Source: Chloroflexota bacterium (lineage in GTDB: Bacteria > Chloroflexota > Anaerolineae > UBA1429). From it: a stretch of 43,783 nt of DNA. The notes under the pieces are model-generated. The model did no database searches. It had not been told where the DNA came from and was given only the letters and a program-made list of their open reading frames with translations. The stretch is taken from NCBI GenBank assembly GCA_019873625.1, contig JAIOAW010000023.1, positions 1-43,783 on the forward strand, written 5' to 3'. The translations under genes and the position numbers were made by a program. Below are positions 1 to 43,783 of the stretch, piece by piece; position 1 is the first letter of the stretch; each line of letters begins with the position of its first letter.

Positions 1-2
1 GG

Positions 3-185
3 GAAATCGTCATCACACGAGAAGTGGCGAGCCTTGCCGAATGGGCGGCCCGCCAGGGCGCGCTCCTCTTTGGCAGTTCCGACAAGCCCGATGAGGCCTC
101 GCTCCCCACGGCGGAGTTGGCCCAAGAGGGCTATGTGCCCCTGCACCGCACCGTGATGAAGGTATGGGGAGAGAAAGTGGTGTGA
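3..185 (+). CDS. C-terminal end of an unidentified protein (partial)
   Basis: The reading frame is open from the window edge and codes for about 60 residues before a TGA stop. The tail contains the segment LLFGSSDKPDEAS followed by YVPLHRTVMKVWGE. The protein-like composition and the hairpin just beyond it support a real gene end. I do not recognise the family with certainty. Similar tails may occur in HAD-like or uncharacterised Chloroflexota proteins, but that is a vague recollection and not evidence. The start lies outside the window. Confidence 0.55.
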   Translation, partial: EIVITREVASLAEWAARQGALLFGSSDKPDEASLPTAELAQEGYVPLHRTVMKVWGEKVV

Positions 186-219
186 AAAATTCGCCCTCAC
201 GCACTTGCGTGAGGGCGAA
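185..219 (-). terminator. Rho-independent terminator between convergent genes
   Basis: A perfect 14-bp stem (TTCGCCCTCACGCA and its complement) closes a 2-nt loop. Read on the minus strand it is followed by TTTTT, so it best terminates the thuA-like gene. The plus side lacks a clean T tract. Confidence 0.8.
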
Positions 220-223
220 CCCT

Positions 224-871
224 TTACCTCTCCGCCAACGCCTTCCCCTCGGCGGCCCAAAGCATCCCCCGCGTAACCATCTCGAGAATCTGCGGGTCTT
301 GCTCGAACACTTGGGCCACGTGCCCCAGCGAGCAGTAAAACACGCGCCCCTTGCCCCACATCTTGACCCAAGTCACCGGCATCACCACGTCGCCAAAGTT
401 CGTGGTGGCCAGCACCTTGATGGCCGGGTCTATGTGCATATAGTAATGCTCCGACTTGACCTTGAAATCATGCAGGCCGCGCGTGATGGGGTGCTCGTGA
501 TCCACGATGTTCACCCAATATTCCACGCCGTCTCCGCCGGGGTGGGCCACCCACTGGCCGCCCACCATATATTGGTAATCGGTCGCCTCGCGGAAGGAAT
601 CGCCCATCCCCCCGTGGACGCCCGCCAACCCCACGCCGCTCGCCACCGCCTCGAGGAGGGGTTCGAGTTGATCGCGCTCGATTTTGCCCATCGTCCACTC
701 CATCACGATGAGGTCGAGCGCCTTGAGCGCTTCCCGGTCGCGCAGGACGTCGAGAGTATCGGCGATCTCCACCTCAAACCCGTTTTCGCGGAGCGCCTTG
801 GCCATAATCTCGGCCACCTGTTTCGGCTCATGGCCCTGCCAGCCGCCTTGGACGATCAACGCCTTTTTCAT
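224..871 (-). CDS. ThuA-like (trehalose utilisation) family protein
   Basis: This 215-residue protein has the glutamine-amidotransferase-like fold pattern of the ThuA family. It opens with KKALIVQGGWQGHEP, has GVGLAGVHGGMGDSFR in the middle, and then the HPGGDGVEYWVNIVDHEHPITRG and SEHYYMHIDP-type segments. ThuA-family proteins occur in sugar-utilisation loci, but their reaction is mostly undefined. The ATG at 871 is chosen over the GTG immediately before it because the GGAGG box would touch the GTG. A -35/-10 pair lies upstream. The gene stands alone on its strand and diverges from the kinase pair. The substrate cannot be told from the sequence. Confidence 0.85.
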   Translation of the reverse strand: MKKALIVQGGWQGHEPKQVAEIMAKALRENGFEVEIADTLDVLRDREALKALDLIVMEWTMGKIERDQLEPLLEAVASGVGLAGVHGGMGDSFREATDYQYMVGGQWVAHPGGDGVEYWVNIVDHEHPITRGLHDFKVKSEHYYMHIDPAIKVLATTNFGDVVMPVTWVKMWGKGRVFYCSLGHVAQVFEQDPQILEMVTRGMLWAAEGKALAER

Positions 872-906
872 CACGCCTCCTTATACGCCATTTGGTGTAT
901 GCCCAC

Positions 907-935
907 ACTGTAGCGCGAGGGGCGCCTCAATGCAA
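907..935 (-). promoter_or_regulatory. Predicted promoter of the thuA-like gene
   Basis: On the minus strand TTGCAT and TACAGT are separated by 17 bp. The -10 box ends about 35 nt before the start codon. Confidence 0.5.
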
Positions 936-978
936 GCGCAAAAGGGCACCGCGTTCGCGCGCGGGGCGCCTTTGGGCG

Positions 979-984
979 TATAAT
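979..984 (+). promoter_or_regulatory. Possible -10 element for the kinase pair
   Basis: A perfect TATAAT lies 38 nt before the GTG start of the first kinase. No good -35 is visible at 16-18 bp, so the promoter may rely on the -10 or on an activator. Confidence 0.4.
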
Positions 985-1022
985 CGCCTTTTGAACGCCA
1001 TCCCTAGAGGGAGCACACGAAC

Positions 1023-1655
1023 GTGAGCGCCATACCTCCTCGATCTCTTCTCGTCGGCATTGCCGGTGGAACCGCCTCGGGCAAGAGCCGCTTTGCCGCC
1101 GCCTTGGCGCAGGCCTTGGCCGAGGGCCGGCCGCCCTTGAGCGCCCAGATTATCCCTTCGGATCATTACTTTCGCAACCATGACCCGGCCGGGCCGAAAG
1201 TTACCCTCCCCTCCGGCGAGGCCTATTTCGATTACAACCACCCCGACGCGGTAGATCACGCCCGCCTTGCCGCCGACCTGGATCGCCTATCCCAAGGGGA
1301 GGGCGCGCCGGATGTGCTCATCGTGGAGGGGTTGATGATCCTCTATGCGCCCCTCATCCGCGAGCGGTTGGATTTGAGGCTCTTTATCGAACTGGAGGCC
1401 GACGAGCGCGCCCTGCGGCGCTTGGTGCGCAACCTCGGCCAAGATCCCATTGACCTCGAAAAAGGGCGTTGGATTGCGGATTACTATACCGTCTCGGCCC
1501 GCGTGGGGCACATCCGTTATGTGGAGCCTTCGCGCGTGTATGCCGACCTCATCCTGCGCGGAGACGGCGACTTTGGGCGCTTGGCGCCGATGGTGGCCGC
1601 TGTGGTGCGCGACCTGTACGCCCGAAAACGGTCAGGAGGGGAAAGCGATGGGTAA
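1023..1655 (+). CDS. Uridine kinase-like P-loop kinase, copy 1
   Basis: The 210-residue protein carries a Walker A loop GIAGGTASGKS at residues 12-22. It also has the acceptor-site segment PSDHYFRN, DYNHPDAVDHARL, a Walker B-like DVLIVEGLM, and ARVGHIRYVEPSRVYADLILRG near the end. This is the architecture of the uridine kinase/phosphoribulokinase family (Udk, about 210 residues), which phosphorylates uridine and cytidine in pyrimidine salvage. The GTG start follows GAGGGAGC. The last codons overlap the start of copy 2 by 8 bp, so the two are co-translated. True nucleoside specificity is not established; other small alcohols are acceptors in this superfamily. Confidence 0.82.
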   Translation: MSAIPPRSLLVGIAGGTASGKSRFAAALAQALAEGRPPLSAQIIPSDHYFRNHDPAGPKVTLPSGEAYFDYNHPDAVDHARLAADLDRLSQGEGAPDVLIVEGLMILYAPLIRERLDLRLFIELEADERALRRLVRNLGQDPIDLEKGRWIADYYTVSARVGHIRYVEPSRVYADLILRGDGDFGRLAPMVAAVVRDLYARKRSGGESDG

Positions 1656-2256
1656 ATCGTTCATCGTGGGCATTGCCGGGGGGTCCGCCTCGGGCAAGAG
1701 CACCTTCGCGGCAGCGCTCCAAAAGGCCCTCGTCGAGGGGCAGCCGCCCCTCACGGTGGAACTCGTGAATATGGATCGCTACTTTCTCCCGCCGGAGGCC
1801 GGCGCGCCCACCTTCATCTCGCCCTCCAGCGGCCAGGTGCGCGTAGATCGCAACCGGCCCGATTCCGCCGATAACGCCCGCCTCGTGGCAGACGTCCGCG
1901 CGCGCAGCCAGGCGGAGGATGCGCCGGATGCCATCCTCATCGAGGGGCTGATGGCGCTCTATGTGCCCGAAATCCGCGAACTCTTGGACCTGCGCCTGTT
2001 CGTAGACCTCGATGCGGATGTGCGCGCCCTGCGGCGGATGCTGCGCGGCCGTGGCCGAGGCCCCAATGACCCCTTGACGATGGAGCGCCTCATCGGGGGC
2101 ATCAACTACTACCGCGAGTCAGCGCGGGTGGGGCATCAGTTATACGTCCAACCCTCGATGGCCTATGCGGATCTCGTCATCCGCGGGGATGCAGATTTTG
2201 CGCGCACGGCGGACTTTGTGGCCGATATCGTGCGGGCGCGCCTGAAGCACCGCTAG
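1648..2256 (+). CDS. Uridine kinase-like P-loop kinase, copy 2
   Basis: This 202-residue tandem paralogue of the preceding gene has Walker A GIAGGSASGKST at residues 8-19. The segment NMDRYFLPPEAG replaces PSDHYF of copy 1. Further on are DAILIEGLMALYVPEI and ARVGHQLYVQPSMAYADLVIRG. The ATG follows AGGAGGGGAAAGCG, an excellent ribosome-binding site. The acceptor-binding region differs clearly from copy 1, so the pair may have divided specificity or may form a heteromer; both are inferences. Its stop codon overlaps the convergent small membrane protein gene by 4 bp. Confidence 0.8.
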   Translation: MGKSFIVGIAGGSASGKSTFAAALQKALVEGQPPLTVELVNMDRYFLPPEAGAPTFISPSSGQVRVDRNRPDSADNARLVADVRARSQAEDAPDAILIEGLMALYVPEIRELLDLRLFVDLDADVRALRRMLRGRGRGPNDPLTMERLIGGINYYRESARVGHQLYVQPSMAYADLVIRGDADFARTADFVADIVRARLKHR

Positions 2257-2525
2257 GCCTTGGCCGCGCGGGGTTGAAAGGCGCGCACCAGGGCCATGGC
2301 TACCCAGGCCAAGAGCGACCCCTCTACGAGGTGCACCTGGCCGAGGAGGAGCCATTCCCAGCCCAGGGCCTCGGCCACGGCTTGGCCCACGGCAAACCCC
2401 AAGAGGCTTACAAACCAATAGAGGACGAGTTCGCGCCACCTGCGCCCGAAAAGAAGGTGAAAAAGGCCCGCCCAGGCCGTGGCCACCGCAGACCCCAAAA
2501 GAAAAACCGGCGACGAGAAGAACAT
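2253..2525 (-). CDS. Small membrane protein downstream of mnmA
   Basis: The protein is 90 residues long with two or three hydrophobic segments: FFSSPVFLLGSAVATAWAG, then LVLYWFVSLLGFAVGQ, then LLAWVAMALV. It begins 12 bp after the mnmA stop on the same strand, so it is probably co-transcribed. GGAG lies about 8 nt before the ATG. I recognise no family. Its position at the end of the Fe-S/thiolation operon gives no clear functional clue. Confidence 0.6.
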   Translation of the reverse strand: MFFSSPVFLLGSAVATAWAGLFHLLFGRRWRELVLYWFVSLLGFAVGQAVAEALGWEWLLLGQVHLVEGSLLAWVAMALVRAFQPRAAKA

Positions 2526-2537
2526 CCTCTGCGCTCC

Positions 2538-3626
2538 TTATGGTGTGGCTGGCTCGGCGTTCGCCGGGATGGGCCGGACGATGATTCCCCCGCCGAGGAC
2601 GCGCTCCCCCTGGTAGAGCACTACGGCCTGGCCCGGCGTAATATCGCGTAGGGGCTGGGTAAAAAAGATCTGCGCTCGACCATCGCCGCTATCATAGACG
2701 CGCGCCGGCACCCTTGGGGCCTTGTAACGGATTTTCGCCTCCACCATAGTCCCCTGGGGCGGCGCCTCGCCGCTGACATAGGTCATCTCTTCGGCGAGGA
2801 GGGCGCTCTCTCCCAATGCCTCGTCATAGCCCACGATGAGGGCGTTGCGCGCAGCATCCAGGGCCAATACATAGAGCGGCCTCGGCGCCGAAAGGCCCAA
2901 CCCCTCGCGCTGGCCCACCGTATAGAAGGGGAGGCCGCGATGCTCCCCCAAAAGGCGCCCTTCGACATCGTAAATGGGGCCTGGCCGGATGCTCTCCGGC
3001 AGGTGCTCGGCCACAAAGCGGCGGTAATCGCCCCCTGGCAAGAAGCAAATATCCTGGCTTTCGGGGCGGTCGGCCACGGGGAGGCCGCGCTCTTGGGCAT
3101 AGGCGCGCACCTCTTCTTTGGTCCACTCGCCCAAGGGGAAGAGGAGATGGGCCAAATCTTCCTGCCCCAGCGCGTAGAGAAAATACGACTGGTCTTTTTT
3201 CGCATCGCGCCCGCAGAGGAGGGCATAACGCCCCTCCTCGCGGATTAGGCGCGCATAATGGCCCGTGGCCAAATACTTGGCCCCCTGCGCCTTGGCCCAG
3301 CCCCACAGGAGGCCGAACTTGATGCGGCGATTGCAGCGCACGCAGGGGTTCGGCGTGCGTGCGCGGGCATACTCCTGCAAAAAATAGTGGACGACTTCCC
3401 GGTAAAAGGCCTCTGCCAAATCCACCACATAGTGAGAGATGCCCAACCGCGCGCACACGGCCCGCGCGCTCTCCACCGCATCGGGCCGAGAAGGGTCCTC
3501 CGCCGGGCCTTCCCTCCAGAGGCGCATCGTCACGCCCCAAACGGCATATCCCCGTTCTTTGAGGAGGGCCGCCGCGACGGAACTATCCACCCCGCCGCTC
3601 ATAGCCACGGCCACGGGACTAGGCAT
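2538..3626 (-). CDS. mnmA: tRNA-specific 2-thiouridylase MnmA
   Basis: MnmA adenylates and thiolates U34 in tRNAs for Lys, Glu and Gln. The 362-residue protein has the PP-loop SGGVDSS at residues 10-16, the first catalytic Cys in NPCVRCNRRIKFG, ATGHYARL, the second Cys in SQDICFLPGGDYRRF, and a C-terminal barrel with YTVGQREGLG. The internal ATG at 3626 overlaps the iscU stop and has AAGGGA upstream; an in-frame ATG 21 nt earlier has no ribosome-binding site. The sulfur donor is expected to be the cysteine desulfurase encoded two genes upstream, which fits this operon. Length and motifs are typical. Confidence 0.95.
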   Translation of the reverse strand: MPSPVAVAMSGGVDSSVAAALLKERGYAVWGVTMRLWREGPAEDPSRPDAVESARAVCARLGISHYVVDLAEAFYREVVHYFLQEYARARTPNPCVRCNRRIKFGLLWGWAKAQGAKYLATGHYARLIREEGRYALLCGRDAKKDQSYFLYALGQEDLAHLLFPLGEWTKEEVRAYAQERGLPVADRPESQDICFLPGGDYRRFVAEHLPESIRPGPIYDVEGRLLGEHRGLPFYTVGQREGLGLSAPRPLYVLALDAARNALIVGYDEALGESALLAEEMTYVSGEAPPQGTMVEAKIRYKAPRVPARVYDSGDGRAQIFFTQPLRDITPGQAVVLYQGERVLGGGIIVRPIPANAEPATP

Positions 3627-4032
3627 CGTTCCCTTGGGCGGCGGCATCGGCTATAGAGGGGCGCGCCTCCGGGTGCCGCTTGAAATAATCCTCCAGAGCG
3701 GCGTGAAGGGCGCTGATGGCCAAGACGGAACAGTGCAATTTCGGCTCGGGCAAGCCCAGTTCCTCGGCGATCTGCTCATCGGTGATTTGAGCGGCCTCGG
3801 CAATCGTCTTGCCCTTGATCCATTCCGAGGCGAGCGAACTGCTGGCGATGGCGGCCGCACAGCCGAAGGTGCGGAACTTGATATCCGCGATGCGGTCTCC
3901 CTCGATGCGCAAATAGATTTCCATCATATCGCCGCAGACGGAACTCTCCACCTGGGCATAGCCGTCGGGGTTCTCGATGACCCCCACGTTGCGGGGGTTC
4001 ATAAAGTGTTCGATGACGATCTCTTTGTACAT
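3619..4032 (-). CDS. iscU: Fe-S cluster scaffold protein IscU
   Basis: IscU is the scaffold on which the desulfurase and iron build Fe-S clusters. The 137-residue protein has the three expected cysteines: C33 in VCGDMM, C58 in FGCAAA and C101 in LHCSVLA, plus D35. GGAGG stands 4 nt before the ATG. It lies 38 bp after iscS and overlaps mnmA. The C-terminus is slightly extended (HPEARPSIADAAAQ). No HscA/HscB or ferredoxin genes accompany it here, so the operon is closer to the minimal NifS/NifU type than to the full isc operon. Confidence 0.95.
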   Translation of the reverse strand: MYKEIVIEHFMNPRNVGVIENPDGYAQVESSVCGDMMEIYLRIEGDRIADIKFRTFGCAAAIASSSLASEWIKGKTIAEAAQITDEQIAEELGLPEPKLHCSVLAISALHAALEDYFKRHPEARPSIADAAAQGNDA

Positions 4033-4070
4033 CTATCCTCCACGGCGAGGCGCGCCCGCCAAAATGGGAA

Positions 4071-5255
4071 TCAACGCAAGGCGGCGTCGGGGCATATCGG
4101 CGAGAATTCGCGCAGTTTCTCGATGATGGGCGGCAACACGCGGAGGACGTATTCGACATCCTCTTCGGTGTTTTCGCGCCCCAGCGAGAGGCGCAGGCTC
4201 CCCAAGGCCTGGCGGCCGGTGATGCCCATCGCTTCCAGCACGGGCGAGGGGCCGCTTTCGCTGGAGGCACAGGCCGAACCGGTGCTCGCGGCCACGTTGG
4301 CCCGGTCGAGATACATCAAAATGGCCTCGCCATCTACTCCGCCAAAGACGAAACTGGCGTGCCCCGGCAGGCGCTGGGTGCGGTGCCCCGTCAACCGCGC
4401 CCCAGGGATGCGCTCCAGGACGCCCTCGATGAGCCGATCGCGCAACCTCTGGAGGCGCGGTGCCTCTTCATCCAGCGAGGCATAGGCCAACTCGAGCGCC
4501 TTGGCCATCCCGACGATGTAGGGCACGTTTTCCGTCCCCGCGCGGCGATGAAACTCCTGGCCGCCGCCCGTTTGGGTGGGCAAAAGGGGCGTGCCCTCGC
4601 GCACATAGAGCGCGCCCACCCCCTTGGGCGCATAGAACTTGTGGCCCGAAAGGGAGAGGAGGTCCACGTGGAGGGCGTCCACGTCAATGGGGAGTTGGCC
4701 GCCGGCCTGCACGGCATCCGTATGGAAGGGGATGCCCCGCTCGCGGGCGATCTGGCCGATTTCGGCGATTGGCTCGATGGTGCCTACCTCGTTATTGGCG
4801 TACATCACCGAGATGAGGATCGTCTCATCGGTGATGGCGCGCGCCACATCCTCCGGGTCCACCAGGCCGTCGCGATCCACCGGCACGTAGGTGATGCGAA
4901 ACCCGAACTCCCTTTCCAACTGCTCGCAGGTATGCGTGACGGCGTGGTGCTCGATGGGCGTGGTGATGATGTGGCGCCCCTTGTGGCGGCTGGCCCAGGC
5001 CACGCCGCGCAGGGCCAAATTGTCGCTCTCGGTGCCGCAACTCGTAAAGAGGATTTCCTTGGGGCGCGCCCCGATGAGTTCGGCAATCGTTTGCCTTGCC
5101 GCCTCGATGGCCGCGCGCGCCTCCGCTCCCAGGCGGTACACGCTGGAGGGGTTCCCATAGCGTTCGGTGAAATAGGGCAGCATCGCCTCCACCACGCGGG
5201 GGTCCACCGGCGTGGTGGCCGAATGATCCATATAGATGACTCGCCTTGTGCTCAT
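4071..5255 (-). CDS. iscS: Cysteine desulfurase IscS/NifS
   Basis: This PLP enzyme converts cysteine to alanine and carries the persulfide sulfur. The 394-residue protein begins with YMDHSATTPVDP. It has GTESDNLAL for PLP phosphate binding, the PLP lysine in SGHKFYAPKG, GGGQEFHRRAGTENV, and the catalytic cysteine near residue 328 in TGSACASSESGPS. GAGGAG precedes the ATG. Neighbours define its partners: cysE upstream makes the cysteine precursor, iscU downstream accepts sulfur for clusters, and mnmA uses it for tRNA. It may also supply sulfur for molybdopterin made by the adjacent operon (inference). Confidence 0.96.
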   Translation of the reverse strand: MSTRRVIYMDHSATTPVDPRVVEAMLPYFTERYGNPSSVYRLGAEARAAIEAARQTIAELIGARPKEILFTSCGTESDNLALRGVAWASRHKGRHIITTPIEHHAVTHTCEQLEREFGFRITYVPVDRDGLVDPEDVARAITDETILISVMYANNEVGTIEPIAEIGQIARERGIPFHTDAVQAGGQLPIDVDALHVDLLSLSGHKFYAPKGVGALYVREGTPLLPTQTGGGQEFHRRAGTENVPYIVGMAKALELAYASLDEEAPRLQRLRDRLIEGVLERIPGARLTGHRTQRLPGHASFVFGGVDGEAILMYLDRANVAASTGSACASSESGPSPVLEAMGITGRQALGSLRLSLGRENTEEDVEYVLRVLPPIIEKLREFSPICPDAALR

Positions 5256-5279
5256 CGTCTCCTCGGCTGAGAATCGGCT

Positions 5280-5996
5280 TCACCCGCCGGCCGAATCCTG
5301 CGCATCGAGAGAAGGGGCGGTTACCTCGCGTGCGCACTGCTCTTGCAGGGCGCGCCGCAGGGCGGCGATCTCCTCTTCAATCTCTTGAAAGCGCGCTTCC
5401 ACCTGGCGGAAGGCATCGGCGAACGGATCCGGCAGGCGGTCATGATCCAACAGGAAACTGGGGGCCTGGTGGAGGTGTGGGCCACGCACTATGCGCGCTG
5501 GAACTCCCACGGCCGTCGAATCGGGCGGCACCGAGCGGATGACCACCGCCCCCGAACCGATGCGCGCGTTATCTCCAATGGTAATCGGCCCCAAGATCAC
5601 GGCGTTAGAACCGATGACGACCCCATTGCCCACGGTGGGGTGGCGCTTCCCCTTGCTGAGCGAGGTGCCCCCTAAGACGGCGCCTTTATACATCAGCACG
5701 TCATCGCCGATTTCCGCTGTCTCGCCGATGACGATGCCCATCCCGTGGTCAATGAAAAAGCGCCGGCCGATCTTGGCGCCGGGGTGAATCTCGATGCCCG
5801 TGAGAAAGCGGTTGATGTGCGAAAGGAACCGCGCCAGCCAGTAGAACTTGTGCCGCCACAGCCAATGGGCGATGCGGTGCATCCAGATGGCATGCAACCC
5901 CGGGTAGCACGTGATCGCCTCCCACCAGGTGCGGCTGGCCGGGTCTTTATCGAATACGGTGCGGATATCTTCGCGGAGGATCTCCCAAAACGTCAT
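5280..5996 (-). CDS. cysE: Serine O-acetyltransferase CysE
   Basis: CysE acetylates serine to O-acetylserine, the first step of cysteine synthesis. The roughly 238-residue protein has the short helical N-terminus ([19 protein letters not shown]) and then left-handed beta-helix hexapeptide repeats. These contain [44 protein letters not shown] and GVPARIVRG. The catalytic His-Asp pairs HPGA and DHGMG are present. A predicted coiled tail ([22 protein letters not shown]) follows the repeats. An upstream GTG would add 5 residues but lacks a ribosome-binding site. It lies between the Rrf2 regulator and iscS, linking cysteine supply to sulfur mobilisation. Confidence 0.93.
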
Positions 5997-6011
5997 CGCG
6001 CCCTTTCTCAC

Positions 6012-6419
6012 TCAGCGTTTTTGGATGACATCGGCCAGGGTCATCGTATCGAGCGTCTGGCTCAAAACGGCGGCCACGTGCTCCCACACGCTGCGCGTGG
6101 CACAGATGGCCTCGCGGTTACAGCGAGGGCCGCCTTTGACCAAACAGCCGATGGGCAAGAGATCCCCCTCCACAGCGGTCAACACCTCGCTCACGCGGAT
6201 GCGCGCCGGCTCGCGCGTGAGGTAATATCCGCCGTGCGCGCCGCGCATACTTGCCACCAACCCGGCCCGGCGCAAGAGGGCCGTCACGCGCTCCAGGTAA
6301 GCCAAAGGCAGGCCCTGCGCGGCGGCCACCTCGCTGAGCGCGGCGGGGCCATCCCCATAGCGGCGGGCGAATTCGGCCATTGCCAAAAGGGCCGTGCGTT
6401 CTTTCGAAGTGAGCCTCAT
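6012..6419 (-). CDS. Rrf2-family regulator (IscR-like)
   Basis: Rrf2 proteins are winged-helix repressors that sense Fe-S clusters, cysteine supply or nitric oxide. The 135-residue protein begins MRLTSKERTALLAMAEFA. It has a recognition helix region (GLPLAYLERVTALLRRAGLV), the wing SMRGAHGGYYLTR, and three cysteines C92, C100 and C106, close to the three cluster-ligand cysteines of IscR. A longer reading with a TTG start is rejected because that TTG is the -35 box of the promoter. It heads the cysE-iscS-iscU-mnmA operon and has a palindromic operator directly upstream, so autoregulation is very likely. It could be a CymR-like cysteine sensor instead. Confidence 0.93.
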   Translation of the reverse strand: MRLTSKERTALLAMAEFARRYGDGPAALSEVAAAQGLPLAYLERVTALLRRAGLVASMRGAHGGYYLTREPARIRVSEVLTAVEGDLLPIGCLVKGGPRCNREAICATRSVWEHVAAVLSQTLDTMTLADVIQKR

Positions 6420-6425
6420 CGCGAG

Positions 6426-6449
6426 AATTCCGACTGAGAAGTCGGAATT
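6426..6449 (-). promoter_or_regulatory. Palindromic operator of the Rrf2 operon
   Basis: Perfect 10-bp arms AATTCCGACT and AGTCGGAATT flank a 4-nt spacer. It sits between the -10 box and the start codon, over the expected transcription start. The GACT...AGTC core resembles IscR-type half-sites. Confidence 0.8.
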
Positions 6450-6450
6450 A

Positions 6451-6479
6451 AGGATAGCATTATCTTGCGAGCTTGTCAA
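6451..6479 (-). promoter_or_regulatory. Promoter of the Rrf2-cysE-iscS-iscU-mnmA operon
   Basis: A consensus TTGACA and a TATCCT -10 are separated by 17 bp. The operator begins 1 bp downstream of the -10 box. Confidence 0.85.
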
Positions 6480-6645
6480 TTGACGCTTGTTCTTGCGCCA
6501 ACGGATCTTTACCGGCTGAAGGGGGCTTTCGAGCGACCTCTACGAGGCGGGCAATATGCGCACGAAGATGCTCATCTCCCCTCTGCGATACCCCTCGCTC
6601 CAGGCCCGCGACCCGGAACCTGATTACGATCCCCTCGTCGCGCAT
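6460..6645 (-). CDS. Doubtful 61-codon ORF coupled to the MOSC gene
   Basis: The ATG shares a base with the MOSC stop (TGATG), a classic coupling arrangement, and the frame runs 61 codons. However, its 3' end covers the -35 box and spacer of the Rrf2 promoter, the product shows no recognisable motif (it lacks the C-terminal GG of MoaD), and it is Arg-rich as random frames in such DNA are. It fills the 165-bp gap between the two operons. I list it only as possible. Confidence 0.2.
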   Translation of the reverse strand: MRDEGIVIRFRVAGLERGVSQRGDEHLRAHIARLVEVARKPPSAGKDPLAQEQASIDKLAR

Positions 6646-7103
6646 CACACGCTGCCATCACCCAGGATTTCGATTGGGTCGCCGGCTCGCACGACGCCCG
6701 GCTCCAGCACCCGGACAAAGATCCCCTCGCGCGGCATAACGCAATCTCCCGCCGCCTGGTAGATGGCGCATTTCGTATGGCACCCTTTGCCGATTTGCGT
6801 CACCTCCACGAGGGCCGTGCCCAGGCGCAGGCGCGTGCCGATGGGCAGGGTATAGAGTTCCAGCCCCTCGGTGGTGATATTTTCGGCAAAACTGCCGGGG
6901 TGAACGTTCAGCCCTTTGGCGCGCATCTTTTCGATGCTCTCGATGGCCAAAAGGCTCACTTGGCGGTGCCAGGCGCCCGCATGGGCGTCTCCTTCCAGGC
7001 CCCATTGGGCCTGCAGAATGCCCTCGGCGATGGGCTTTTTGGGGATGCCCGTCCGATCGCTGATGCAAACGGCCACGACCTTACCCGTGCGTTGGGGCTT
7101 CAT
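6645..7103 (-). CDS. MOSC-domain protein
   Basis: MOSC domains (molybdenum cofactor sulfurase C-terminal) bind molybdopterin cofactors and may handle sulfur transfer or cofactor delivery. The 152-residue protein contains [51 protein letters not shown], and the key cysteine region [13 protein letters not shown]. The ATG at 7103 has GGAGGACG upstream and overlaps the end of moaC by 23 bp. It is the last clear gene of the Moco operon. Small stand-alone MOSC proteins of this size are common next to moaC and mog in anaerobes; the exact role is unknown. Confidence 0.9.
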
Positions 7104-7584
7104 CGTCCTCCTCCAAGATGATTTCGCCGTTCTTGCCGCCCGTTTTACGCACCAGGCGGATGTTCCCAATGCGCATAGCGCGGTCCACCGCCTTGCACAT
7201 ATCATAGATGGTCAGCGCCGCCACGCTCACCGCCGTGAGGGCCTCCATTTCCACGCCGGTAACGCCCGTGGAGCGCACCCGCGCCGTGATAGCGACTGCC
7301 GAGCGCGCTTCGTCGAAGGCGAAATCCACCGCGATGGCGCTGAGCGCCAGGGGATGGCAAAGAGGGATGAGTTCCGCCGTGCGCTTGGCGGCCATAATCC
7401 CCGCGATGCGCGCCACGGCGAGCACATCGCCTTTGGGCAGGCCCCCTTGCTGGATGAGCGCCAACGTCTCGGGGCGCATCAGGATTTCTCCGGCGGCCAC
7501 CGCCTCGCGTTCGGTGGCCCCCTTGCCGCTCACATCCACCATCTGGGCGCGGCCCTGTTCATCGAGATGGGTTAGGTGCGGCAT
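7081..7584 (-). CDS. moaC: Cyclic pyranopterin monophosphate synthase MoaC
   Basis: MoaC turns the MoaA product into cyclic pyranopterin monophosphate, the first stable Moco precursor. The 167-residue protein has the family hallmarks [43 protein letters not shown] and the conserved terminal lysine region VRKTGGKNG. It begins 3 bp after moaA with GGGGGTGA upstream. Length and residues are typical. Confidence 0.96.
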
Positions 7585-7587
7585 CGT

Positions 7588-8586
7588 TCACCCCCCTATG
7601 CGAGACATCGTATGCGAGGTGGTCGTCACGTAGCGATCGAGTTGATGCCCCGGCCCTTTGGCCGCCACGGCTTGCCGAAAGACCTGGCGAAGTGCCTCAT
7701 CATCAGCGCCGCGGCGCAAGGGCGTGCGCACGTCCAACTCCACATCACTAAACAGGCAGGGGAAGAGGCGCCCATCCGCCGAAAGGCGCAGGCGATTGCA
7801 AGTGGCGCAAAAATGCTCGCTCAGGGCGCTGATGAACCCGATCGTCCCGGCCATGGGGGGCGCGCCGGCCAGGCGCCAGGTGCGCGCTGGGCCGCTCCCC
7901 TCCACATGGGCTGGCTCTAGGGGGCCGAGGGTCTCCTCAAGGCGAGCGCGCACCTCTTGCATACTGACGAATCGCTCCCGCGCCAGGGCCGGCTCCCGGC
8001 CCAAAGGCATATACTCGATGAAACGCACGTGCCAGCCCCGTTCGAGGCTAAGGCGTGCCAAATCGGTTACCTCATCGTCATTGATGGCGCGCATCACGAC
8101 CATATTGATCTTGATGGGGTCAAGGCCGGCGCGTTGGGCCGCCTCGATGCCGGCGAGGGCGTCGCTCAACTCGCCTCGCCGGGTGATGGCCCGGTAGCGT
8201 TCGGGGCGCAAGGTATCCAGGCTGATGTTCACGCGGCGCAAGCCGGCTCGGGCCAAATCCTCGGCGAGGGGGGCGAGCAGGGTGCCGTTCGTGGTGAGGG
8301 CGAGGTCTTCCAGGCCCGGCAGGGCGGCGAGCATACGGACGAGTTCCACCACGCCGCGCCGCGCCAGGGGTTCGCCGCCCGTGAGGCGCACCCGCGTGAT
8401 GCCCAGGCCAATGGCGATCTCGACGAGGCGACGAATCTCCTCAAAACGCAGGATATCTTCATGGCGCATCAACGGGATGCCCTCTTCGGGCATACAGTAG
8501 ATGCAGCGCAGGTTGCACCGGTCGGTGATCGAAACGCGGAGATAGCGGATCTGCCGCGCGAAGGCATCATAGAGGGCGCCTGTCAT
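7588..8586 (-). CDS. moaA: GTP 3',8-cyclase MoaA (radical SAM)
   Basis: MoaA uses S-adenosylmethionine and two Fe-S clusters to cyclise GTP in the first step of Moco synthesis. The 332-residue protein has the radical-SAM motif CNLRCIYC (C24, C28, C31), RLTGGEPLARRG, NISLDTL, the C-terminal cluster motif CATCNRLRLSADG with LFPC, and the conserved C-terminal Gly-Gly in MSRIGG. It overlaps the upstream moeA by 4 bp and precedes moaC by 3 bp. Its cluster need connects it functionally to the iscS-iscU genes next door. Confidence 0.96.
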   Translation of the reverse strand: MTGALYDAFARQIRYLRVSITDRCNLRCIYCMPEEGIPLMRHEDILRFEEIRRLVEIAIGLGITRVRLTGGEPLARRGVVELVRMLAALPGLEDLALTTNGTLLAPLAEDLARAGLRRVNISLDTLRPERYRAITRRGELSDALAGIEAAQRAGLDPIKINMVVMRAINDDEVTDLARLSLERGWHVRFIEYMPLGREPALARERFVSMQEVRARLEETLGPLEPAHVEGSGPARTWRLAGAPPMAGTIGFISALSEHFCATCNRLRLSADGRLFPCLFSDVELDVRTPLRRGADDEALRQVFRQAVAAKGPGHQLDRYVTTTSHTMSRIGG

Positions 8587-9824
8587 CGGGGAACCTCCAC
8601 TTCGGGCAGGTCAAGGCGGATGGCCTCGACCATAGCGCCCGCCTCGAGATCGCCCACGCCGCGCGGGATGCATAGGAGCGCATTCGCGCCAGCCAGAGAA
8701 AGGAGGCGGCTGGAGATTTGGGAACCCGTCGTCTCCGCCCACCACGTGCCCTCTTGCGGGGTCAGCCGGGCGCGCTGAAACTCCAGGCGGTCTGGCTCGT
8801 GGCGCACGGCGTGCTTTAGGCGGGCCTGCACCCTGGGGCGGTGGATGGCGCGGTGCCCCCCCAAGAGGCGCATCAGGGGGCGCACGACCATCTCGAACAT
8901 AACGAGCGAGGAGACGGGGTTGCCGGGCAAGCCCAAGATGTACGTACGCCCCACGGTGGCAAAGGTGAGCGGTTTGCCGGGTTTGATGGCCACCCGGCCG
9001 AAATGCACCGTGCCCAACGCTTCGAGGATGGGCTTGATGAGGTCGCGCGTCCCCATCGAGACGCCGCCTGAGGTGAGCACGATATCCGCCGCGCCGATGG
9101 CCCGTTCCAAGCCTTGGCGTAGGGCGGCGGCCTCATCAGGCAAGTGCTCGACGAGGGCCACCGATCCCCCGTGAAGGGCCACCGCCGCAGCCAGGGCGGG
9201 CGCGTTGCTATTGGGGATTTGCCCAGGCCGTAGGGCCTGGCCCGGCGGCACGATTTCATCCCCCGTGGTGAGGATGGCCACGCGCGGCCTGGGGTAAACG
9301 AGCGCCTCGGCGCGGTTCAACGTGGCGAGCAGGCCGATTTCCGCAGGCCCCAGTGGCGTGCCCTGCTGGAGCACGCCACTCCCCGCGCGCACATCGGCCC
9401 CCACGGGGCGGACGTTCTCGCCGGGGCGCACCGCCCGTTGGGGGATCATCTGCCCATCCCGTTCCGCCGCCTCTTCCACGGGGAGCACGGCGTCGGCGCC
9501 CTCCGGCAGGGGAGCGCCCGTCATAATGCGCAGGCACACCCCTTCCGCGAGGCGCACGGCCTCGGCGCGGCCCGCCTCCCGCTCGCCCAAGATGCGCCGG
9601 GGCGCGAGGCCCTCGGCGGCGCGTAGGGCATAGCCATCCATAGTGGCCGCGGCAAAGGGCGGCCAATCCTCAGTAGCGACGATCTCCTCCGCCAAGACGA
9701 GGCCGGCCAGCCTCTCCAAGGGCAGCCGCTCCGGCGAGAGGGGCCGCGCCTGCCTTTCGACGAGGCGCCAGGCCTCCTCAAAAGGAATCATCGGGTAGGG
9801 GCTGACGTTAGGGAAGACGTTCAT
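8583..9824 (-). CDS. moeA: Molybdopterin molybdotransferase MoeA, paralogue 2
   Basis: MoeA inserts molybdate or tungstate into adenylylated molybdopterin. The 413-residue protein has PFAAATMDGYAL, IMTGAPLPEGADAVLPVEEA, the MoCF-binding core TTGDEIVPPGQALRPGQIPNSN, LTSGGVSMGTRDLIKPIL, KPGKPLTFATVG and LPGNPVSSLVMFE. GGAGG is 8 nt before the ATG. The gene starts 3 bp after the other moeA and overlaps moaA. Two MoeA copies in tandem often accompany use of both metals or of tungsten enzymes; which one handles which metal cannot be read from the sequence. Confidence 0.93.
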   Translation of the reverse strand: MNVFPNVSPYPMIPFEEAWRLVERQARPLSPERLPLERLAGLVLAEEIVATEDWPPFAAATMDGYALRAAEGLAPRRILGEREAGRAEAVRLAEGVCLRIMTGAPLPEGADAVLPVEEAAERDGQMIPQRAVRPGENVRPVGADVRAGSGVLQQGTPLGPAEIGLLATLNRAEALVYPRPRVAILTTGDEIVPPGQALRPGQIPNSNAPALAAAVALHGGSVALVEHLPDEAAALRQGLERAIGAADIVLTSGGVSMGTRDLIKPILEALGTVHFGRVAIKPGKPLTFATVGRTYILGLPGNPVSSLVMFEMVVRPLMRLLGGHRAIHRPRVQARLKHAVRHEPDRLEFQRARLTPQEGTWWAETTGSQISSRLLSLAGANALLCIPRGVGDLEAGAMVEAIRLDLPEVEVPR

Positions 9825-9827
9825 ACC

Positions 9828-11081
9828 TCAGCCTCCTAGAACGGGTGGCGGTGGGAAGAGGAGCACGCTCACCGAACTGCCGGCGGCGAGGTGATCGCAA
9901 TCCTCTGGGATGATGGCCAGGCCGTCGGCCTGCACCATCGAAGAGAGGATGCCCGAACCCTGGTCGCCCGTGAGGGAGGCTTCCCAGCCTTCTTCGGTGG
10001 ATCTCAACCGTACGCGCAGGTAGTGGCGGCGCCCATCTTTGCGCGAGATGGCTTCGCGCAAACGGGCGTTTAGGGTGGGGAGTTCCCACGTGGAGTAGCC
10101 CAGCATCTTGCGGATGGCTGGCCGCCCAAAGAGAAGGAAGGCGATCATCGCCGAGACGGGGTTGCCCGGCAAAGCGAGGAGCGGCACCCCGCCCAGGAGG
10201 CCGAAGGCCATCGGCCGGCCGGGGCGCATATTCACCCACCAAAAGTCGAGCCGCCCCTGCGCCGCCAGCACCTGTTTGGTGAGGTCGAAATCTCCCGCCG
10301 AGACGCCTCCTGAGGTCAGGATGAGGTCGGCGGGCAGGCCAAGCGCCTGGCGCAGCCGGGCGACGAGGGCCGATTCCTCGTCGGGCGCCACCTCCAGCAC
10401 GTGAGGGAGGCCCCCCGCCTCCAGCACGGCAGCGGCCAGGCTGTACGAGTTGCTATCGCGGATTTGCCCCGGTTTTAGGGCGGCGCCAAGAGGGGCTACC
10501 TCATCGCCTGTGGAGAGGACGGCGACCTTGGGCCGGCGCACCACCGCGGCCTCGGCGCGCCCCAAGGCGGCAAGCATCCCAATCTCTTGCGGGCGCAGGA
10601 GCGTTCCACGCGCTAACACCCGTTGGCCAGCGCGCACGTCCTCGCCGGCGGCGCGCACATCCCGCCCTTGGGAAATGCGCCGTTTGACGAGGAGCCACTC
10701 GCCCTCCACGGCGGCATCTTCAAAACGGATGACCGTATCCGCGCCCGGCGGGATGGGCGCACCGGTCATAATGCGCACCGCCTCACCCTGGCCCAAAGGC
10801 TCCCTACGAACCCGCCCCGCCGGCACTTCGCCTACGATCCGCAAGCGCGGCGGTTCGCCCGTGGGCTGGCTTTCGAGATCGGCAAAGCGCACGGCGTAGC
10901 CATCCATCGCCGAGTTGGGCAAAGGGGGGATATCCATCTCGCTCACCACATCCTCGGCGAGGATGCGCCCTAAGGCCTGAAGGATGGGTACCCTTTCCGA
11001 TTCGAGCGGCGAGACGTAACCGAGGATGCGTTCGCGGGCCTCTTCTACGCTTAGGATGGGGTAAGCCTCACGATCGGCCAT
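9828..11081 (-). CDS. moeA: Molybdopterin molybdotransferase MoeA, paralogue 1
   Basis: This second MoeA-type protein has 417 residues: PPLPNSAMDGYAVRF, IMTGAPIPPGADTVIRFEDA, STGDEVAPLGAALKPGQIRDSN, LTSGGVSAGDFDLTKQVL, MRPGRPMAFGLLGG and LPGNPVSAMIAF. The ATG at 11081 has GAGGTG upstream and overlaps the mog stop by 14 bp; longer frames lack a ribosome-binding site. It diverges from the other MoeA in the linker and C-terminal domain IV. Together with the mog-like gene it covers the adenylation and metal-insertion steps. Confidence 0.93.
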   Translation of the reverse strand: MADREAYPILSVEEARERILGYVSPLESERVPILQALGRILAEDVVSEMDIPPLPNSAMDGYAVRFADLESQPTGEPPRLRIVGEVPAGRVRREPLGQGEAVRIMTGAPIPPGADTVIRFEDAAVEGEWLLVKRRISQGRDVRAAGEDVRAGQRVLARGTLLRPQEIGMLAALGRAEAAVVRRPKVAVLSTGDEVAPLGAALKPGQIRDSNSYSLAAAVLEAGGLPHVLEVAPDEESALVARLRQALGLPADLILTSGGVSAGDFDLTKQVLAAQGRLDFWWVNMRPGRPMAFGLLGGVPLLALPGNPVSAMIAFLLFGRPAIRKMLGYSTWELPTLNARLREAISRKDGRRHYLRVRLRSTEEGWEASLTGDQGSGILSSMVQADGLAIIPEDCDHLAAGSSVSVLLFPPPPVLGG

Positions 11082-11577
11082 TGTGGGGCACCTCGTGTTC
11101 CAAATTGCGCCCTTGGGCAATCTGCACGGCGTGGGGCAATACGGGCGCGAGGATCTCCATTCCCTCGGCCACGGCGCGCGGGCTGCCGGGGAGGTTCACG
11201 ATGAGGCAGGCCCCGCGCAACCCCGCCACACCGCGCGAAAGGACGGCCAGAGGCGTCTTGCGGTAGCCCTCGAAGCGCAAGAGTTCGGCCAGGCCCGGCA
11301 TCTCGCGGTCAATCACGCTCAGGGTGGCCTCCGGCGTGTGGTCTCGTGGGGCGGGGCCGGTGCCGCCCGTGGTCATAATGAGGTCGAGGCGCGCCTCGTC
11401 GGCCAGGCGGATGAGTTCGCGGCGGATGAGGTCCGGCTCATCGGGCACGAGGACGCGCTCGCACACCTCGGCGCCCATCTGTTCGAGAAGAGAGGCCAAA
11501 AGGGGGCCGCTCAGGTCCTCCCTTTGGCCGGCATAGCCCTTGTCGCTGATCGTCATCACGGCGGCGCGTATGGCCAT
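11068..11577 (-). CDS. mog: Molybdopterin adenylyltransferase (MogA/MoaB family)
   Basis: This enzyme adenylates molybdopterin before metal insertion. The 169-residue protein begins AIRAAVMTISDKGYAG and has the MPT-binding TTGGTGPAPRDHTPEAT, ELLRFEGY and NLPGSPRAVAEGME. AAGGAGG is placed 4 nt before the ATG. Its size and the form of the TTGGTG motif fit either MogA or MoaB, which share the activity. It is first in the Moco operon, directly behind a structured leader that probably controls it. Confidence 0.92.
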   Translation of the reverse strand: MAIRAAVMTISDKGYAGQREDLSGPLLASLLEQMGAEVCERVLVPDEPDLIRRELIRLADEARLDLIMTTGGTGPAPRDHTPEATLSVIDREMPGLAELLRFEGYRKTPLAVLSRGVAGLRGACLIVNLPGSPRAVAEGMEILAPVLPHAVQIAQGRNLEHEVPHNGRS

Positions 11578-11598
11578 AGGGCCTCCTTATCGGTTCAT

Positions 11599-11633
11599 CA
11601 AAACACCCGGCGCTCGCGGAGGAACGCCGGGTG
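11599..11633 (-). terminator. Terminator hairpin of the Moco leader
   Basis: Minus-strand CACCCGGCG and CGCCGGGTG form a 9-bp stem with a 12-nt loop followed by TTTT. It ends 21 nt before the mog start codon, so it would stop transcription before the operon unless an upstream structure prevents folding. Confidence 0.65.
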
Positions 11634-11649
11634 CAACAACACCACGCCT

Positions 11650-11780
11650 GGGCGTTCTCCTTTCCAAACACGGGAGGCACGGGCGTTTCCCCCCGTACCC
11701 TTGCGGCGAGCCACGCTGCTCACTCCGCGCGACCACTGCCCATAGGCAAGCCGTTAGGCGCAGTGGTTCGGAGAAGACCG
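11650..11780 (-). ncRNA. Probable Moco riboswitch aptamer
   Basis: The leader of the Moco operon folds into several strong helices on the minus strand. CTCCG (11769-11773) pairs with CGGAG (11723-11727), and CCACTGC (11760-11766) pairs with GCAGTGG (11733-11739). GGTACGGG (11692-11699) pairs with CCCGTGCC (11676-11683) around a GAAA-containing loop. TTCTCC (11770-11775) can pair with GGAGAA (11655-11660). The segments GTGCCTCCCG and GGAAAGGAG match what I recall of the Moco RNA motif. Promoter, aptamer, terminator and the mog gene follow in that order. Position upstream of Moco genes is the expected context. No covariance-model score is available. Confidence 0.72.
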
Positions 11781-11796
11781 GTCAGGTTGTGAGAGC

Positions 11797-11825
11797 ATCA
11801 TAGAGGATAAAGGCGAGGCTGTCAA
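11797..11825 (-). promoter_or_regulatory. Promoter of the Moco operon
   Basis: TTGACA and TATGAT are separated by exactly 17 bp on the minus strand. Transcription would begin near 11790 and give a leader of about 210 nt containing the aptamer and terminator. Confidence 0.85.
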
Positions 11826-11855
11826 ATGCTTATAGGGCTTATATTTTGGGGCTAG

Positions 11856-11875
11856 CGGCATTTATCAAAATGCCG
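11856..11875. repeat. Short perfect hairpin in the tRNA-mog gap
   Basis: CGGCATTT and its complement flank ATCA. It lies just upstream of the Moco promoter, beyond tRNA-Ser(CGA). It has no clear T tract and could be a weak terminator or an operator. Confidence 0.35.
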
Positions 11876-11935
11876 TTTGGCAACCCAAAGCCTCAAATAT
11901 AGGGGACTAGGGAAACCCCTAGGGATTGTATCAGG

Positions 11936-12023
11936 CGGAGGGGGTGGGATTCGAACCCACGGTGAGGATAAACCCCACAACGGTTTTCGAGACCGCCCCG
12001 ATCAGCCTCTCCGGCACCCCTCC
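11936..12023 (-). tRNA. tRNA-Ser(CGA)
   Basis: The 88-nt minus-strand gene has a GGAGGGG acceptor pairing with its 3' arm. The anticodon loop CTCGAAA gives anticodon CGA (codon UCG). A long variable arm typical of serine tRNA and the T arm GGGTTCGAATCCC are present. No CCA is encoded. It starts 16 bp after tadA, so it is probably on the tadA transcript. Confidence 0.95.
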
Positions 12024-12039
12024 GAAGCGAAATGTCTTT

Positions 12040-12501
12040 TTACTCCTCTTCGCCCTGCCGCAAACCCTCGAAAAAGGTCCGCATCACGGCACGCACCTCG
12101 CTCTCCAGCACGCCGCGAATCACCTTCAGCCGATGGTTCAACCAGGGCGAACGGACGATATCATACACCGAGCCGGCCGCGCCCGTCTTGGGGTCGGCCA
12201 CGGCGTAGACGAGCGTTTCCACGCGGGCATTCACCAAGGCCCCAGCGCACATCGGGCAAGGCTCCAAAGTGCTGTAAAGGGTTGCCCCCGTCAGCCGCCA
12301 GCCGCCCAGCGTCTGCGCCGCCTCGCGGAGCGCCAGCATCTCGGCGTGGGCCGTCGGGTCAGCCAAAGTTTCTTTGGCGTTGTGCCCCCGCCCGATGATG
12401 CGCCCCTGCCACACCACCACGGCCCCCACGGGGATCTCCCCTTTGGCCGCTGCACGCTGGGCCTCCGCCAGGGCCTCGCGCATCCATTGCTCGTGCTCCA
12501 T
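12040..12501 (-). CDS. tadA: tRNA-specific adenosine deaminase TadA
   Basis: TadA deaminates A34 to inosine in tRNA-Arg(ACG). The 153-residue protein has the zinc and catalytic motif HAE at residues 52-54 and PCPMCAGA with C82 and C85. GAAGSVYDIV and LNHRLKVIRGVLESEV form the substrate-binding C-terminal region. The ATG lies only 8 nt after a perfect TATAAT and no ribosome-binding site fits between, so the mRNA is predicted to be leaderless. tRNA-Ser(CGA) follows directly, a tRNA not itself a TadA substrate. Confidence 0.95.
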   Translation of the reverse strand: MEHEQWMREALAEAQRAAAKGEIPVGAVVVWQGRIIGRGHNAKETLADPTAHAEMLALREAAQTLGGWRLTGATLYSTLEPCPMCAGALVNARVETLVYAVADPKTGAAGSVYDIVRSPWLNHRLKVIRGVLESEVRAVMRTFFEGLRQGEEE

Positions 12502-12509
12502 TAGATATT

Positions 12510-12538
12510 ATTATACTACGAGCACACTATGGCGCCAA
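12510..12538 (-). promoter_or_regulatory. tadA promoter, predicted leaderless
   Basis: TTGGCG and TATAAT are 17 bp apart. The -10 box ends 8 nt before the ATG, placing the transcription start at or within a base or two of the start codon. Confidence 0.75.
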
Positions 12539-12564
12539 ACATTTGGCCTGTGGTTCGCGCCCCG

Positions 12565-12762
12565 GATATGGAGTGCTGAACCTTGGTTCAGCACCTGCGG
12601 GGGGTGGCCCTCACCCTGGCCCTCTCCCGCGCCAGCGCGGGAGAGGGAACTCGGAGCGCGAGGCTCCCGCCTCGCACGCGGGCCAGGAGGCCCGCGCTCC
12701 GACTATGGCGTGCTGAACCTTGGTTTAGCATCTGCGGAAGCTCCGCTTCCGCACTCCATATC
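12565..12762. repeat. 198-bp palindrome-rich element with terminal inverted repeats
   Basis: GATATGGAGTGC at the left end is repeated perfectly in inverse as GCACTCCATATC at the right end. Inside are two direct copies of a 34-bp unit (12567-12600 and 12704-12737, three mismatches) containing GTGCTGAACC-TT-GGTTCAGCAC-type hairpins. A CCCTCTCCCGCG hairpin (12620-12647) and a double-hairpin core (12653-12700) also lie inside. No coding potential and no clear target duplication are visible. It looks like a MITE-like or REP-like composite. Confidence 0.6.
12653..12700 (-). repeat. Dispersed 48-bp double-hairpin repeat, copy A
   Basis: GGAGC and GCTCC ends enclose two hairpins, GCGGGCC-TCCT-GGCCCGC and GCGAGGC-GGGA-GCCTCGC (read on the minus strand). 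It matches copy B at 37209-37256 at 46 of 48 positions in opposite orientation; similarity extends further into the flank. Confidence 0.8.
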
Positions 12763-12765
12763 TTT

Positions 12766-12794
12766 CCCCTCTCCCACCTAGAGTGGGAGAGGGG
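12766..12794. repeat. CCCCTCTCCCAC hairpin repeat
   Basis: A perfect 12-bp stem with the loop CTAGA is followed by a GTGAGGG-like tail. Hairpins of this CCCTCTCCC/GGGAGAGGG type are common intergenic repeats in several bacterial phyla. Confidence 0.6.
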
Positions 12795-12819
12795 CAGCGT
12801 GAGGGGGGCCATGCGCCGT

Positions 12820-12848
12820 TTGCCTCTGCCTCTCCTCTCCTCTATAAT
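12820..12848 (+). promoter_or_regulatory. Promoter of the AOR-family gene
   Basis: TTGCCT and a perfect TATAAT are separated by 17 bp. The -10 box lies 29 nt before the chosen ATG. Confidence 0.7.
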
Positions 12849-12877
12849 CCGCCCTAGCCCTTGGAGAGGTGAACCCT

Positions 12878-14950
12878 ATGAAAGAGACGCGAGCCTACCT
12901 CCCGCGCTTTGCACCGCGTTTCGGGTGGGCGAACCGCCTGCTGCGCATTGACCTCAGCACGCACCGCATCAGCGCGGAGCCAATGGACGCCTACATCCCC
13001 GATTTCATCGGCGGTCGGGGCGCCGCCGCGCGCCTGATGTGGAACGAATACCCCGAGCCGGTAGACCCCTTGGCGCCGGAGGCGCCGCTCATCGTGATGA
13101 CCGGCGCGCTCACGGGCACGCGTTCCCCCTATTCGGGGCGCACGGCCATCTGCGGGTTTGCCCCACAGGCCTACCCTTACTCGTGGTACACGCGCGCCAA
13201 CATCGGCGCCCACTTTGGCGGGGAACTCAAACGCGCCGGTTACGATGGCCTGGTGATTACCGGCGCAAGCGAGGCGCCCGTCCAAATCCTCATCGCCGAT
13301 GACGAGGTGCGCCTCCTTAGCGCCGAGGCATGGTGGGGGCTGGATGCCTACGATACCTTGGAGGCGGCCCGCGCCGCCCACGGCCAAGAGGCCCGCACGC
13401 TCACCATCGGCCCGGCCGGCGAGCGGCTCAGCCGCATCGCCACCATTCAGACGGCTACCTCCTCCGCCGCTGGCCAAGGGGGGTTCGGCGCGGTGATGGG
13501 CGCCAAGAAACTCAAGGCCATCACAGTCATCGGGAGCGGGAAGGTGCCCGTTGCTGAGCCGGAGGCCTTTGAGCGCTTGATCCGCGCCATCGGCGAAGAC
13601 GTCCGCGCCTACCGCGGCCCGGGCGACCTGAAGGCCCTCAACGAGCAACTCCGTTGCGCGCGCGGGGGCCGCGTGCGCCCGTATGCCTGCACGGAATCAT
13701 GCCCGACGCCTTGCAATCGCTACTTTGCCGATATGCCGGGCGTCGCCTATCCCGATCGGCGTTGGGAAGGCCACTGGGCTTGCGTGGGCACGCTCTTGCG
13801 GGGCCTCCCGGCAGATGGCCCCTTCCCCACGAACGGCCTGTTTGATTGGCAACTGGGCCTTTACGGCGGGCTGGAGATGAACGTCCTTTCCAACCGTTAC
13901 GGCATCAACCAGTGGGAATTGATCATCAGCCTGGTGCCTTGGCTCGAGACGTGCCAACGATTTGGGCTTATCTCCGAATGGAACGGCGCGCCGATGGATT
14001 GGCAAAGCGCCCCCTTCTGGGCCAAATTCTTGCACGATATCGCCTACCGCGAAGGGATGGGAGACGCGCTCGCCGAGGGCGGCCTGCGCGCTGCCGAGAT
14101 CTTGGGCCTGGGCGAGGAGATCGTGGGGCGCTATTACACGGGCTGGGGCTATGGCGGCCATTGGGATGGCCATGCCTCTTGGAGCAACTATCTCGTCTTC
14201 CCCTATTGGGTCGTCTCGGCGCTCCAATGGGCCACCGACACACGAGACCCTTACAGCAGCAGCCATTGCTACGTGCAGAACGTGATGAACTGGGGGCCGC
14301 TGGGCAATCGGGGTGCCCAGGCGCTCACGTGGGACCAGATGCGCGCCATCGCCCAAAAGGTCTATGGCAGCGCCGATGCGGTGGACCCTTACAGCGGCTA
14401 TAAAGATAAAGCCTTCCCCGCCTTTTACCACGATCGGCGCGCGGCGATGAAAGACTCCCTGCCCACCGACGACCAGGTTTTCACGCTCATCTACAGTGTC
14501 ACCACGGAGGATCGCTTCTGCCGCATTTTGGGGATTGACGGGCCGGATATTGACGCTCACCTTTTCCGCCTGGGCACGGGCACAGACTGGTCCCCCGCCG
14601 ATTTCGACCGCGCCGCCGAACGCATTTACACCCAAGAGCGGGCCATCTGCGTGCGCCACTGGGGGCGCGACCGCGCTATGGACGAGGCCGTCCTCCCCGC
14701 CTTTGAGTATGAGGAAAACTGGGTAAACCCCCTCCTGGGCGAGAAAAAGGCCCTGGATCGCGCCGCTTTCCGGCCTGTGATGGACGAATACTATGCTCAC
14801 TTGGGTTGGGAGGCGCACACCGGCTGGCCCACGCGCGAGCGCCTGGAAGCCCTCGGCCTGGGAGACGTGTACGAACCGATGATCGCCGGCGCCCAGCGCG
14901 CCCGCGCCGTGCGCCCCCCTTGGCGCGAGCCGAAACCGATCCGCATCTAA
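12878..14950 (+). CDS. Aldehyde ferredoxin oxidoreductase family protein (tungsten enzyme)
   Basis: AOR-family enzymes carry a tungsto-bispyranopterin and a 4Fe-4S cluster and oxidise aldehydes or related substrates with ferredoxin. The 690-residue protein shows the N-terminal domain: LLRIDLSTHRISAEP, IPDFIGGRGAAARLMW, LIVMTGALTGTRSPYSGR, then TIGPAGERLSRIATIQT and GQGGFGAVMGAKKLKAI. Candidate cluster cysteines are at about residue 270 in ACTESCPTPCNRYF and about 546 in RFCRILGID. The ATG is chosen for its GGAGAGG 8 nt upstream. The family often has Cx2Cx3C; here the spacing is Cx3Cx3C. No ferredoxin or partner subunit lies beside it. The Moco operon 1.3 kb away would supply its cofactor. The substrate is unknown. 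Confidence 0.9.
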   Translation: MKETRAYLPRFAPRFGWANRLLRIDLSTHRISAEPMDAYIPDFIGGRGAAARLMWNEYPEPVDPLAPEAPLIVMTGALTGTRSPYSGRTAICGFAPQAYPYSWYTRANIGAHFGGELKRAGYDGLVITGASEAPVQILIADDEVRLLSAEAWWGLDAYDTLEAARAAHGQEARTLTIGPAGERLSRIATIQTATSSAAGQGGFGAVMGAKKLKAITVIGSGKVPVAEPEAFERLIRAIGEDVRAYRGPGDLKALNEQLRCARGGRVRPYACTESCPTPCNRYFADMPGVAYPDRRWEGHWACVGTLLRGLPADGPFPTNGLFDWQLGLYGGLEMNVLSNRYGINQWELIISLVPWLETCQRFGLISEWNGAPMDWQSAPFWAKFLHDIAYREGMGDALAEGGLRAAEILGLGEEIVGRYYTGWGYGGHWDGHASWSNYLVFPYWVVSALQWATDTRDPYSSSHCYVQNVMNWGPLGNRGAQALTWDQMRAIAQKVYGSADAVDPYSGYKDKAFPAFYHDRRAAMKDSLPTDDQVFTLIYSVTTEDRFCRILGIDGPDIDAHLFRLGTGTDWSPADFDRAAERIYTQERAICVRHWGRDRAMDEAVLPAFEYEENWVNPLLGEKKALDRAAFRPVMDEYYAHLGWEAHTGWPTRERLEALGLGDVYEPMIAGAQRARAVRPPWREPKPIRI

Positions 14951-14960
14951 GCCACCGCGA

Positions 14961-14995
14961 GGGCCTGGCGCGCGAGGGGGGTGCCAGGCCCTTTT
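14961..14995 (+). terminator. Terminator after the AOR-family gene
   Basis: GGGCCTGGC and GCCAGGCCC form a 9-bp stem followed by TTTT. It lies just before the M23 gene and overlaps its ribosome-binding region, so it may also attenuate read-through. Confidence 0.65.
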
Positions 14996-15009
14996 GAGGA
15001 TTGCCCAAA

Positions 15010-16032
15010 ATGCTTTTCCGATTGGCCCGTTTTGCCCTTTTTGCCGCCCTGCTGATGGGCGCTTTGGCGTGCGGGGTGCTTGCCCCACCTGAGCCTGCAC
15101 CCACGGCTGCCCCTACGCCTACGGCGACCCCTACGCCTGCGGCCACGCCTACGTTCACGCCGGTCCCCACGGCCACACCATCGCCTACGGCCACGCCGAC
15201 ACCCACCCCCACGCCGTGGCCGCTCCAGGTGAGCATCACCGTGGACCCGCCCCAGGTGCTCCAAGGGGAAAGCGCCATCGTGCGCGTGGCGGCAAATCGC
15301 CCTTGCACGTTGACCGGCGCCCTTGAGGGGCGTGCGCTCTTTTTCATCCAAGAAGAGGCCCCTCCCGAAGGGCCATACCGCTATGCAGCCTATCTTGGGG
15401 TGCACGCTATGGCGCCGCTCGGGGCACAGGCCCTGCGGGTGCAGGCCCGCGCCGAAGACGGCCAGCAAATAACCCTAGAGACGGCCCTCACCGTGCTGGC
15501 CGGCCATTATGCCGAGGAACGCATCCGCCTCACCGCAGAAACGCAACAACTCCTCGACCCAGCCATCAGCGAGCCAGAACAACGCAAGGTGGATGCCATC
15601 TACGCCCGCGCCACGCCCGCGCGGGTGTGGCAGGGCCTGTTCACGTGGCCCTGGCAAGGGCCGATTACATCCTCTTTTGGCACGCGGCGCGCCTACGGCG
15701 CTGGCCCGGCCAGCACCTTCCACGCCGGCCTCGATATTGACGGCGAAGAGGGAGATCCCATCCGGGCGCCCGCAGCGGGCACCGTGGCCTTGGCCGAGAT
15801 GCTCCAAGTGCGCGGAGGTGCCGTCATTTTGGACCACGGGGCCGGCGTGCTGAGCGGCTACTTCCACCTGCGGAGCATCGCCGTGCACGAAGGAGAAAAG
15901 GTCGAGCGCGGCGCCCTGTTGGGCGAGATGGGTTCCACCGGTTTGAGCACCGGCTCGCACCTGCACTGGGAAGTGCGCATCGGCGGCATCGCCGTGAACC
16001 CGCTCGAATGGCTCGAGCGGCCGATGGATTGA
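15010..16032 (+). CDS. M23 peptidase lipoprotein
   Basis: M23 (LytM-type) enzymes cut peptide cross-bridges of the cell wall or act as envelope regulators. The 340-residue protein has a lipoprotein signal with Cys21 in LMGALAC and a long Thr/Pro repeat linker (TPTATPTPAATPTFT and similar). It then has an immunoglobulin-like domain (QVSITVDPPQVLQGESAIVRV) and a C-terminal M23 domain with zinc ligands in HAGLDID (about residue 238) and HLHWE (about 317). The ATG is preferred over an upstream TTG by ribosome-binding-site spacing. The active-site residues look intact. Confidence 0.9.
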   Translation: MLFRLARFALFAALLMGALACGVLAPPEPAPTAAPTPTATPTPAATPTFTPVPTATPSPTATPTPTPTPWPLQVSITVDPPQVLQGESAIVRVAANRPCTLTGALEGRALFFIQEEAPPEGPYRYAAYLGVHAMAPLGAQALRVQARAEDGQQITLETALTVLAGHYAEERIRLTAETQQLLDPAISEPEQRKVDAIYARATPARVWQGLFTWPWQGPITSSFGTRRAYGAGPASTFHAGLDIDGEEGDPIRAPAAGTVALAEMLQVRGGAVILDHGAGVLSGYFHLRSIAVHEGEKVERGALLGEMGSTGLSTGSHLHWEVRIGGIAVNPLEWLERPMD

Positions 16033-16048
16033 CGCAAAGGAGCGTACG

Positions 16049-16810
16049 ATGACAACCGAGCCTTTTTACCGTGAAGATCGCCCGCTGATCATCGCCCATC
16101 GCGGCGCGCGGGATGTGGCCCCCGAAAACACTCTGGCGGCCTTTCGGGCCGCGCTAGAGGCCGGGGCCGACGGCATCGAATTGGATGTGACCCGTTGCGC
16201 CACGGGCGAAATCGTCGTCATCCATGATGACACCGTGGACCGCACGACGGACGGCCACGGCCGCGTGGCCGAGATGCCCTTCCCTGCCCTGCGCGAACTC
16301 GATGCCGGCCGCTGGTTCGGCGAGGCCTTTGCGGGGGAGCGCATCCCCCTCCTGGCGGAAGTGCTCGATGCGGTGGGCGGCATACTCCGCCTCAACATCG
16401 AGATCAAGGGCAAAGATTGGCGCGATTCGGGGATCGAGGCCGAAATCGCCGAGATGATCCGCCGCCGCAACCTCGCCCCGCTGGTGATCATCTCCTCGTT
16501 CAACCCGTGGGCCTTGCGGCGTATGCGGCGCGCTGCCCCCGAGGTGCGCTGCGGGTTCCTTTACGCTGCGCCGCGGTTGAAATGCGACCTCGCGCCGTTC
16601 CTTGCCCCCCGGTTCTTGGGGGTGGAGGCGCTGCATCCTCACCTGGCGCTCGTGGATGACACCTATGTGGCGCGCGCTCAGCGGCTGGGGCTGCGCCTCA
16701 ACGTGTGGACGGTCAACGCCCCCGAAGATATCCGGCGCTTGGCGGCCCTCGGCGTAGATGGCATCATCACCGACCACCCCGCCCTCGCCAAAGACCTGTT
16801 GGGCGCGTAG
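16049..16810 (+). CDS. glpQ: Glycerophosphodiester phosphodiesterase
   Basis: This enzyme hydrolyses glycerophosphodiesters to glycerol 3-phosphate and an alcohol. The 253-residue TIM barrel has IIAHRGARDVAPENTLAAF with the catalytic His17 and Arg18, the metal ligands in GIELDVTR, VVIHDDTVDRTTDG with the second catalytic His, LNIEIKG, and the terminal VDGIITDHPALA. It has no signal peptide, so it is cytoplasmic. AAAGGAG precedes the ATG. It follows the M23 gene by 16 bp, probably in one transcript, and converges with the next gene 10 bp away. Confidence 0.93.
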   Translation: MTTEPFYREDRPLIIAHRGARDVAPENTLAAFRAALEAGADGIELDVTRCATGEIVVIHDDTVDRTTDGHGRVAEMPFPALRELDAGRWFGEAFAGERIPLLAEVLDAVGGILRLNIEIKGKDWRDSGIEAEIAEMIRRRNLAPLVIISSFNPWALRRMRRAAPEVRCGFLYAAPRLKCDLAPFLAPRFLGVEALHPHLALVDDTYVARAQRLGLRLNVWTVNAPEDIRRLAALGVDGIITDHPALAKDLLGA

Positions 16811-16820
16811 GGATGGCGTC

Positions 16821-17888
16821 CTAGCGATTACGCGAACGGACGATCTCCAGCCACCGCAAGAGATCCCGCGTGATGCCGATGGCCAGGGCGGCTTGTTCGT
16901 CGCTTGGCATCAGCCCACGGTGGACGACATCATTGCGCAGGTCGTTCAATTCTCCAAAGGAACGCCAAAGGGCGTATTGGTCTCGCTTGAGGCTGAACCC
17001 CGTATAGCGGCGCAGGAGGACGTCTAACTTGGCGGTGAGGCTGCGCGTCGAGAGCACATCGTCAATCTCCTCGTCGGAGGAGCCTTGCCGCTTCATCCCA
17101 TAGGTGAGGAGCGCAGAGACGGCCGCCTCGACGGTGGAATGGCACGTCACGATGGCCTGGCGGGGGAAGCGCTGTTTCAAGGCGCGCTCGGCCTCGATGA
17201 GGAGATCGTCCGCGAGGCTTATGGTTTCCCCTTCTTGCAGGGCATTGCGTAAGGCCTCATACCAGGCATCTCCCTCCTGGGTGAGGTTGTACACCTCGCT
17301 CTCGGCCTCTTCCTGGCGGATCAACTGCGCCTGCAAGGGGTCTTCCAGAAGGATGGCCCCCTCCGCATCGCGGATGGAGACGTCTATATCCTCCCGGCGC
17401 AGGTCGAGCACATGGTAAAGCCGGGCCTGCCGCCGCACGATGGCGATGAGCGCATTGAAGGCCCCCAGCGCCGCCTTGGCAAAGGTCTCCATCCGCCCTA
17501 CGAGCGCGGGATCCTCGAGCGAAATCTCCGGCGGCAAGGGTTCGGCCACTGTGGCGGAGGAATTGAGCGAGCCGAGCGCCGCCACGTTCCGCCCGAACAT
17601 CACGCGGAGGATGAAGGGATGATCATACCACGTGTACGTGGTGAACTCTTCGCCCTCGCCATCTTCGGGAATCCACTGGGCCAGTTCGGGCCGCGAGGTG
17701 ATGGAGAGGAAGCGATGATAGCGCTGTTCGGAGACGTGCACCGTTCGCACATCGGCGCCCACGCGCACGGTATAGGCCCCGCCCCGCAGGCCAAAGGGGA
17801 GGCTGGTAAAGGATACCAGGAGCCGAGGCGGCGGCGCAGGCGGTGGAGGGGGCGCGCGGCGTTTGGTGCGGCGGGAGGATTTCTTCAT
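16821..17888 (-). CDS. Uncharacterised protein with HEPN-like C-terminus
   Basis: The 355-residue protein starts with a basic and proline-rich stretch (KKSSRRTKRRA, then a run of Pro). A beta-rich domain follows (LLVSFTSLPFGLRGGAYTV, FTTYTWYDHPFILRVMFGRN), and then a helical C-terminal third. That third contains AIVTCHSTVEAAVSALLTYG and FGELNDLRNDVVHRG at about residue 317. The RNDVVH match fits the R-x4-H signature of HEPN domains, many of which are RNases or nucleotide-binding modules. I cannot name a family. It is 5 bp downstream of the ArfB gene on the same strand, so the two are probably co-transcribed. No obvious antitoxin partner is adjacent. Confidence 0.75.
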   Translation of the reverse strand: MKKSSRRTKRRAPPPPPAPPPRLLVSFTSLPFGLRGGAYTVRVGADVRTVHVSEQRYHRFLSITSRPELAQWIPEDGEGEEFTTYTWYDHPFILRVMFGRNVAALGSLNSSATVAEPLPPEISLEDPALVGRMETFAKAALGAFNALIAIVRRQARLYHVLDLRREDIDVSIRDAEGAILLEDPLQAQLIRQEEAESEVYNLTQEGDAWYEALRNALQEGETISLADDLLIEAERALKQRFPRQAIVTCHSTVEAAVSALLTYGMKRQGSSDEEIDDVLSTRSLTAKLDVLLRRYTGFSLKRDQYALWRSFGELNDLRNDVVHRGLMPSDEQAALAIGITRDLLRWLEIVRSRNR

Positions 17889-17893
17889 CGCGC

Positions 17894-18337
17894 TCAGTCT
17901 TCCTCTCGGATCGGGCGGCGCCTTTCGGCCTTGATCAGCCCGCGCGCCCGCTTGGCCCGCAGGCGCCTCTCGCGCGAGGCCGCTGTGGGTTGGGTGGCCA
18001 AACGGGGGCGCCTTGGGCGCAGGCCCCGCGCCAAAAGCGCCTGAAAGCGCGCCAGCACCTCTTGTCGGTTGCGCCACTGCGAGGGAGATTCCTGCGAGAC
18101 GAGGCGCAGCACCCCACGGCCATCCAAATGGGGCGCCAAATGGCGCAACAGGAGCGCACGCTCCGCCTCGCCGAGGCTGGGCGAAGAGGCCACGTCAAAA
18201 AGCATCTCCACCCGAGAAGCCGTGCGGTTCACGTTCTGCCCGCCGGGGCCGCTGGAGCGCGAAAAGCGGAAGGTAATCTCCTCTAAAGGGATCGCCAACC
18301 GCTCGTTGATGCGAATGACCTCTTGATCCAGGCCCAT
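17894..18337 (-). CDS. arfB: ArfB-type peptidyl-tRNA hydrolase (ribosome rescue)
   Basis: ArfB (YaeJ/ICT1 family) rescues stalled ribosomes by hydrolysing peptidyl-tRNA without a stop codon. The 147-residue protein has the catalytic GGQ at residues 32-34 in SRSSGPGGQNVNRTASRVEM. The required basic C-terminal tail that reads the empty mRNA channel is present (SRERRLRAKRARGLIKAERRR). It lacks a codon-recognition domain, so it is not a normal release factor. TGAGGAA precedes the ATG. It pairs with the HEPN-like gene downstream. Confidence 0.92.
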   Translation of the reverse strand: MGLDQEVIRINERLAIPLEEITFRFSRSSGPGGQNVNRTASRVEMLFDVASSPSLGEAERALLLRHLAPHLDGRGVLRLVSQESPSQWRNRQEVLARFQALLARGLRPRRPRLATQPTAASRERRLRAKRARGLIKAERRRPIREED

Positions 18338-18414
18338 TTCCTCAGCCGTATCATACTGCGTGGTTTAGCCCAGTTTATCATCCCCTTGGCAAGGGGTCAA
18401 AAGGCCCACTTCCA

Positions 18415-18443
18415 TTGACGCCCCTTGGCGAACCCTTTAGAAT
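18415..18443 (+). promoter_or_regulatory. Promoter of the UMF1 transporter operon
   Basis: TTGACG and TAGAAT are separated by 17 bp, with an expected start about 34 nt before the transporter ATG. This also rules out an in-frame upstream TTG start, which is the -35 box itself. Confidence 0.8.
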
Positions 18444-18483
18444 GGCGCCAATCACCGCCCTCACCGCGATAAGGAGGACCCCG

Positions 18484-19794
18484 ATGGTCTCTGTGGCAGA
18501 CGCCCGGCTCCTGTATCGGCGTATTGCGAACGCCTGGTGTATGTATGATTGGGCCAATTCCGCCTTTTCCACCACGGTTATGGCCGCGCTCCTACCGCCC
18601 TACTTTTCGAACGTGGCCGCCCAGGGCCTGCCCAAGGCGCAAGCCTCCAGCATCTGGGGGTACTCGACCTCCTTCGCTATGCTCCTTGGGGCCGTGGCCG
18701 GGCCGATTTTGGGGGCCATTGCCGACCACACGGGGCGCAAAAAGGCCTTTATGCGCTTCTTCTGGCTGATGGCCGTCCTTTTTACGGCCTGCCTGGTCTT
18801 TGTGGGCGAGGGAGATTGGCTGCCGGCGGTGATCTTTTTCATCTTGGCCAGCGTGGGCACCGAGGCCGCCAACATCTTTTATGACTCGCTCCTGCCCCAC
18901 GTGGCCGGGCCAGAGGAGATGGATCGCGTCTCCGCCAAAGGGTATGCATTGGGTTACCTGGGCGGCGGGCTGCTCTTGCTCATCAACCTCCTGTGGTATA
19001 TGAAGCCCTCTTGGTTTGGCTTCCCCGATGGGAGCGCGGCCATCCGCGCCTCCTTTTTGAGCGTGGCTGTGTGGTGGGTGGTGTTCGCCCTGCCCCTCTT
19101 TCGCTGGGTGCCCGAGCCGCCCGCCGCGCCCCAAACGGGGCACATCAACCCCATCCGCGCGGGGTTCCAGCGCGTGGGGCGCACCTTCCGGGAGATTCGC
19201 CGCTACAAGGAACTCTTTAAATTCCTCATCGCCTTCTGGCTCTATGCCGATGGCATCGGCACCATTATGAAGATGGCCACCATCTATGGCGCGGAAATCG
19301 GCATCGGCACGGCAGACCTCGCCGGCGCCTTGCTCCTCACGCAGATCATCGGCGTGCCGTTCACCTTCCTTTTCGGCGCCTTGCCCAAGTGGATCGGCAC
19401 CAAGCGCTCCATCTATATCTCGCTGGGCGTGTATGCCTTTATTTCCGTGGCCGCCTATTGGATGAGCCAGCCTTGGCACTTTTGGGTTCTGGCCGGCCTG
19501 GTGGGCACCGTGCAAGGGGGGAGCCAGGCCCTCAGCCGTTCGCTCTTTGGCGCGATGTGCCCCAAGGCGCGTTCCGCCGAGTTTTACGGCTTCTATGACG
19601 TCTCCAGCAAGTTCGCCGGCATCGCCGGGCCGTTCCTCTTTGGCGTAACGGCTATGCTCACCGGCTCCAGCCGTTACAGCATCTTTTCGCTCATCGTCTT
19701 TTTCGTGTTCGGCGCGTTCCTCCTGAGCCGCGTGAACGAGCGCGAGGGGATGGCCATCGCCGCCGCCGAAAATACGGGAGGTGCCGCCCAATGA
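18484..19794 (+). CDS. MFS transporter, UMF1 family
   Basis: The 436-residue integral membrane protein has about 12 hydrophobic segments and the family signature CMYDWANSAFSTTV at its start, shared with the Atg22-like UMF1 group. LGAVAGPILGAIADHTGRKK is the loop 2-3 motif of the major facilitator superfamily. AAGGAGG stands 7 nt before the ATG. The final ATGA overlaps the start of an enolase-superfamily gene, so both are translated together. The transported compound is therefore likely to be that enzyme's substrate, perhaps a sugar acid or amino acid (inference). No substrate can be read from the sequence. Confidence 0.9.
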   Translation: MVSVADARLLYRRIANAWCMYDWANSAFSTTVMAALLPPYFSNVAAQGLPKAQASSIWGYSTSFAMLLGAVAGPILGAIADHTGRKKAFMRFFWLMAVLFTACLVFVGEGDWLPAVIFFILASVGTEAANIFYDSLLPHVAGPEEMDRVSAKGYALGYLGGGLLLLINLLWYMKPSWFGFPDGSAAIRASFLSVAVWWVVFALPLFRWVPEPPAAPQTGHINPIRAGFQRVGRTFREIRRYKELFKFLIAFWLYADGIGTIMKMATIYGAEIGIGTADLAGALLLTQIIGVPFTFLFGALPKWIGTKRSIYISLGVYAFISVAAYWMSQPWHFWVLAGLVGTVQGGSQALSRSLFGAMCPKARSAEFYGFYDVSSKFAGIAGPFLFGVTAMLTGSSRYSIFSLIVFFVFGAFLLSRVNEREGMAIAAAENTGGAAQ

Positions 19795-20915
19795 CGCGGA
19801 TCGTACACATCGCTTGGGCGAGATTGCGCGGCCAGCGCCCCCGCGCGGCGGGCTGCAACGCCCGTTTGGGGCCGCACGGGCAGGCCGTCTCTTCGGGCGT
19901 GGCCCGCATATGGGCGGAGGATGGCGCCGAGGGCTGGGGATGGTCGAACATCCGCCGCGAGGAGGCCGAGCGGCTCGTAGGCCAGGACCTAGAAGCCCTC
20001 TTGGCGCCCGATGGGGCCATCTCCGAGCGGGGCCGCGCCCTGGAGTATCCCCTCTTGGACCTCGCCGCCAAGCGCGCCGGCGTGCCCGTCTATACCCTGA
20101 CGAGCGGCCGCCGCCCCACGCCAGGAGAACCTCTGCGCGTGCCCTGTTATGACACGTCGCTCTATATGGACGATCTCCACCTGGCCGATGACCGGGCCGC
20201 CGCTGACCTCCTAGCCGCCGAGGCCGCCGAGGGTTGGGCGCGGGGGCACCGCGCCTTCAAGGCCAAAGTCGGCCGGGGGGCGATGCATATGCCCTTAGAG
20301 GAGGGCACCCGCCGCGACGTCGCCATCCTGCGCGCCTTGCGCCAGGCCATCGGGCCTGAGGCCCGCCTGATGGCCGACGCGAACAACGGGTACAACCTCA
20401 ACCTGGCCAAGCGCGTCTTGGCGGAGACGGCCGACTGCGCCCTCTATTGGCTGGAGGAACCCTTTCACGAGGATGGCCAACTCTACCGACACCTGAAAGA
20501 ATGGCTCGCCGCCCAAGGGTTAGGGACGCTCATCGCCGATGGCGAGGGAGACGCCTCGCCGCGCCTCCTCGAGTGGGCACGCCAAGGGTGGGTGGATGTC
20601 ATCCAATACGATATCTTGGGGTATGGCTTTTCGCGCTGGCTGGAACTGGGCGCCCAACTCGATGCCTGGGGCGTGCGCACGGCGCCGCACCACTACGGCG
20701 AGCCGTTGGGGAATTATTACGCAGGCCACCTGGCGCCCGCCCTGCGCCGCTTTGAGGCCGTAGAGTGGGACGAGGCCTCCCTCGACGGCGTGGACGCCTC
20801 CGCCTACCGTCTCGTGGAGGGGTATGTAGAGGTGCCAGACCTGGCGGGGTTCGGCCTCTCTTTGGATGAGGGCGCCTGGGAGAAGGCGCTCAACGAAGGG
20901 GGTTGGGAGATATAA
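19791..20915 (+). CDS. Enolase-superfamily enzyme (mandelate racemase-like), copy 1
   Basis: Enolase-superfamily enzymes remove a proton next to a carboxylate, with a magnesium ion held by three acidic residues. The 374-residue protein has the K-x-K motif in FKAKVGRG, metal ligands in LMADANNGYNL, YWLEEPFHED and LIADGEG, and a candidate His base in TAPHHYGEPLGNY. The N-terminal capping domain is shorter than usual at its start. The gene overlaps the UMF1 transporter by 4 bp. Members act as sugar-acid dehydratases or racemases; a sugar-acid role fits the fucosidase next door but is an inference. Confidence 0.87.
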   Translation: MTRIVHIAWARLRGQRPRAAGCNARLGPHGQAVSSGVARIWAEDGAEGWGWSNIRREEAERLVGQDLEALLAPDGAISERGRALEYPLLDLAAKRAGVPVYTLTSGRRPTPGEPLRVPCYDTSLYMDDLHLADDRAAADLLAAEAAEGWARGHRAFKAKVGRGAMHMPLEEGTRRDVAILRALRQAIGPEARLMADANNGYNLNLAKRVLAETADCALYWLEEPFHEDGQLYRHLKEWLAAQGLGTLIADGEGDASPRLLEWARQGWVDVIQYDILGYGFSRWLELGAQLDAWGVRTAPHHYGEPLGNYYAGHLAPALRRFEAVEWDEASLDGVDASAYRLVEGYVEVPDLAGFGLSLDEGAWEKALNEGGWEI

Positions 20916-20922
20916 AAAAAGG

Positions 20923-21008
20923 CGGAGAGGGCGGGATTTGAACCCGCGGGGCTCATCGCCCACACGATTTCCAATCGTGCGCACTCGACCGGACTATGCG
21001 ACCTCTCC
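20923..21008 (-). tRNA. tRNA-Ser(GGA)
   Basis: The 86-nt minus-strand gene has a GGAGAGG acceptor, the anticodon loop TTGGAAA giving GGA (codons UCC/UCU), a long variable arm, and the T arm GGGTTCAAATCCC. No CCA is encoded. It has its own promoter whose start would coincide with the mature 5' end. It faces the enolase-like gene with a 7-bp gap. Confidence 0.95.
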
Positions 21009-21015
21009 GCTGCGC

Positions 21016-21044
21016 ATTATAGCACGCCCCAGAGTATGCGCCAA
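21016..21044 (-). promoter_or_regulatory. Promoter of tRNA-Ser(GGA)
   Basis: TTGGCG and TATAAT are 17 bp apart. Only 7 nt (GCGCAGC) separate the -10 box from the first base of the mature tRNA. Confidence 0.8.
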
Positions 21045-21075
21045 ACGGTCTCTGGCCTTCCGCACGTCCCTCGCC

Positions 21076-21104
21076 TTGCCAGAGGGGCCGCTTGATTCTA
21101 TCAT
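21076..21104 (+). promoter_or_regulatory. Promoter of the GH95 gene
   Basis: TTGCCA and TATCAT are separated by 17 bp, with the -10 box 45 nt before the ATG. Confidence 0.7.
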
Positions 21105-21149
21105 CGGGGCACAGCCTTTTCACATCAAGGATTTAGGAGGCCTTTCGAG

Positions 21150-23582
21150 ATGGCGACGCCCTCCACAGGAAATGCCCCTTTGGGCCCGAACGTGCTCTGG
21201 TATGACCGCCCCGCCCACTATTGGGTAGAAGCGCTCCCCCTGGGGAATGGCCGGCTTGGCGCGATGATCTTTGGCGGCACGGATAGGGAGCGGGTGCAGT
21301 TCAACGAGGAGTCTCTATGGTCGGGCTACCCCCGCGACCACACGAACCCCACGGCCCCCTCTTACCTCCCCAAGGTGCGCGAGGCCGTGTTCGCCGGCCA
21401 ATATGACCTGGCAGATCGCCTGGTCCGCGGGATGCAAGGCCCATATACCCAGAGTTACCTGCCCTTTGGCGACGTATATCTGGATTTCGGCCATGCCGAG
21501 GTGCAGGGCTATCGCCGCTGGCTTGACCTGGATACGGCCAGCCATCACGTGGCATATCGCCTGGGCGAGGCCCATTACACGCGCGAGGCCTTTATCTCCG
21601 CCCCGGCCAATGCGCTCATCCTGCGGCTCGCGGCCTCGCGCCCCGGCGGGCTGACCTTCCGCGTGCGGATGACTAGCCCCCTCCAATCCCGCACCCAGGC
21701 CCAAGGGGATAGCCTTTTGCTCACCGGCAAGGCTCCCGAACAGGACGATCCCCACTATTTGCACACCGAAAACCCCATCCGCTATGGGGAGGAGGGGATG
21801 ACCTTCGCGGCCCGCGTGTGGGTGTGCCCCCAAGGGGGGCGCCTGACGAGCCTCGAAGAGGCGCTCGAGGTTTCTGGGGCGGATGAGGTGCTGCTCATCC
21901 TCGTGGCGGCCACCAGTTTCAACGGGTTTGATCGCTCGCCCAGCCGCGAGGGCAAGGATCCGCTCGCCATCACCGCTGCCGCGCTTTCCGCGCTGCAGGG
22001 CCGCGTGCGGGGCGAGCCAGCAGCGGGTTTTGCCGCCCTGCGGCGAGAGCACCTCGCCGAATATCAGCCCCTCTTCCGGCGGCTAACGATCCGCCTGAGG
22101 GAGGAAACCACCGCCCCCGATCTCCCCACTGACCGGCGCATCGCGGCCTTTCAGGAGACGCGGGATCCCTCGCTCGTCGCGCTTCTCTTCCAATATGGGC
22201 GATACCTGCTCATCGCGAGTTCTCGGCCCCATACTCTACCGGCCAACTTGCAGGGCATCTGGAACGACCAACTCCAGCCGCCTTGGTCGAGCAACTATAC
22301 GCTCAACATCAACACGCAGATGAACTACTGGCCGGCCGAAACGACGAATCTCCCCGAATGCACGACGGCCCTTTTCGATTTTATCCAAAACCTGCGCGTC
22401 AATGGGGAAAAGGTTGCCCGCACGAATTACGGTTGCCGGGGGTGGTGCTCTCACCACAATTCCGATATCTGGGCGCAGGCCGCCCCCGTGGGGAATTACG
22501 GCGGCGGCGAGCCGACTTGGGCGAACTTTGCCCTCTCCGGCCCCTGGCTGTGCACCCACCTCTGGGAGCATTTTGCCTTTGGGGGTGACCTCGATTTCTT
22601 GCGAGAAACGGCCTATCCCCTTATGAAAGGCGCGGCGGAATTCTGCCTGGATTGGCTCATCGAGGACCAGGAGGGGCACCTCGTCACGTGCCCTTCCGTC
22701 TCGTGTGAAAACACGTTCATCACCGAGGCCGGTTTGAAAGCGCAAACGAGTATGGCGAGCACCTTTGATATGGCCATCATCCGGCAGCATTTCGACGATT
22801 GCATTGCCGCAGCCGAAACCCTTGGGGTGGATGCCGAGTTCGCGGCGCGATTGAAGGCGGCGCGCGCTCGACTTTACCCCTTCAAGATTGGGAAAAAGGG
22901 AGATTTGCAGGAGTGGTTCAAAGATTGGGAGGCCGCCGACCCGCACCATCGGCACATCTCGCACCTTATGGGCCTCCACCCCTTCAGCCTGATCACCCGC
23001 AGAGAGACGCCCGAGTTGTTCGAGGCCTGCAAGCGCTCGCTTGACCTACGCGGCGATGAGAGCACGGGCTGGTCTATGGGGTGGAAGGTCAACTGCTGGG
23101 CGCGCCTCAAAGATGGCGACCGCGCCTTCAAAATCCTCACCGACCTTTTCACGCTGATTGACCCCGCCGATTTTAACTACCGGCGAGGGGGGCTGTACCC
23201 CAACCTGTTCGACGCGCACCCGCCTTTTCAGATTGACGGAAATATGGGCGCCACGGCGGGCATCGCTGAGATGCTGCTCCAGAGTCACGAGGGATTTTTG
23301 GCCTTCCTGCCCGCCCTGCCCAGCGCTTGGCAAGAGGGTTATGTAAAGGGCCTACGTGCGCGGGGCGGTTTTGAGGTTACACTCTCGTGGAAAGGGGGCC
23401 AACTCACAGAGGCCGAAATCCTCTCCAGGCTCGGGCGGCCTTGCCGCCTCGAAGCGCTGGCCAACTGGGTTATCCTCTCCTCGAACGGCCAAGAGGTGCC
23501 CGTGAGGAGGGTCGCCCAGGACGTGCTCGAATTCCCCACTCAGCCGGGCGAGGTATACCGCATCGTGCCCGCCCCATCCTAA
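21150..23582 (+). CDS. GH95 family alpha-L-fucosidase-like glycosidase
   Basis: GH95 enzymes are inverting alpha-L-fucosidases, with some L-galactosidases. The 810-residue protein opens with the N-terminal domain motif [20 protein letters not shown]. It has [13 protein letters not shown], the catalytic-domain start [15 protein letters not shown] (about residue 381), [25 protein letters not shown] (about 512) and the base-containing [17 protein letters not shown] (about 694). There is no signal peptide, so it acts in the cytoplasm on imported oligosaccharides. GGAGG precedes the ATG. The usual SPEN segment reads SCEN here; the Glu remains. It sits between two enolase-superfamily genes, suggesting fucose or fuconate use. 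Confidence 0.93.
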
Positions 23583-23621
23583 TCATCGGGAGCGCCCGTA
23601 AGGGGCCTCTCCCCTTTGGCC

Positions 23622-23674
23622 AGGCTCCGGCTGCAAATAGCCCACCGCGATGGGGCTAGCCGCAGCCGGAGCCT
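23622..23674. terminator. Large hairpin between convergent GH95 and VOC genes
   Basis: Perfect 13-bp arms AGGCTCCGGCTGC and GCAGCCGGAGCCT enclose an inner TAGCCC/GGGGCTA pairing. No T tract follows on either strand, so termination is inferred mainly from position in this 130-bp convergent gap. Confidence 0.5.
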
Positions 23675-23712
23675 ATACGGAAGGCCTCTCTTTTCAGAGG
23701 TTCGACCCTTGC

Positions 23713-24156
23713 CTACGCCTCATCGAGAGCAAACACGGTTCCCTCGGGCGCATCCGTCGGGCTTTCAAAATAGAGGGAGTACCCATCTGGATCGGTTACG
23801 CCGGTGACCCACATCCCATTGCCCACAAAGGGGGGCGAGGCCTCTATGCCCCGCCCTTTGAACTCGCGATAGAGGGCGATCGCATCGCGGCAGATAACAT
23901 AGAGGCACATCCCCGCGCCGAGCACCCCCTCTGGCGCCCCCTCGTGCGAACCGTCTTGCCAAAATTCCTGCAGCATCAAAGCCGCACCCTCGCGTTCCAG
24001 CCAGCACCAGCGCATCTTCCCGTCGGGCATCCATCGCTTGGTCACAGCAAACCCCAGGCCCTCTACATAGAACCGCAGGGAGGTTGGCATATCGTGGACC
24101 CCCAAAAAGGGCACGACCTGTTGGATATTGGCGCTCTCAACGGCCTTTTGGGGCAT
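23713..24156 (-). CDS. VOC (glyoxalase/bleomycin-resistance fold) protein
   Basis: The 147-residue protein has the paired beta-alpha-beta units of the vicinal oxygen chelate fold. VVPFLGVHDMPTSLRFYVEGLGF opens the first unit and GMCLYVICRDAIALYREFKGRG the second. TGVTDPDGYSLYFESP ends with the usual Glu metal ligand. The first metal-ligand position is not obviously His, so it may be a metal-free or binding protein. The ATG at 24156 has GGAGGAGG upstream. It lies 41 bp after the second enolase-like gene, probably in the same transcript. The function is unknown beyond the fold. Confidence 0.85.
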   Translation of the reverse strand: MPQKAVESANIQQVVPFLGVHDMPTSLRFYVEGLGFAVTKRWMPDGKMRWCWLEREGAALMLQEFWQDGSHEGAPEGVLGAGMCLYVICRDAIALYREFKGRGIEASPPFVGNGMWVTGVTDPDGYSLYFESPTDAPEGTVFALDEA

Positions 24157-24197
24157 CACCCTGTTCCTCCTCCATAGGGCTTGCGACCGAGAACCCC

Positions 24198-25358
24198 TTA
24201 TTTGCCAAAGCGCATCGTGTTCACCGTGTGCTTGCGGATGTATTCCCAATCCAGCGTCACGCCCAACCCCGGCCCTGTGGGCGCATAGACGCACCCCTTG
24301 TCATCCACCGCGTCGAACCCATCCTCATAGTCGAGGTAAATCGGCGCGCCCCAACGCGGCGTCTTGGGGTTGAGGAGGCCCATCTCGTAATAGTTCGTGT
24401 TGCGGAGGGCCGTCATCACGTGGCGCTGGGCGGGGCCGGGGCCGTGGAGTTCGATGTCAATCCCCAAGCCCTCGGCGGCGTGGGCCAGTTTCATCACGCC
24501 CGTGATGCCATCATAGACGATATCTCCCCGCACAAAATCGGTCGCATCGGCCAGGGCGAAATCCACGTGGGGTTCGAGCGTGCGCACATGCTCCGTCTGC
24601 AAGAGGGGCGTGCGAATCAACTGGCGTAGTTTGCGGTGCGCAAATTGCGAGATGCCCCCGTCCTTGTAGGGGTCCTCCAGCCAGAAAAAGTGCTCCTCAT
24701 CGCAGGCGCGCCCCACCTTGATGGCATCGCCAAAGGTGTTCAATTCGCAAGCCGGGTCGAGCATCAGGTCCATCTTGCCGCCCACGCGTTTGCCCACGGC
24801 GTGGATATTGGCGATCTCTAACTCGACGAGCGAATTCCCCCAGCCGTGGATCTTGAAGGCCGGGTAGCCGCGTTCCAGGCACTGCTCGGCATAATCGGCA
24901 TAGGCCTCCGGCGAATCGAGGCCCCCGTTGTGGTCGCCATGGGTGGTGCTGGCGTAGCATTTGAGCGGCTTGATGTGCCCGCCCAACAGTTCGTAGATGG
25001 GCGCTTCGTAGAATTTGCCGGCGATATCCCACAGGGCCACGTCCACCGCGGCCATGCCCAGCCGCGCGTACTGCCGCAGGGCGCGCTTGACGTCTTGATA
25101 GATACGCTCGCGCTCCAGGGCGTTCTTGCCGATGAGATAGTCGGCGAACATCGGCAGGGTGAACATATGCATCAGGCTCGTCTCATATTCACCCACGAGG
25201 CCCTGATCGGTGAACACCTGGAGGACGGCCCCCTTCATCGTGACCTTGCCGCCCGGCTCATAGATGAGGTTGAACCCGTTGTAATCCCTCCCAAACTCCT
25301 CCAAAACGTAGGTAAACTCGGTGATCTCTAACCCGGTGATGATCGGTCTTGCGGCCAT
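24198..25358 (-). CDS. Enolase-superfamily enzyme (mandelate racemase-like), copy 2
   Basis: The 386-residue protein has the capping domain and a barrel with AFKIHGWGNS (catalytic Lys region), the metal ligands in DLMLDPACELN and FFWLEDPY, TEHVRTLEP, and a C-terminal DIELHGPGPAQRH. It is only distantly similar to copy 1, so the pair is not a recent duplication. AAGGAGG lies 6 nt before the ATG at 25358. Members of this group include dehydratases of sugar acids. The neighbouring fucosidase makes a fuconate- or galactonate-like substrate plausible but unproven. It is co-transcribed with the VOC gene. Confidence 0.88.
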   Translation of the reverse strand: MAARPIITGLEITEFTYVLEEFGRDYNGFNLIYEPGGKVTMKGAVLQVFTDQGLVGEYETSLMHMFTLPMFADYLIGKNALERERIYQDVKRALRQYARLGMAAVDVALWDIAGKFYEAPIYELLGGHIKPLKCYASTTHGDHNGGLDSPEAYADYAEQCLERGYPAFKIHGWGNSLVELEIANIHAVGKRVGGKMDLMLDPACELNTFGDAIKVGRACDEEHFFWLEDPYKDGGISQFAHRKLRQLIRTPLLQTEHVRTLEPHVDFALADATDFVRGDIVYDGITGVMKLAHAAEGLGIDIELHGPGPAQRHVMTALRNTNYYEMGLLNPKTPRWGAPIYLDYEDGFDAVDDKGCVYAPTGPGLGVTLDWEYIRKHTVNTMRFGK

Positions 25359-25458
25359 CTTTCGCCTCCTTACCAAGATGCCTGCCCTGCCCCTATGATG
25401 CACAACCCTCCGCGCTTGGCAAGCGCGCCAGGCTCCCCAGGGCGCTCCATAGGCCCAT

Positions 25459-25487
25459 TTGACAGATTAGACGTTTGAGCCTATATA
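25459..25487 (+). promoter_or_regulatory. Promoter of the PadR operon
   Basis: TTGACA and TATATA are separated by 17 bp. The -10 box is inside the left arm of the palindromic operator. Confidence 0.8.
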
Positions 25488-25504
25488 TGTTTTTGTCATA
25501 TATA
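25482..25504 (+). promoter_or_regulatory. Palindromic operator on the PadR promoter
   Basis: Perfect 8-bp arms TATATATG and CATATATA flank a 7-nt spacer. They cover the -10 box and the expected start site. An A/T-rich ATG...CAT dyad is compatible with PadR-type sites, so autorepression is likely. Confidence 0.75.
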
Positions 25505-25520
25505 CACGAGGTGCAGTTAA

Positions 25521-25922
25521 ATGAGATTTGACCCACATCACCACCATCACCCTGGCCCAGAAGGGGGCTGTTGCCTAGGGGGCCGGCTGAGGGGGTTCCT
25601 TCAGCCCTGCCTCCTCCTGCTCCTTTCTCAGGGCGCTAGCCACGGCTACGAGTTGATGGAACGCCTGGCCCGCGACCCTATGTTGCCCCACGCCGACCCC
25701 GGCCTCCTCTACCGCACCCTGCGGCAAATGGAGGCCGAAGGGTGGGTTACCTCCACGTGGGATACGGAGGGCCAAGGCCCGGCGCGGCGCCGCTACACCA
25801 TCACCGAGGAGGGCCTGGAGTTCCTTCGCGTGTGGGCGGCGCGGCTCGCCGCAATGCGGGCCGATATTGACGCCTTTTTGGAGCGGCTAGAGCGCGATAT
25901 GGGCGCGCGCCAAGATCAATAG
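25521..25922 (+). CDS. PadR-family regulator with N-terminal His run
   Basis: PadR proteins are dimeric winged-helix repressors. The 133-residue protein has the family core FLQPCLLLLLSQGASHGYELMERL, LYRTLRQMEAEGWVTSTW and ARRRYTITEEGLEFL, with a dimerising C-terminal helix. Unusual is the N-terminus: five consecutive His at residues 6-10, then Cys17-Cys18, which could bind metal. GAGGTG precedes the ATG. It is followed after 10 bp by a small His/Cys-rich protein, and a strong terminator closes the unit. A metal- or redox-responsive regulator is an inference. No transporter is attached. Confidence 0.9.
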   Translation: MRFDPHHHHHPGPEGGCCLGGRLRGFLQPCLLLLLSQGASHGYELMERLARDPMLPHADPGLLYRTLRQMEAEGWVTSTWDTEGQGPARRRYTITEEGLEFLRVWAARLAAMRADIDAFLERLERDMGARQDQ

Positions 25923-25932
25923 GAGGTTCACG

Positions 25933-26214
25933 ATGGAAAGAGGACCGCGTTTCGGCTTTCGCTTTGGGATGGGCGGCCCGTGCCATCACGAGGGAGAGGG
26001 GCGGTGGGGGCCTTTCGGCTTTCACCACGCCTTCGGAAGATGGTTCTGCGGCTGCCACGGCGAGGGGCCTATCCCCTTCCGCCGCCGCTTTGTCTCCCGC
26101 GAGGAGCGCATCGCCTGGCTGGAGCGCTACCTTGAGGCCCTTCGCCAGGAAATGAAGGCGGTGGAAGAGCACCTTGCCGACCTCAAGGCCAAAGCGAAAT
26201 CCCCAGAGGAGTAG
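25933..26214 (+). CDS. Small His/Cys-rich protein with coiled-coil tail
   Basis: The 93-residue protein has two parts. The first half is rich in Gly, Phe, His and Cys: C17-H18-H19, H31-H32, and C39-G-C41-H42. The second half is a charged helix predicted to form a coiled coil (EERIAWLERYLEALRQEMKAVEEH). AGGAGG stands before the ATG. The layout resembles small PadR-associated proteins of the DUF5320 kind; I recall this only by style. The clustered His and Cys suggest a bound metal. Its partner is presumably the PadR protein encoded just upstream. Confidence 0.75.
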   Translation: MERGPRFGFRFGMGGPCHHEGEGRWGPFGFHHAFGRWFCGCHGEGPIPFRRRFVSREERIAWLERYLEALRQEMKAVEEHLADLKAKAKSPEE

Positions 26215-26225
26215 GGGTTACGGAA

Positions 26226-26258
26226 GCACTGCGGGCTAGTTAGCCCGCAGTGCCTTTT
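26226..26258 (+). terminator. Terminator of the PadR operon
   Basis: A perfect 12-bp stem (GCACTGCGGGCT and its complement) with an AGTT loop is followed by CTTTT. It abuts the convergent gene end. Confidence 0.85.
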
Positions 26259-26544
26259 AGCGGATGATGTAACGCCCTTTGCCGGCTGCGTCGGAGTAGG
26301 TTACGCGTAGCCCCTCAAAGCCGCGATAGGGCGTATAGCGCTTGGGCGGCCGGCGGACCTCGCGAGGGGCGCTGGCGCGGTAATCCAAATAGTGCTTTAG
26401 AGCGCGCAGGATCAGGTTCCCCAAACCCAAACTGATCAGGAGCCAGGCCACGAGTGCCCCTCGCCAAGGCTGGGCCACCTGGTGAACGGCCAACGCCCCG
26501 ATGGCCCCGAGGATGGTGAGCACCGCCAAGAACACGCCTTTCAT
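26257..26544 (-). CDS. Small membrane protein downstream of the FtsK-like gene
   Basis: The 95-residue protein has two transmembrane segments, VFLAVLTILGAIGALAVHQVA and LVAWLLISLGLGNLILRAL, and a basic cytoplasmic tail (PREVRRPPKRYTPYRGF). GGAGG lies 7 nt before the ATG. It begins 22 bp after the FtsK/HerA-like gene, so it shares its LexA-like controlled transcript. It could anchor the ATPase to the membrane. The family is not recognised. Confidence 0.65.
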   Translation of the reverse strand: MKGVFLAVLTILGAIGALAVHQVAQPWRGALVAWLLISLGLGNLILRALKHYLDYRASAPREVRRPPKRYTPYRGFEGLRVTYSDAAGKGRYIIR

Positions 26545-26566
26545 CGCCTTACCTCCCTCTCCTTAC

Positions 26567-27946
26567 TCAGCGCGCCTCCCCCTGGGGCTGATAGGCCTCC
26601 GGGTTCAGGGCGAGTTCCAGGGCGCGCCGCGCCTTGGCGCGGTTGAAGCCGCCCGTCGGCAGGTGTGCCTTGGTGAGCCGATAAATCCAGTTGGACGAGG
26701 GTTCCTTGCCATGTTGCTCCACGTAACGGCGGATTTCGCGAAGCACCGAGGGAGGAATCTCATCGAGCGGGCGCCCGCCCATACCGCCCGACCCCCAACT
26801 GGCCTCCCTCTCCACGGCGGCCACCGCGGCGACCTCTTCTCTGGCGCGCACGGGCACCATCGGCGGCCTCGGCGGGTAGCGCCGGCTCCAATCTTCCAGC
26901 AAATCGGGCGTGACGCAGGCCGCCTGAAAGTGCCGCACCGTGCTGCCGTTCACGACGATGAAATCGCCCCGCCCGCGGAGGTGCTCAGCGCCCGTATCGT
27001 TGCGCGCGGTGGCGTTGTAGGCCGCCGTGCGGTCGGCCACGCGGCCTACGAGGCGCACGGGGATGTTGCGCATCGTCATAGGGCCTAATTGGCTGGCCAA
27101 CAAGTGTTGTGCGCCGATGATGAGGTGAATGCCGGCGTGGCGCCCGGCCTGGGCCAACCGAGCCAGGTATTCGCGGATGCGCGGCCGTTGAACGATGAGT
27201 TCCGGCACCTCATCCACAAAGACGTAGAGTAACCCCTCGCGCCGCCGCCCTAGGCCGTTCGCCAGGGCCTCCAGGCCGATTTCGCATTCATCCGGCGTGC
27301 GGAATAGCCCCCCGCGCCACACGGAGGGGTGCCCTGAGAGGGGATAGAAGCCGTTGCTTGGGTCGAACAAGGCCACCTGCGCGCCCCCCACCAATTCCGC
27401 CGAAAGGATCATCGTGCGCATCAGGGTGGATTTGCCGCTCCCCGTCATCCCGATGACGGCAGCATGCACGTTCGTGGGCGCCGTCATATCGAGCAAGAGT
27501 TGGTGATGGTCGTCATCCACCCCCAACAGGAGGCTCCCCACGGGGATATCCGGCTGGATGTTCCACGCCTGCCGAAAGGTGATGAGGGGCATCTTGCCCT
27601 CGTGGGGGATGGGCACGCGGATGTAGACGATGTTGCCATCCACCTCCACCGAGGCGCTCGGCACGTTGAGGGCGTAGGCGAATTGATCGGCCATACGCCG
27701 CAGGCGCGGCAAGACGCGAGGGTTCACGCGCAGGCCGTACTTTTCGTACTGGGGGGTTACGAGCACCGTCCCCACGGGGGTGATGTCATCCACCCGTTTC
27801 GTCTCGACCACGCCGTTGCGGTAGGTTACGCGCTCATCGTGCCACAGGATGCCGCAATCTTGGCAGACGCTCAAAATGCGGTGCATCCGATCGGCATAAT
27901 GGGTTCCCTGGCGCTTGCGATCGAGGGGGTTATTCCAGGCGAGCAT
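26567..27946 (-). CDS. FtsK/HerA-like DNA-translocase ATPase
   Basis: The 459-residue protein has a single P-loop ATPase domain of the FtsK-HerA superfamily. Walker A is GMTGSGKST near residues 169-177 after NVHAAVI. Walker B is LLYVFVDEVPEL near residue 239. QAGRHAGIHLIIGAQHLLAS and IPVRLVGRVADRTAA follow, as in plasmid or element transfer ATPases. The C-terminal 60 residues may be a winged helix (SNWIYRLTKAHLPTGGFNRAKAR). It lacks the membrane domain of cell-division FtsK. It could be a remnant of an integrative element or a DNA-repair motor. The promoter carries a LexA-like operator, favouring an SOS-linked role. GGAGG precedes the ATG. Confidence 0.85.
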   Translation of the reverse strand: MLAWNNPLDRKRQGTHYADRMHRILSVCQDCGILWHDERVTYRNGVVETKRVDDITPVGTVLVTPQYEKYGLRVNPRVLPRLRRMADQFAYALNVPSASVEVDGNIVYIRVPIPHEGKMPLITFRQAWNIQPDIPVGSLLLGVDDDHHQLLLDMTAPTNVHAAVIGMTGSGKSTLMRTMILSAELVGGAQVALFDPSNGFYPLSGHPSVWRGGLFRTPDECEIGLEALANGLGRRREGLLYVFVDEVPELIVQRPRIREYLARLAQAGRHAGIHLIIGAQHLLASQLGPMTMRNIPVRLVGRVADRTAAYNATARNDTGAEHLRGRGDFIVVNGSTVRHFQAACVTPDLLEDWSRRYPPRPPMVPVRAREEVAAVAAVEREASWGSGGMGGRPLDEIPPSVLREIRRYVEQHGKEPSSNWIYRLTKAHLPTGGFNRAKARRALELALNPEAYQPQGEAR

Positions 27947-27968
27947 CTTGGCCTCCCTCTCAAGGATA

Positions 27969-27986
27969 TTAGAACGTTTGTTCTAA
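27969..27986 (-). promoter_or_regulatory. LexA-like operator
   Basis: TTAGAAC-AAAC-GTTCTAA on the minus strand is a perfect dyad with the GAAC-N4-GTTC core known for LexA boxes in Firmicutes and relatives. It covers the expected transcription start. Confidence 0.7.
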
Positions 27987-27990
27987 CTCC

Positions 27991-28019
27991 ATTGTAGCAA
28001 ATCCGCCGTGCTTTGTCAA
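27991..28019 (-). promoter_or_regulatory. Promoter of the FtsK-like gene
   Basis: TTGACA and TACAAT are separated by 17 bp on the minus strand, 4 bp upstream of the LexA-like dyad. The adjacent 28020-28090 stretch is strikingly A/T-rich for this DNA. Confidence 0.85.
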
Positions 28020-28107
28020 GTGGTGTGTGGCCATTTCAAATAAATTGGGTTATTTTGGATAACTTTTGGGATAGGGTTGGGATAGTTTTTCTGCGGAAAG
28101 CGTCCAT

Positions 28108-28135
28108 TTGCCCGATGGCGCGCCTGGGCTATAAT
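28108..28135 (+). promoter_or_regulatory. Promoter of the FmdB-like gene
   Basis: TTGCCC and a perfect TATAAT are 16 bp apart, leaving a leader of about 70 nt. Confidence 0.7.
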
Positions 28136-28209
28136 GGGGCAGTGTACTTGCGGGGTGCGCCCTTGTGCCCACTCCAGCCGAACTTGCCGATAAGGAGGTT
28201 TGCGAGTCT

Positions 28210-28488
28210 ATGCCAACCTACCAATATCGCTGCGAAGATTGCGGAATCACCTTTGAGCGCTTTCAGCACTTTTCAGAGCAGCCCTTGACGACGTGCCCTG
28301 AGTGCGGCGGTTCGGTGCATCGCGTCATCCAGCCGGTGGGCATCATCTTCAAGGGGAGCGGCTTTTACGTGACGGATCACAAGGCCTCGACCTCGAACCT
28401 TATGCCCAAGTCAGACCACAGCGCCTCCAAGGGCGCCGAAGAAAAGCATTCCTCCGAAACGAAAACCCCTGAAAAAAGCGACGATTGA
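28210..28488 (+). CDS. FmdB-family zinc-ribbon protein
   Basis: The 92-residue protein has the family start PTYQYRCEDCGITFE. Zinc-ribbon cysteines are C8, C11, C29 and C32 (CPECGG), followed by VHRVIQPVGIIFKGSGFYVTD. The last 30 residues are a disordered Ser/Lys/Glu tail. FmdB-type ribbons are widespread putative regulators of unknown function. The ATG at 28210 follows AAGGAGG by 11 nt; a longer reading from 28165 is less likely. Transcribed alone between a promoter and a strong terminator. Confidence 0.88.
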   Translation: MPTYQYRCEDCGITFERFQHFSEQPLTTCPECGGSVHRVIQPVGIIFKGSGFYVTDHKASTSNLMPKSDHSASKGAEEKHSSETKTPEKSDD

Positions 28489-28512
28489 TCTTTTCCCCTC
28501 TTGAAAAAGCGC

Positions 28513-28550
28513 GATGCCGGGCCGCTTGGGCGGACCCGGCATCTATTTTC
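28513..28550 (+). terminator. Terminator of the FmdB-like gene
   Basis: GATGCCGGG and CCCGGCATC enclose a CCGC-TTGG-GCGG inner stem with one bulged A, followed by TATTTTC. Confidence 0.8.
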
Positions 28551-28566
28551 ATACGTTCGACGGGTG

Positions 28567-28869
28567 CTAAAGCTGAAAGCCCCCCGTGTGCTCGACGACC
28601 TTGTATTGGAACCCGGTAACCAGGCGTTCCAGGCGCTCGCGGAAGGCGGCCCACGCCTCGCTATTCAGCGCCTGCTCCATCGTGCGCAGGTCTTGCGCCA
28701 CGCCGCCCGCGATGACCTGCGGCCCTTGCCCCCACACGGCATACCAGGCATCCGTGGGTTGGATGCCCATCGCCATAATCGCCTTGGCAAACTCTTGGGT
28801 CAGGAATTCGAGGTATTCGGTCTCTTTGCCTTCGCGGATGTTCCACGTCATAATGAGTTTGACCATCAT
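28567..28869 (-). CDS. Conserved-looking small protein of unknown function
   Basis: The 100-residue protein begins MVKLIMTWNIREGKETEYLEFLTQEFAKA and contains WYAVWGQGPQVIAGGVAQDL and ALNSEAWAAFRERLERLV. The pattern of an initial beta strand, a helix starting with the REGKE turn, and a later SEAWxxFRERL helix looks like a dimeric alpha-beta barrel (ferredoxin-like) protein. This is a fold guess only. Two adjacent ATGs could be the start. It has its own promoter and faces the terminator of the FmdB-like gene. Confidence 0.7.
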   Translation of the reverse strand: MMVKLIMTWNIREGKETEYLEFLTQEFAKAIMAMGIQPTDAWYAVWGQGPQVIAGGVAQDLRTMEQALNSEAWAAFRERLERLVTGFQYKVVEHTGGFQL

Positions 28870-28894
28870 CTTCGCTAACCCCCTATTCGATTAG

Positions 28895-28923
28895 ACTATA
28901 ACCCAAGCGTGGCGCATAGGCAA
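28895..28923 (-). promoter_or_regulatory. Promoter of the 100-residue protein gene
   Basis: TTGCCT and TATAGT are separated by 17 bp on the minus strand, about 25 nt before the ATG. Confidence 0.65.
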
Positions 28924-28958
28924 GTTGCCTCGCACCGAATGGGGATCGCGGACGCACT

Positions 28959-30449
28959 CTAGCGGGAGGAGGGGCCTTGAGGGCGGTCATCCAGAGGGTA
29001 TCGCGCGGTTCGGTCTCCGTCAACGGGGAAGTCATCGGGCAGATCGGCCCGGGGCTGGTGATCTTGGTCGGCGTCAAAACGGGAGATGGCCCCGAAGAAG
29101 CGGCCTGGCTCGCCCAAAAGGTGGCCCATCTGCGCATCTTTGCCGATGAGGAGGGCAAGTTCAACCGTTCGCTCCTCGAGGTGGGGGGAGAGGCACTGGT
29201 CGTTTCGCAATTCACCCTGTATGGAGATGCCCAACGCGGCCGCCGCCCCAGTTTCAGCGATGCCGCCCCGCCCGAAGTGGCTTCCCCATTGATAGACGCT
29301 TTTGTCGAACGCCTGCGCCAAGAGGGCGTGCGCCGCGTGGAGACGGGCCGCTTCGGCGCGATGATGCTCGTGGAAATCCTCAACGACGGCCCTGTAACCA
29401 TCCTGCTGGATACGGATATCTCCCGCCGCGGCCACCCGAAGGCCTCTTAGCCCTTCTTCACGGCACCCCCCGGAGGCCTCTCGCAGGGCCTCAAAATAGG
29501 CGTCGAAGGCGTCCGCATAGGCGCGGGCTAAGCGATCCAGCGCCGAGGGGTCTCGGGCGAGTTGCGCCTCGCGGTTATGGGTGATAAAGAGCGTCTCGCT
29601 CAAGACGCCGGGCATCTCGCTGGGGCGCACGATGCGCTCTGACTTGGGCCCGAGAAGGATGAGATGCGCCCCCGGCACCCCCTTTTCGCGCAGGACGTAA
29701 TCATCCAGCACGCCGCGGTCGCGCACATCGTGCCCCAAATCGTGAAACGCCTCGAGGATCTTTTCGTGCACCTTTTGGGCGAGGAGATAACTTTGCTCGC
29801 TGAAGGGGCGATCGGCACAGTAATAGACCACCGTGCCCCCCACGTCGCCCACCGGCCGCCCATCGGGATATTCGAAGGCGTTCTGGTGGATGGAGAGAAA
29901 GGCCTCCGCACCACTCGCGTTGATGAAATCCACGCGGGCCTGGCTCTCATCCACCGTGTTCACCTCGCCGTCGCCGTTCACATCTTGGTCCTCGAACAGG
30001 CGGTAATCTCCATCCCGCGTGAGGAGCACGCGGTAGCCCCGCGCCACGAGGAGGTCGCGCACGCGCAGGGCCAAATCGAGGTTGACCTGGGCCTCGTAAA
30101 AATCCATATGTCCCGCCTCATCAAAGTGGCGCGCCCCGAGGTCCTTGCCGCCGTGGCCGGCGTCAATGACGACGAGCGGCCCCCACTCCGTCGGTGGGGG
30201 CGTGGGCGTGAGGGGCGGCGTAGCAGTAGGGGCCGGATCGGGCGGGGCCTTGGGTGCGGCCGTCGGCGTAGGGGGCAGGGGCGTAGGTGGGGCCTGGAGG
30301 GCGGGCGTTGAGGGCGGAGGGGAAGGCGCCGCCGGCGTAAGCGCCTCCGCCGGGGCACCGGAGGTCGCCCGGCACCCCAAGAGGAGCACGGCGAGGCACA
30401 CCAACCCCCACAGCACACCCCCGCGCCGCACCACGGCAGGCGAGATCAT
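28959..30449 (-). CDS. N-acetylmuramoyl-L-alanine amidase lipoprotein (frame extended antisense to dtd)
   Basis: The protein begins with a lipoprotein signal (Cys26 in AVLLLGC), then a Pro/Thr-rich linker of about 60 residues, then an Amidase_3 zinc domain. The domain has [10 protein letters not shown], the Glu ligand in [21 protein letters not shown] and the catalytic Glu in [12 protein letters not shown]. The domain ends near residue 325 ([10 protein letters not shown]). As written, the frame then continues about 163 codons antisense to dtd with no family match. One base more or less in the run of six C at 29466-29471 would stop it at 29458-29460 or 29447-29449, so the natural end is probably there. 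The start overlaps the preceding small gene by 4 bp. Confidence 0.85.
28977..29450 (+). CDS. dtd: D-aminoacyl-tRNA deacylase Dtd
   Basis: Dtd hydrolyses D-amino acids (and Gly on tRNA-Ala) from mischarged tRNA. The 157-residue protein begins [12 protein letters not shown] and has the catalytic SQFTLYGD motif. The cross-subunit Gly-cisPro motif region at the C-terminal end reads [12 protein letters not shown]. The start is TTG with GGAGGAGGGG just upstream; the encoded start matches the family's usual MRAVIQRV. The minus-strand amidase frame stays open through the whole gene, but Dtd is clearly the functional reading here. Confidence 0.95.
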
Positions 30450-30646
30450 TCCGCGCCCCAACCGATGATCCACGCGCACAGGCCGGCCACGCCCACGCAC
30501 AGGGCGCTCAGGGCCGCCAATTGCCCCGGCGTCAGCCCTTTGCCTCGCGCAGCGACAAGAAAGAGGATGACCATCCCCACAGAAAGGACGAGCCAACTCG
30601 CCAACCGTGGGTGCCCTTGAAAAAGGGTTTTGAAAAACGCGCGCAT
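30446..30646 (-). CDS. 66-residue membrane protein between coaE and the amidase
   Basis: The protein has two hydrophobic segments, ASWLVLSVGMVILFLVAA and LAALSALCVGVAGLCAWIIG. Its ATG shares one base with the coaE stop (TGATG), and its stop overlaps the amidase ATG (ATGA), so translation of all three is coupled. No family is recognised. Tight coupling on both sides supports a real gene. Confidence 0.65.
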   Translation of the reverse strand: MRAFFKTLFQGHPRLASWLVLSVGMVILFLVAARGKGLTPGQLAALSALCVGVAGLCAWIIGWGAE

Positions 30647-31287
30647 CAATCGTCCCCCTTTCTTTCACAGCCTGCCCACGGCGCCGTTTCGGGTGCGGGC
30701 GGCGCGCCGGGCAAGGCATTCCAGGCGCGCACCACTTGCCGCCAGGTCTCCTCGAGGGGGCCCGAGTTCTCAATGACCACATCGGCGCGGGCCACCTTGA
30801 GCGCCTGCGGCGGCTGGGCCGCGATGCGCACCTCCGCCTCCTCCGCGCTGAGGCCCCGCGTTGTCATCAGCCGCGCCAACTGCACCTCACGCGAGCAGGT
30901 AACCACCCACACCGTATGGCAATGGCGGTGCATCTCGGCCTCCAGGAGTTTGATGGCCTCCACCACGGCCACGGGGCGCTCACAGGCCCCCAGGCGGCGC
31001 AGCGTCTCGGCGATCACCGCCGGGTGAACGATGCGTTCCAAGTCAGCCAGCGCCTCCGCATCCCGAAAGACGATGGCCCCCAAGGCACGCCGGTCAATCT
31101 CCCCATTCCCGGCCAAGATGCCCTCGCCAAAGCGCTCTACGATGGCGCGATACACCGCCGTGCCCGGGCGCATAGCCTCGTGGGCCAGGCGATCGGCGTC
31201 AATCACACAAGCGCCCAGCGCCTCGAGCATCTTGGCCACGGTGCTCTTGCCGCAGGCGATATTCCCCGTCAGGCCGATGACGATCAT
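30646..31287 (-). CDS. coaE: Dephospho-CoA kinase
   Basis: CoaE phosphorylates dephospho-CoA in the last step of coenzyme A synthesis. The 213-residue protein has the P-loop VIGLTGNIACGKST near the N-terminus and VIDADRLAHEAM. GEIDRRALGAIVFRD and IVHPAVIAETLRR follow, then VVTCSREVQLARLM and the terminal ADVVIENSGPLEETWRQV. The ATG at 31287 overlaps the ABC-F stop (ATGA) and GAGGAG precedes it. Typical length and motifs. Confidence 0.95.
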   Translation of the reverse strand: MIVIGLTGNIACGKSTVAKMLEALGACVIDADRLAHEAMRPGTAVYRAIVERFGEGILAGNGEIDRRALGAIVFRDAEALADLERIVHPAVIAETLRRLGACERPVAVVEAIKLLEAEMHRHCHTVWVVTCSREVQLARLMTTRGLSAEEAEVRIAAQPPQALKVARADVVIENSGPLEETWRQVVRAWNALPGAPPAPETAPWAGCERKGDD

Positions 31288-33215
31288 CCCTGCTCCTCGG
31301 CTAGGCTGGCCAGGCGCTCCCACTCCTCCAGCCGCTCGGCCAGGGCTTGCTCGATGGCCTCGTATTCGCGCCCCAGGGCGGCGACGCGGGCCGCATCCTG
31401 CGCGGCGCTGGCCGCATCCAACCGAGAGGCGGTGCGCTCCAAGGCCTCTTCCAATTGGGCGATTTCGCGCTCCAAGGTGTGTAGGCGCTCCTCGCGCCGG
31501 CGCAGGGCCAACTGTCTCTGCCGCAGGGCGCGCTGGCGCATCGCCCACTCGGACGCGCTATCCTCCTTGGCGAGCGCCCGTTCGGCGGCGAGGGCCTGTT
31601 TGGCGGCCTGATAGGCCGTATAGTTCCCCTCGAACTGGCGCAGTTCCCCCTGTTCGATTTCCCAAATGTGCGTGGCCAGGGCGTCAATCAAATAGCGGTC
31701 ATGCGAGACAAAGAGGATCGTCCCCTCGAACTCGCCGAGCACCTGCTGAAGCACTTCTTGTGAAGCGATATCGAGGTGCGTCGTCGGCTCATCCAAGATG
31801 AGCAGGTTTGCCCCACGGAGCGTCAGGAGGCAGAGCGCCAGGCGCGCGAGTTCCCCGCCCGAAAGGACGGCCGTCTCTTTGAATACCTCCTCCCCCGAAA
31901 AAAGGAACCGCCCCAAGATGTGGCGCGCCTCCTCGGCCAAGAGGCCGCTAGAAGCCATCACCTGCTCGAGCACCGTCAGGGTCGGGTCGAGCCAACCGGG
32001 CGCCTGCGGCAAATAGCCGATGCGCACACTCGCCCCCAGGCGGATGTGCCCTTCCAGCGGCTTGAGTTCCCCCAAGATGGTGCGGATGAACGTCGTCTTG
32101 CCGGAGCCATTCGGCCCCAAAAGGGCCACACGATTTCCCCGTTCGACGAGTATCGGCCCCGTGCGAAAGAGGATGCGAGGGCTGCCCTCGCCCTCAGCCT
32201 GGCCCGGCGGCGCACTGAACCCGATGGTTATCCCATCCTGTGCGATGAGCACCTGATCGCCCGAGCGCAGGTCGGCCTCCAGGCGCATAGCCATCGTGCG
32301 ATCTTGCCGGGGGGCCTCCAAACGCGCCAAGCGGTTGAGGCGCTTTTCGCGCCCTTTGGCCTCGCGCGACCTTTGGCCCGCCTTGTAACGGCGGATGAAT
32401 TCCTCCGTCTTGGCGATGTAGGCCTGTTGGGCCTCGAACTCGCGCTCGGCGCGCAGGCGCTTCGCCTCTCGCTGCTCGACGTAATGGCTGTAATTGCCCC
32501 GATAGGCCTCCAGGCGGCCATGGTTCAATTCCCATACCCGCGTGGCCACCTTATCGAGAAAATACCGGTCGTGCGAGACGACGATGAGGCTGTGCGGCCA
32601 ACTTTGCAGATAGCCCTCCAGCCACTCCAACGCCGCCAAATCGAGATAGTTCGTCGGCTCATCGAGCACGAGGAGTTCCGGCGCTTGCAGGAGGAGGCGC
32701 GCCAGGAGGGCGCGCGTGATCTGCCCGCCGCTCAAGATGGCGATGGGCCAAGAATAGGTCTCCGGCCCGAACCCTAAACCGCTCAGCACCCGTTGGATGC
32801 GGTTCTCGTACTCGTAGCCGCCCGCGAGTTCAAAGCGCTCCGCCGCCTCGGCATAGCGGCGCATCGCCTCTTCGGAGGCGGGGTGAAGGGCCATCTCGTG
32901 GGCCAGGTCTTCAAGGGCGGCCTGCTGCGCGCGCAACTCGGCAAAGACGTTCAACATCTCGCCATAGAGCGTCTGGTCGCTAGCCAGCGTGGGCTTTTGG
33001 GGCAGGTAGCCGATGCGCAGGCCCCGCGCCCGGCGGATCGTGCCGGCCGAAGGCTCCTCCAGGCCCACCAGGAGCCGTAGAAGGGTCGTCTTGCCGGCGC
33101 CGTTTGGGCCGACGAGGGCAATCTTATCCCCCCTGGCCACCGAGAGCTCCAGCCCCGAGAAGACCTCTTGCGCGCCGTAGAATTTGCTCAGCCCTGAGGC
33201 AGAAAGGATGGACAT
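31284..33215 (-). CDS. ABC-F family ATPase (Uup/EttA-like)
   Basis: ABC-F proteins have two ATPase domains and no membrane domain; they act on ribosomes. The 643-residue protein has GPNGAGKTTLLR, LSGGQITRALLARLL and LVLDEPTNYLD in domain 1. The linker between the domains includes the basic region RRYKAGQRSREAKGREKR. Domain 2 has GPNGSGKTTFIR, LSGGELARLALCLL and LILDEPTTHLD. A C-terminal coiled coil of about 90 residues (REERLHTLEREIAQLEEALE) is of Uup type. The ATG at 33215 is preferred to an upstream TTG. It heads the coaE-small membrane protein-amidase transcript. It could be an antibiotic-protection type; its lack of a special linker makes housekeeping more likely. Confidence 0.92.
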   Translation of the reverse strand: MSILSASGLSKFYGAQEVFSGLELSVARGDKIALVGPNGAGKTTLLRLLVGLEEPSAGTIRRARGLRIGYLPQKPTLASDQTLYGEMLNVFAELRAQQAALEDLAHEMALHPASEEAMRRYAEAAERFELAGGYEYENRIQRVLSGLGFGPETYSWPIAILSGGQITRALLARLLLQAPELLVLDEPTNYLDLAALEWLEGYLQSWPHSLIVVSHDRYFLDKVATRVWELNHGRLEAYRGNYSHYVEQREAKRLRAEREFEAQQAYIAKTEEFIRRYKAGQRSREAKGREKRLNRLARLEAPRQDRTMAMRLEADLRSGDQVLIAQDGITIGFSAPPGQAEGEGSPRILFRTGPILVERGNRVALLGPNGSGKTTFIRTILGELKPLEGHIRLGASVRIGYLPQAPGWLDPTLTVLEQVMASSGLLAEEARHILGRFLFSGEEVFKETAVLSGGELARLALCLLTLRGANLLILDEPTTHLDIASQEVLQQVLGEFEGTILFVSHDRYLIDALATHIWEIEQGELRQFEGNYTAYQAAKQALAAERALAKEDSASEWAMRQRALRQRQLALRRREERLHTLEREIAQLEEALERTASRLDAASAAQDAARVAALGREYEAIEQALAERLEEWERLASLAEEQG

Positions 33216-33244
33216 CCCCAAACCCTTCCGGAAATTGCTCGGCT

Positions 33245-33274
33245 ATTATACCACACCCACCCTGGCCTACCCAA
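33245..33274 (-). promoter_or_regulatory. Promoter of the ABC-F-coaE operon
   Basis: A perfect TATAAT lies 29 nt before the ATG, with TTGGGT 18 bp further upstream. Confidence 0.65.
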
Positions 33275-33289
33275 TGGAGCGTTCTTCTC

Positions 33290-33333
33290 CCAATAAAAAC
33301 TCCTTCTGTGGGCTAATGCCCACAGAAGGAGTT
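33290..33333 (-). terminator. Terminator after the AmiS/UreI-like gene
   Basis: A perfect 16-bp stem (arms AACTCCTTCTGTGGGC and complement) with a 4-nt loop is followed on the minus strand by TTTTTATT. It insulates the ABC-F operon promoter. Confidence 0.9.
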
Positions 33334-33407
33334 GGCCAAACCTTCGATTTTGCCGCAACACGAACCCCTATGAGGCGAGTGGGAAAGTGCGAATCGCCGC
33401 TTTTTTA

Positions 33408-33911
33408 TTAGGTCAGGCCCCCCATAAGCACCAACACGGCTAGGATCCCATGGATAGGCCCGGCGATAACCAAAACCCATGCTGTCGCCTTCCGCAAGAC
33501 GGTGAAGGGAATAGCCAGATAGAAGAAGAGCATCGCAAAGGCGATGAATTGCACCACGCCGCATATCAGCCCGGCTAGGCTAAACGCGGATACGATGCTG
33601 TATATCATCTGGACTATCATCACCACCGCCCCAAAGGCGCTATAGAACCCCAACCCTCGTGCGTCGAAATCCCACAAACCCACGCCGGCCACCAGCGCCG
33701 CATAGATCGCCCAAACGACTACCGCAGCAGAGAGGGCTGAAGCCGAAGCCGGCGTAAGGAGAGGCAGGGGCTTCAGGGCAAGGAGCAAGGCAAGAAGGGT
33801 CGCCCCTGCAGCCCCTATCAATCCCGTCGTTTTGGGCGCTGAAAAGCCAAACAACTGCCAGGCGTGCATAAACATAACCACACCCAGAATCAAACCCGCT
33901 ACAACCGCCAT
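33408..33911 (-). CDS. Six-segment membrane protein, possibly AmiS/UreI family
   Basis: The 167-residue protein has about six hydrophobic segments. GLWDFDARGLGFYSAFGAV resembles the GLDWRPYSWYSLF part of UreI, and the ending AWVLVIAGPIHGILAVL resembles the final helix of that family. UreI and AmiS are proton-gated or passive channels for urea and short-chain amides. No urease or amidase gene is in the window, so the assignment is tentative. GGAGGGGG precedes the ATG. It is monocistronic with a strong terminator. Confidence 0.6.
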   Translation of the reverse strand: MAVVAGLILGVVMFMHAWQLFGFSAPKTTGLIGAAGATLLALLLALKPLPLLTPASASALSAAVVVWAIYAALVAGVGLWDFDARGLGFYSAFGAVVMIVQMIYSIVSAFSLAGLICGVVQFIAFAMLFFYLAIPFTVLRKATAWVLVIAGPIHGILAVLVLMGGLT

Positions 33912-34002
33912 CGTCCCCCTCCTTCAGGTTCCCTTGCCACTCGCCTCGACATAATGATATGACATAAATTATAATCAGTAAAATCTTCTTCAACCCTCGT
34001 TT

Positions 34003-34031
34003 TTGACCATCTCCCCTTTTTGGGGCACAAT
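34003..34031 (+). promoter_or_regulatory. Possible gpmA promoter
   Basis: TTGACC and CACAAT are 17 bp apart; a nearby TATGAT at 34035-34040 is an alternative -10. The 170-bp divergent gap is A/T-rich. Confidence 0.4.
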
Positions 34032-34086
34032 AAATATGATACGTCTGCGAACCGTAGTATATGCCCCTTGAAATGGAGTAATGGCG

Positions 34087-34839
34087 ATGCACACACTGGT
34101 TCTCGTTCGCCACGGCGAGAGTATCTGGAATTTGGAAAACCGCTTCACGGGCTGGACGGATGTGGACCTCTCTGAAAAGGGCAAAGAGGAAGCCAAACAG
34201 GCCGCCCAATTCCTCATCGAGGGCGGCTATACGTTCGATGTGGCCTATACCTCCGTCCTCAAGCGCGCCATCCGCACGCTGTGGATCATCCTCGACGAGA
34301 TGGACCTGATGTGGATTCCCGTCTACCGCTCCTGGCGCCTCAACGAACGGCATTATGGCGCCCTACAAGGCCTGAACAAGGCCGAGACGGCCGCCCTGCA
34401 CGGCGAGGAGCAGGTGCACATCTGGCGGCGCTCCTATGACGTGCCGCCCCCGCCCCTCACGGAGGACGACCCGCGCCACCCCAGGCGAGATCGCCGCTAT
34501 GCTAGCCTCTCCAAAGAGGAACTCCCCCTGACGGAGAGCCTCAAAGATACCGTCAAGCGGATGCTCCCCTATTGGCATGAAACCATCGCGCCCGTGGTCA
34601 AGGCGGGCCAGCGCGTGCTCATCGTGGCCCACGGCAACAGCCTGCGTGCCCTGGTCAAATATCTCGATCATATCTCCGATCAAGAGATCACCGAACTCAA
34701 CATCCCCACGGGCAGCCCCCTGGTGTACGAGTTGGATGACGATCTCCGGCCGATCCGCCATTATTATTTGGACCCCGAGGCCGAGGCCAAGGCCGCGGCC
34801 GTCGCCGCTCAGGCCAAGGTCAGGAACACGGAACAGTAG
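34087..34839 (+). CDS. gpmA: 2,3-bisphosphoglycerate-dependent phosphoglycerate mutase
   Basis: GpmA interconverts 3- and 2-phosphoglycerate in glycolysis. The 250-residue protein has the phospho-His motif LVRHGES (His9), [44 protein letters not shown] and the second His in [14 protein letters not shown]. The second ATG is chosen because GGAG is 8 nt from it but only 2 nt from the first. A short Ala/Lys-rich tail is added. It faces pgk-pfkA, placing three glycolytic genes together. Confidence 0.95.
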
Positions 34840-34853
34840 CGCGCCCCAAAAGG

Positions 34854-34892
34854 AAGCGGCCCCACAACCCTCGGGTTGTGGGGCCGCTTTTT
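34854..34892 (+). terminator. Terminator between gpmA and pfkA
   Basis: A perfect 16-bp G/C-rich stem with a CTCG loop is followed by TTTTT on the plus strand. The minus side has a broken TTCCTTTT tract, so it may serve both genes. Confidence 0.9.
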
Positions 34893-34912
34893 CTGCCCAA
34901 AGGCCAATCGCT

Positions 34913-35896
34913 CTACTTGGCGAGCACCCGCGCCATCTCGTAATCGTGCGCGTCTATGGTGCGCGTGCGGGCCACCACCTCCGCCAAAGGCGTTGCCGCC
35001 AAGCGCCCTTCGAGCACGCCCACCATCACGCCGCTCGCCCCTTGGGCCAGTTGCCGCACGGCCTCTGCCCCCAGCCGCGTAGCCCAAAAACGGTCATACG
35101 CCGTGGGCGAGCCGCCGCGCTGAATATGCCCCAGCAGGCTCAAACGGACCTCAAACCCCGTCTCGGCGCGGCGTTTGGCCATCGCCTCGGCCATCTCTGC
35201 CGCGGAGGGTTTGGCACCCTCGGCCACCATCACGATGCAGTGCTTCTTGCCGCGCACGTAAGCGGCGGCGATTTCTTGGATCACCTGCTCCAGGGTGTAG
35301 GGCGCCTCCGGGATGCAGACCATCTCCGCGCCGCCCGCGATCCCCGCCATCAGCGCCAAATAGCCCGACTTTTGGCCGGCTACCTCGATGAGGAAGGCCT
35401 GCTCGTGCGAAGAGGCCGTGTCTTTGATGCGGTCTATGGCATCCAGGGCCGTGTTGAGCGCCGTATCCACGCCAATGGCCATATCGGTGCCGTACACGTC
35501 GTTCTCGATGGTCGCCGGCACCCCCACCGTCGGGAAGCCGGCCTCGCTGAGCGCCTGGGCGCCGTGCATACTCCCATCGCCGCCGATGATCACCAATCCC
35601 TCAATCCCGGCCTCGTTCAGGCTGCGCAGGGCCTGCCGCACCCCGAGGGGCGAACGCAAGAGGTCGCTCCGCGAGGAGCCGAGGATGGTGCCCCCACGGC
35701 CGATAATGTTGCTCACCGAACGCGAGGTGAGCGGTTCGCCGATGCCCTGCAACAGGCCAGCGAACCCCCGTTCGATGCCGTATGGCGCCCACCCCAGGGC
35801 GAGCGCCATACGCACCACGGCGCGCACGATGGCATTTTGCCCGGGGCTATCGCTCCCACTCGTGAGGACGGCCAACCGCCGCCTTGGCTCGCTCAT
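34913..35896 (-). CDS. pfkA: Phosphofructokinase-family protein with altered active site
   Basis: The 327-residue protein is a full-length PfkA homologue: LTSGSDSPGQNA, RGGTILGSSRS, IIGGDGSMHGA (the G108 after Asp is the ATP-type signature), GKKHCIVMVAEG and LGHIQRGGSPTAYDR. Compared with E. coli PfkA, the catalytic Asp127 is Glu (E131 in PATIEND). The substrate Arg162 and Arg171 correspond to Gln166 and Gln175, and the first loop reads SGSD instead of SGGD. These changes make ordinary fructose-6-phosphate kinase activity uncertain; it might use another sugar phosphate. It follows pgk by 18 bp with GAGGGAAAG before the ATG. Confidence 0.88.
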   Translation of the reverse strand: MSEPRRRLAVLTSGSDSPGQNAIVRAVVRMALALGWAPYGIERGFAGLLQGIGEPLTSRSVSNIIGRGGTILGSSRSDLLRSPLGVRQALRSLNEAGIEGLVIIGGDGSMHGAQALSEAGFPTVGVPATIENDVYGTDMAIGVDTALNTALDAIDRIKDTASSHEQAFLIEVAGQKSGYLALMAGIAGGAEMVCIPEAPYTLEQVIQEIAAAYVRGKKHCIVMVAEGAKPSAAEMAEAMAKRRAETGFEVRLSLLGHIQRGGSPTAYDRFWATRLGAEAVRQLAQGASGVMVGVLEGRLAATPLAEVVARTRTIDAHDYEMARVLAK

Positions 35897-35914
35897 CTTT
35901 CCCTCGATGGCACG

Positions 35915-37090
35915 CTATTTCTTATCGTTCAACGCGGCGATGCCGGGCAGTTCGATGCCCTCCAAGAACTCGAGCGAGGCCCCGCCCCCCGTAGAGATGT
36001 GGGTTATCCGGTCGGCCACGCCCGATTGCTCCACCGCTGCCGCCGAATCGCCCCCGCCGATGATGGTCACCCCTTGGCTCTCGGCCATCGCCCTGGCCAG
36101 GGCAAAGGTCCCCTCGGCAAAGGGCGGCAGTTCGAACACGCCCATCGGGCCGTTCCACACCACGGTGCCGGCCGCCTTGACCTTTTCGGCGTAGAGGGCC
36201 ACCGTTTGTGGGCCGATATCGAGCACGCGCCAGCCCGGCGTCACGCCATCGGCCGGCACCACGCGCTTTTGCGCCTCTGCCGAAAAGGCGTCGGCCACCA
36301 CGACATCCACGGGCAAATAGAGTTTGCCCTCGCCTGCGGCCATCAACTCCTTGGCCAGAGGGACGCTCGCCTCCTCCACGAGGGAATCGCCCATCTCGTA
36401 GCCCTTGGCTTTTAGGAAGGTGTTCGCCATGCCTCCGCCGATGAGGAGCATATCCGCCTTGGAGAGGAGGTTTTTGATGACGCCGATCTTATCCGAAATC
36501 TTGGCGCCTCCCAGCACCGCCACAAAGGGCCGGGTGGGGTTCTCTAAGGCTTGGCCCAAGAAGGTGAGTTCCTTTTCCAAAAGGAACCCCGCCACGGCCG
36601 GCAAATAGGCCGCCACCCCCGCTGTGGAGGCGTGGGCGCGGTGCGCCGTGCCAAAGGCGTCGTTCACATAGACGTCGGCCAACGCGGCCAACTGCCGCGC
36701 AAAGGCGGGGTCGTTCTTTTCCTCTTCGGGGTGAAAGCGCAAGTTCTCCAAGAGGAGCACATCGCCGGGGTTCATCGCCTTCGCCGCCGCCTCGACCTCT
36801 GAGCCGACGCAATCGTTCAATTTGTTCACCGGGCGCCCCAAGAGTTCCTCCAGGCGTTTGGCGACGGGGTCCAGGCGGAGAGATTCCGTCACCCCTTTGG
36901 GCCGGCCCAAGTGCGAGCACAGAATCACCGCTGCGCCATGCTCAAGGAGGTATTGAATGGTCGGCACAGCCGCGCGGATGCGCATATCATCGGTGATGCG
37001 GCGAGATTCATCGAGCGGCACGTTGAAATCGCAGCGCACCAGCGCGCGTTTGCCGGCCCAATCCACATCGCGGATGGTCATCTTTTTCAT
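35915..37090 (-). CDS. pgk: Phosphoglycerate kinase
   Basis: Pgk makes ATP from 1,3-bisphosphoglycerate. The 391-residue protein has [89 protein letters not shown] and [13 protein letters not shown]. All are conserved sites of the two-domain enzyme. AGGAGG precedes the ATG. It has its own promoter and leads the pgk-pfkA operon. No gap gene is adjacent, which is unusual but not rare. Confidence 0.97.
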
Positions 37091-37138
37091 AGGAGCCTCC
37101 TACCTCTTGCGATCTCAAAATCCCTTCGAAGCGGCGGC

Positions 37139-37167
37139 ATTCTAGCACAAGGCCCGCCTCGTGTAAA
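37139..37167 (-). promoter_or_regulatory. Promoter of the pgk-pfkA operon
   Basis: TTTACA and TAGAAT are separated by 17 bp on the minus strand. Confidence 0.75.
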
Positions 37168-37208
37168 GAGGCGCCCACGCTGAAGCGAGGCTCTAGCACG
37201 CCGCATCC

Positions 37209-37256
37209 GGAGCGCGGGCCTCCTGGCCCGCGGGCGAGGCAGGAGCCTCGCGCTCC
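37209..37256 (+). repeat. Dispersed 48-bp double-hairpin repeat, copy B
   Basis: It is the same two-hairpin unit as 12653-12700 in opposite orientation, with 46 of 48 identical positions. Related sequence continues upstream to about 37178. It lies in the divergent gap between the pgk and oxidoreductase promoters. Confidence 0.8.
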
Positions 37257-37269
37257 CGTGCAGGGCGCT

Positions 37270-37298
37270 TTGCCGCCTAACGTCGTGCGGTGTAGAAT
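37270..37298 (+). promoter_or_regulatory. Promoter of the Gfo/Idh/MocA gene
   Basis: TTGCCG and TAGAAT are 17 bp apart, with the ATG 30 nt downstream. Confidence 0.7.
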
Positions 37299-37328
37299 CA
37301 TCCAGAACCTTTCCCAAGAGAGGATACG

Positions 37329-38354
37329 ATGAGCCAAACGACACGCGCCGTCTTGGTGGGGTGCGGAGGAATCAGCCGCACCTGGCTACGCAGCATCGCC
37401 GAAATGCCCGAGGTCGAGATCGTCGGCCTGGTGGATATCGCCGAAGAGGCAGCCCGCGCCCGCGCCCAGGAGTTCAACCTCCAGGTGCCCACAGGCGCCG
37501 ACCTTGCCTCAATGCTCGAACGTACCCGGCCCGATGCGGTGTTCAACTGCACCATCCCTGAGGCCCACAAAGAGGTTACCCTCACGGCGCTGGCCTATGG
37601 GTGCCACGTCTTGGGAGAAAAACCCTTGGCCGATTCGATGGAGAACGCCCGCGCGATGATCGCCGCGGCTAACGAGGCCGGCAAGATTTTGGCCGTCATC
37701 CAAAACCGCCGCTATGATGCGCGCATCCGCCGCTTGCGCCACTTTATCGAGAGCGGCGCGATCGGCCCCCTCACCACGGCCAACTGCGATTTCTACATCG
37801 GGGCGCACTTTGGCGGGTTCCGAGACCATATGGAGCACGTCCTCCTGCTGGATATGGCCATTCACACCTTTGACGCGGCGCGGTTCATCACGGGGTCAGA
37901 CCCCGTTTCCGTTTACTGCCACGAATGGAACCCCGCCGGCTCCTGGTACGATCACGATGCGTCGGCCGTGGCCATCTTTGAGATGACGGGCGGCATCGTC
38001 TTTACCTACCGGGGGAGTTGGTGCGCCGAGGGGCTGAACACCACTTGGGAGGGGGATTGGCGCCTCATTGGCCAGAAGGGCAGCGCCCGCTGGGATGGCG
38101 CCGACGCTATGGAGGCCGAAGTGGCCGTCAAAACGGGGTCTTTTATCTCCGAACTCGAGCGGCTGACCATCCCCCCGTATGACGCGGGGGCCAAGGTGGG
38201 CGGCCATGCGGGGGTCATCCGCGAATTTGTGCACTGCGTCCAGCATGGCGGCCAGCCCGAGACGGCGGCTACCGATAACATCAAGAGCCTGGCGATGGTC
38301 TTTGGCGCCATCGAAAGCGCTCGCCTGGGCAAGCCCGTCTCCATCGCGGTGTAG
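37329..38354 (+). CDS. Gfo/Idh/MocA-family NAD(P)-dependent oxidoreductase
   Basis: This family oxidises or reduces sugars, inositols and their derivatives. The 341-residue protein has the Rossmann start AVLVGCGGISRTWLRS and the signature HVLGEKPLADS with the catalytic Lys near residue 97. LLLDMAIHTFDAARFITG carries the substrate-site Asp and His. The C-terminal sheet domain follows (VFTYRGSWCAEGL). GAGAGG precedes the ATG. A solute-binding lipoprotein gene follows 36 bp on, which suggests uptake and metabolism of one carbohydrate. Substrate unknown. Confidence 0.9.
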   Translation: MSQTTRAVLVGCGGISRTWLRSIAEMPEVEIVGLVDIAEEAARARAQEFNLQVPTGADLASMLERTRPDAVFNCTIPEAHKEVTLTALAYGCHVLGEKPLADSMENARAMIAAANEAGKILAVIQNRRYDARIRRLRHFIESGAIGPLTTANCDFYIGAHFGGFRDHMEHVLLLDMAIHTFDAARFITGSDPVSVYCHEWNPAGSWYDHDASAVAIFEMTGGIVFTYRGSWCAEGLNTTWEGDWRLIGQKGSARWDGADAMEAEVAVKTGSFISELERLTIPPYDAGAKVGGHAGVIREFVHCVQHGGQPETAATDNIKSLAMVFGAIESARLGKPVSIAV

Positions 38355-38390
38355 CGGGCGCGTATCGAGCGAAAGGAGGAATTCCTATCT

Positions 38391-39671
38391 ATGTTTCGCC
38401 GTATTGTCCTCGCCCTTATGAGCGTTATCCTAACCCTTTTGCCCCTATCGGCCTGCGTGCCCAAGATGATGATGCCCGCCTCGGAGCCGGTCACGCTCAC
38501 CGTGGCCTATCGCGGAGAGCGGCCAGAGATGAAGGCCCTGTTCGAGCGCTTTACCCAGGCGCACCCCAACATCAAGGTGCAGGCCCTCGAGGTCACCGGC
38601 CCCGGCGCCGATTTGCGCCGCACCATCGCCGCCTCAGAGGTTGACCTCTTTCGCGATTCGCGCGATTCCCTTTCTTATTACATCTCCTCGAACCTCATCC
38701 GCCCCTTGGATGAGATGCAGTTGATGGATTGGGCGGATATCCGCGACGATTACTTTCCCAACACGTGGGAGGCCCTCAACGTAGGCGGCCAGCAGTGGGG
38801 CATCCCGGCGGGGGTGGACGTGCTCGTGGCCTACATCAACCTCGATCAGGCCAGCGCCCTTGGCGTGGCCGTGCCCAATAACAACTGGGACCTGTTCGAT
38901 TTTCTCGACGTGACGAACAAGTTGAACTTCCCCGAGGGCTTGCCCAACAGTTCGGCGCGGCTCTTTGGCTTTTGCACCTCCCCCACCTCGATGGACCCCA
39001 TCGTCTTTGTGTACCTGCACGGCGGGGGCATTGTGGATAACATCAACGACCCCAAGCGCCCCACGCTGGATGATCCGCGCACCGTAGAGGCCGTCCAGTG
39101 GTATGCCGATCTTTTTAACCGCTACGGCGTGGCGCCCAAGGCGGACCTCTTGCGGCAGGCCTTCCCGCGTTACGGCATCACCGAGGCCCAAGTGCGCGGG
39201 GGGTGCGCCGTATGGCTGGGGCAATACAGCACGCGCGGCGGGCGGAATATGCCCATCGAGTGGACCATCAAATGGAAGATGCTCCCCCTCCCCAAAGATG
39301 CCGTGCAAGCGGGGTTTGGCGACGTAGAGGGCTATTTTATCACGACGAAATCGGCGCACCCCAAAGAGGCGCTCCTCCTGGCGCGGTATTTGGCGGATAG
39401 TTGGCAGGCCGCGGGGGGCCTCCTCCCGCCGAGGCGGTCGCTCGCCACGAGCAAAGATTACGCCAAGGCCGCCGGCGAGGAGATGGCCACCATCGCCGTG
39501 AGCCAAAGCGAGAACCTCATCGTCGTTCCGGCGGTGCTCTCGGCGAGCCTGGAAGGGGTAGGACAGATCTTTTTCAACGCACTGACGACGATCATCAACG
39601 AGGACCTGGATGCCGCCTCGGTGCTCGGAGAGGCCCAGGCCCGCGCGGAGGCCCTCTTCAAAAAACCCTAG
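38391..39671 (+). CDS. ABC-transporter solute-binding lipoprotein (family 1)
   Basis: The 426-residue protein has a lipoprotein signal with Cys22 in LLPLSAC, followed by TLTVAYRGERPEMKALFERFTQAHPNIKV. That opening is the classic start of the sugar-type extracellular binding fold. WGIPAGVDVLVAYINLDQ and LARYLADSWQAAGGLLPPRRSLA are also typical. AAAGGAGG lies upstream. No permease or ATPase genes follow; the next gene is on the other strand, so it must share permeases encoded elsewhere. Ligand probably a carbohydrate (inference from family and the oxidoreductase neighbour). Confidence 0.9.
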   Translation: MFRRIVLALMSVILTLLPLSACVPKMMMPASEPVTLTVAYRGERPEMKALFERFTQAHPNIKVQALEVTGPGADLRRTIAASEVDLFRDSRDSLSYYISSNLIRPLDEMQLMDWADIRDDYFPNTWEALNVGGQQWGIPAGVDVLVAYINLDQASALGVAVPNNNWDLFDFLDVTNKLNFPEGLPNSSARLFGFCTSPTSMDPIVFVYLHGGGIVDNINDPKRPTLDDPRTVEAVQWYADLFNRYGVAPKADLLRQAFPRYGITEAQVRGGCAVWLGQYSTRGGRNMPIEWTIKWKMLPLPKDAVQAGFGDVEGYFITTKSAHPKEALLLARYLADSWQAAGGLLPPRRSLATSKDYAKAAGEEMATIAVSQSENLIVVPAVLSASLEGVGQIFFNALTTIINEDLDAASVLGEAQARAEALFKKP

Positions 39672-39680
39672 ACCGCCCCA

Positions 39681-41042
39681 TTACCACACGAACACGAAGG
39701 TGAGGTCATTCACGTTCGTGTTCGTCGGCCCGGTGAGGAGGAGGTCTCCCAAAGCGGCGAAGAAGGGATAGGCGTTGTTTTCGGCCAGGTGCGCGCGGGC
39801 GTCGAGGCCCAAGGCGCGAGCGCGCTCGAGCGTTTGCCCGTCCACCAGGGCGCCGGCGGCGTCGGTGGGGCCATCGGTGCCATCCGTTGCCAGGCAGACG
39901 AGGGCGGCATCGCGCAGGCCGGCCATTTGGATGGCCCCCGCCAGGGCCATCTCTTGGTTGCGGCCGCCCTTGCCCCGGCCGCGCACGGTGACGGTCGTCT
40001 CGCCCCCGGCGATGAGGCAGGCCGGCCGAGGGAGCGGCCGCCCCGAGGCAAGTTCTTCCTTGGCCAGCGCCACAAAGACCTTGGCCACCTCGCGCGCCTC
40101 GCCCTCCACAAAGGTCGTGAGGAGCACCGTGTGGAAGCCCAACGCCTGCGCGGCGCGTTCCGCCGCTTGGGCCGCCAGGTCATTGCTCGCCACGATGACG
40201 TTCTGCACCCGCTCAAAGAGCGCATCGCCCGGTTTGGGATTTTCCGCCGCTTGGCCCGAACGCCCCGCCTCAAGGTAGCGGCGGATGGAAGCCGGCGCCC
40301 CCTCCCAAAGGCCGTAACGCTGCAAAATCTCGCAGGCCCCCTCAAAGGTGGTCTCATCGGGCACTGTGGGGCCGGAGGCGATGGCATCGAGCGGGTTGCC
40401 CACCACATCCGAAAGGATGAGCGCGATGAGCGGCGCCGAGGTCATCGCGGCCAATTTGCCCCCCTTGAGCCGATCGAGGTGCTTGCGGATGGTGTTGATT
40501 TCCACGATGTTCGCCCCGGCCCGCAGGAGAGCGTCCGTCAGGGCCTGCAAATCGGCGAGAGTGACCCCCTCCACGGGCAGGGGCATCAGCGCCGAACCGC
40601 CACCCGAGATGAGGCAAATGACCAAATCGCGCGGCCCGGCCTGGCCCAGGAGGCGCGCGATCTCCTCCGCGCCCCACACGCCCGCCTCATCGGGGATGGG
40701 GTGGCCTGCCTCATGGATGTGCACGTGTTCCGTGGGCGCTGTATGGGCATATTTGACGTTCACCCACCCGGCCGCGATGCGCCCCCCCAACACCTCCTCC
40801 ACGGCCTGGGCCATGGGCGCGCCCGCCTTGCCCGCGCCCACCACAACCACGCGCTCGATCTTTGTAAGGTCATAGGGGCGGCCGTTGACCCAGAGAGTCT
40901 CCCCTTCGCGCCGCACAAAGCGCCGCACCGCCTCGCGGGGGTCCACAGCCTCGAGTGCGGCCTCTAGCACGCGGACGATCTGCCGCCTCCGCACCCCCTC
41001 CAGGCCCGGCCGATCGTAAAGCGCAGGGGCAAAACGCACCAT
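39681..41042 (-). CDS. gck: Glycerate 2-kinase (MOFRL family)
   Basis: This enzyme phosphorylates D-glycerate to 2-phosphoglycerate, feeding lower glycolysis. The 453-residue protein has VVVVGAGKAGAPMAQAVEEVL, VICLISGGGSALMPLP, INTIRKHLDRLKGGKLA, ILSDVVGNPLDAIASGPTVPD, and the MOFRL domain with GKGGRNQEMALA and LATDGTDGPTDAAGA. The ATG at 41042 has GGGAGGTGG upstream. It lies 85 bp after secF but behind a strong terminator, so it probably has separate or read-through control. Its product is a substrate of enolase and GpmA. Confidence 0.94.
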   Translation of the reverse strand: MVRFAPALYDRPGLEGVRRRQIVRVLEAALEAVDPREAVRRFVRREGETLWVNGRPYDLTKIERVVVVGAGKAGAPMAQAVEEVLGGRIAAGWVNVKYAHTAPTEHVHIHEAGHPIPDEAGVWGAEEIARLLGQAGPRDLVICLISGGGSALMPLPVEGVTLADLQALTDALLRAGANIVEINTIRKHLDRLKGGKLAAMTSAPLIALILSDVVGNPLDAIASGPTVPDETTFEGACEILQRYGLWEGAPASIRRYLEAGRSGQAAENPKPGDALFERVQNVIVASNDLAAQAAERAAQALGFHTVLLTTFVEGEAREVAKVFVALAKEELASGRPLPRPACLIAGGETTVTVRGRGKGGRNQEMALAGAIQMAGLRDAALVCLATDGTDGPTDAAGALVDGQTLERARALGLDARAHLAENNAYPFFAALGDLLLTGPTNTNVNDLTFVFVW

Positions 41043-41061
41043 AACACCACCTCCCATAGAC

Positions 41062-41091
41062 AAAACTCCCGCAGAAAAGGTTCTGCGGGAG
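41062..41091 (-). terminator. Terminator between secF and glycerate kinase
   Basis: CTCCCGCAGAA and TTCTGCGGGAG form a perfect 11-bp stem with a 4-nt loop followed by TTTTG. It ends the secD-secF transcript only 20 nt before the kinase start codon. Confidence 0.88.
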
Positions 41092-41127
41092 GATGATCAT
41101 CCCTTGCCCCTCAGGCCAAGGCCGGCC

Positions 41128-42057
41128 TTAGGCCGCCTGCCGCCGAGGGCGGAATAGTTTGGCCAGTTCGCCCCGCTCCCACACGACCAGGAGTGGCACC
41201 GCGAAAAAGAGCGACGAATAGGTGCCTGAAACCATCCCCACGAGCATCACGATCATAAACTGGCGGATGGTGGCCCCGCCGAAAAAGATGATGGCGATCA
41301 TCACAAAGATGGCGTTCAACTGCGTGGCCAGCGACCGGTGGAGCGTCTCCAGCAGACTGCGGTTGACGATGGTCTCGAACGGCTCGCCACGGCGGCGGCG
41401 GATGTTCTCGCGGATGCGGTCGAACACGACGATAACATCCTGCACCGAAAAGCCCACCACCGTGACCATCGCCGTCAAGAAAAGGGAGTCCACCTCCCAG
41501 CCGGCCACCAGCCCCAAGATGCTTGCCAAGCCGAGGATGACCAGGACGTCATGGAACATCTTGGTGATGGCGCACACCCCATAGCGGAAGGCATTCGGCA
41601 CTTTGCGGAAGGCTATGGCGATAAAGAAGAGGATGGCCACCGACGCGGCCAAGATGGCTAGCACGGCGGCGCGGGTCGTCTCTCGGCCCACCGTGGGGCC
41701 GACGCTCTCAAAGCGCAGTTCGGTCAAAGGGCCAAAGGCCTCCGCCAGGGCGGCCTTAAAGGCCTCTTTGGCCTCGACTTCCATCGGCTTGGTGCGGATG
41801 ACGACCGTCTGCCCATCGCCCACCGTTTGCACGGCGGCTACATCCACCCCATTCGCCGCGGCCACCTCGCGCACCTCGCCGGGCGTGATGGCCTTCTCAA
41901 AGCGCACCTCCAGCAGGGAGCCGCTCGTGAAATCAATGCCCAATTGCACGGGCGTCCCCGTCTTAACCGTCGAGTAGAGCATCGCCAGCAAACCGGGGAT
42001 GATCAACAAGGCGGAAATGAGAAAATACCAACGGCGCTTTTGGACGAGTTCAAACAT
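41128..42057 (-). CDS. secF: Protein translocase subunit SecF
   Basis: SecF with SecD uses the proton gradient to finish protein export through SecYEG. The 309-residue protein has the first transmembrane segment FLISALLIIPGLLAML, then GIDFTSGSLLEVRF. RFESVGPTVGRE and five further membrane segments follow, with VDSLFLTAMVTVVGFSVQDVIVVFDRIRENIRR and NRSLLETLHRSLATQLNAIF. The ATG at 42057 starts at the usual place for the family, after AGAGAGGG. It follows secD by 29 bp. Confidence 0.95.
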   Translation of the reverse strand: MFELVQKRRWYFLISALLIIPGLLAMLYSTVKTGTPVQLGIDFTSGSLLEVRFEKAITPGEVREVAAANGVDVAAVQTVGDGQTVVIRTKPMEVEAKEAFKAALAEAFGPLTELRFESVGPTVGRETTRAAVLAILAASVAILFFIAIAFRKVPNAFRYGVCAITKMFHDVLVILGLASILGLVAGWEVDSLFLTAMVTVVGFSVQDVIVVFDRIRENIRRRRGEPFETIVNRSLLETLHRSLATQLNAIFVMIAIIFFGGATIRQFMIVMLVGMVSGTYSSLFFAVPLLVVWERGELAKLFRPRRQAA

Positions 42058-42086
42058 CCCTCTCTCTTCCTCCCTTGATGATCCCC

Positions 42087-43445
42087 CTAAATGCCCAACA
42101 GCCAGCGCTTCTCGCGCAGCCGCTCCCCGGCGAGGGCGAACACGGTATGCACAAAGGTGCGCGTCACGGTTACGGCGGTGAACATACTCACCAACACGCC
42201 AAGGGCCAACGTCACGGCAAACCCCTTCACCGTGCTCGCCCCGAAACTGCTCCCGAACAACCACAAGATGAGGCAGGTGATCCAGGTGGAGACGTTGGAA
42301 TCAAAGATCGAGGTCCAAGCGCGCTGGAACCCCGCCTCGATGGCCCGCTCGAGGGTGCGCCCCTGGCGCAGTTCCTCACGCATACGCTCAAAGATGAGGA
42401 TGTTCGCATCTACGGCCATCCCCACCGAGAGCAGGAACCCCGCGATGCCGGGGAGCGTGAGCGTCACCGGAATCAATTTGTACAGGGCGAGCGTCAAGAG
42501 CGCATAGATGAGCAGGGCCAGGTCCGCCAAGAACCCCGGCAAACGATAGTAGATGAGCATAAACAGGAGGACGATGACGAGGCCGATGACCCCCGCCCGC
42601 ACGCTGCGTTGCACCGAATCTTGCCCCAAGGTGGGGCCGACGGCCCGCGTATCGAGCACCCGCAGAGGGATGGGCAGGGCGCCGTAACGCAACTGCAACA
42701 CCAGAGATTTGGCCTCGGCCACGGTGAATTGGCCGGTGATCTGCCCTCGCCCCTCGGGGATGGCCGACTGGATGCGCGGGCAGGAGATGACCTCGCCATC
42801 TAGGACGATGGCCAGAAAGCGATCCACATTCGCCGCCGTGTGCTCGGCAAAGATCTTGGCGCCCTCGGAATTCAACTCAAAGGCGATGACGGGCTGGTTC
42901 GTCTGGGGTTCGAACTCCACGCGCGCCGTCTTGAGGTCGCCCCCCGTGAGCACCGTGTGATAAATCTTTTGGGTGGGCGTGATCTCCGTCGAGGCCTGCG
43001 GCGTGCGGTAATCGGTGAGGATTTTGGTGCCGGGCGGGAGGAACTCGGTGCCCGTATCCACAAACTCGAGGAGGCCCGTCTGCTTCAGCGTGGCCACGGC
43101 CGCTTCGGGGTCTTCAATGCCCGGCAGTTCCACCAAGATGCGGTTCCCGCTCACCGCCTGGACGATCGGCTCCGCCACGCCCAGGCCGTTCACGCGGTTC
43201 TCGACGATGCCGCGGGCGGCGGCCATCGCCTCCGCATCCACCGTTTGGCCGGCGGGGAGGTCCGGCTCAAGGAGCATCTGCATCCCCCCTTGGAGGTCCA
43301 GCCCCAGGCGCAGGTCCAAAGAGCGGTTGAACTCCTTGCTCCCCACGCGCAGATGGATGCCCGGGTTCGTGGGCCAGGCCACCCAGCCCGCCCCAACGGC
43401 GATCACGAGAATGAGAATCAATAGCCGTATATACCGCCGCGCCAT
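42087..43445 (-). CDS. secD: Protein translocase subunit SecD
   Basis: The 452-residue partner of SecF has an N-terminal membrane anchor (LLILILVIAVGAGWVAW) and the D1 motif LRLGLDLQGGMQML. The periplasmic P1 domain includes ENRVNGLGVAEP and ILVELPGIEDPE. The C-terminal six-segment channel part has LSVGMAVDANILIFERMREELRQG. GGGGAG precedes the ATG at 43445. A consensus promoter and a 120-nt structured leader lie upstream; no yajC is adjacent inside the window. Confidence 0.95.
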   Translation of the reverse strand: MARRYIRLLILILVIAVGAGWVAWPTNPGIHLRVGSKEFNRSLDLRLGLDLQGGMQMLLEPDLPAGQTVDAEAMAAARGIVENRVNGLGVAEPIVQAVSGNRILVELPGIEDPEAAVATLKQTGLLEFVDTGTEFLPPGTKILTDYRTPQASTEITPTQKIYHTVLTGGDLKTARVEFEPQTNQPVIAFELNSEGAKIFAEHTAANVDRFLAIVLDGEVISCPRIQSAIPEGRGQITGQFTVAEAKSLVLQLRYGALPIPLRVLDTRAVGPTLGQDSVQRSVRAGVIGLVIVLLFMLIYYRLPGFLADLALLIYALLTLALYKLIPVTLTLPGIAGFLLSVGMAVDANILIFERMREELRQGRTLERAIEAGFQRAWTSIFDSNVSTWITCLILWLFGSSFGASTVKGFAVTLALGVLVSMFTAVTVTRTFVHTVFALAGERLREKRWLLGI

Positions 43446-43489
43446 AGGCTCCCCTTCCTCACGGTAGTCCAATGGGTGATAGACAAAAC

Positions 43490-43552
43490 CTCCCGCTCGG
43501 GCGCTTGAGGGCCTTCCTGCCGCCCTGCGGCGTATGCGCCCCAACGCGGGAG
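43490..43552 (-). ncRNA. Structured leader of secD-secF
   Basis: On the minus strand CTCCCGC and GCGGGAG close a nested structure with GGGCGC/GCGCCC and GCCGC/GCGGC pairings, followed by GTTTTGTC. This is terminator-like but carries elaborate internal folds, which suggests an attenuator or regulatory RNA. I do not recognise it as a known motif. Confidence 0.5.
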
Positions 43553-43573
43553 ATACCCGACCAAACGTTTGCC

Positions 43574-43601
43574 ATTATAGCCGCCGATGGTGAGGTGTCA
43601 A
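43574..43601 (-). promoter_or_regulatory. Promoter of secD-secF
   Basis: Consensus TTGACA and TATAAT are separated by 16 bp on the minus strand, giving a leader of about 120 nt. Confidence 0.85.
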
Positions 43602-43783
43602 GGAAGGGCCGAGTGGGTGCTCCAATGGGCTCGAGGCCTTCGAGCGAACCCTCCCCCTGGCCGGATGATCATCCCAACGGGCACGACGATCAGCCCCATC
43701 GCCCTGGGCCGCCCGCGAGGGGATGGGCTTGGTTACCCTTGCCCTGCGGTAGTCCTCGCTAGCCCCGGGCGCTGCCTGGCCGT
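43602..43783. other. Right-edge region with no supported gene
   Basis: Upstream of the secD promoter I see no recognisable protein, tRNA or known RNA. One minus-strand frame is open from the window edge to a TAA inside the -10 box (about 69 codons). It is Arg/Pro-rich and without motifs, so it may be chance or the tail of a gene outside the window. Confidence 0.4.

Follow-up and report, generated by a model that had tools for sequence, protein, structure and literature searches.

The question raised by this locus is whether the leader of its molybdopterin-cofactor operon is a riboswitch that ends transcription ahead of mog and, if so, which cofactor it would sense. The window, i.e., the whole stretch of DNA analyzed, comprises 43,783 nt of contig JAIOAW010000023.1 of a Chloroflexota bacterium (GCA_019873625.1; Anaerolineae; UBA1429). 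An earlier note had described here a consensus promoter, about 130 nt of multi-helix RNA likened to the Moco RNA motif, a 9-bp terminator stem with TTTT, the ribosome-binding site of mog and a cofactor operon downstream, and all of these elements were recovered (Table 1). The Rfam Moco/Wco riboswitch model RF01055 matched 143 nt of the minus strand end to end (model positions 1-135) with 73.7 bits and an E-value of 4.5e-16 for the whole window, a score about twice the gathering score of 36 bits. Helices P1-P5 are in place, as are the GNRA tetraloop (GAAA) of P4 and its receptor in P2, the conserved junction nucleotides are intact in the Rfam alignment, and the segments singled out in the earlier note were found at 11678-11672 (GCCTCCC), 11665-11657 (GGAAAGGAG, of the GGAAAGG type) and in the P4 loop, all on the minus strand. 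By its sequence, the window RNA is confirmed as an ordinary member of the Moco/Wco riboswitch family in a little-studied bacterial group. Members of this family are credited with sensing the finished molybdenum (or tungsten) cofactor and shutting off transcription of the genes for its synthesis. A covariance-model search of the 2.76-Mb genome found one copy, the one ahead of mog. Its folding energy was not unusual as compared to chance (z -1.17) and was set aside as evidence; it is thus the covariance-model score, together with the promoter and the comparison with relatives, that argues against a chance match. Transcription from the promoter would start near 11790, and a further, moderately stable hairpin was observed in the interval from the tRNA-Ser gene to the promoter (11829-11903, minus strand; fold z -1.65).

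Table 1. Features of the riboswitch leader and the cofactor operon (window positions).
Feature	Position	Strand	Basis or remark
Sigma-70-type promoter: -35 TTGACA (11825-11820), spacer 17 nt, -10 TATGAT (11802-11797)	11797-11825	-	11/12 consensus matches
Moco/Wco riboswitch aptamer, RF01055, P3-containing subtype	11641-11783	-	73.7 bits
P1 5' strand UUCUCC	11770-11775	-	Rfam alignment; partner 11660-11655
P2 with tetraloop receptor CCUAA (11758-11754) and UAUGG (11744-11740)	11732-11767	-	Rfam alignment, sequence
P3 stem, about 9 pairs, marker of the Moco-type subclass	11703-11728	-	32 nt between P2 and P4
P4 with GAAA tetraloop (11689-11686)	11675-11700	-	Rfam alignment; pairs 2-6 covary among relatives
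P1 3' strand GGAGAA and CGCC, switching strand (GGAGAACGCC)	11651-11660	-	Partner: P1 5' strand or terminator arm
GGCGUUCCUCC, antiterminator partner in terminator 5' arm and loop	11618-11628	-	Duplex -16.2 kcal/mol
Intrinsic-terminator-like hairpin, then UUUU	11600-11633	-	Folding; short U-run
Shine-Dalgarno AAGGAGG of mog	11582-11588	-	Sequence
mog/moaB-like molybdopterin adenylyltransferase (ATG at 11577)	11068-11577	-	TIGR00177, 125.8 bits, above cut-off; Pfam MoCF_biosynth
moeA-like gene 1 (molybdopterin molybdotransferase)	9828-11120	-	PRK10680, E 1.1e-123, just under curated cut-off
moeA-like gene 2	8583-9824	-	Profile search; MoeA_N
moaA, GTP 3',8-cyclase	7588-8586	-	TIGR02666, above cut-off
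moaC, sole copy in genome	7081-7584	-	TIGR00581, above cut-off
MOSC-domain protein, final gene of the cofactor cluster	6645-7100	-	Pfam MOSC, 58.9 bits, cut-off 22.7

Profile matches identified the genes after the leader as mog-moeA-moeA-moaA-moaC-MOSC, on one strand and nearly gapless; the true start of the first moeA-like gene is probably downstream of its first TTG. Among named relatives, those closest to the MoeA protein come from Anaerolineae and other Chloroflexota assemblies. Both MoeA_N genes of the genome lie in this operon, and since the genome search found no further MoeA or MoaC outside it (assembly 97.6% complete), the operon is apparently the sole source of MoeA and MoaC in the assembly. 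Here and in related loci a MOSC protein adjoins MoaC in operons without moaE: MoaE (PF02391) was found in 0 of the 15 genomes of the window's family versus 27 of the 45 other tabulated genomes, and loci with MoaC carried MOSC only (17, from about 12 distinct genomes), MoaE only (11), neither (5) or both (0). MOSC may be a stand-in for molybdopterin synthase, as was suggested earlier for Dehalobacter (PMC4751268).

The part of the leader that could connect the aptamer to transcription is the hairpin downstream of it, which consists of nine Watson-Crick pairs (CACCCGGCG, 11633-11625, with CGCCGGGTG, 11612-11604), is GC-rich and is directly followed by TTTT (11603-11600); folding lengthens the stem to 13 pairs. 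The 3' strand of P1, GGAGAACGCC, is complementary with one bulge to GGCGUUCCUCC, located in the 5' arm and loop of the hairpin; in a test with 200 shuffled arms, not one matched the pairing of this putative antiterminator. Since strands are shared, the antiterminator is mutually exclusive with P1 and with the terminator. With the 5' arm just emerged, the antiterminator fold is slightly favored (-77.6 versus -77.0 kcal/mol), and after synthesis of the 3' arm the fold with P1 and terminator is ahead by about 8 kcal/mol; the calculation takes no account of ligand, tertiary contacts or the speed of transcription, and the initial advantage of the antiterminator is just 0.6 kcal/mol. The switch is an addition to the earlier note, which described no antiterminator. 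Following this, we propose that at low cofactor the nascent P1 3' strand would pair with GGCGUUCCUCC and hold the terminator open, so that the operon is transcribed, and that with ample cofactor the ligand would keep P1 closed and free the terminator arm, which would then form the hairpin and end transcription ahead of mog. Termination would be favored by ligand-held P1, since P1 plus terminator is the preferred fold once the 3' arm exists. The OFF direction is read from this anatomy.

Comparison with relatives from the class extends these observations. RF01055 was found in 42 of 60 genomes (the window's own counted), with up to eight copies per genome, and the surrounding DNA was read for 86 matches, of which 82 exceed the cut-off. 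Gene calls by ORF length 3' of these RNAs yielded antisense artefacts in high-GC DNA and were replaced by codon-usage scoring. Of the 82 RNAs, 42 have a promoter-like site with at least 9/12 matches shortly before them (mean 2.1 in shuffles), and a terminator-like hairpin follows closely in 56 of the 82, including 16 of the 17 biosynthesis aptamers, versus 23 of 240 shuffled leaders. Among 51 hairpin-bearing leaders, the P1 strand pairs better with the terminator arm of its own leader than with those of others (mean -11.2 versus -10.2 kcal/mol; 0 of 2000 permutations as low), although the antiterminator is not individually evident in every one of them. Several orthologous mog leaders place CGUUCUCC(UU) in the terminator arm opposite P1 AAGGAGAACG and end in 5-8 U. 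The covariation check in homologous leaders suggested by the earlier note gave compensatory changes in P4: pairs 2-6 are paired in 35-37 of 40 P3-containing relatives, above all 500 shuffles, with 11-20 double changes each. Of the two outcomes that the earlier note had named as refuting it, a lack of any significant model hit and a lack of compensatory changes, neither was obtained. Compensatory counts for P2 were also high but biased, its 3' end having been picked by pairing, and P1 is nearly invariant among the 40. Besides these, two P3-less RNAs in tandem were observed before a WtpA-type tungstate transporter at two loci; tandem members of RF01055 are already known (PMC9481103).

In the window, the run of U is short: UUUU is followed by GAUG, whereas many relatives have a stronger run of 5-8 U, and this hairpin was absent from the results of a consensus terminator scan of the window that requires 5 T in 8. 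Termination here may be leaky. The short run would also suit a riboswitch acting mainly on translation, in which the Shine-Dalgarno sequence is covered by CUCC of the hairpin loop or by the P1 strand: UUCCUCC of hairpin arm and loop is complementary to GGAGG of the Shine-Dalgarno sequence, and the E. coli moaA design is translational, with P1 masking the ribosome-binding site (PMC2408646). That the hairpin is kept in orthologous mog/moe leaders, mostly with longer U-runs, and that the Shine-Dalgarno sequence is not clearly buried in the predicted fold of P1 plus terminator make translational control a rather improbable main mode. Decay of the RNA into a non-functional family member, to which the short U-run and the single copy in the genome could also be ascribed, is highly improbable in view of the intact junction nucleotides, the near-perfect promoter and a switching strand that complements the terminator arm of its own leader. 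The P3-containing RNA is very probably a cofactor-OFF transcription switch of the cell's apparently only molybdopterin-cofactor operon. Its parts, their mutual exclusivity and their conservation come from computation, and from the family we infer the ligand and the termination. The product-feedback termination proposed in the earlier note would have a concrete basis in the conserved competition of antiterminator and terminator. The putative terminating expression platform is well formed, and the riboswitch contains nothing categorically new.

As to the cofactor sensed, a point outside the earlier note, Regulski et al. proposed that P3-containing RNAs sense Moco and P3-less RNAs Tuco (PMC2408646). 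The absence of P3 that marks the Wco/Tuco subclass was not found in the window RNA: its P2-P4 distance of 32 nt folds as P3, as compared to 5-7 nt in P3-less relatives. Where measurable, this distance splits most relatives into 5-7 nt and at least 20 nt, whereas about 20 (a few intermediate and some 15 unmeasured) were assigned by eye; it superseded a regular-expression call by which several RNAs had been misassigned. Among the 82 relatives, leaders with and without P3 numbered 0 and 7 for AOR genes, 8 and 2 for sulfite-oxidase/FecCD-type genes, 14 and 3 for mog/moe/moa biosynthesis genes (window counted), 15 and 10 for tup-like transporters, and 0 and 4 for ECF-type transporters. The difference between AOR and sulfite-oxidase type, uncorrected for relatedness, gave a Fisher P of 0.002. 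These counts suggest that the P3 rule is broadly valid for enzymes in the class and not for tup-like transporters. P3 status did not cluster on a tree of TupA-like proteins, which had few well-supported branches (7 changes; 408 of 500 shuffles as low).

By its P3 stem, Moco is our best guess for the cofactor sensed. It is made less certain by the enzyme content of the genome, in which the search found six AOR-family matches and one DMSO-reductase-type enzyme. Not all AOR-family proteins are tungsten enzymes, which weakens this doubt. The same mechanism with the tungsten cofactor (Wco/Tuco), or both cofactors, as ligand despite P3 would fit this content, the two TupA-like binding proteins of the genome and the fact that the search found no xanthine-dehydrogenase or sulfite-oxidase family proteins there; it would also fit the P3-containing RNAs ahead of 15 tup-like transporter operons of relatives. 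Nonetheless, the TupA-like proteins score under the TupA cut-off, all 7 AOR leaders lack P3, 8 of the 10 sulfite-oxidase-type loci have it, and published P3-containing RNAs accompany Moco or molybdopterin genes only (PMC2408646), so that we regard a tungsten or dual ligand as unlikely, if well short of negligible. Equally doubtful, though worth bearing in mind, is the wider idea that P3 no longer marks Moco specificity in the window's bacterial family, where a P3 RNA would respond to Wco or to either of the two, the cell's cofactor users belonging mostly to the AOR family, and would likewise control tungstate-type transporters. In the genome itself, no RF01055 match over the cut-off was found in the vicinity of tupBCA, the DMSO-reductase-type gene or three of the AOR genes.

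Several further observations concern the distribution of the two subclasses. At two loci both occur in a single operon: a DUF362 gene is preceded by a P3 RNA, and the epimerase and FAD-binding (CO-dehydrogenase-type) genes that come next have a P3-less RNA in front. In four genomes P3-less RNAs stand ahead of genes for an ECF-like transporter that includes an ABC_cobalt (PF09819) component; the substrate of this transporter could be related to molybdenum, tungsten or pterin. Five P3-less AOR leaders carry GCAA (in one case GUAA) instead of GAAA and a shortened P2 without receptor, a link reported earlier for GCAA (PMC2408646), and no terminator hairpin was found in these five. An AOR-family gene of the window (12869-14950, plus strand) points away from the riboswitch operon and has no RF01055 match in front; between tadA and this gene lie repeats (for example GTGCTGAACCTTGGTT) and inverted stretches of CCCTCTCCC/GGGAGAGGG (12570-12830, plus strand), possibly an intergenic repeat element.

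The window RNA resembles the Moco RNA motif (Regulski et al., 2008; PMC2408646) in its full-length model match, P1-P5, the GAAA tetraloop with receptor and P3, in its place ahead of Moco biosynthesis genes and in a putative terminator platform such as has been described for part of the family. It differs in its host, an Anaerolineae-type Chloroflexota, as the survey names gamma- and delta-Proteobacteria, Clostridia, Actinobacteria and Deinococcus-Thermus, and in an operon that starts with mog and carries two moeA genes. With the E. coli moaA riboswitch it shares aptamer family, pathway and, as proposed here, OFF logic; in E. coli, however, P1 overlaps the ribosome-binding site and translation is controlled, whereas the window leader has a separate putative terminator and antiterminator. 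The P3-less Wco/Tuco subclass, present in many relatives and notably before AOR genes, has the same fold apart from the P3 stem. The 2008 study (PMC2408646) did not demonstrate direct ligand binding by members of the family, and none to RF01055 RNAs was found in the literature examined; because the cofactors are unstable, the question of whether P3 sets specificity is hard to settle by direct binding. The class is rich in RF01055 RNAs (82 over the cut-off, 60 genomes sampled); with both P3 forms and varied target genes, it could serve to check independently the 2008 proposal that a single stem sets the choice of molybdenum or tungsten cofactor.
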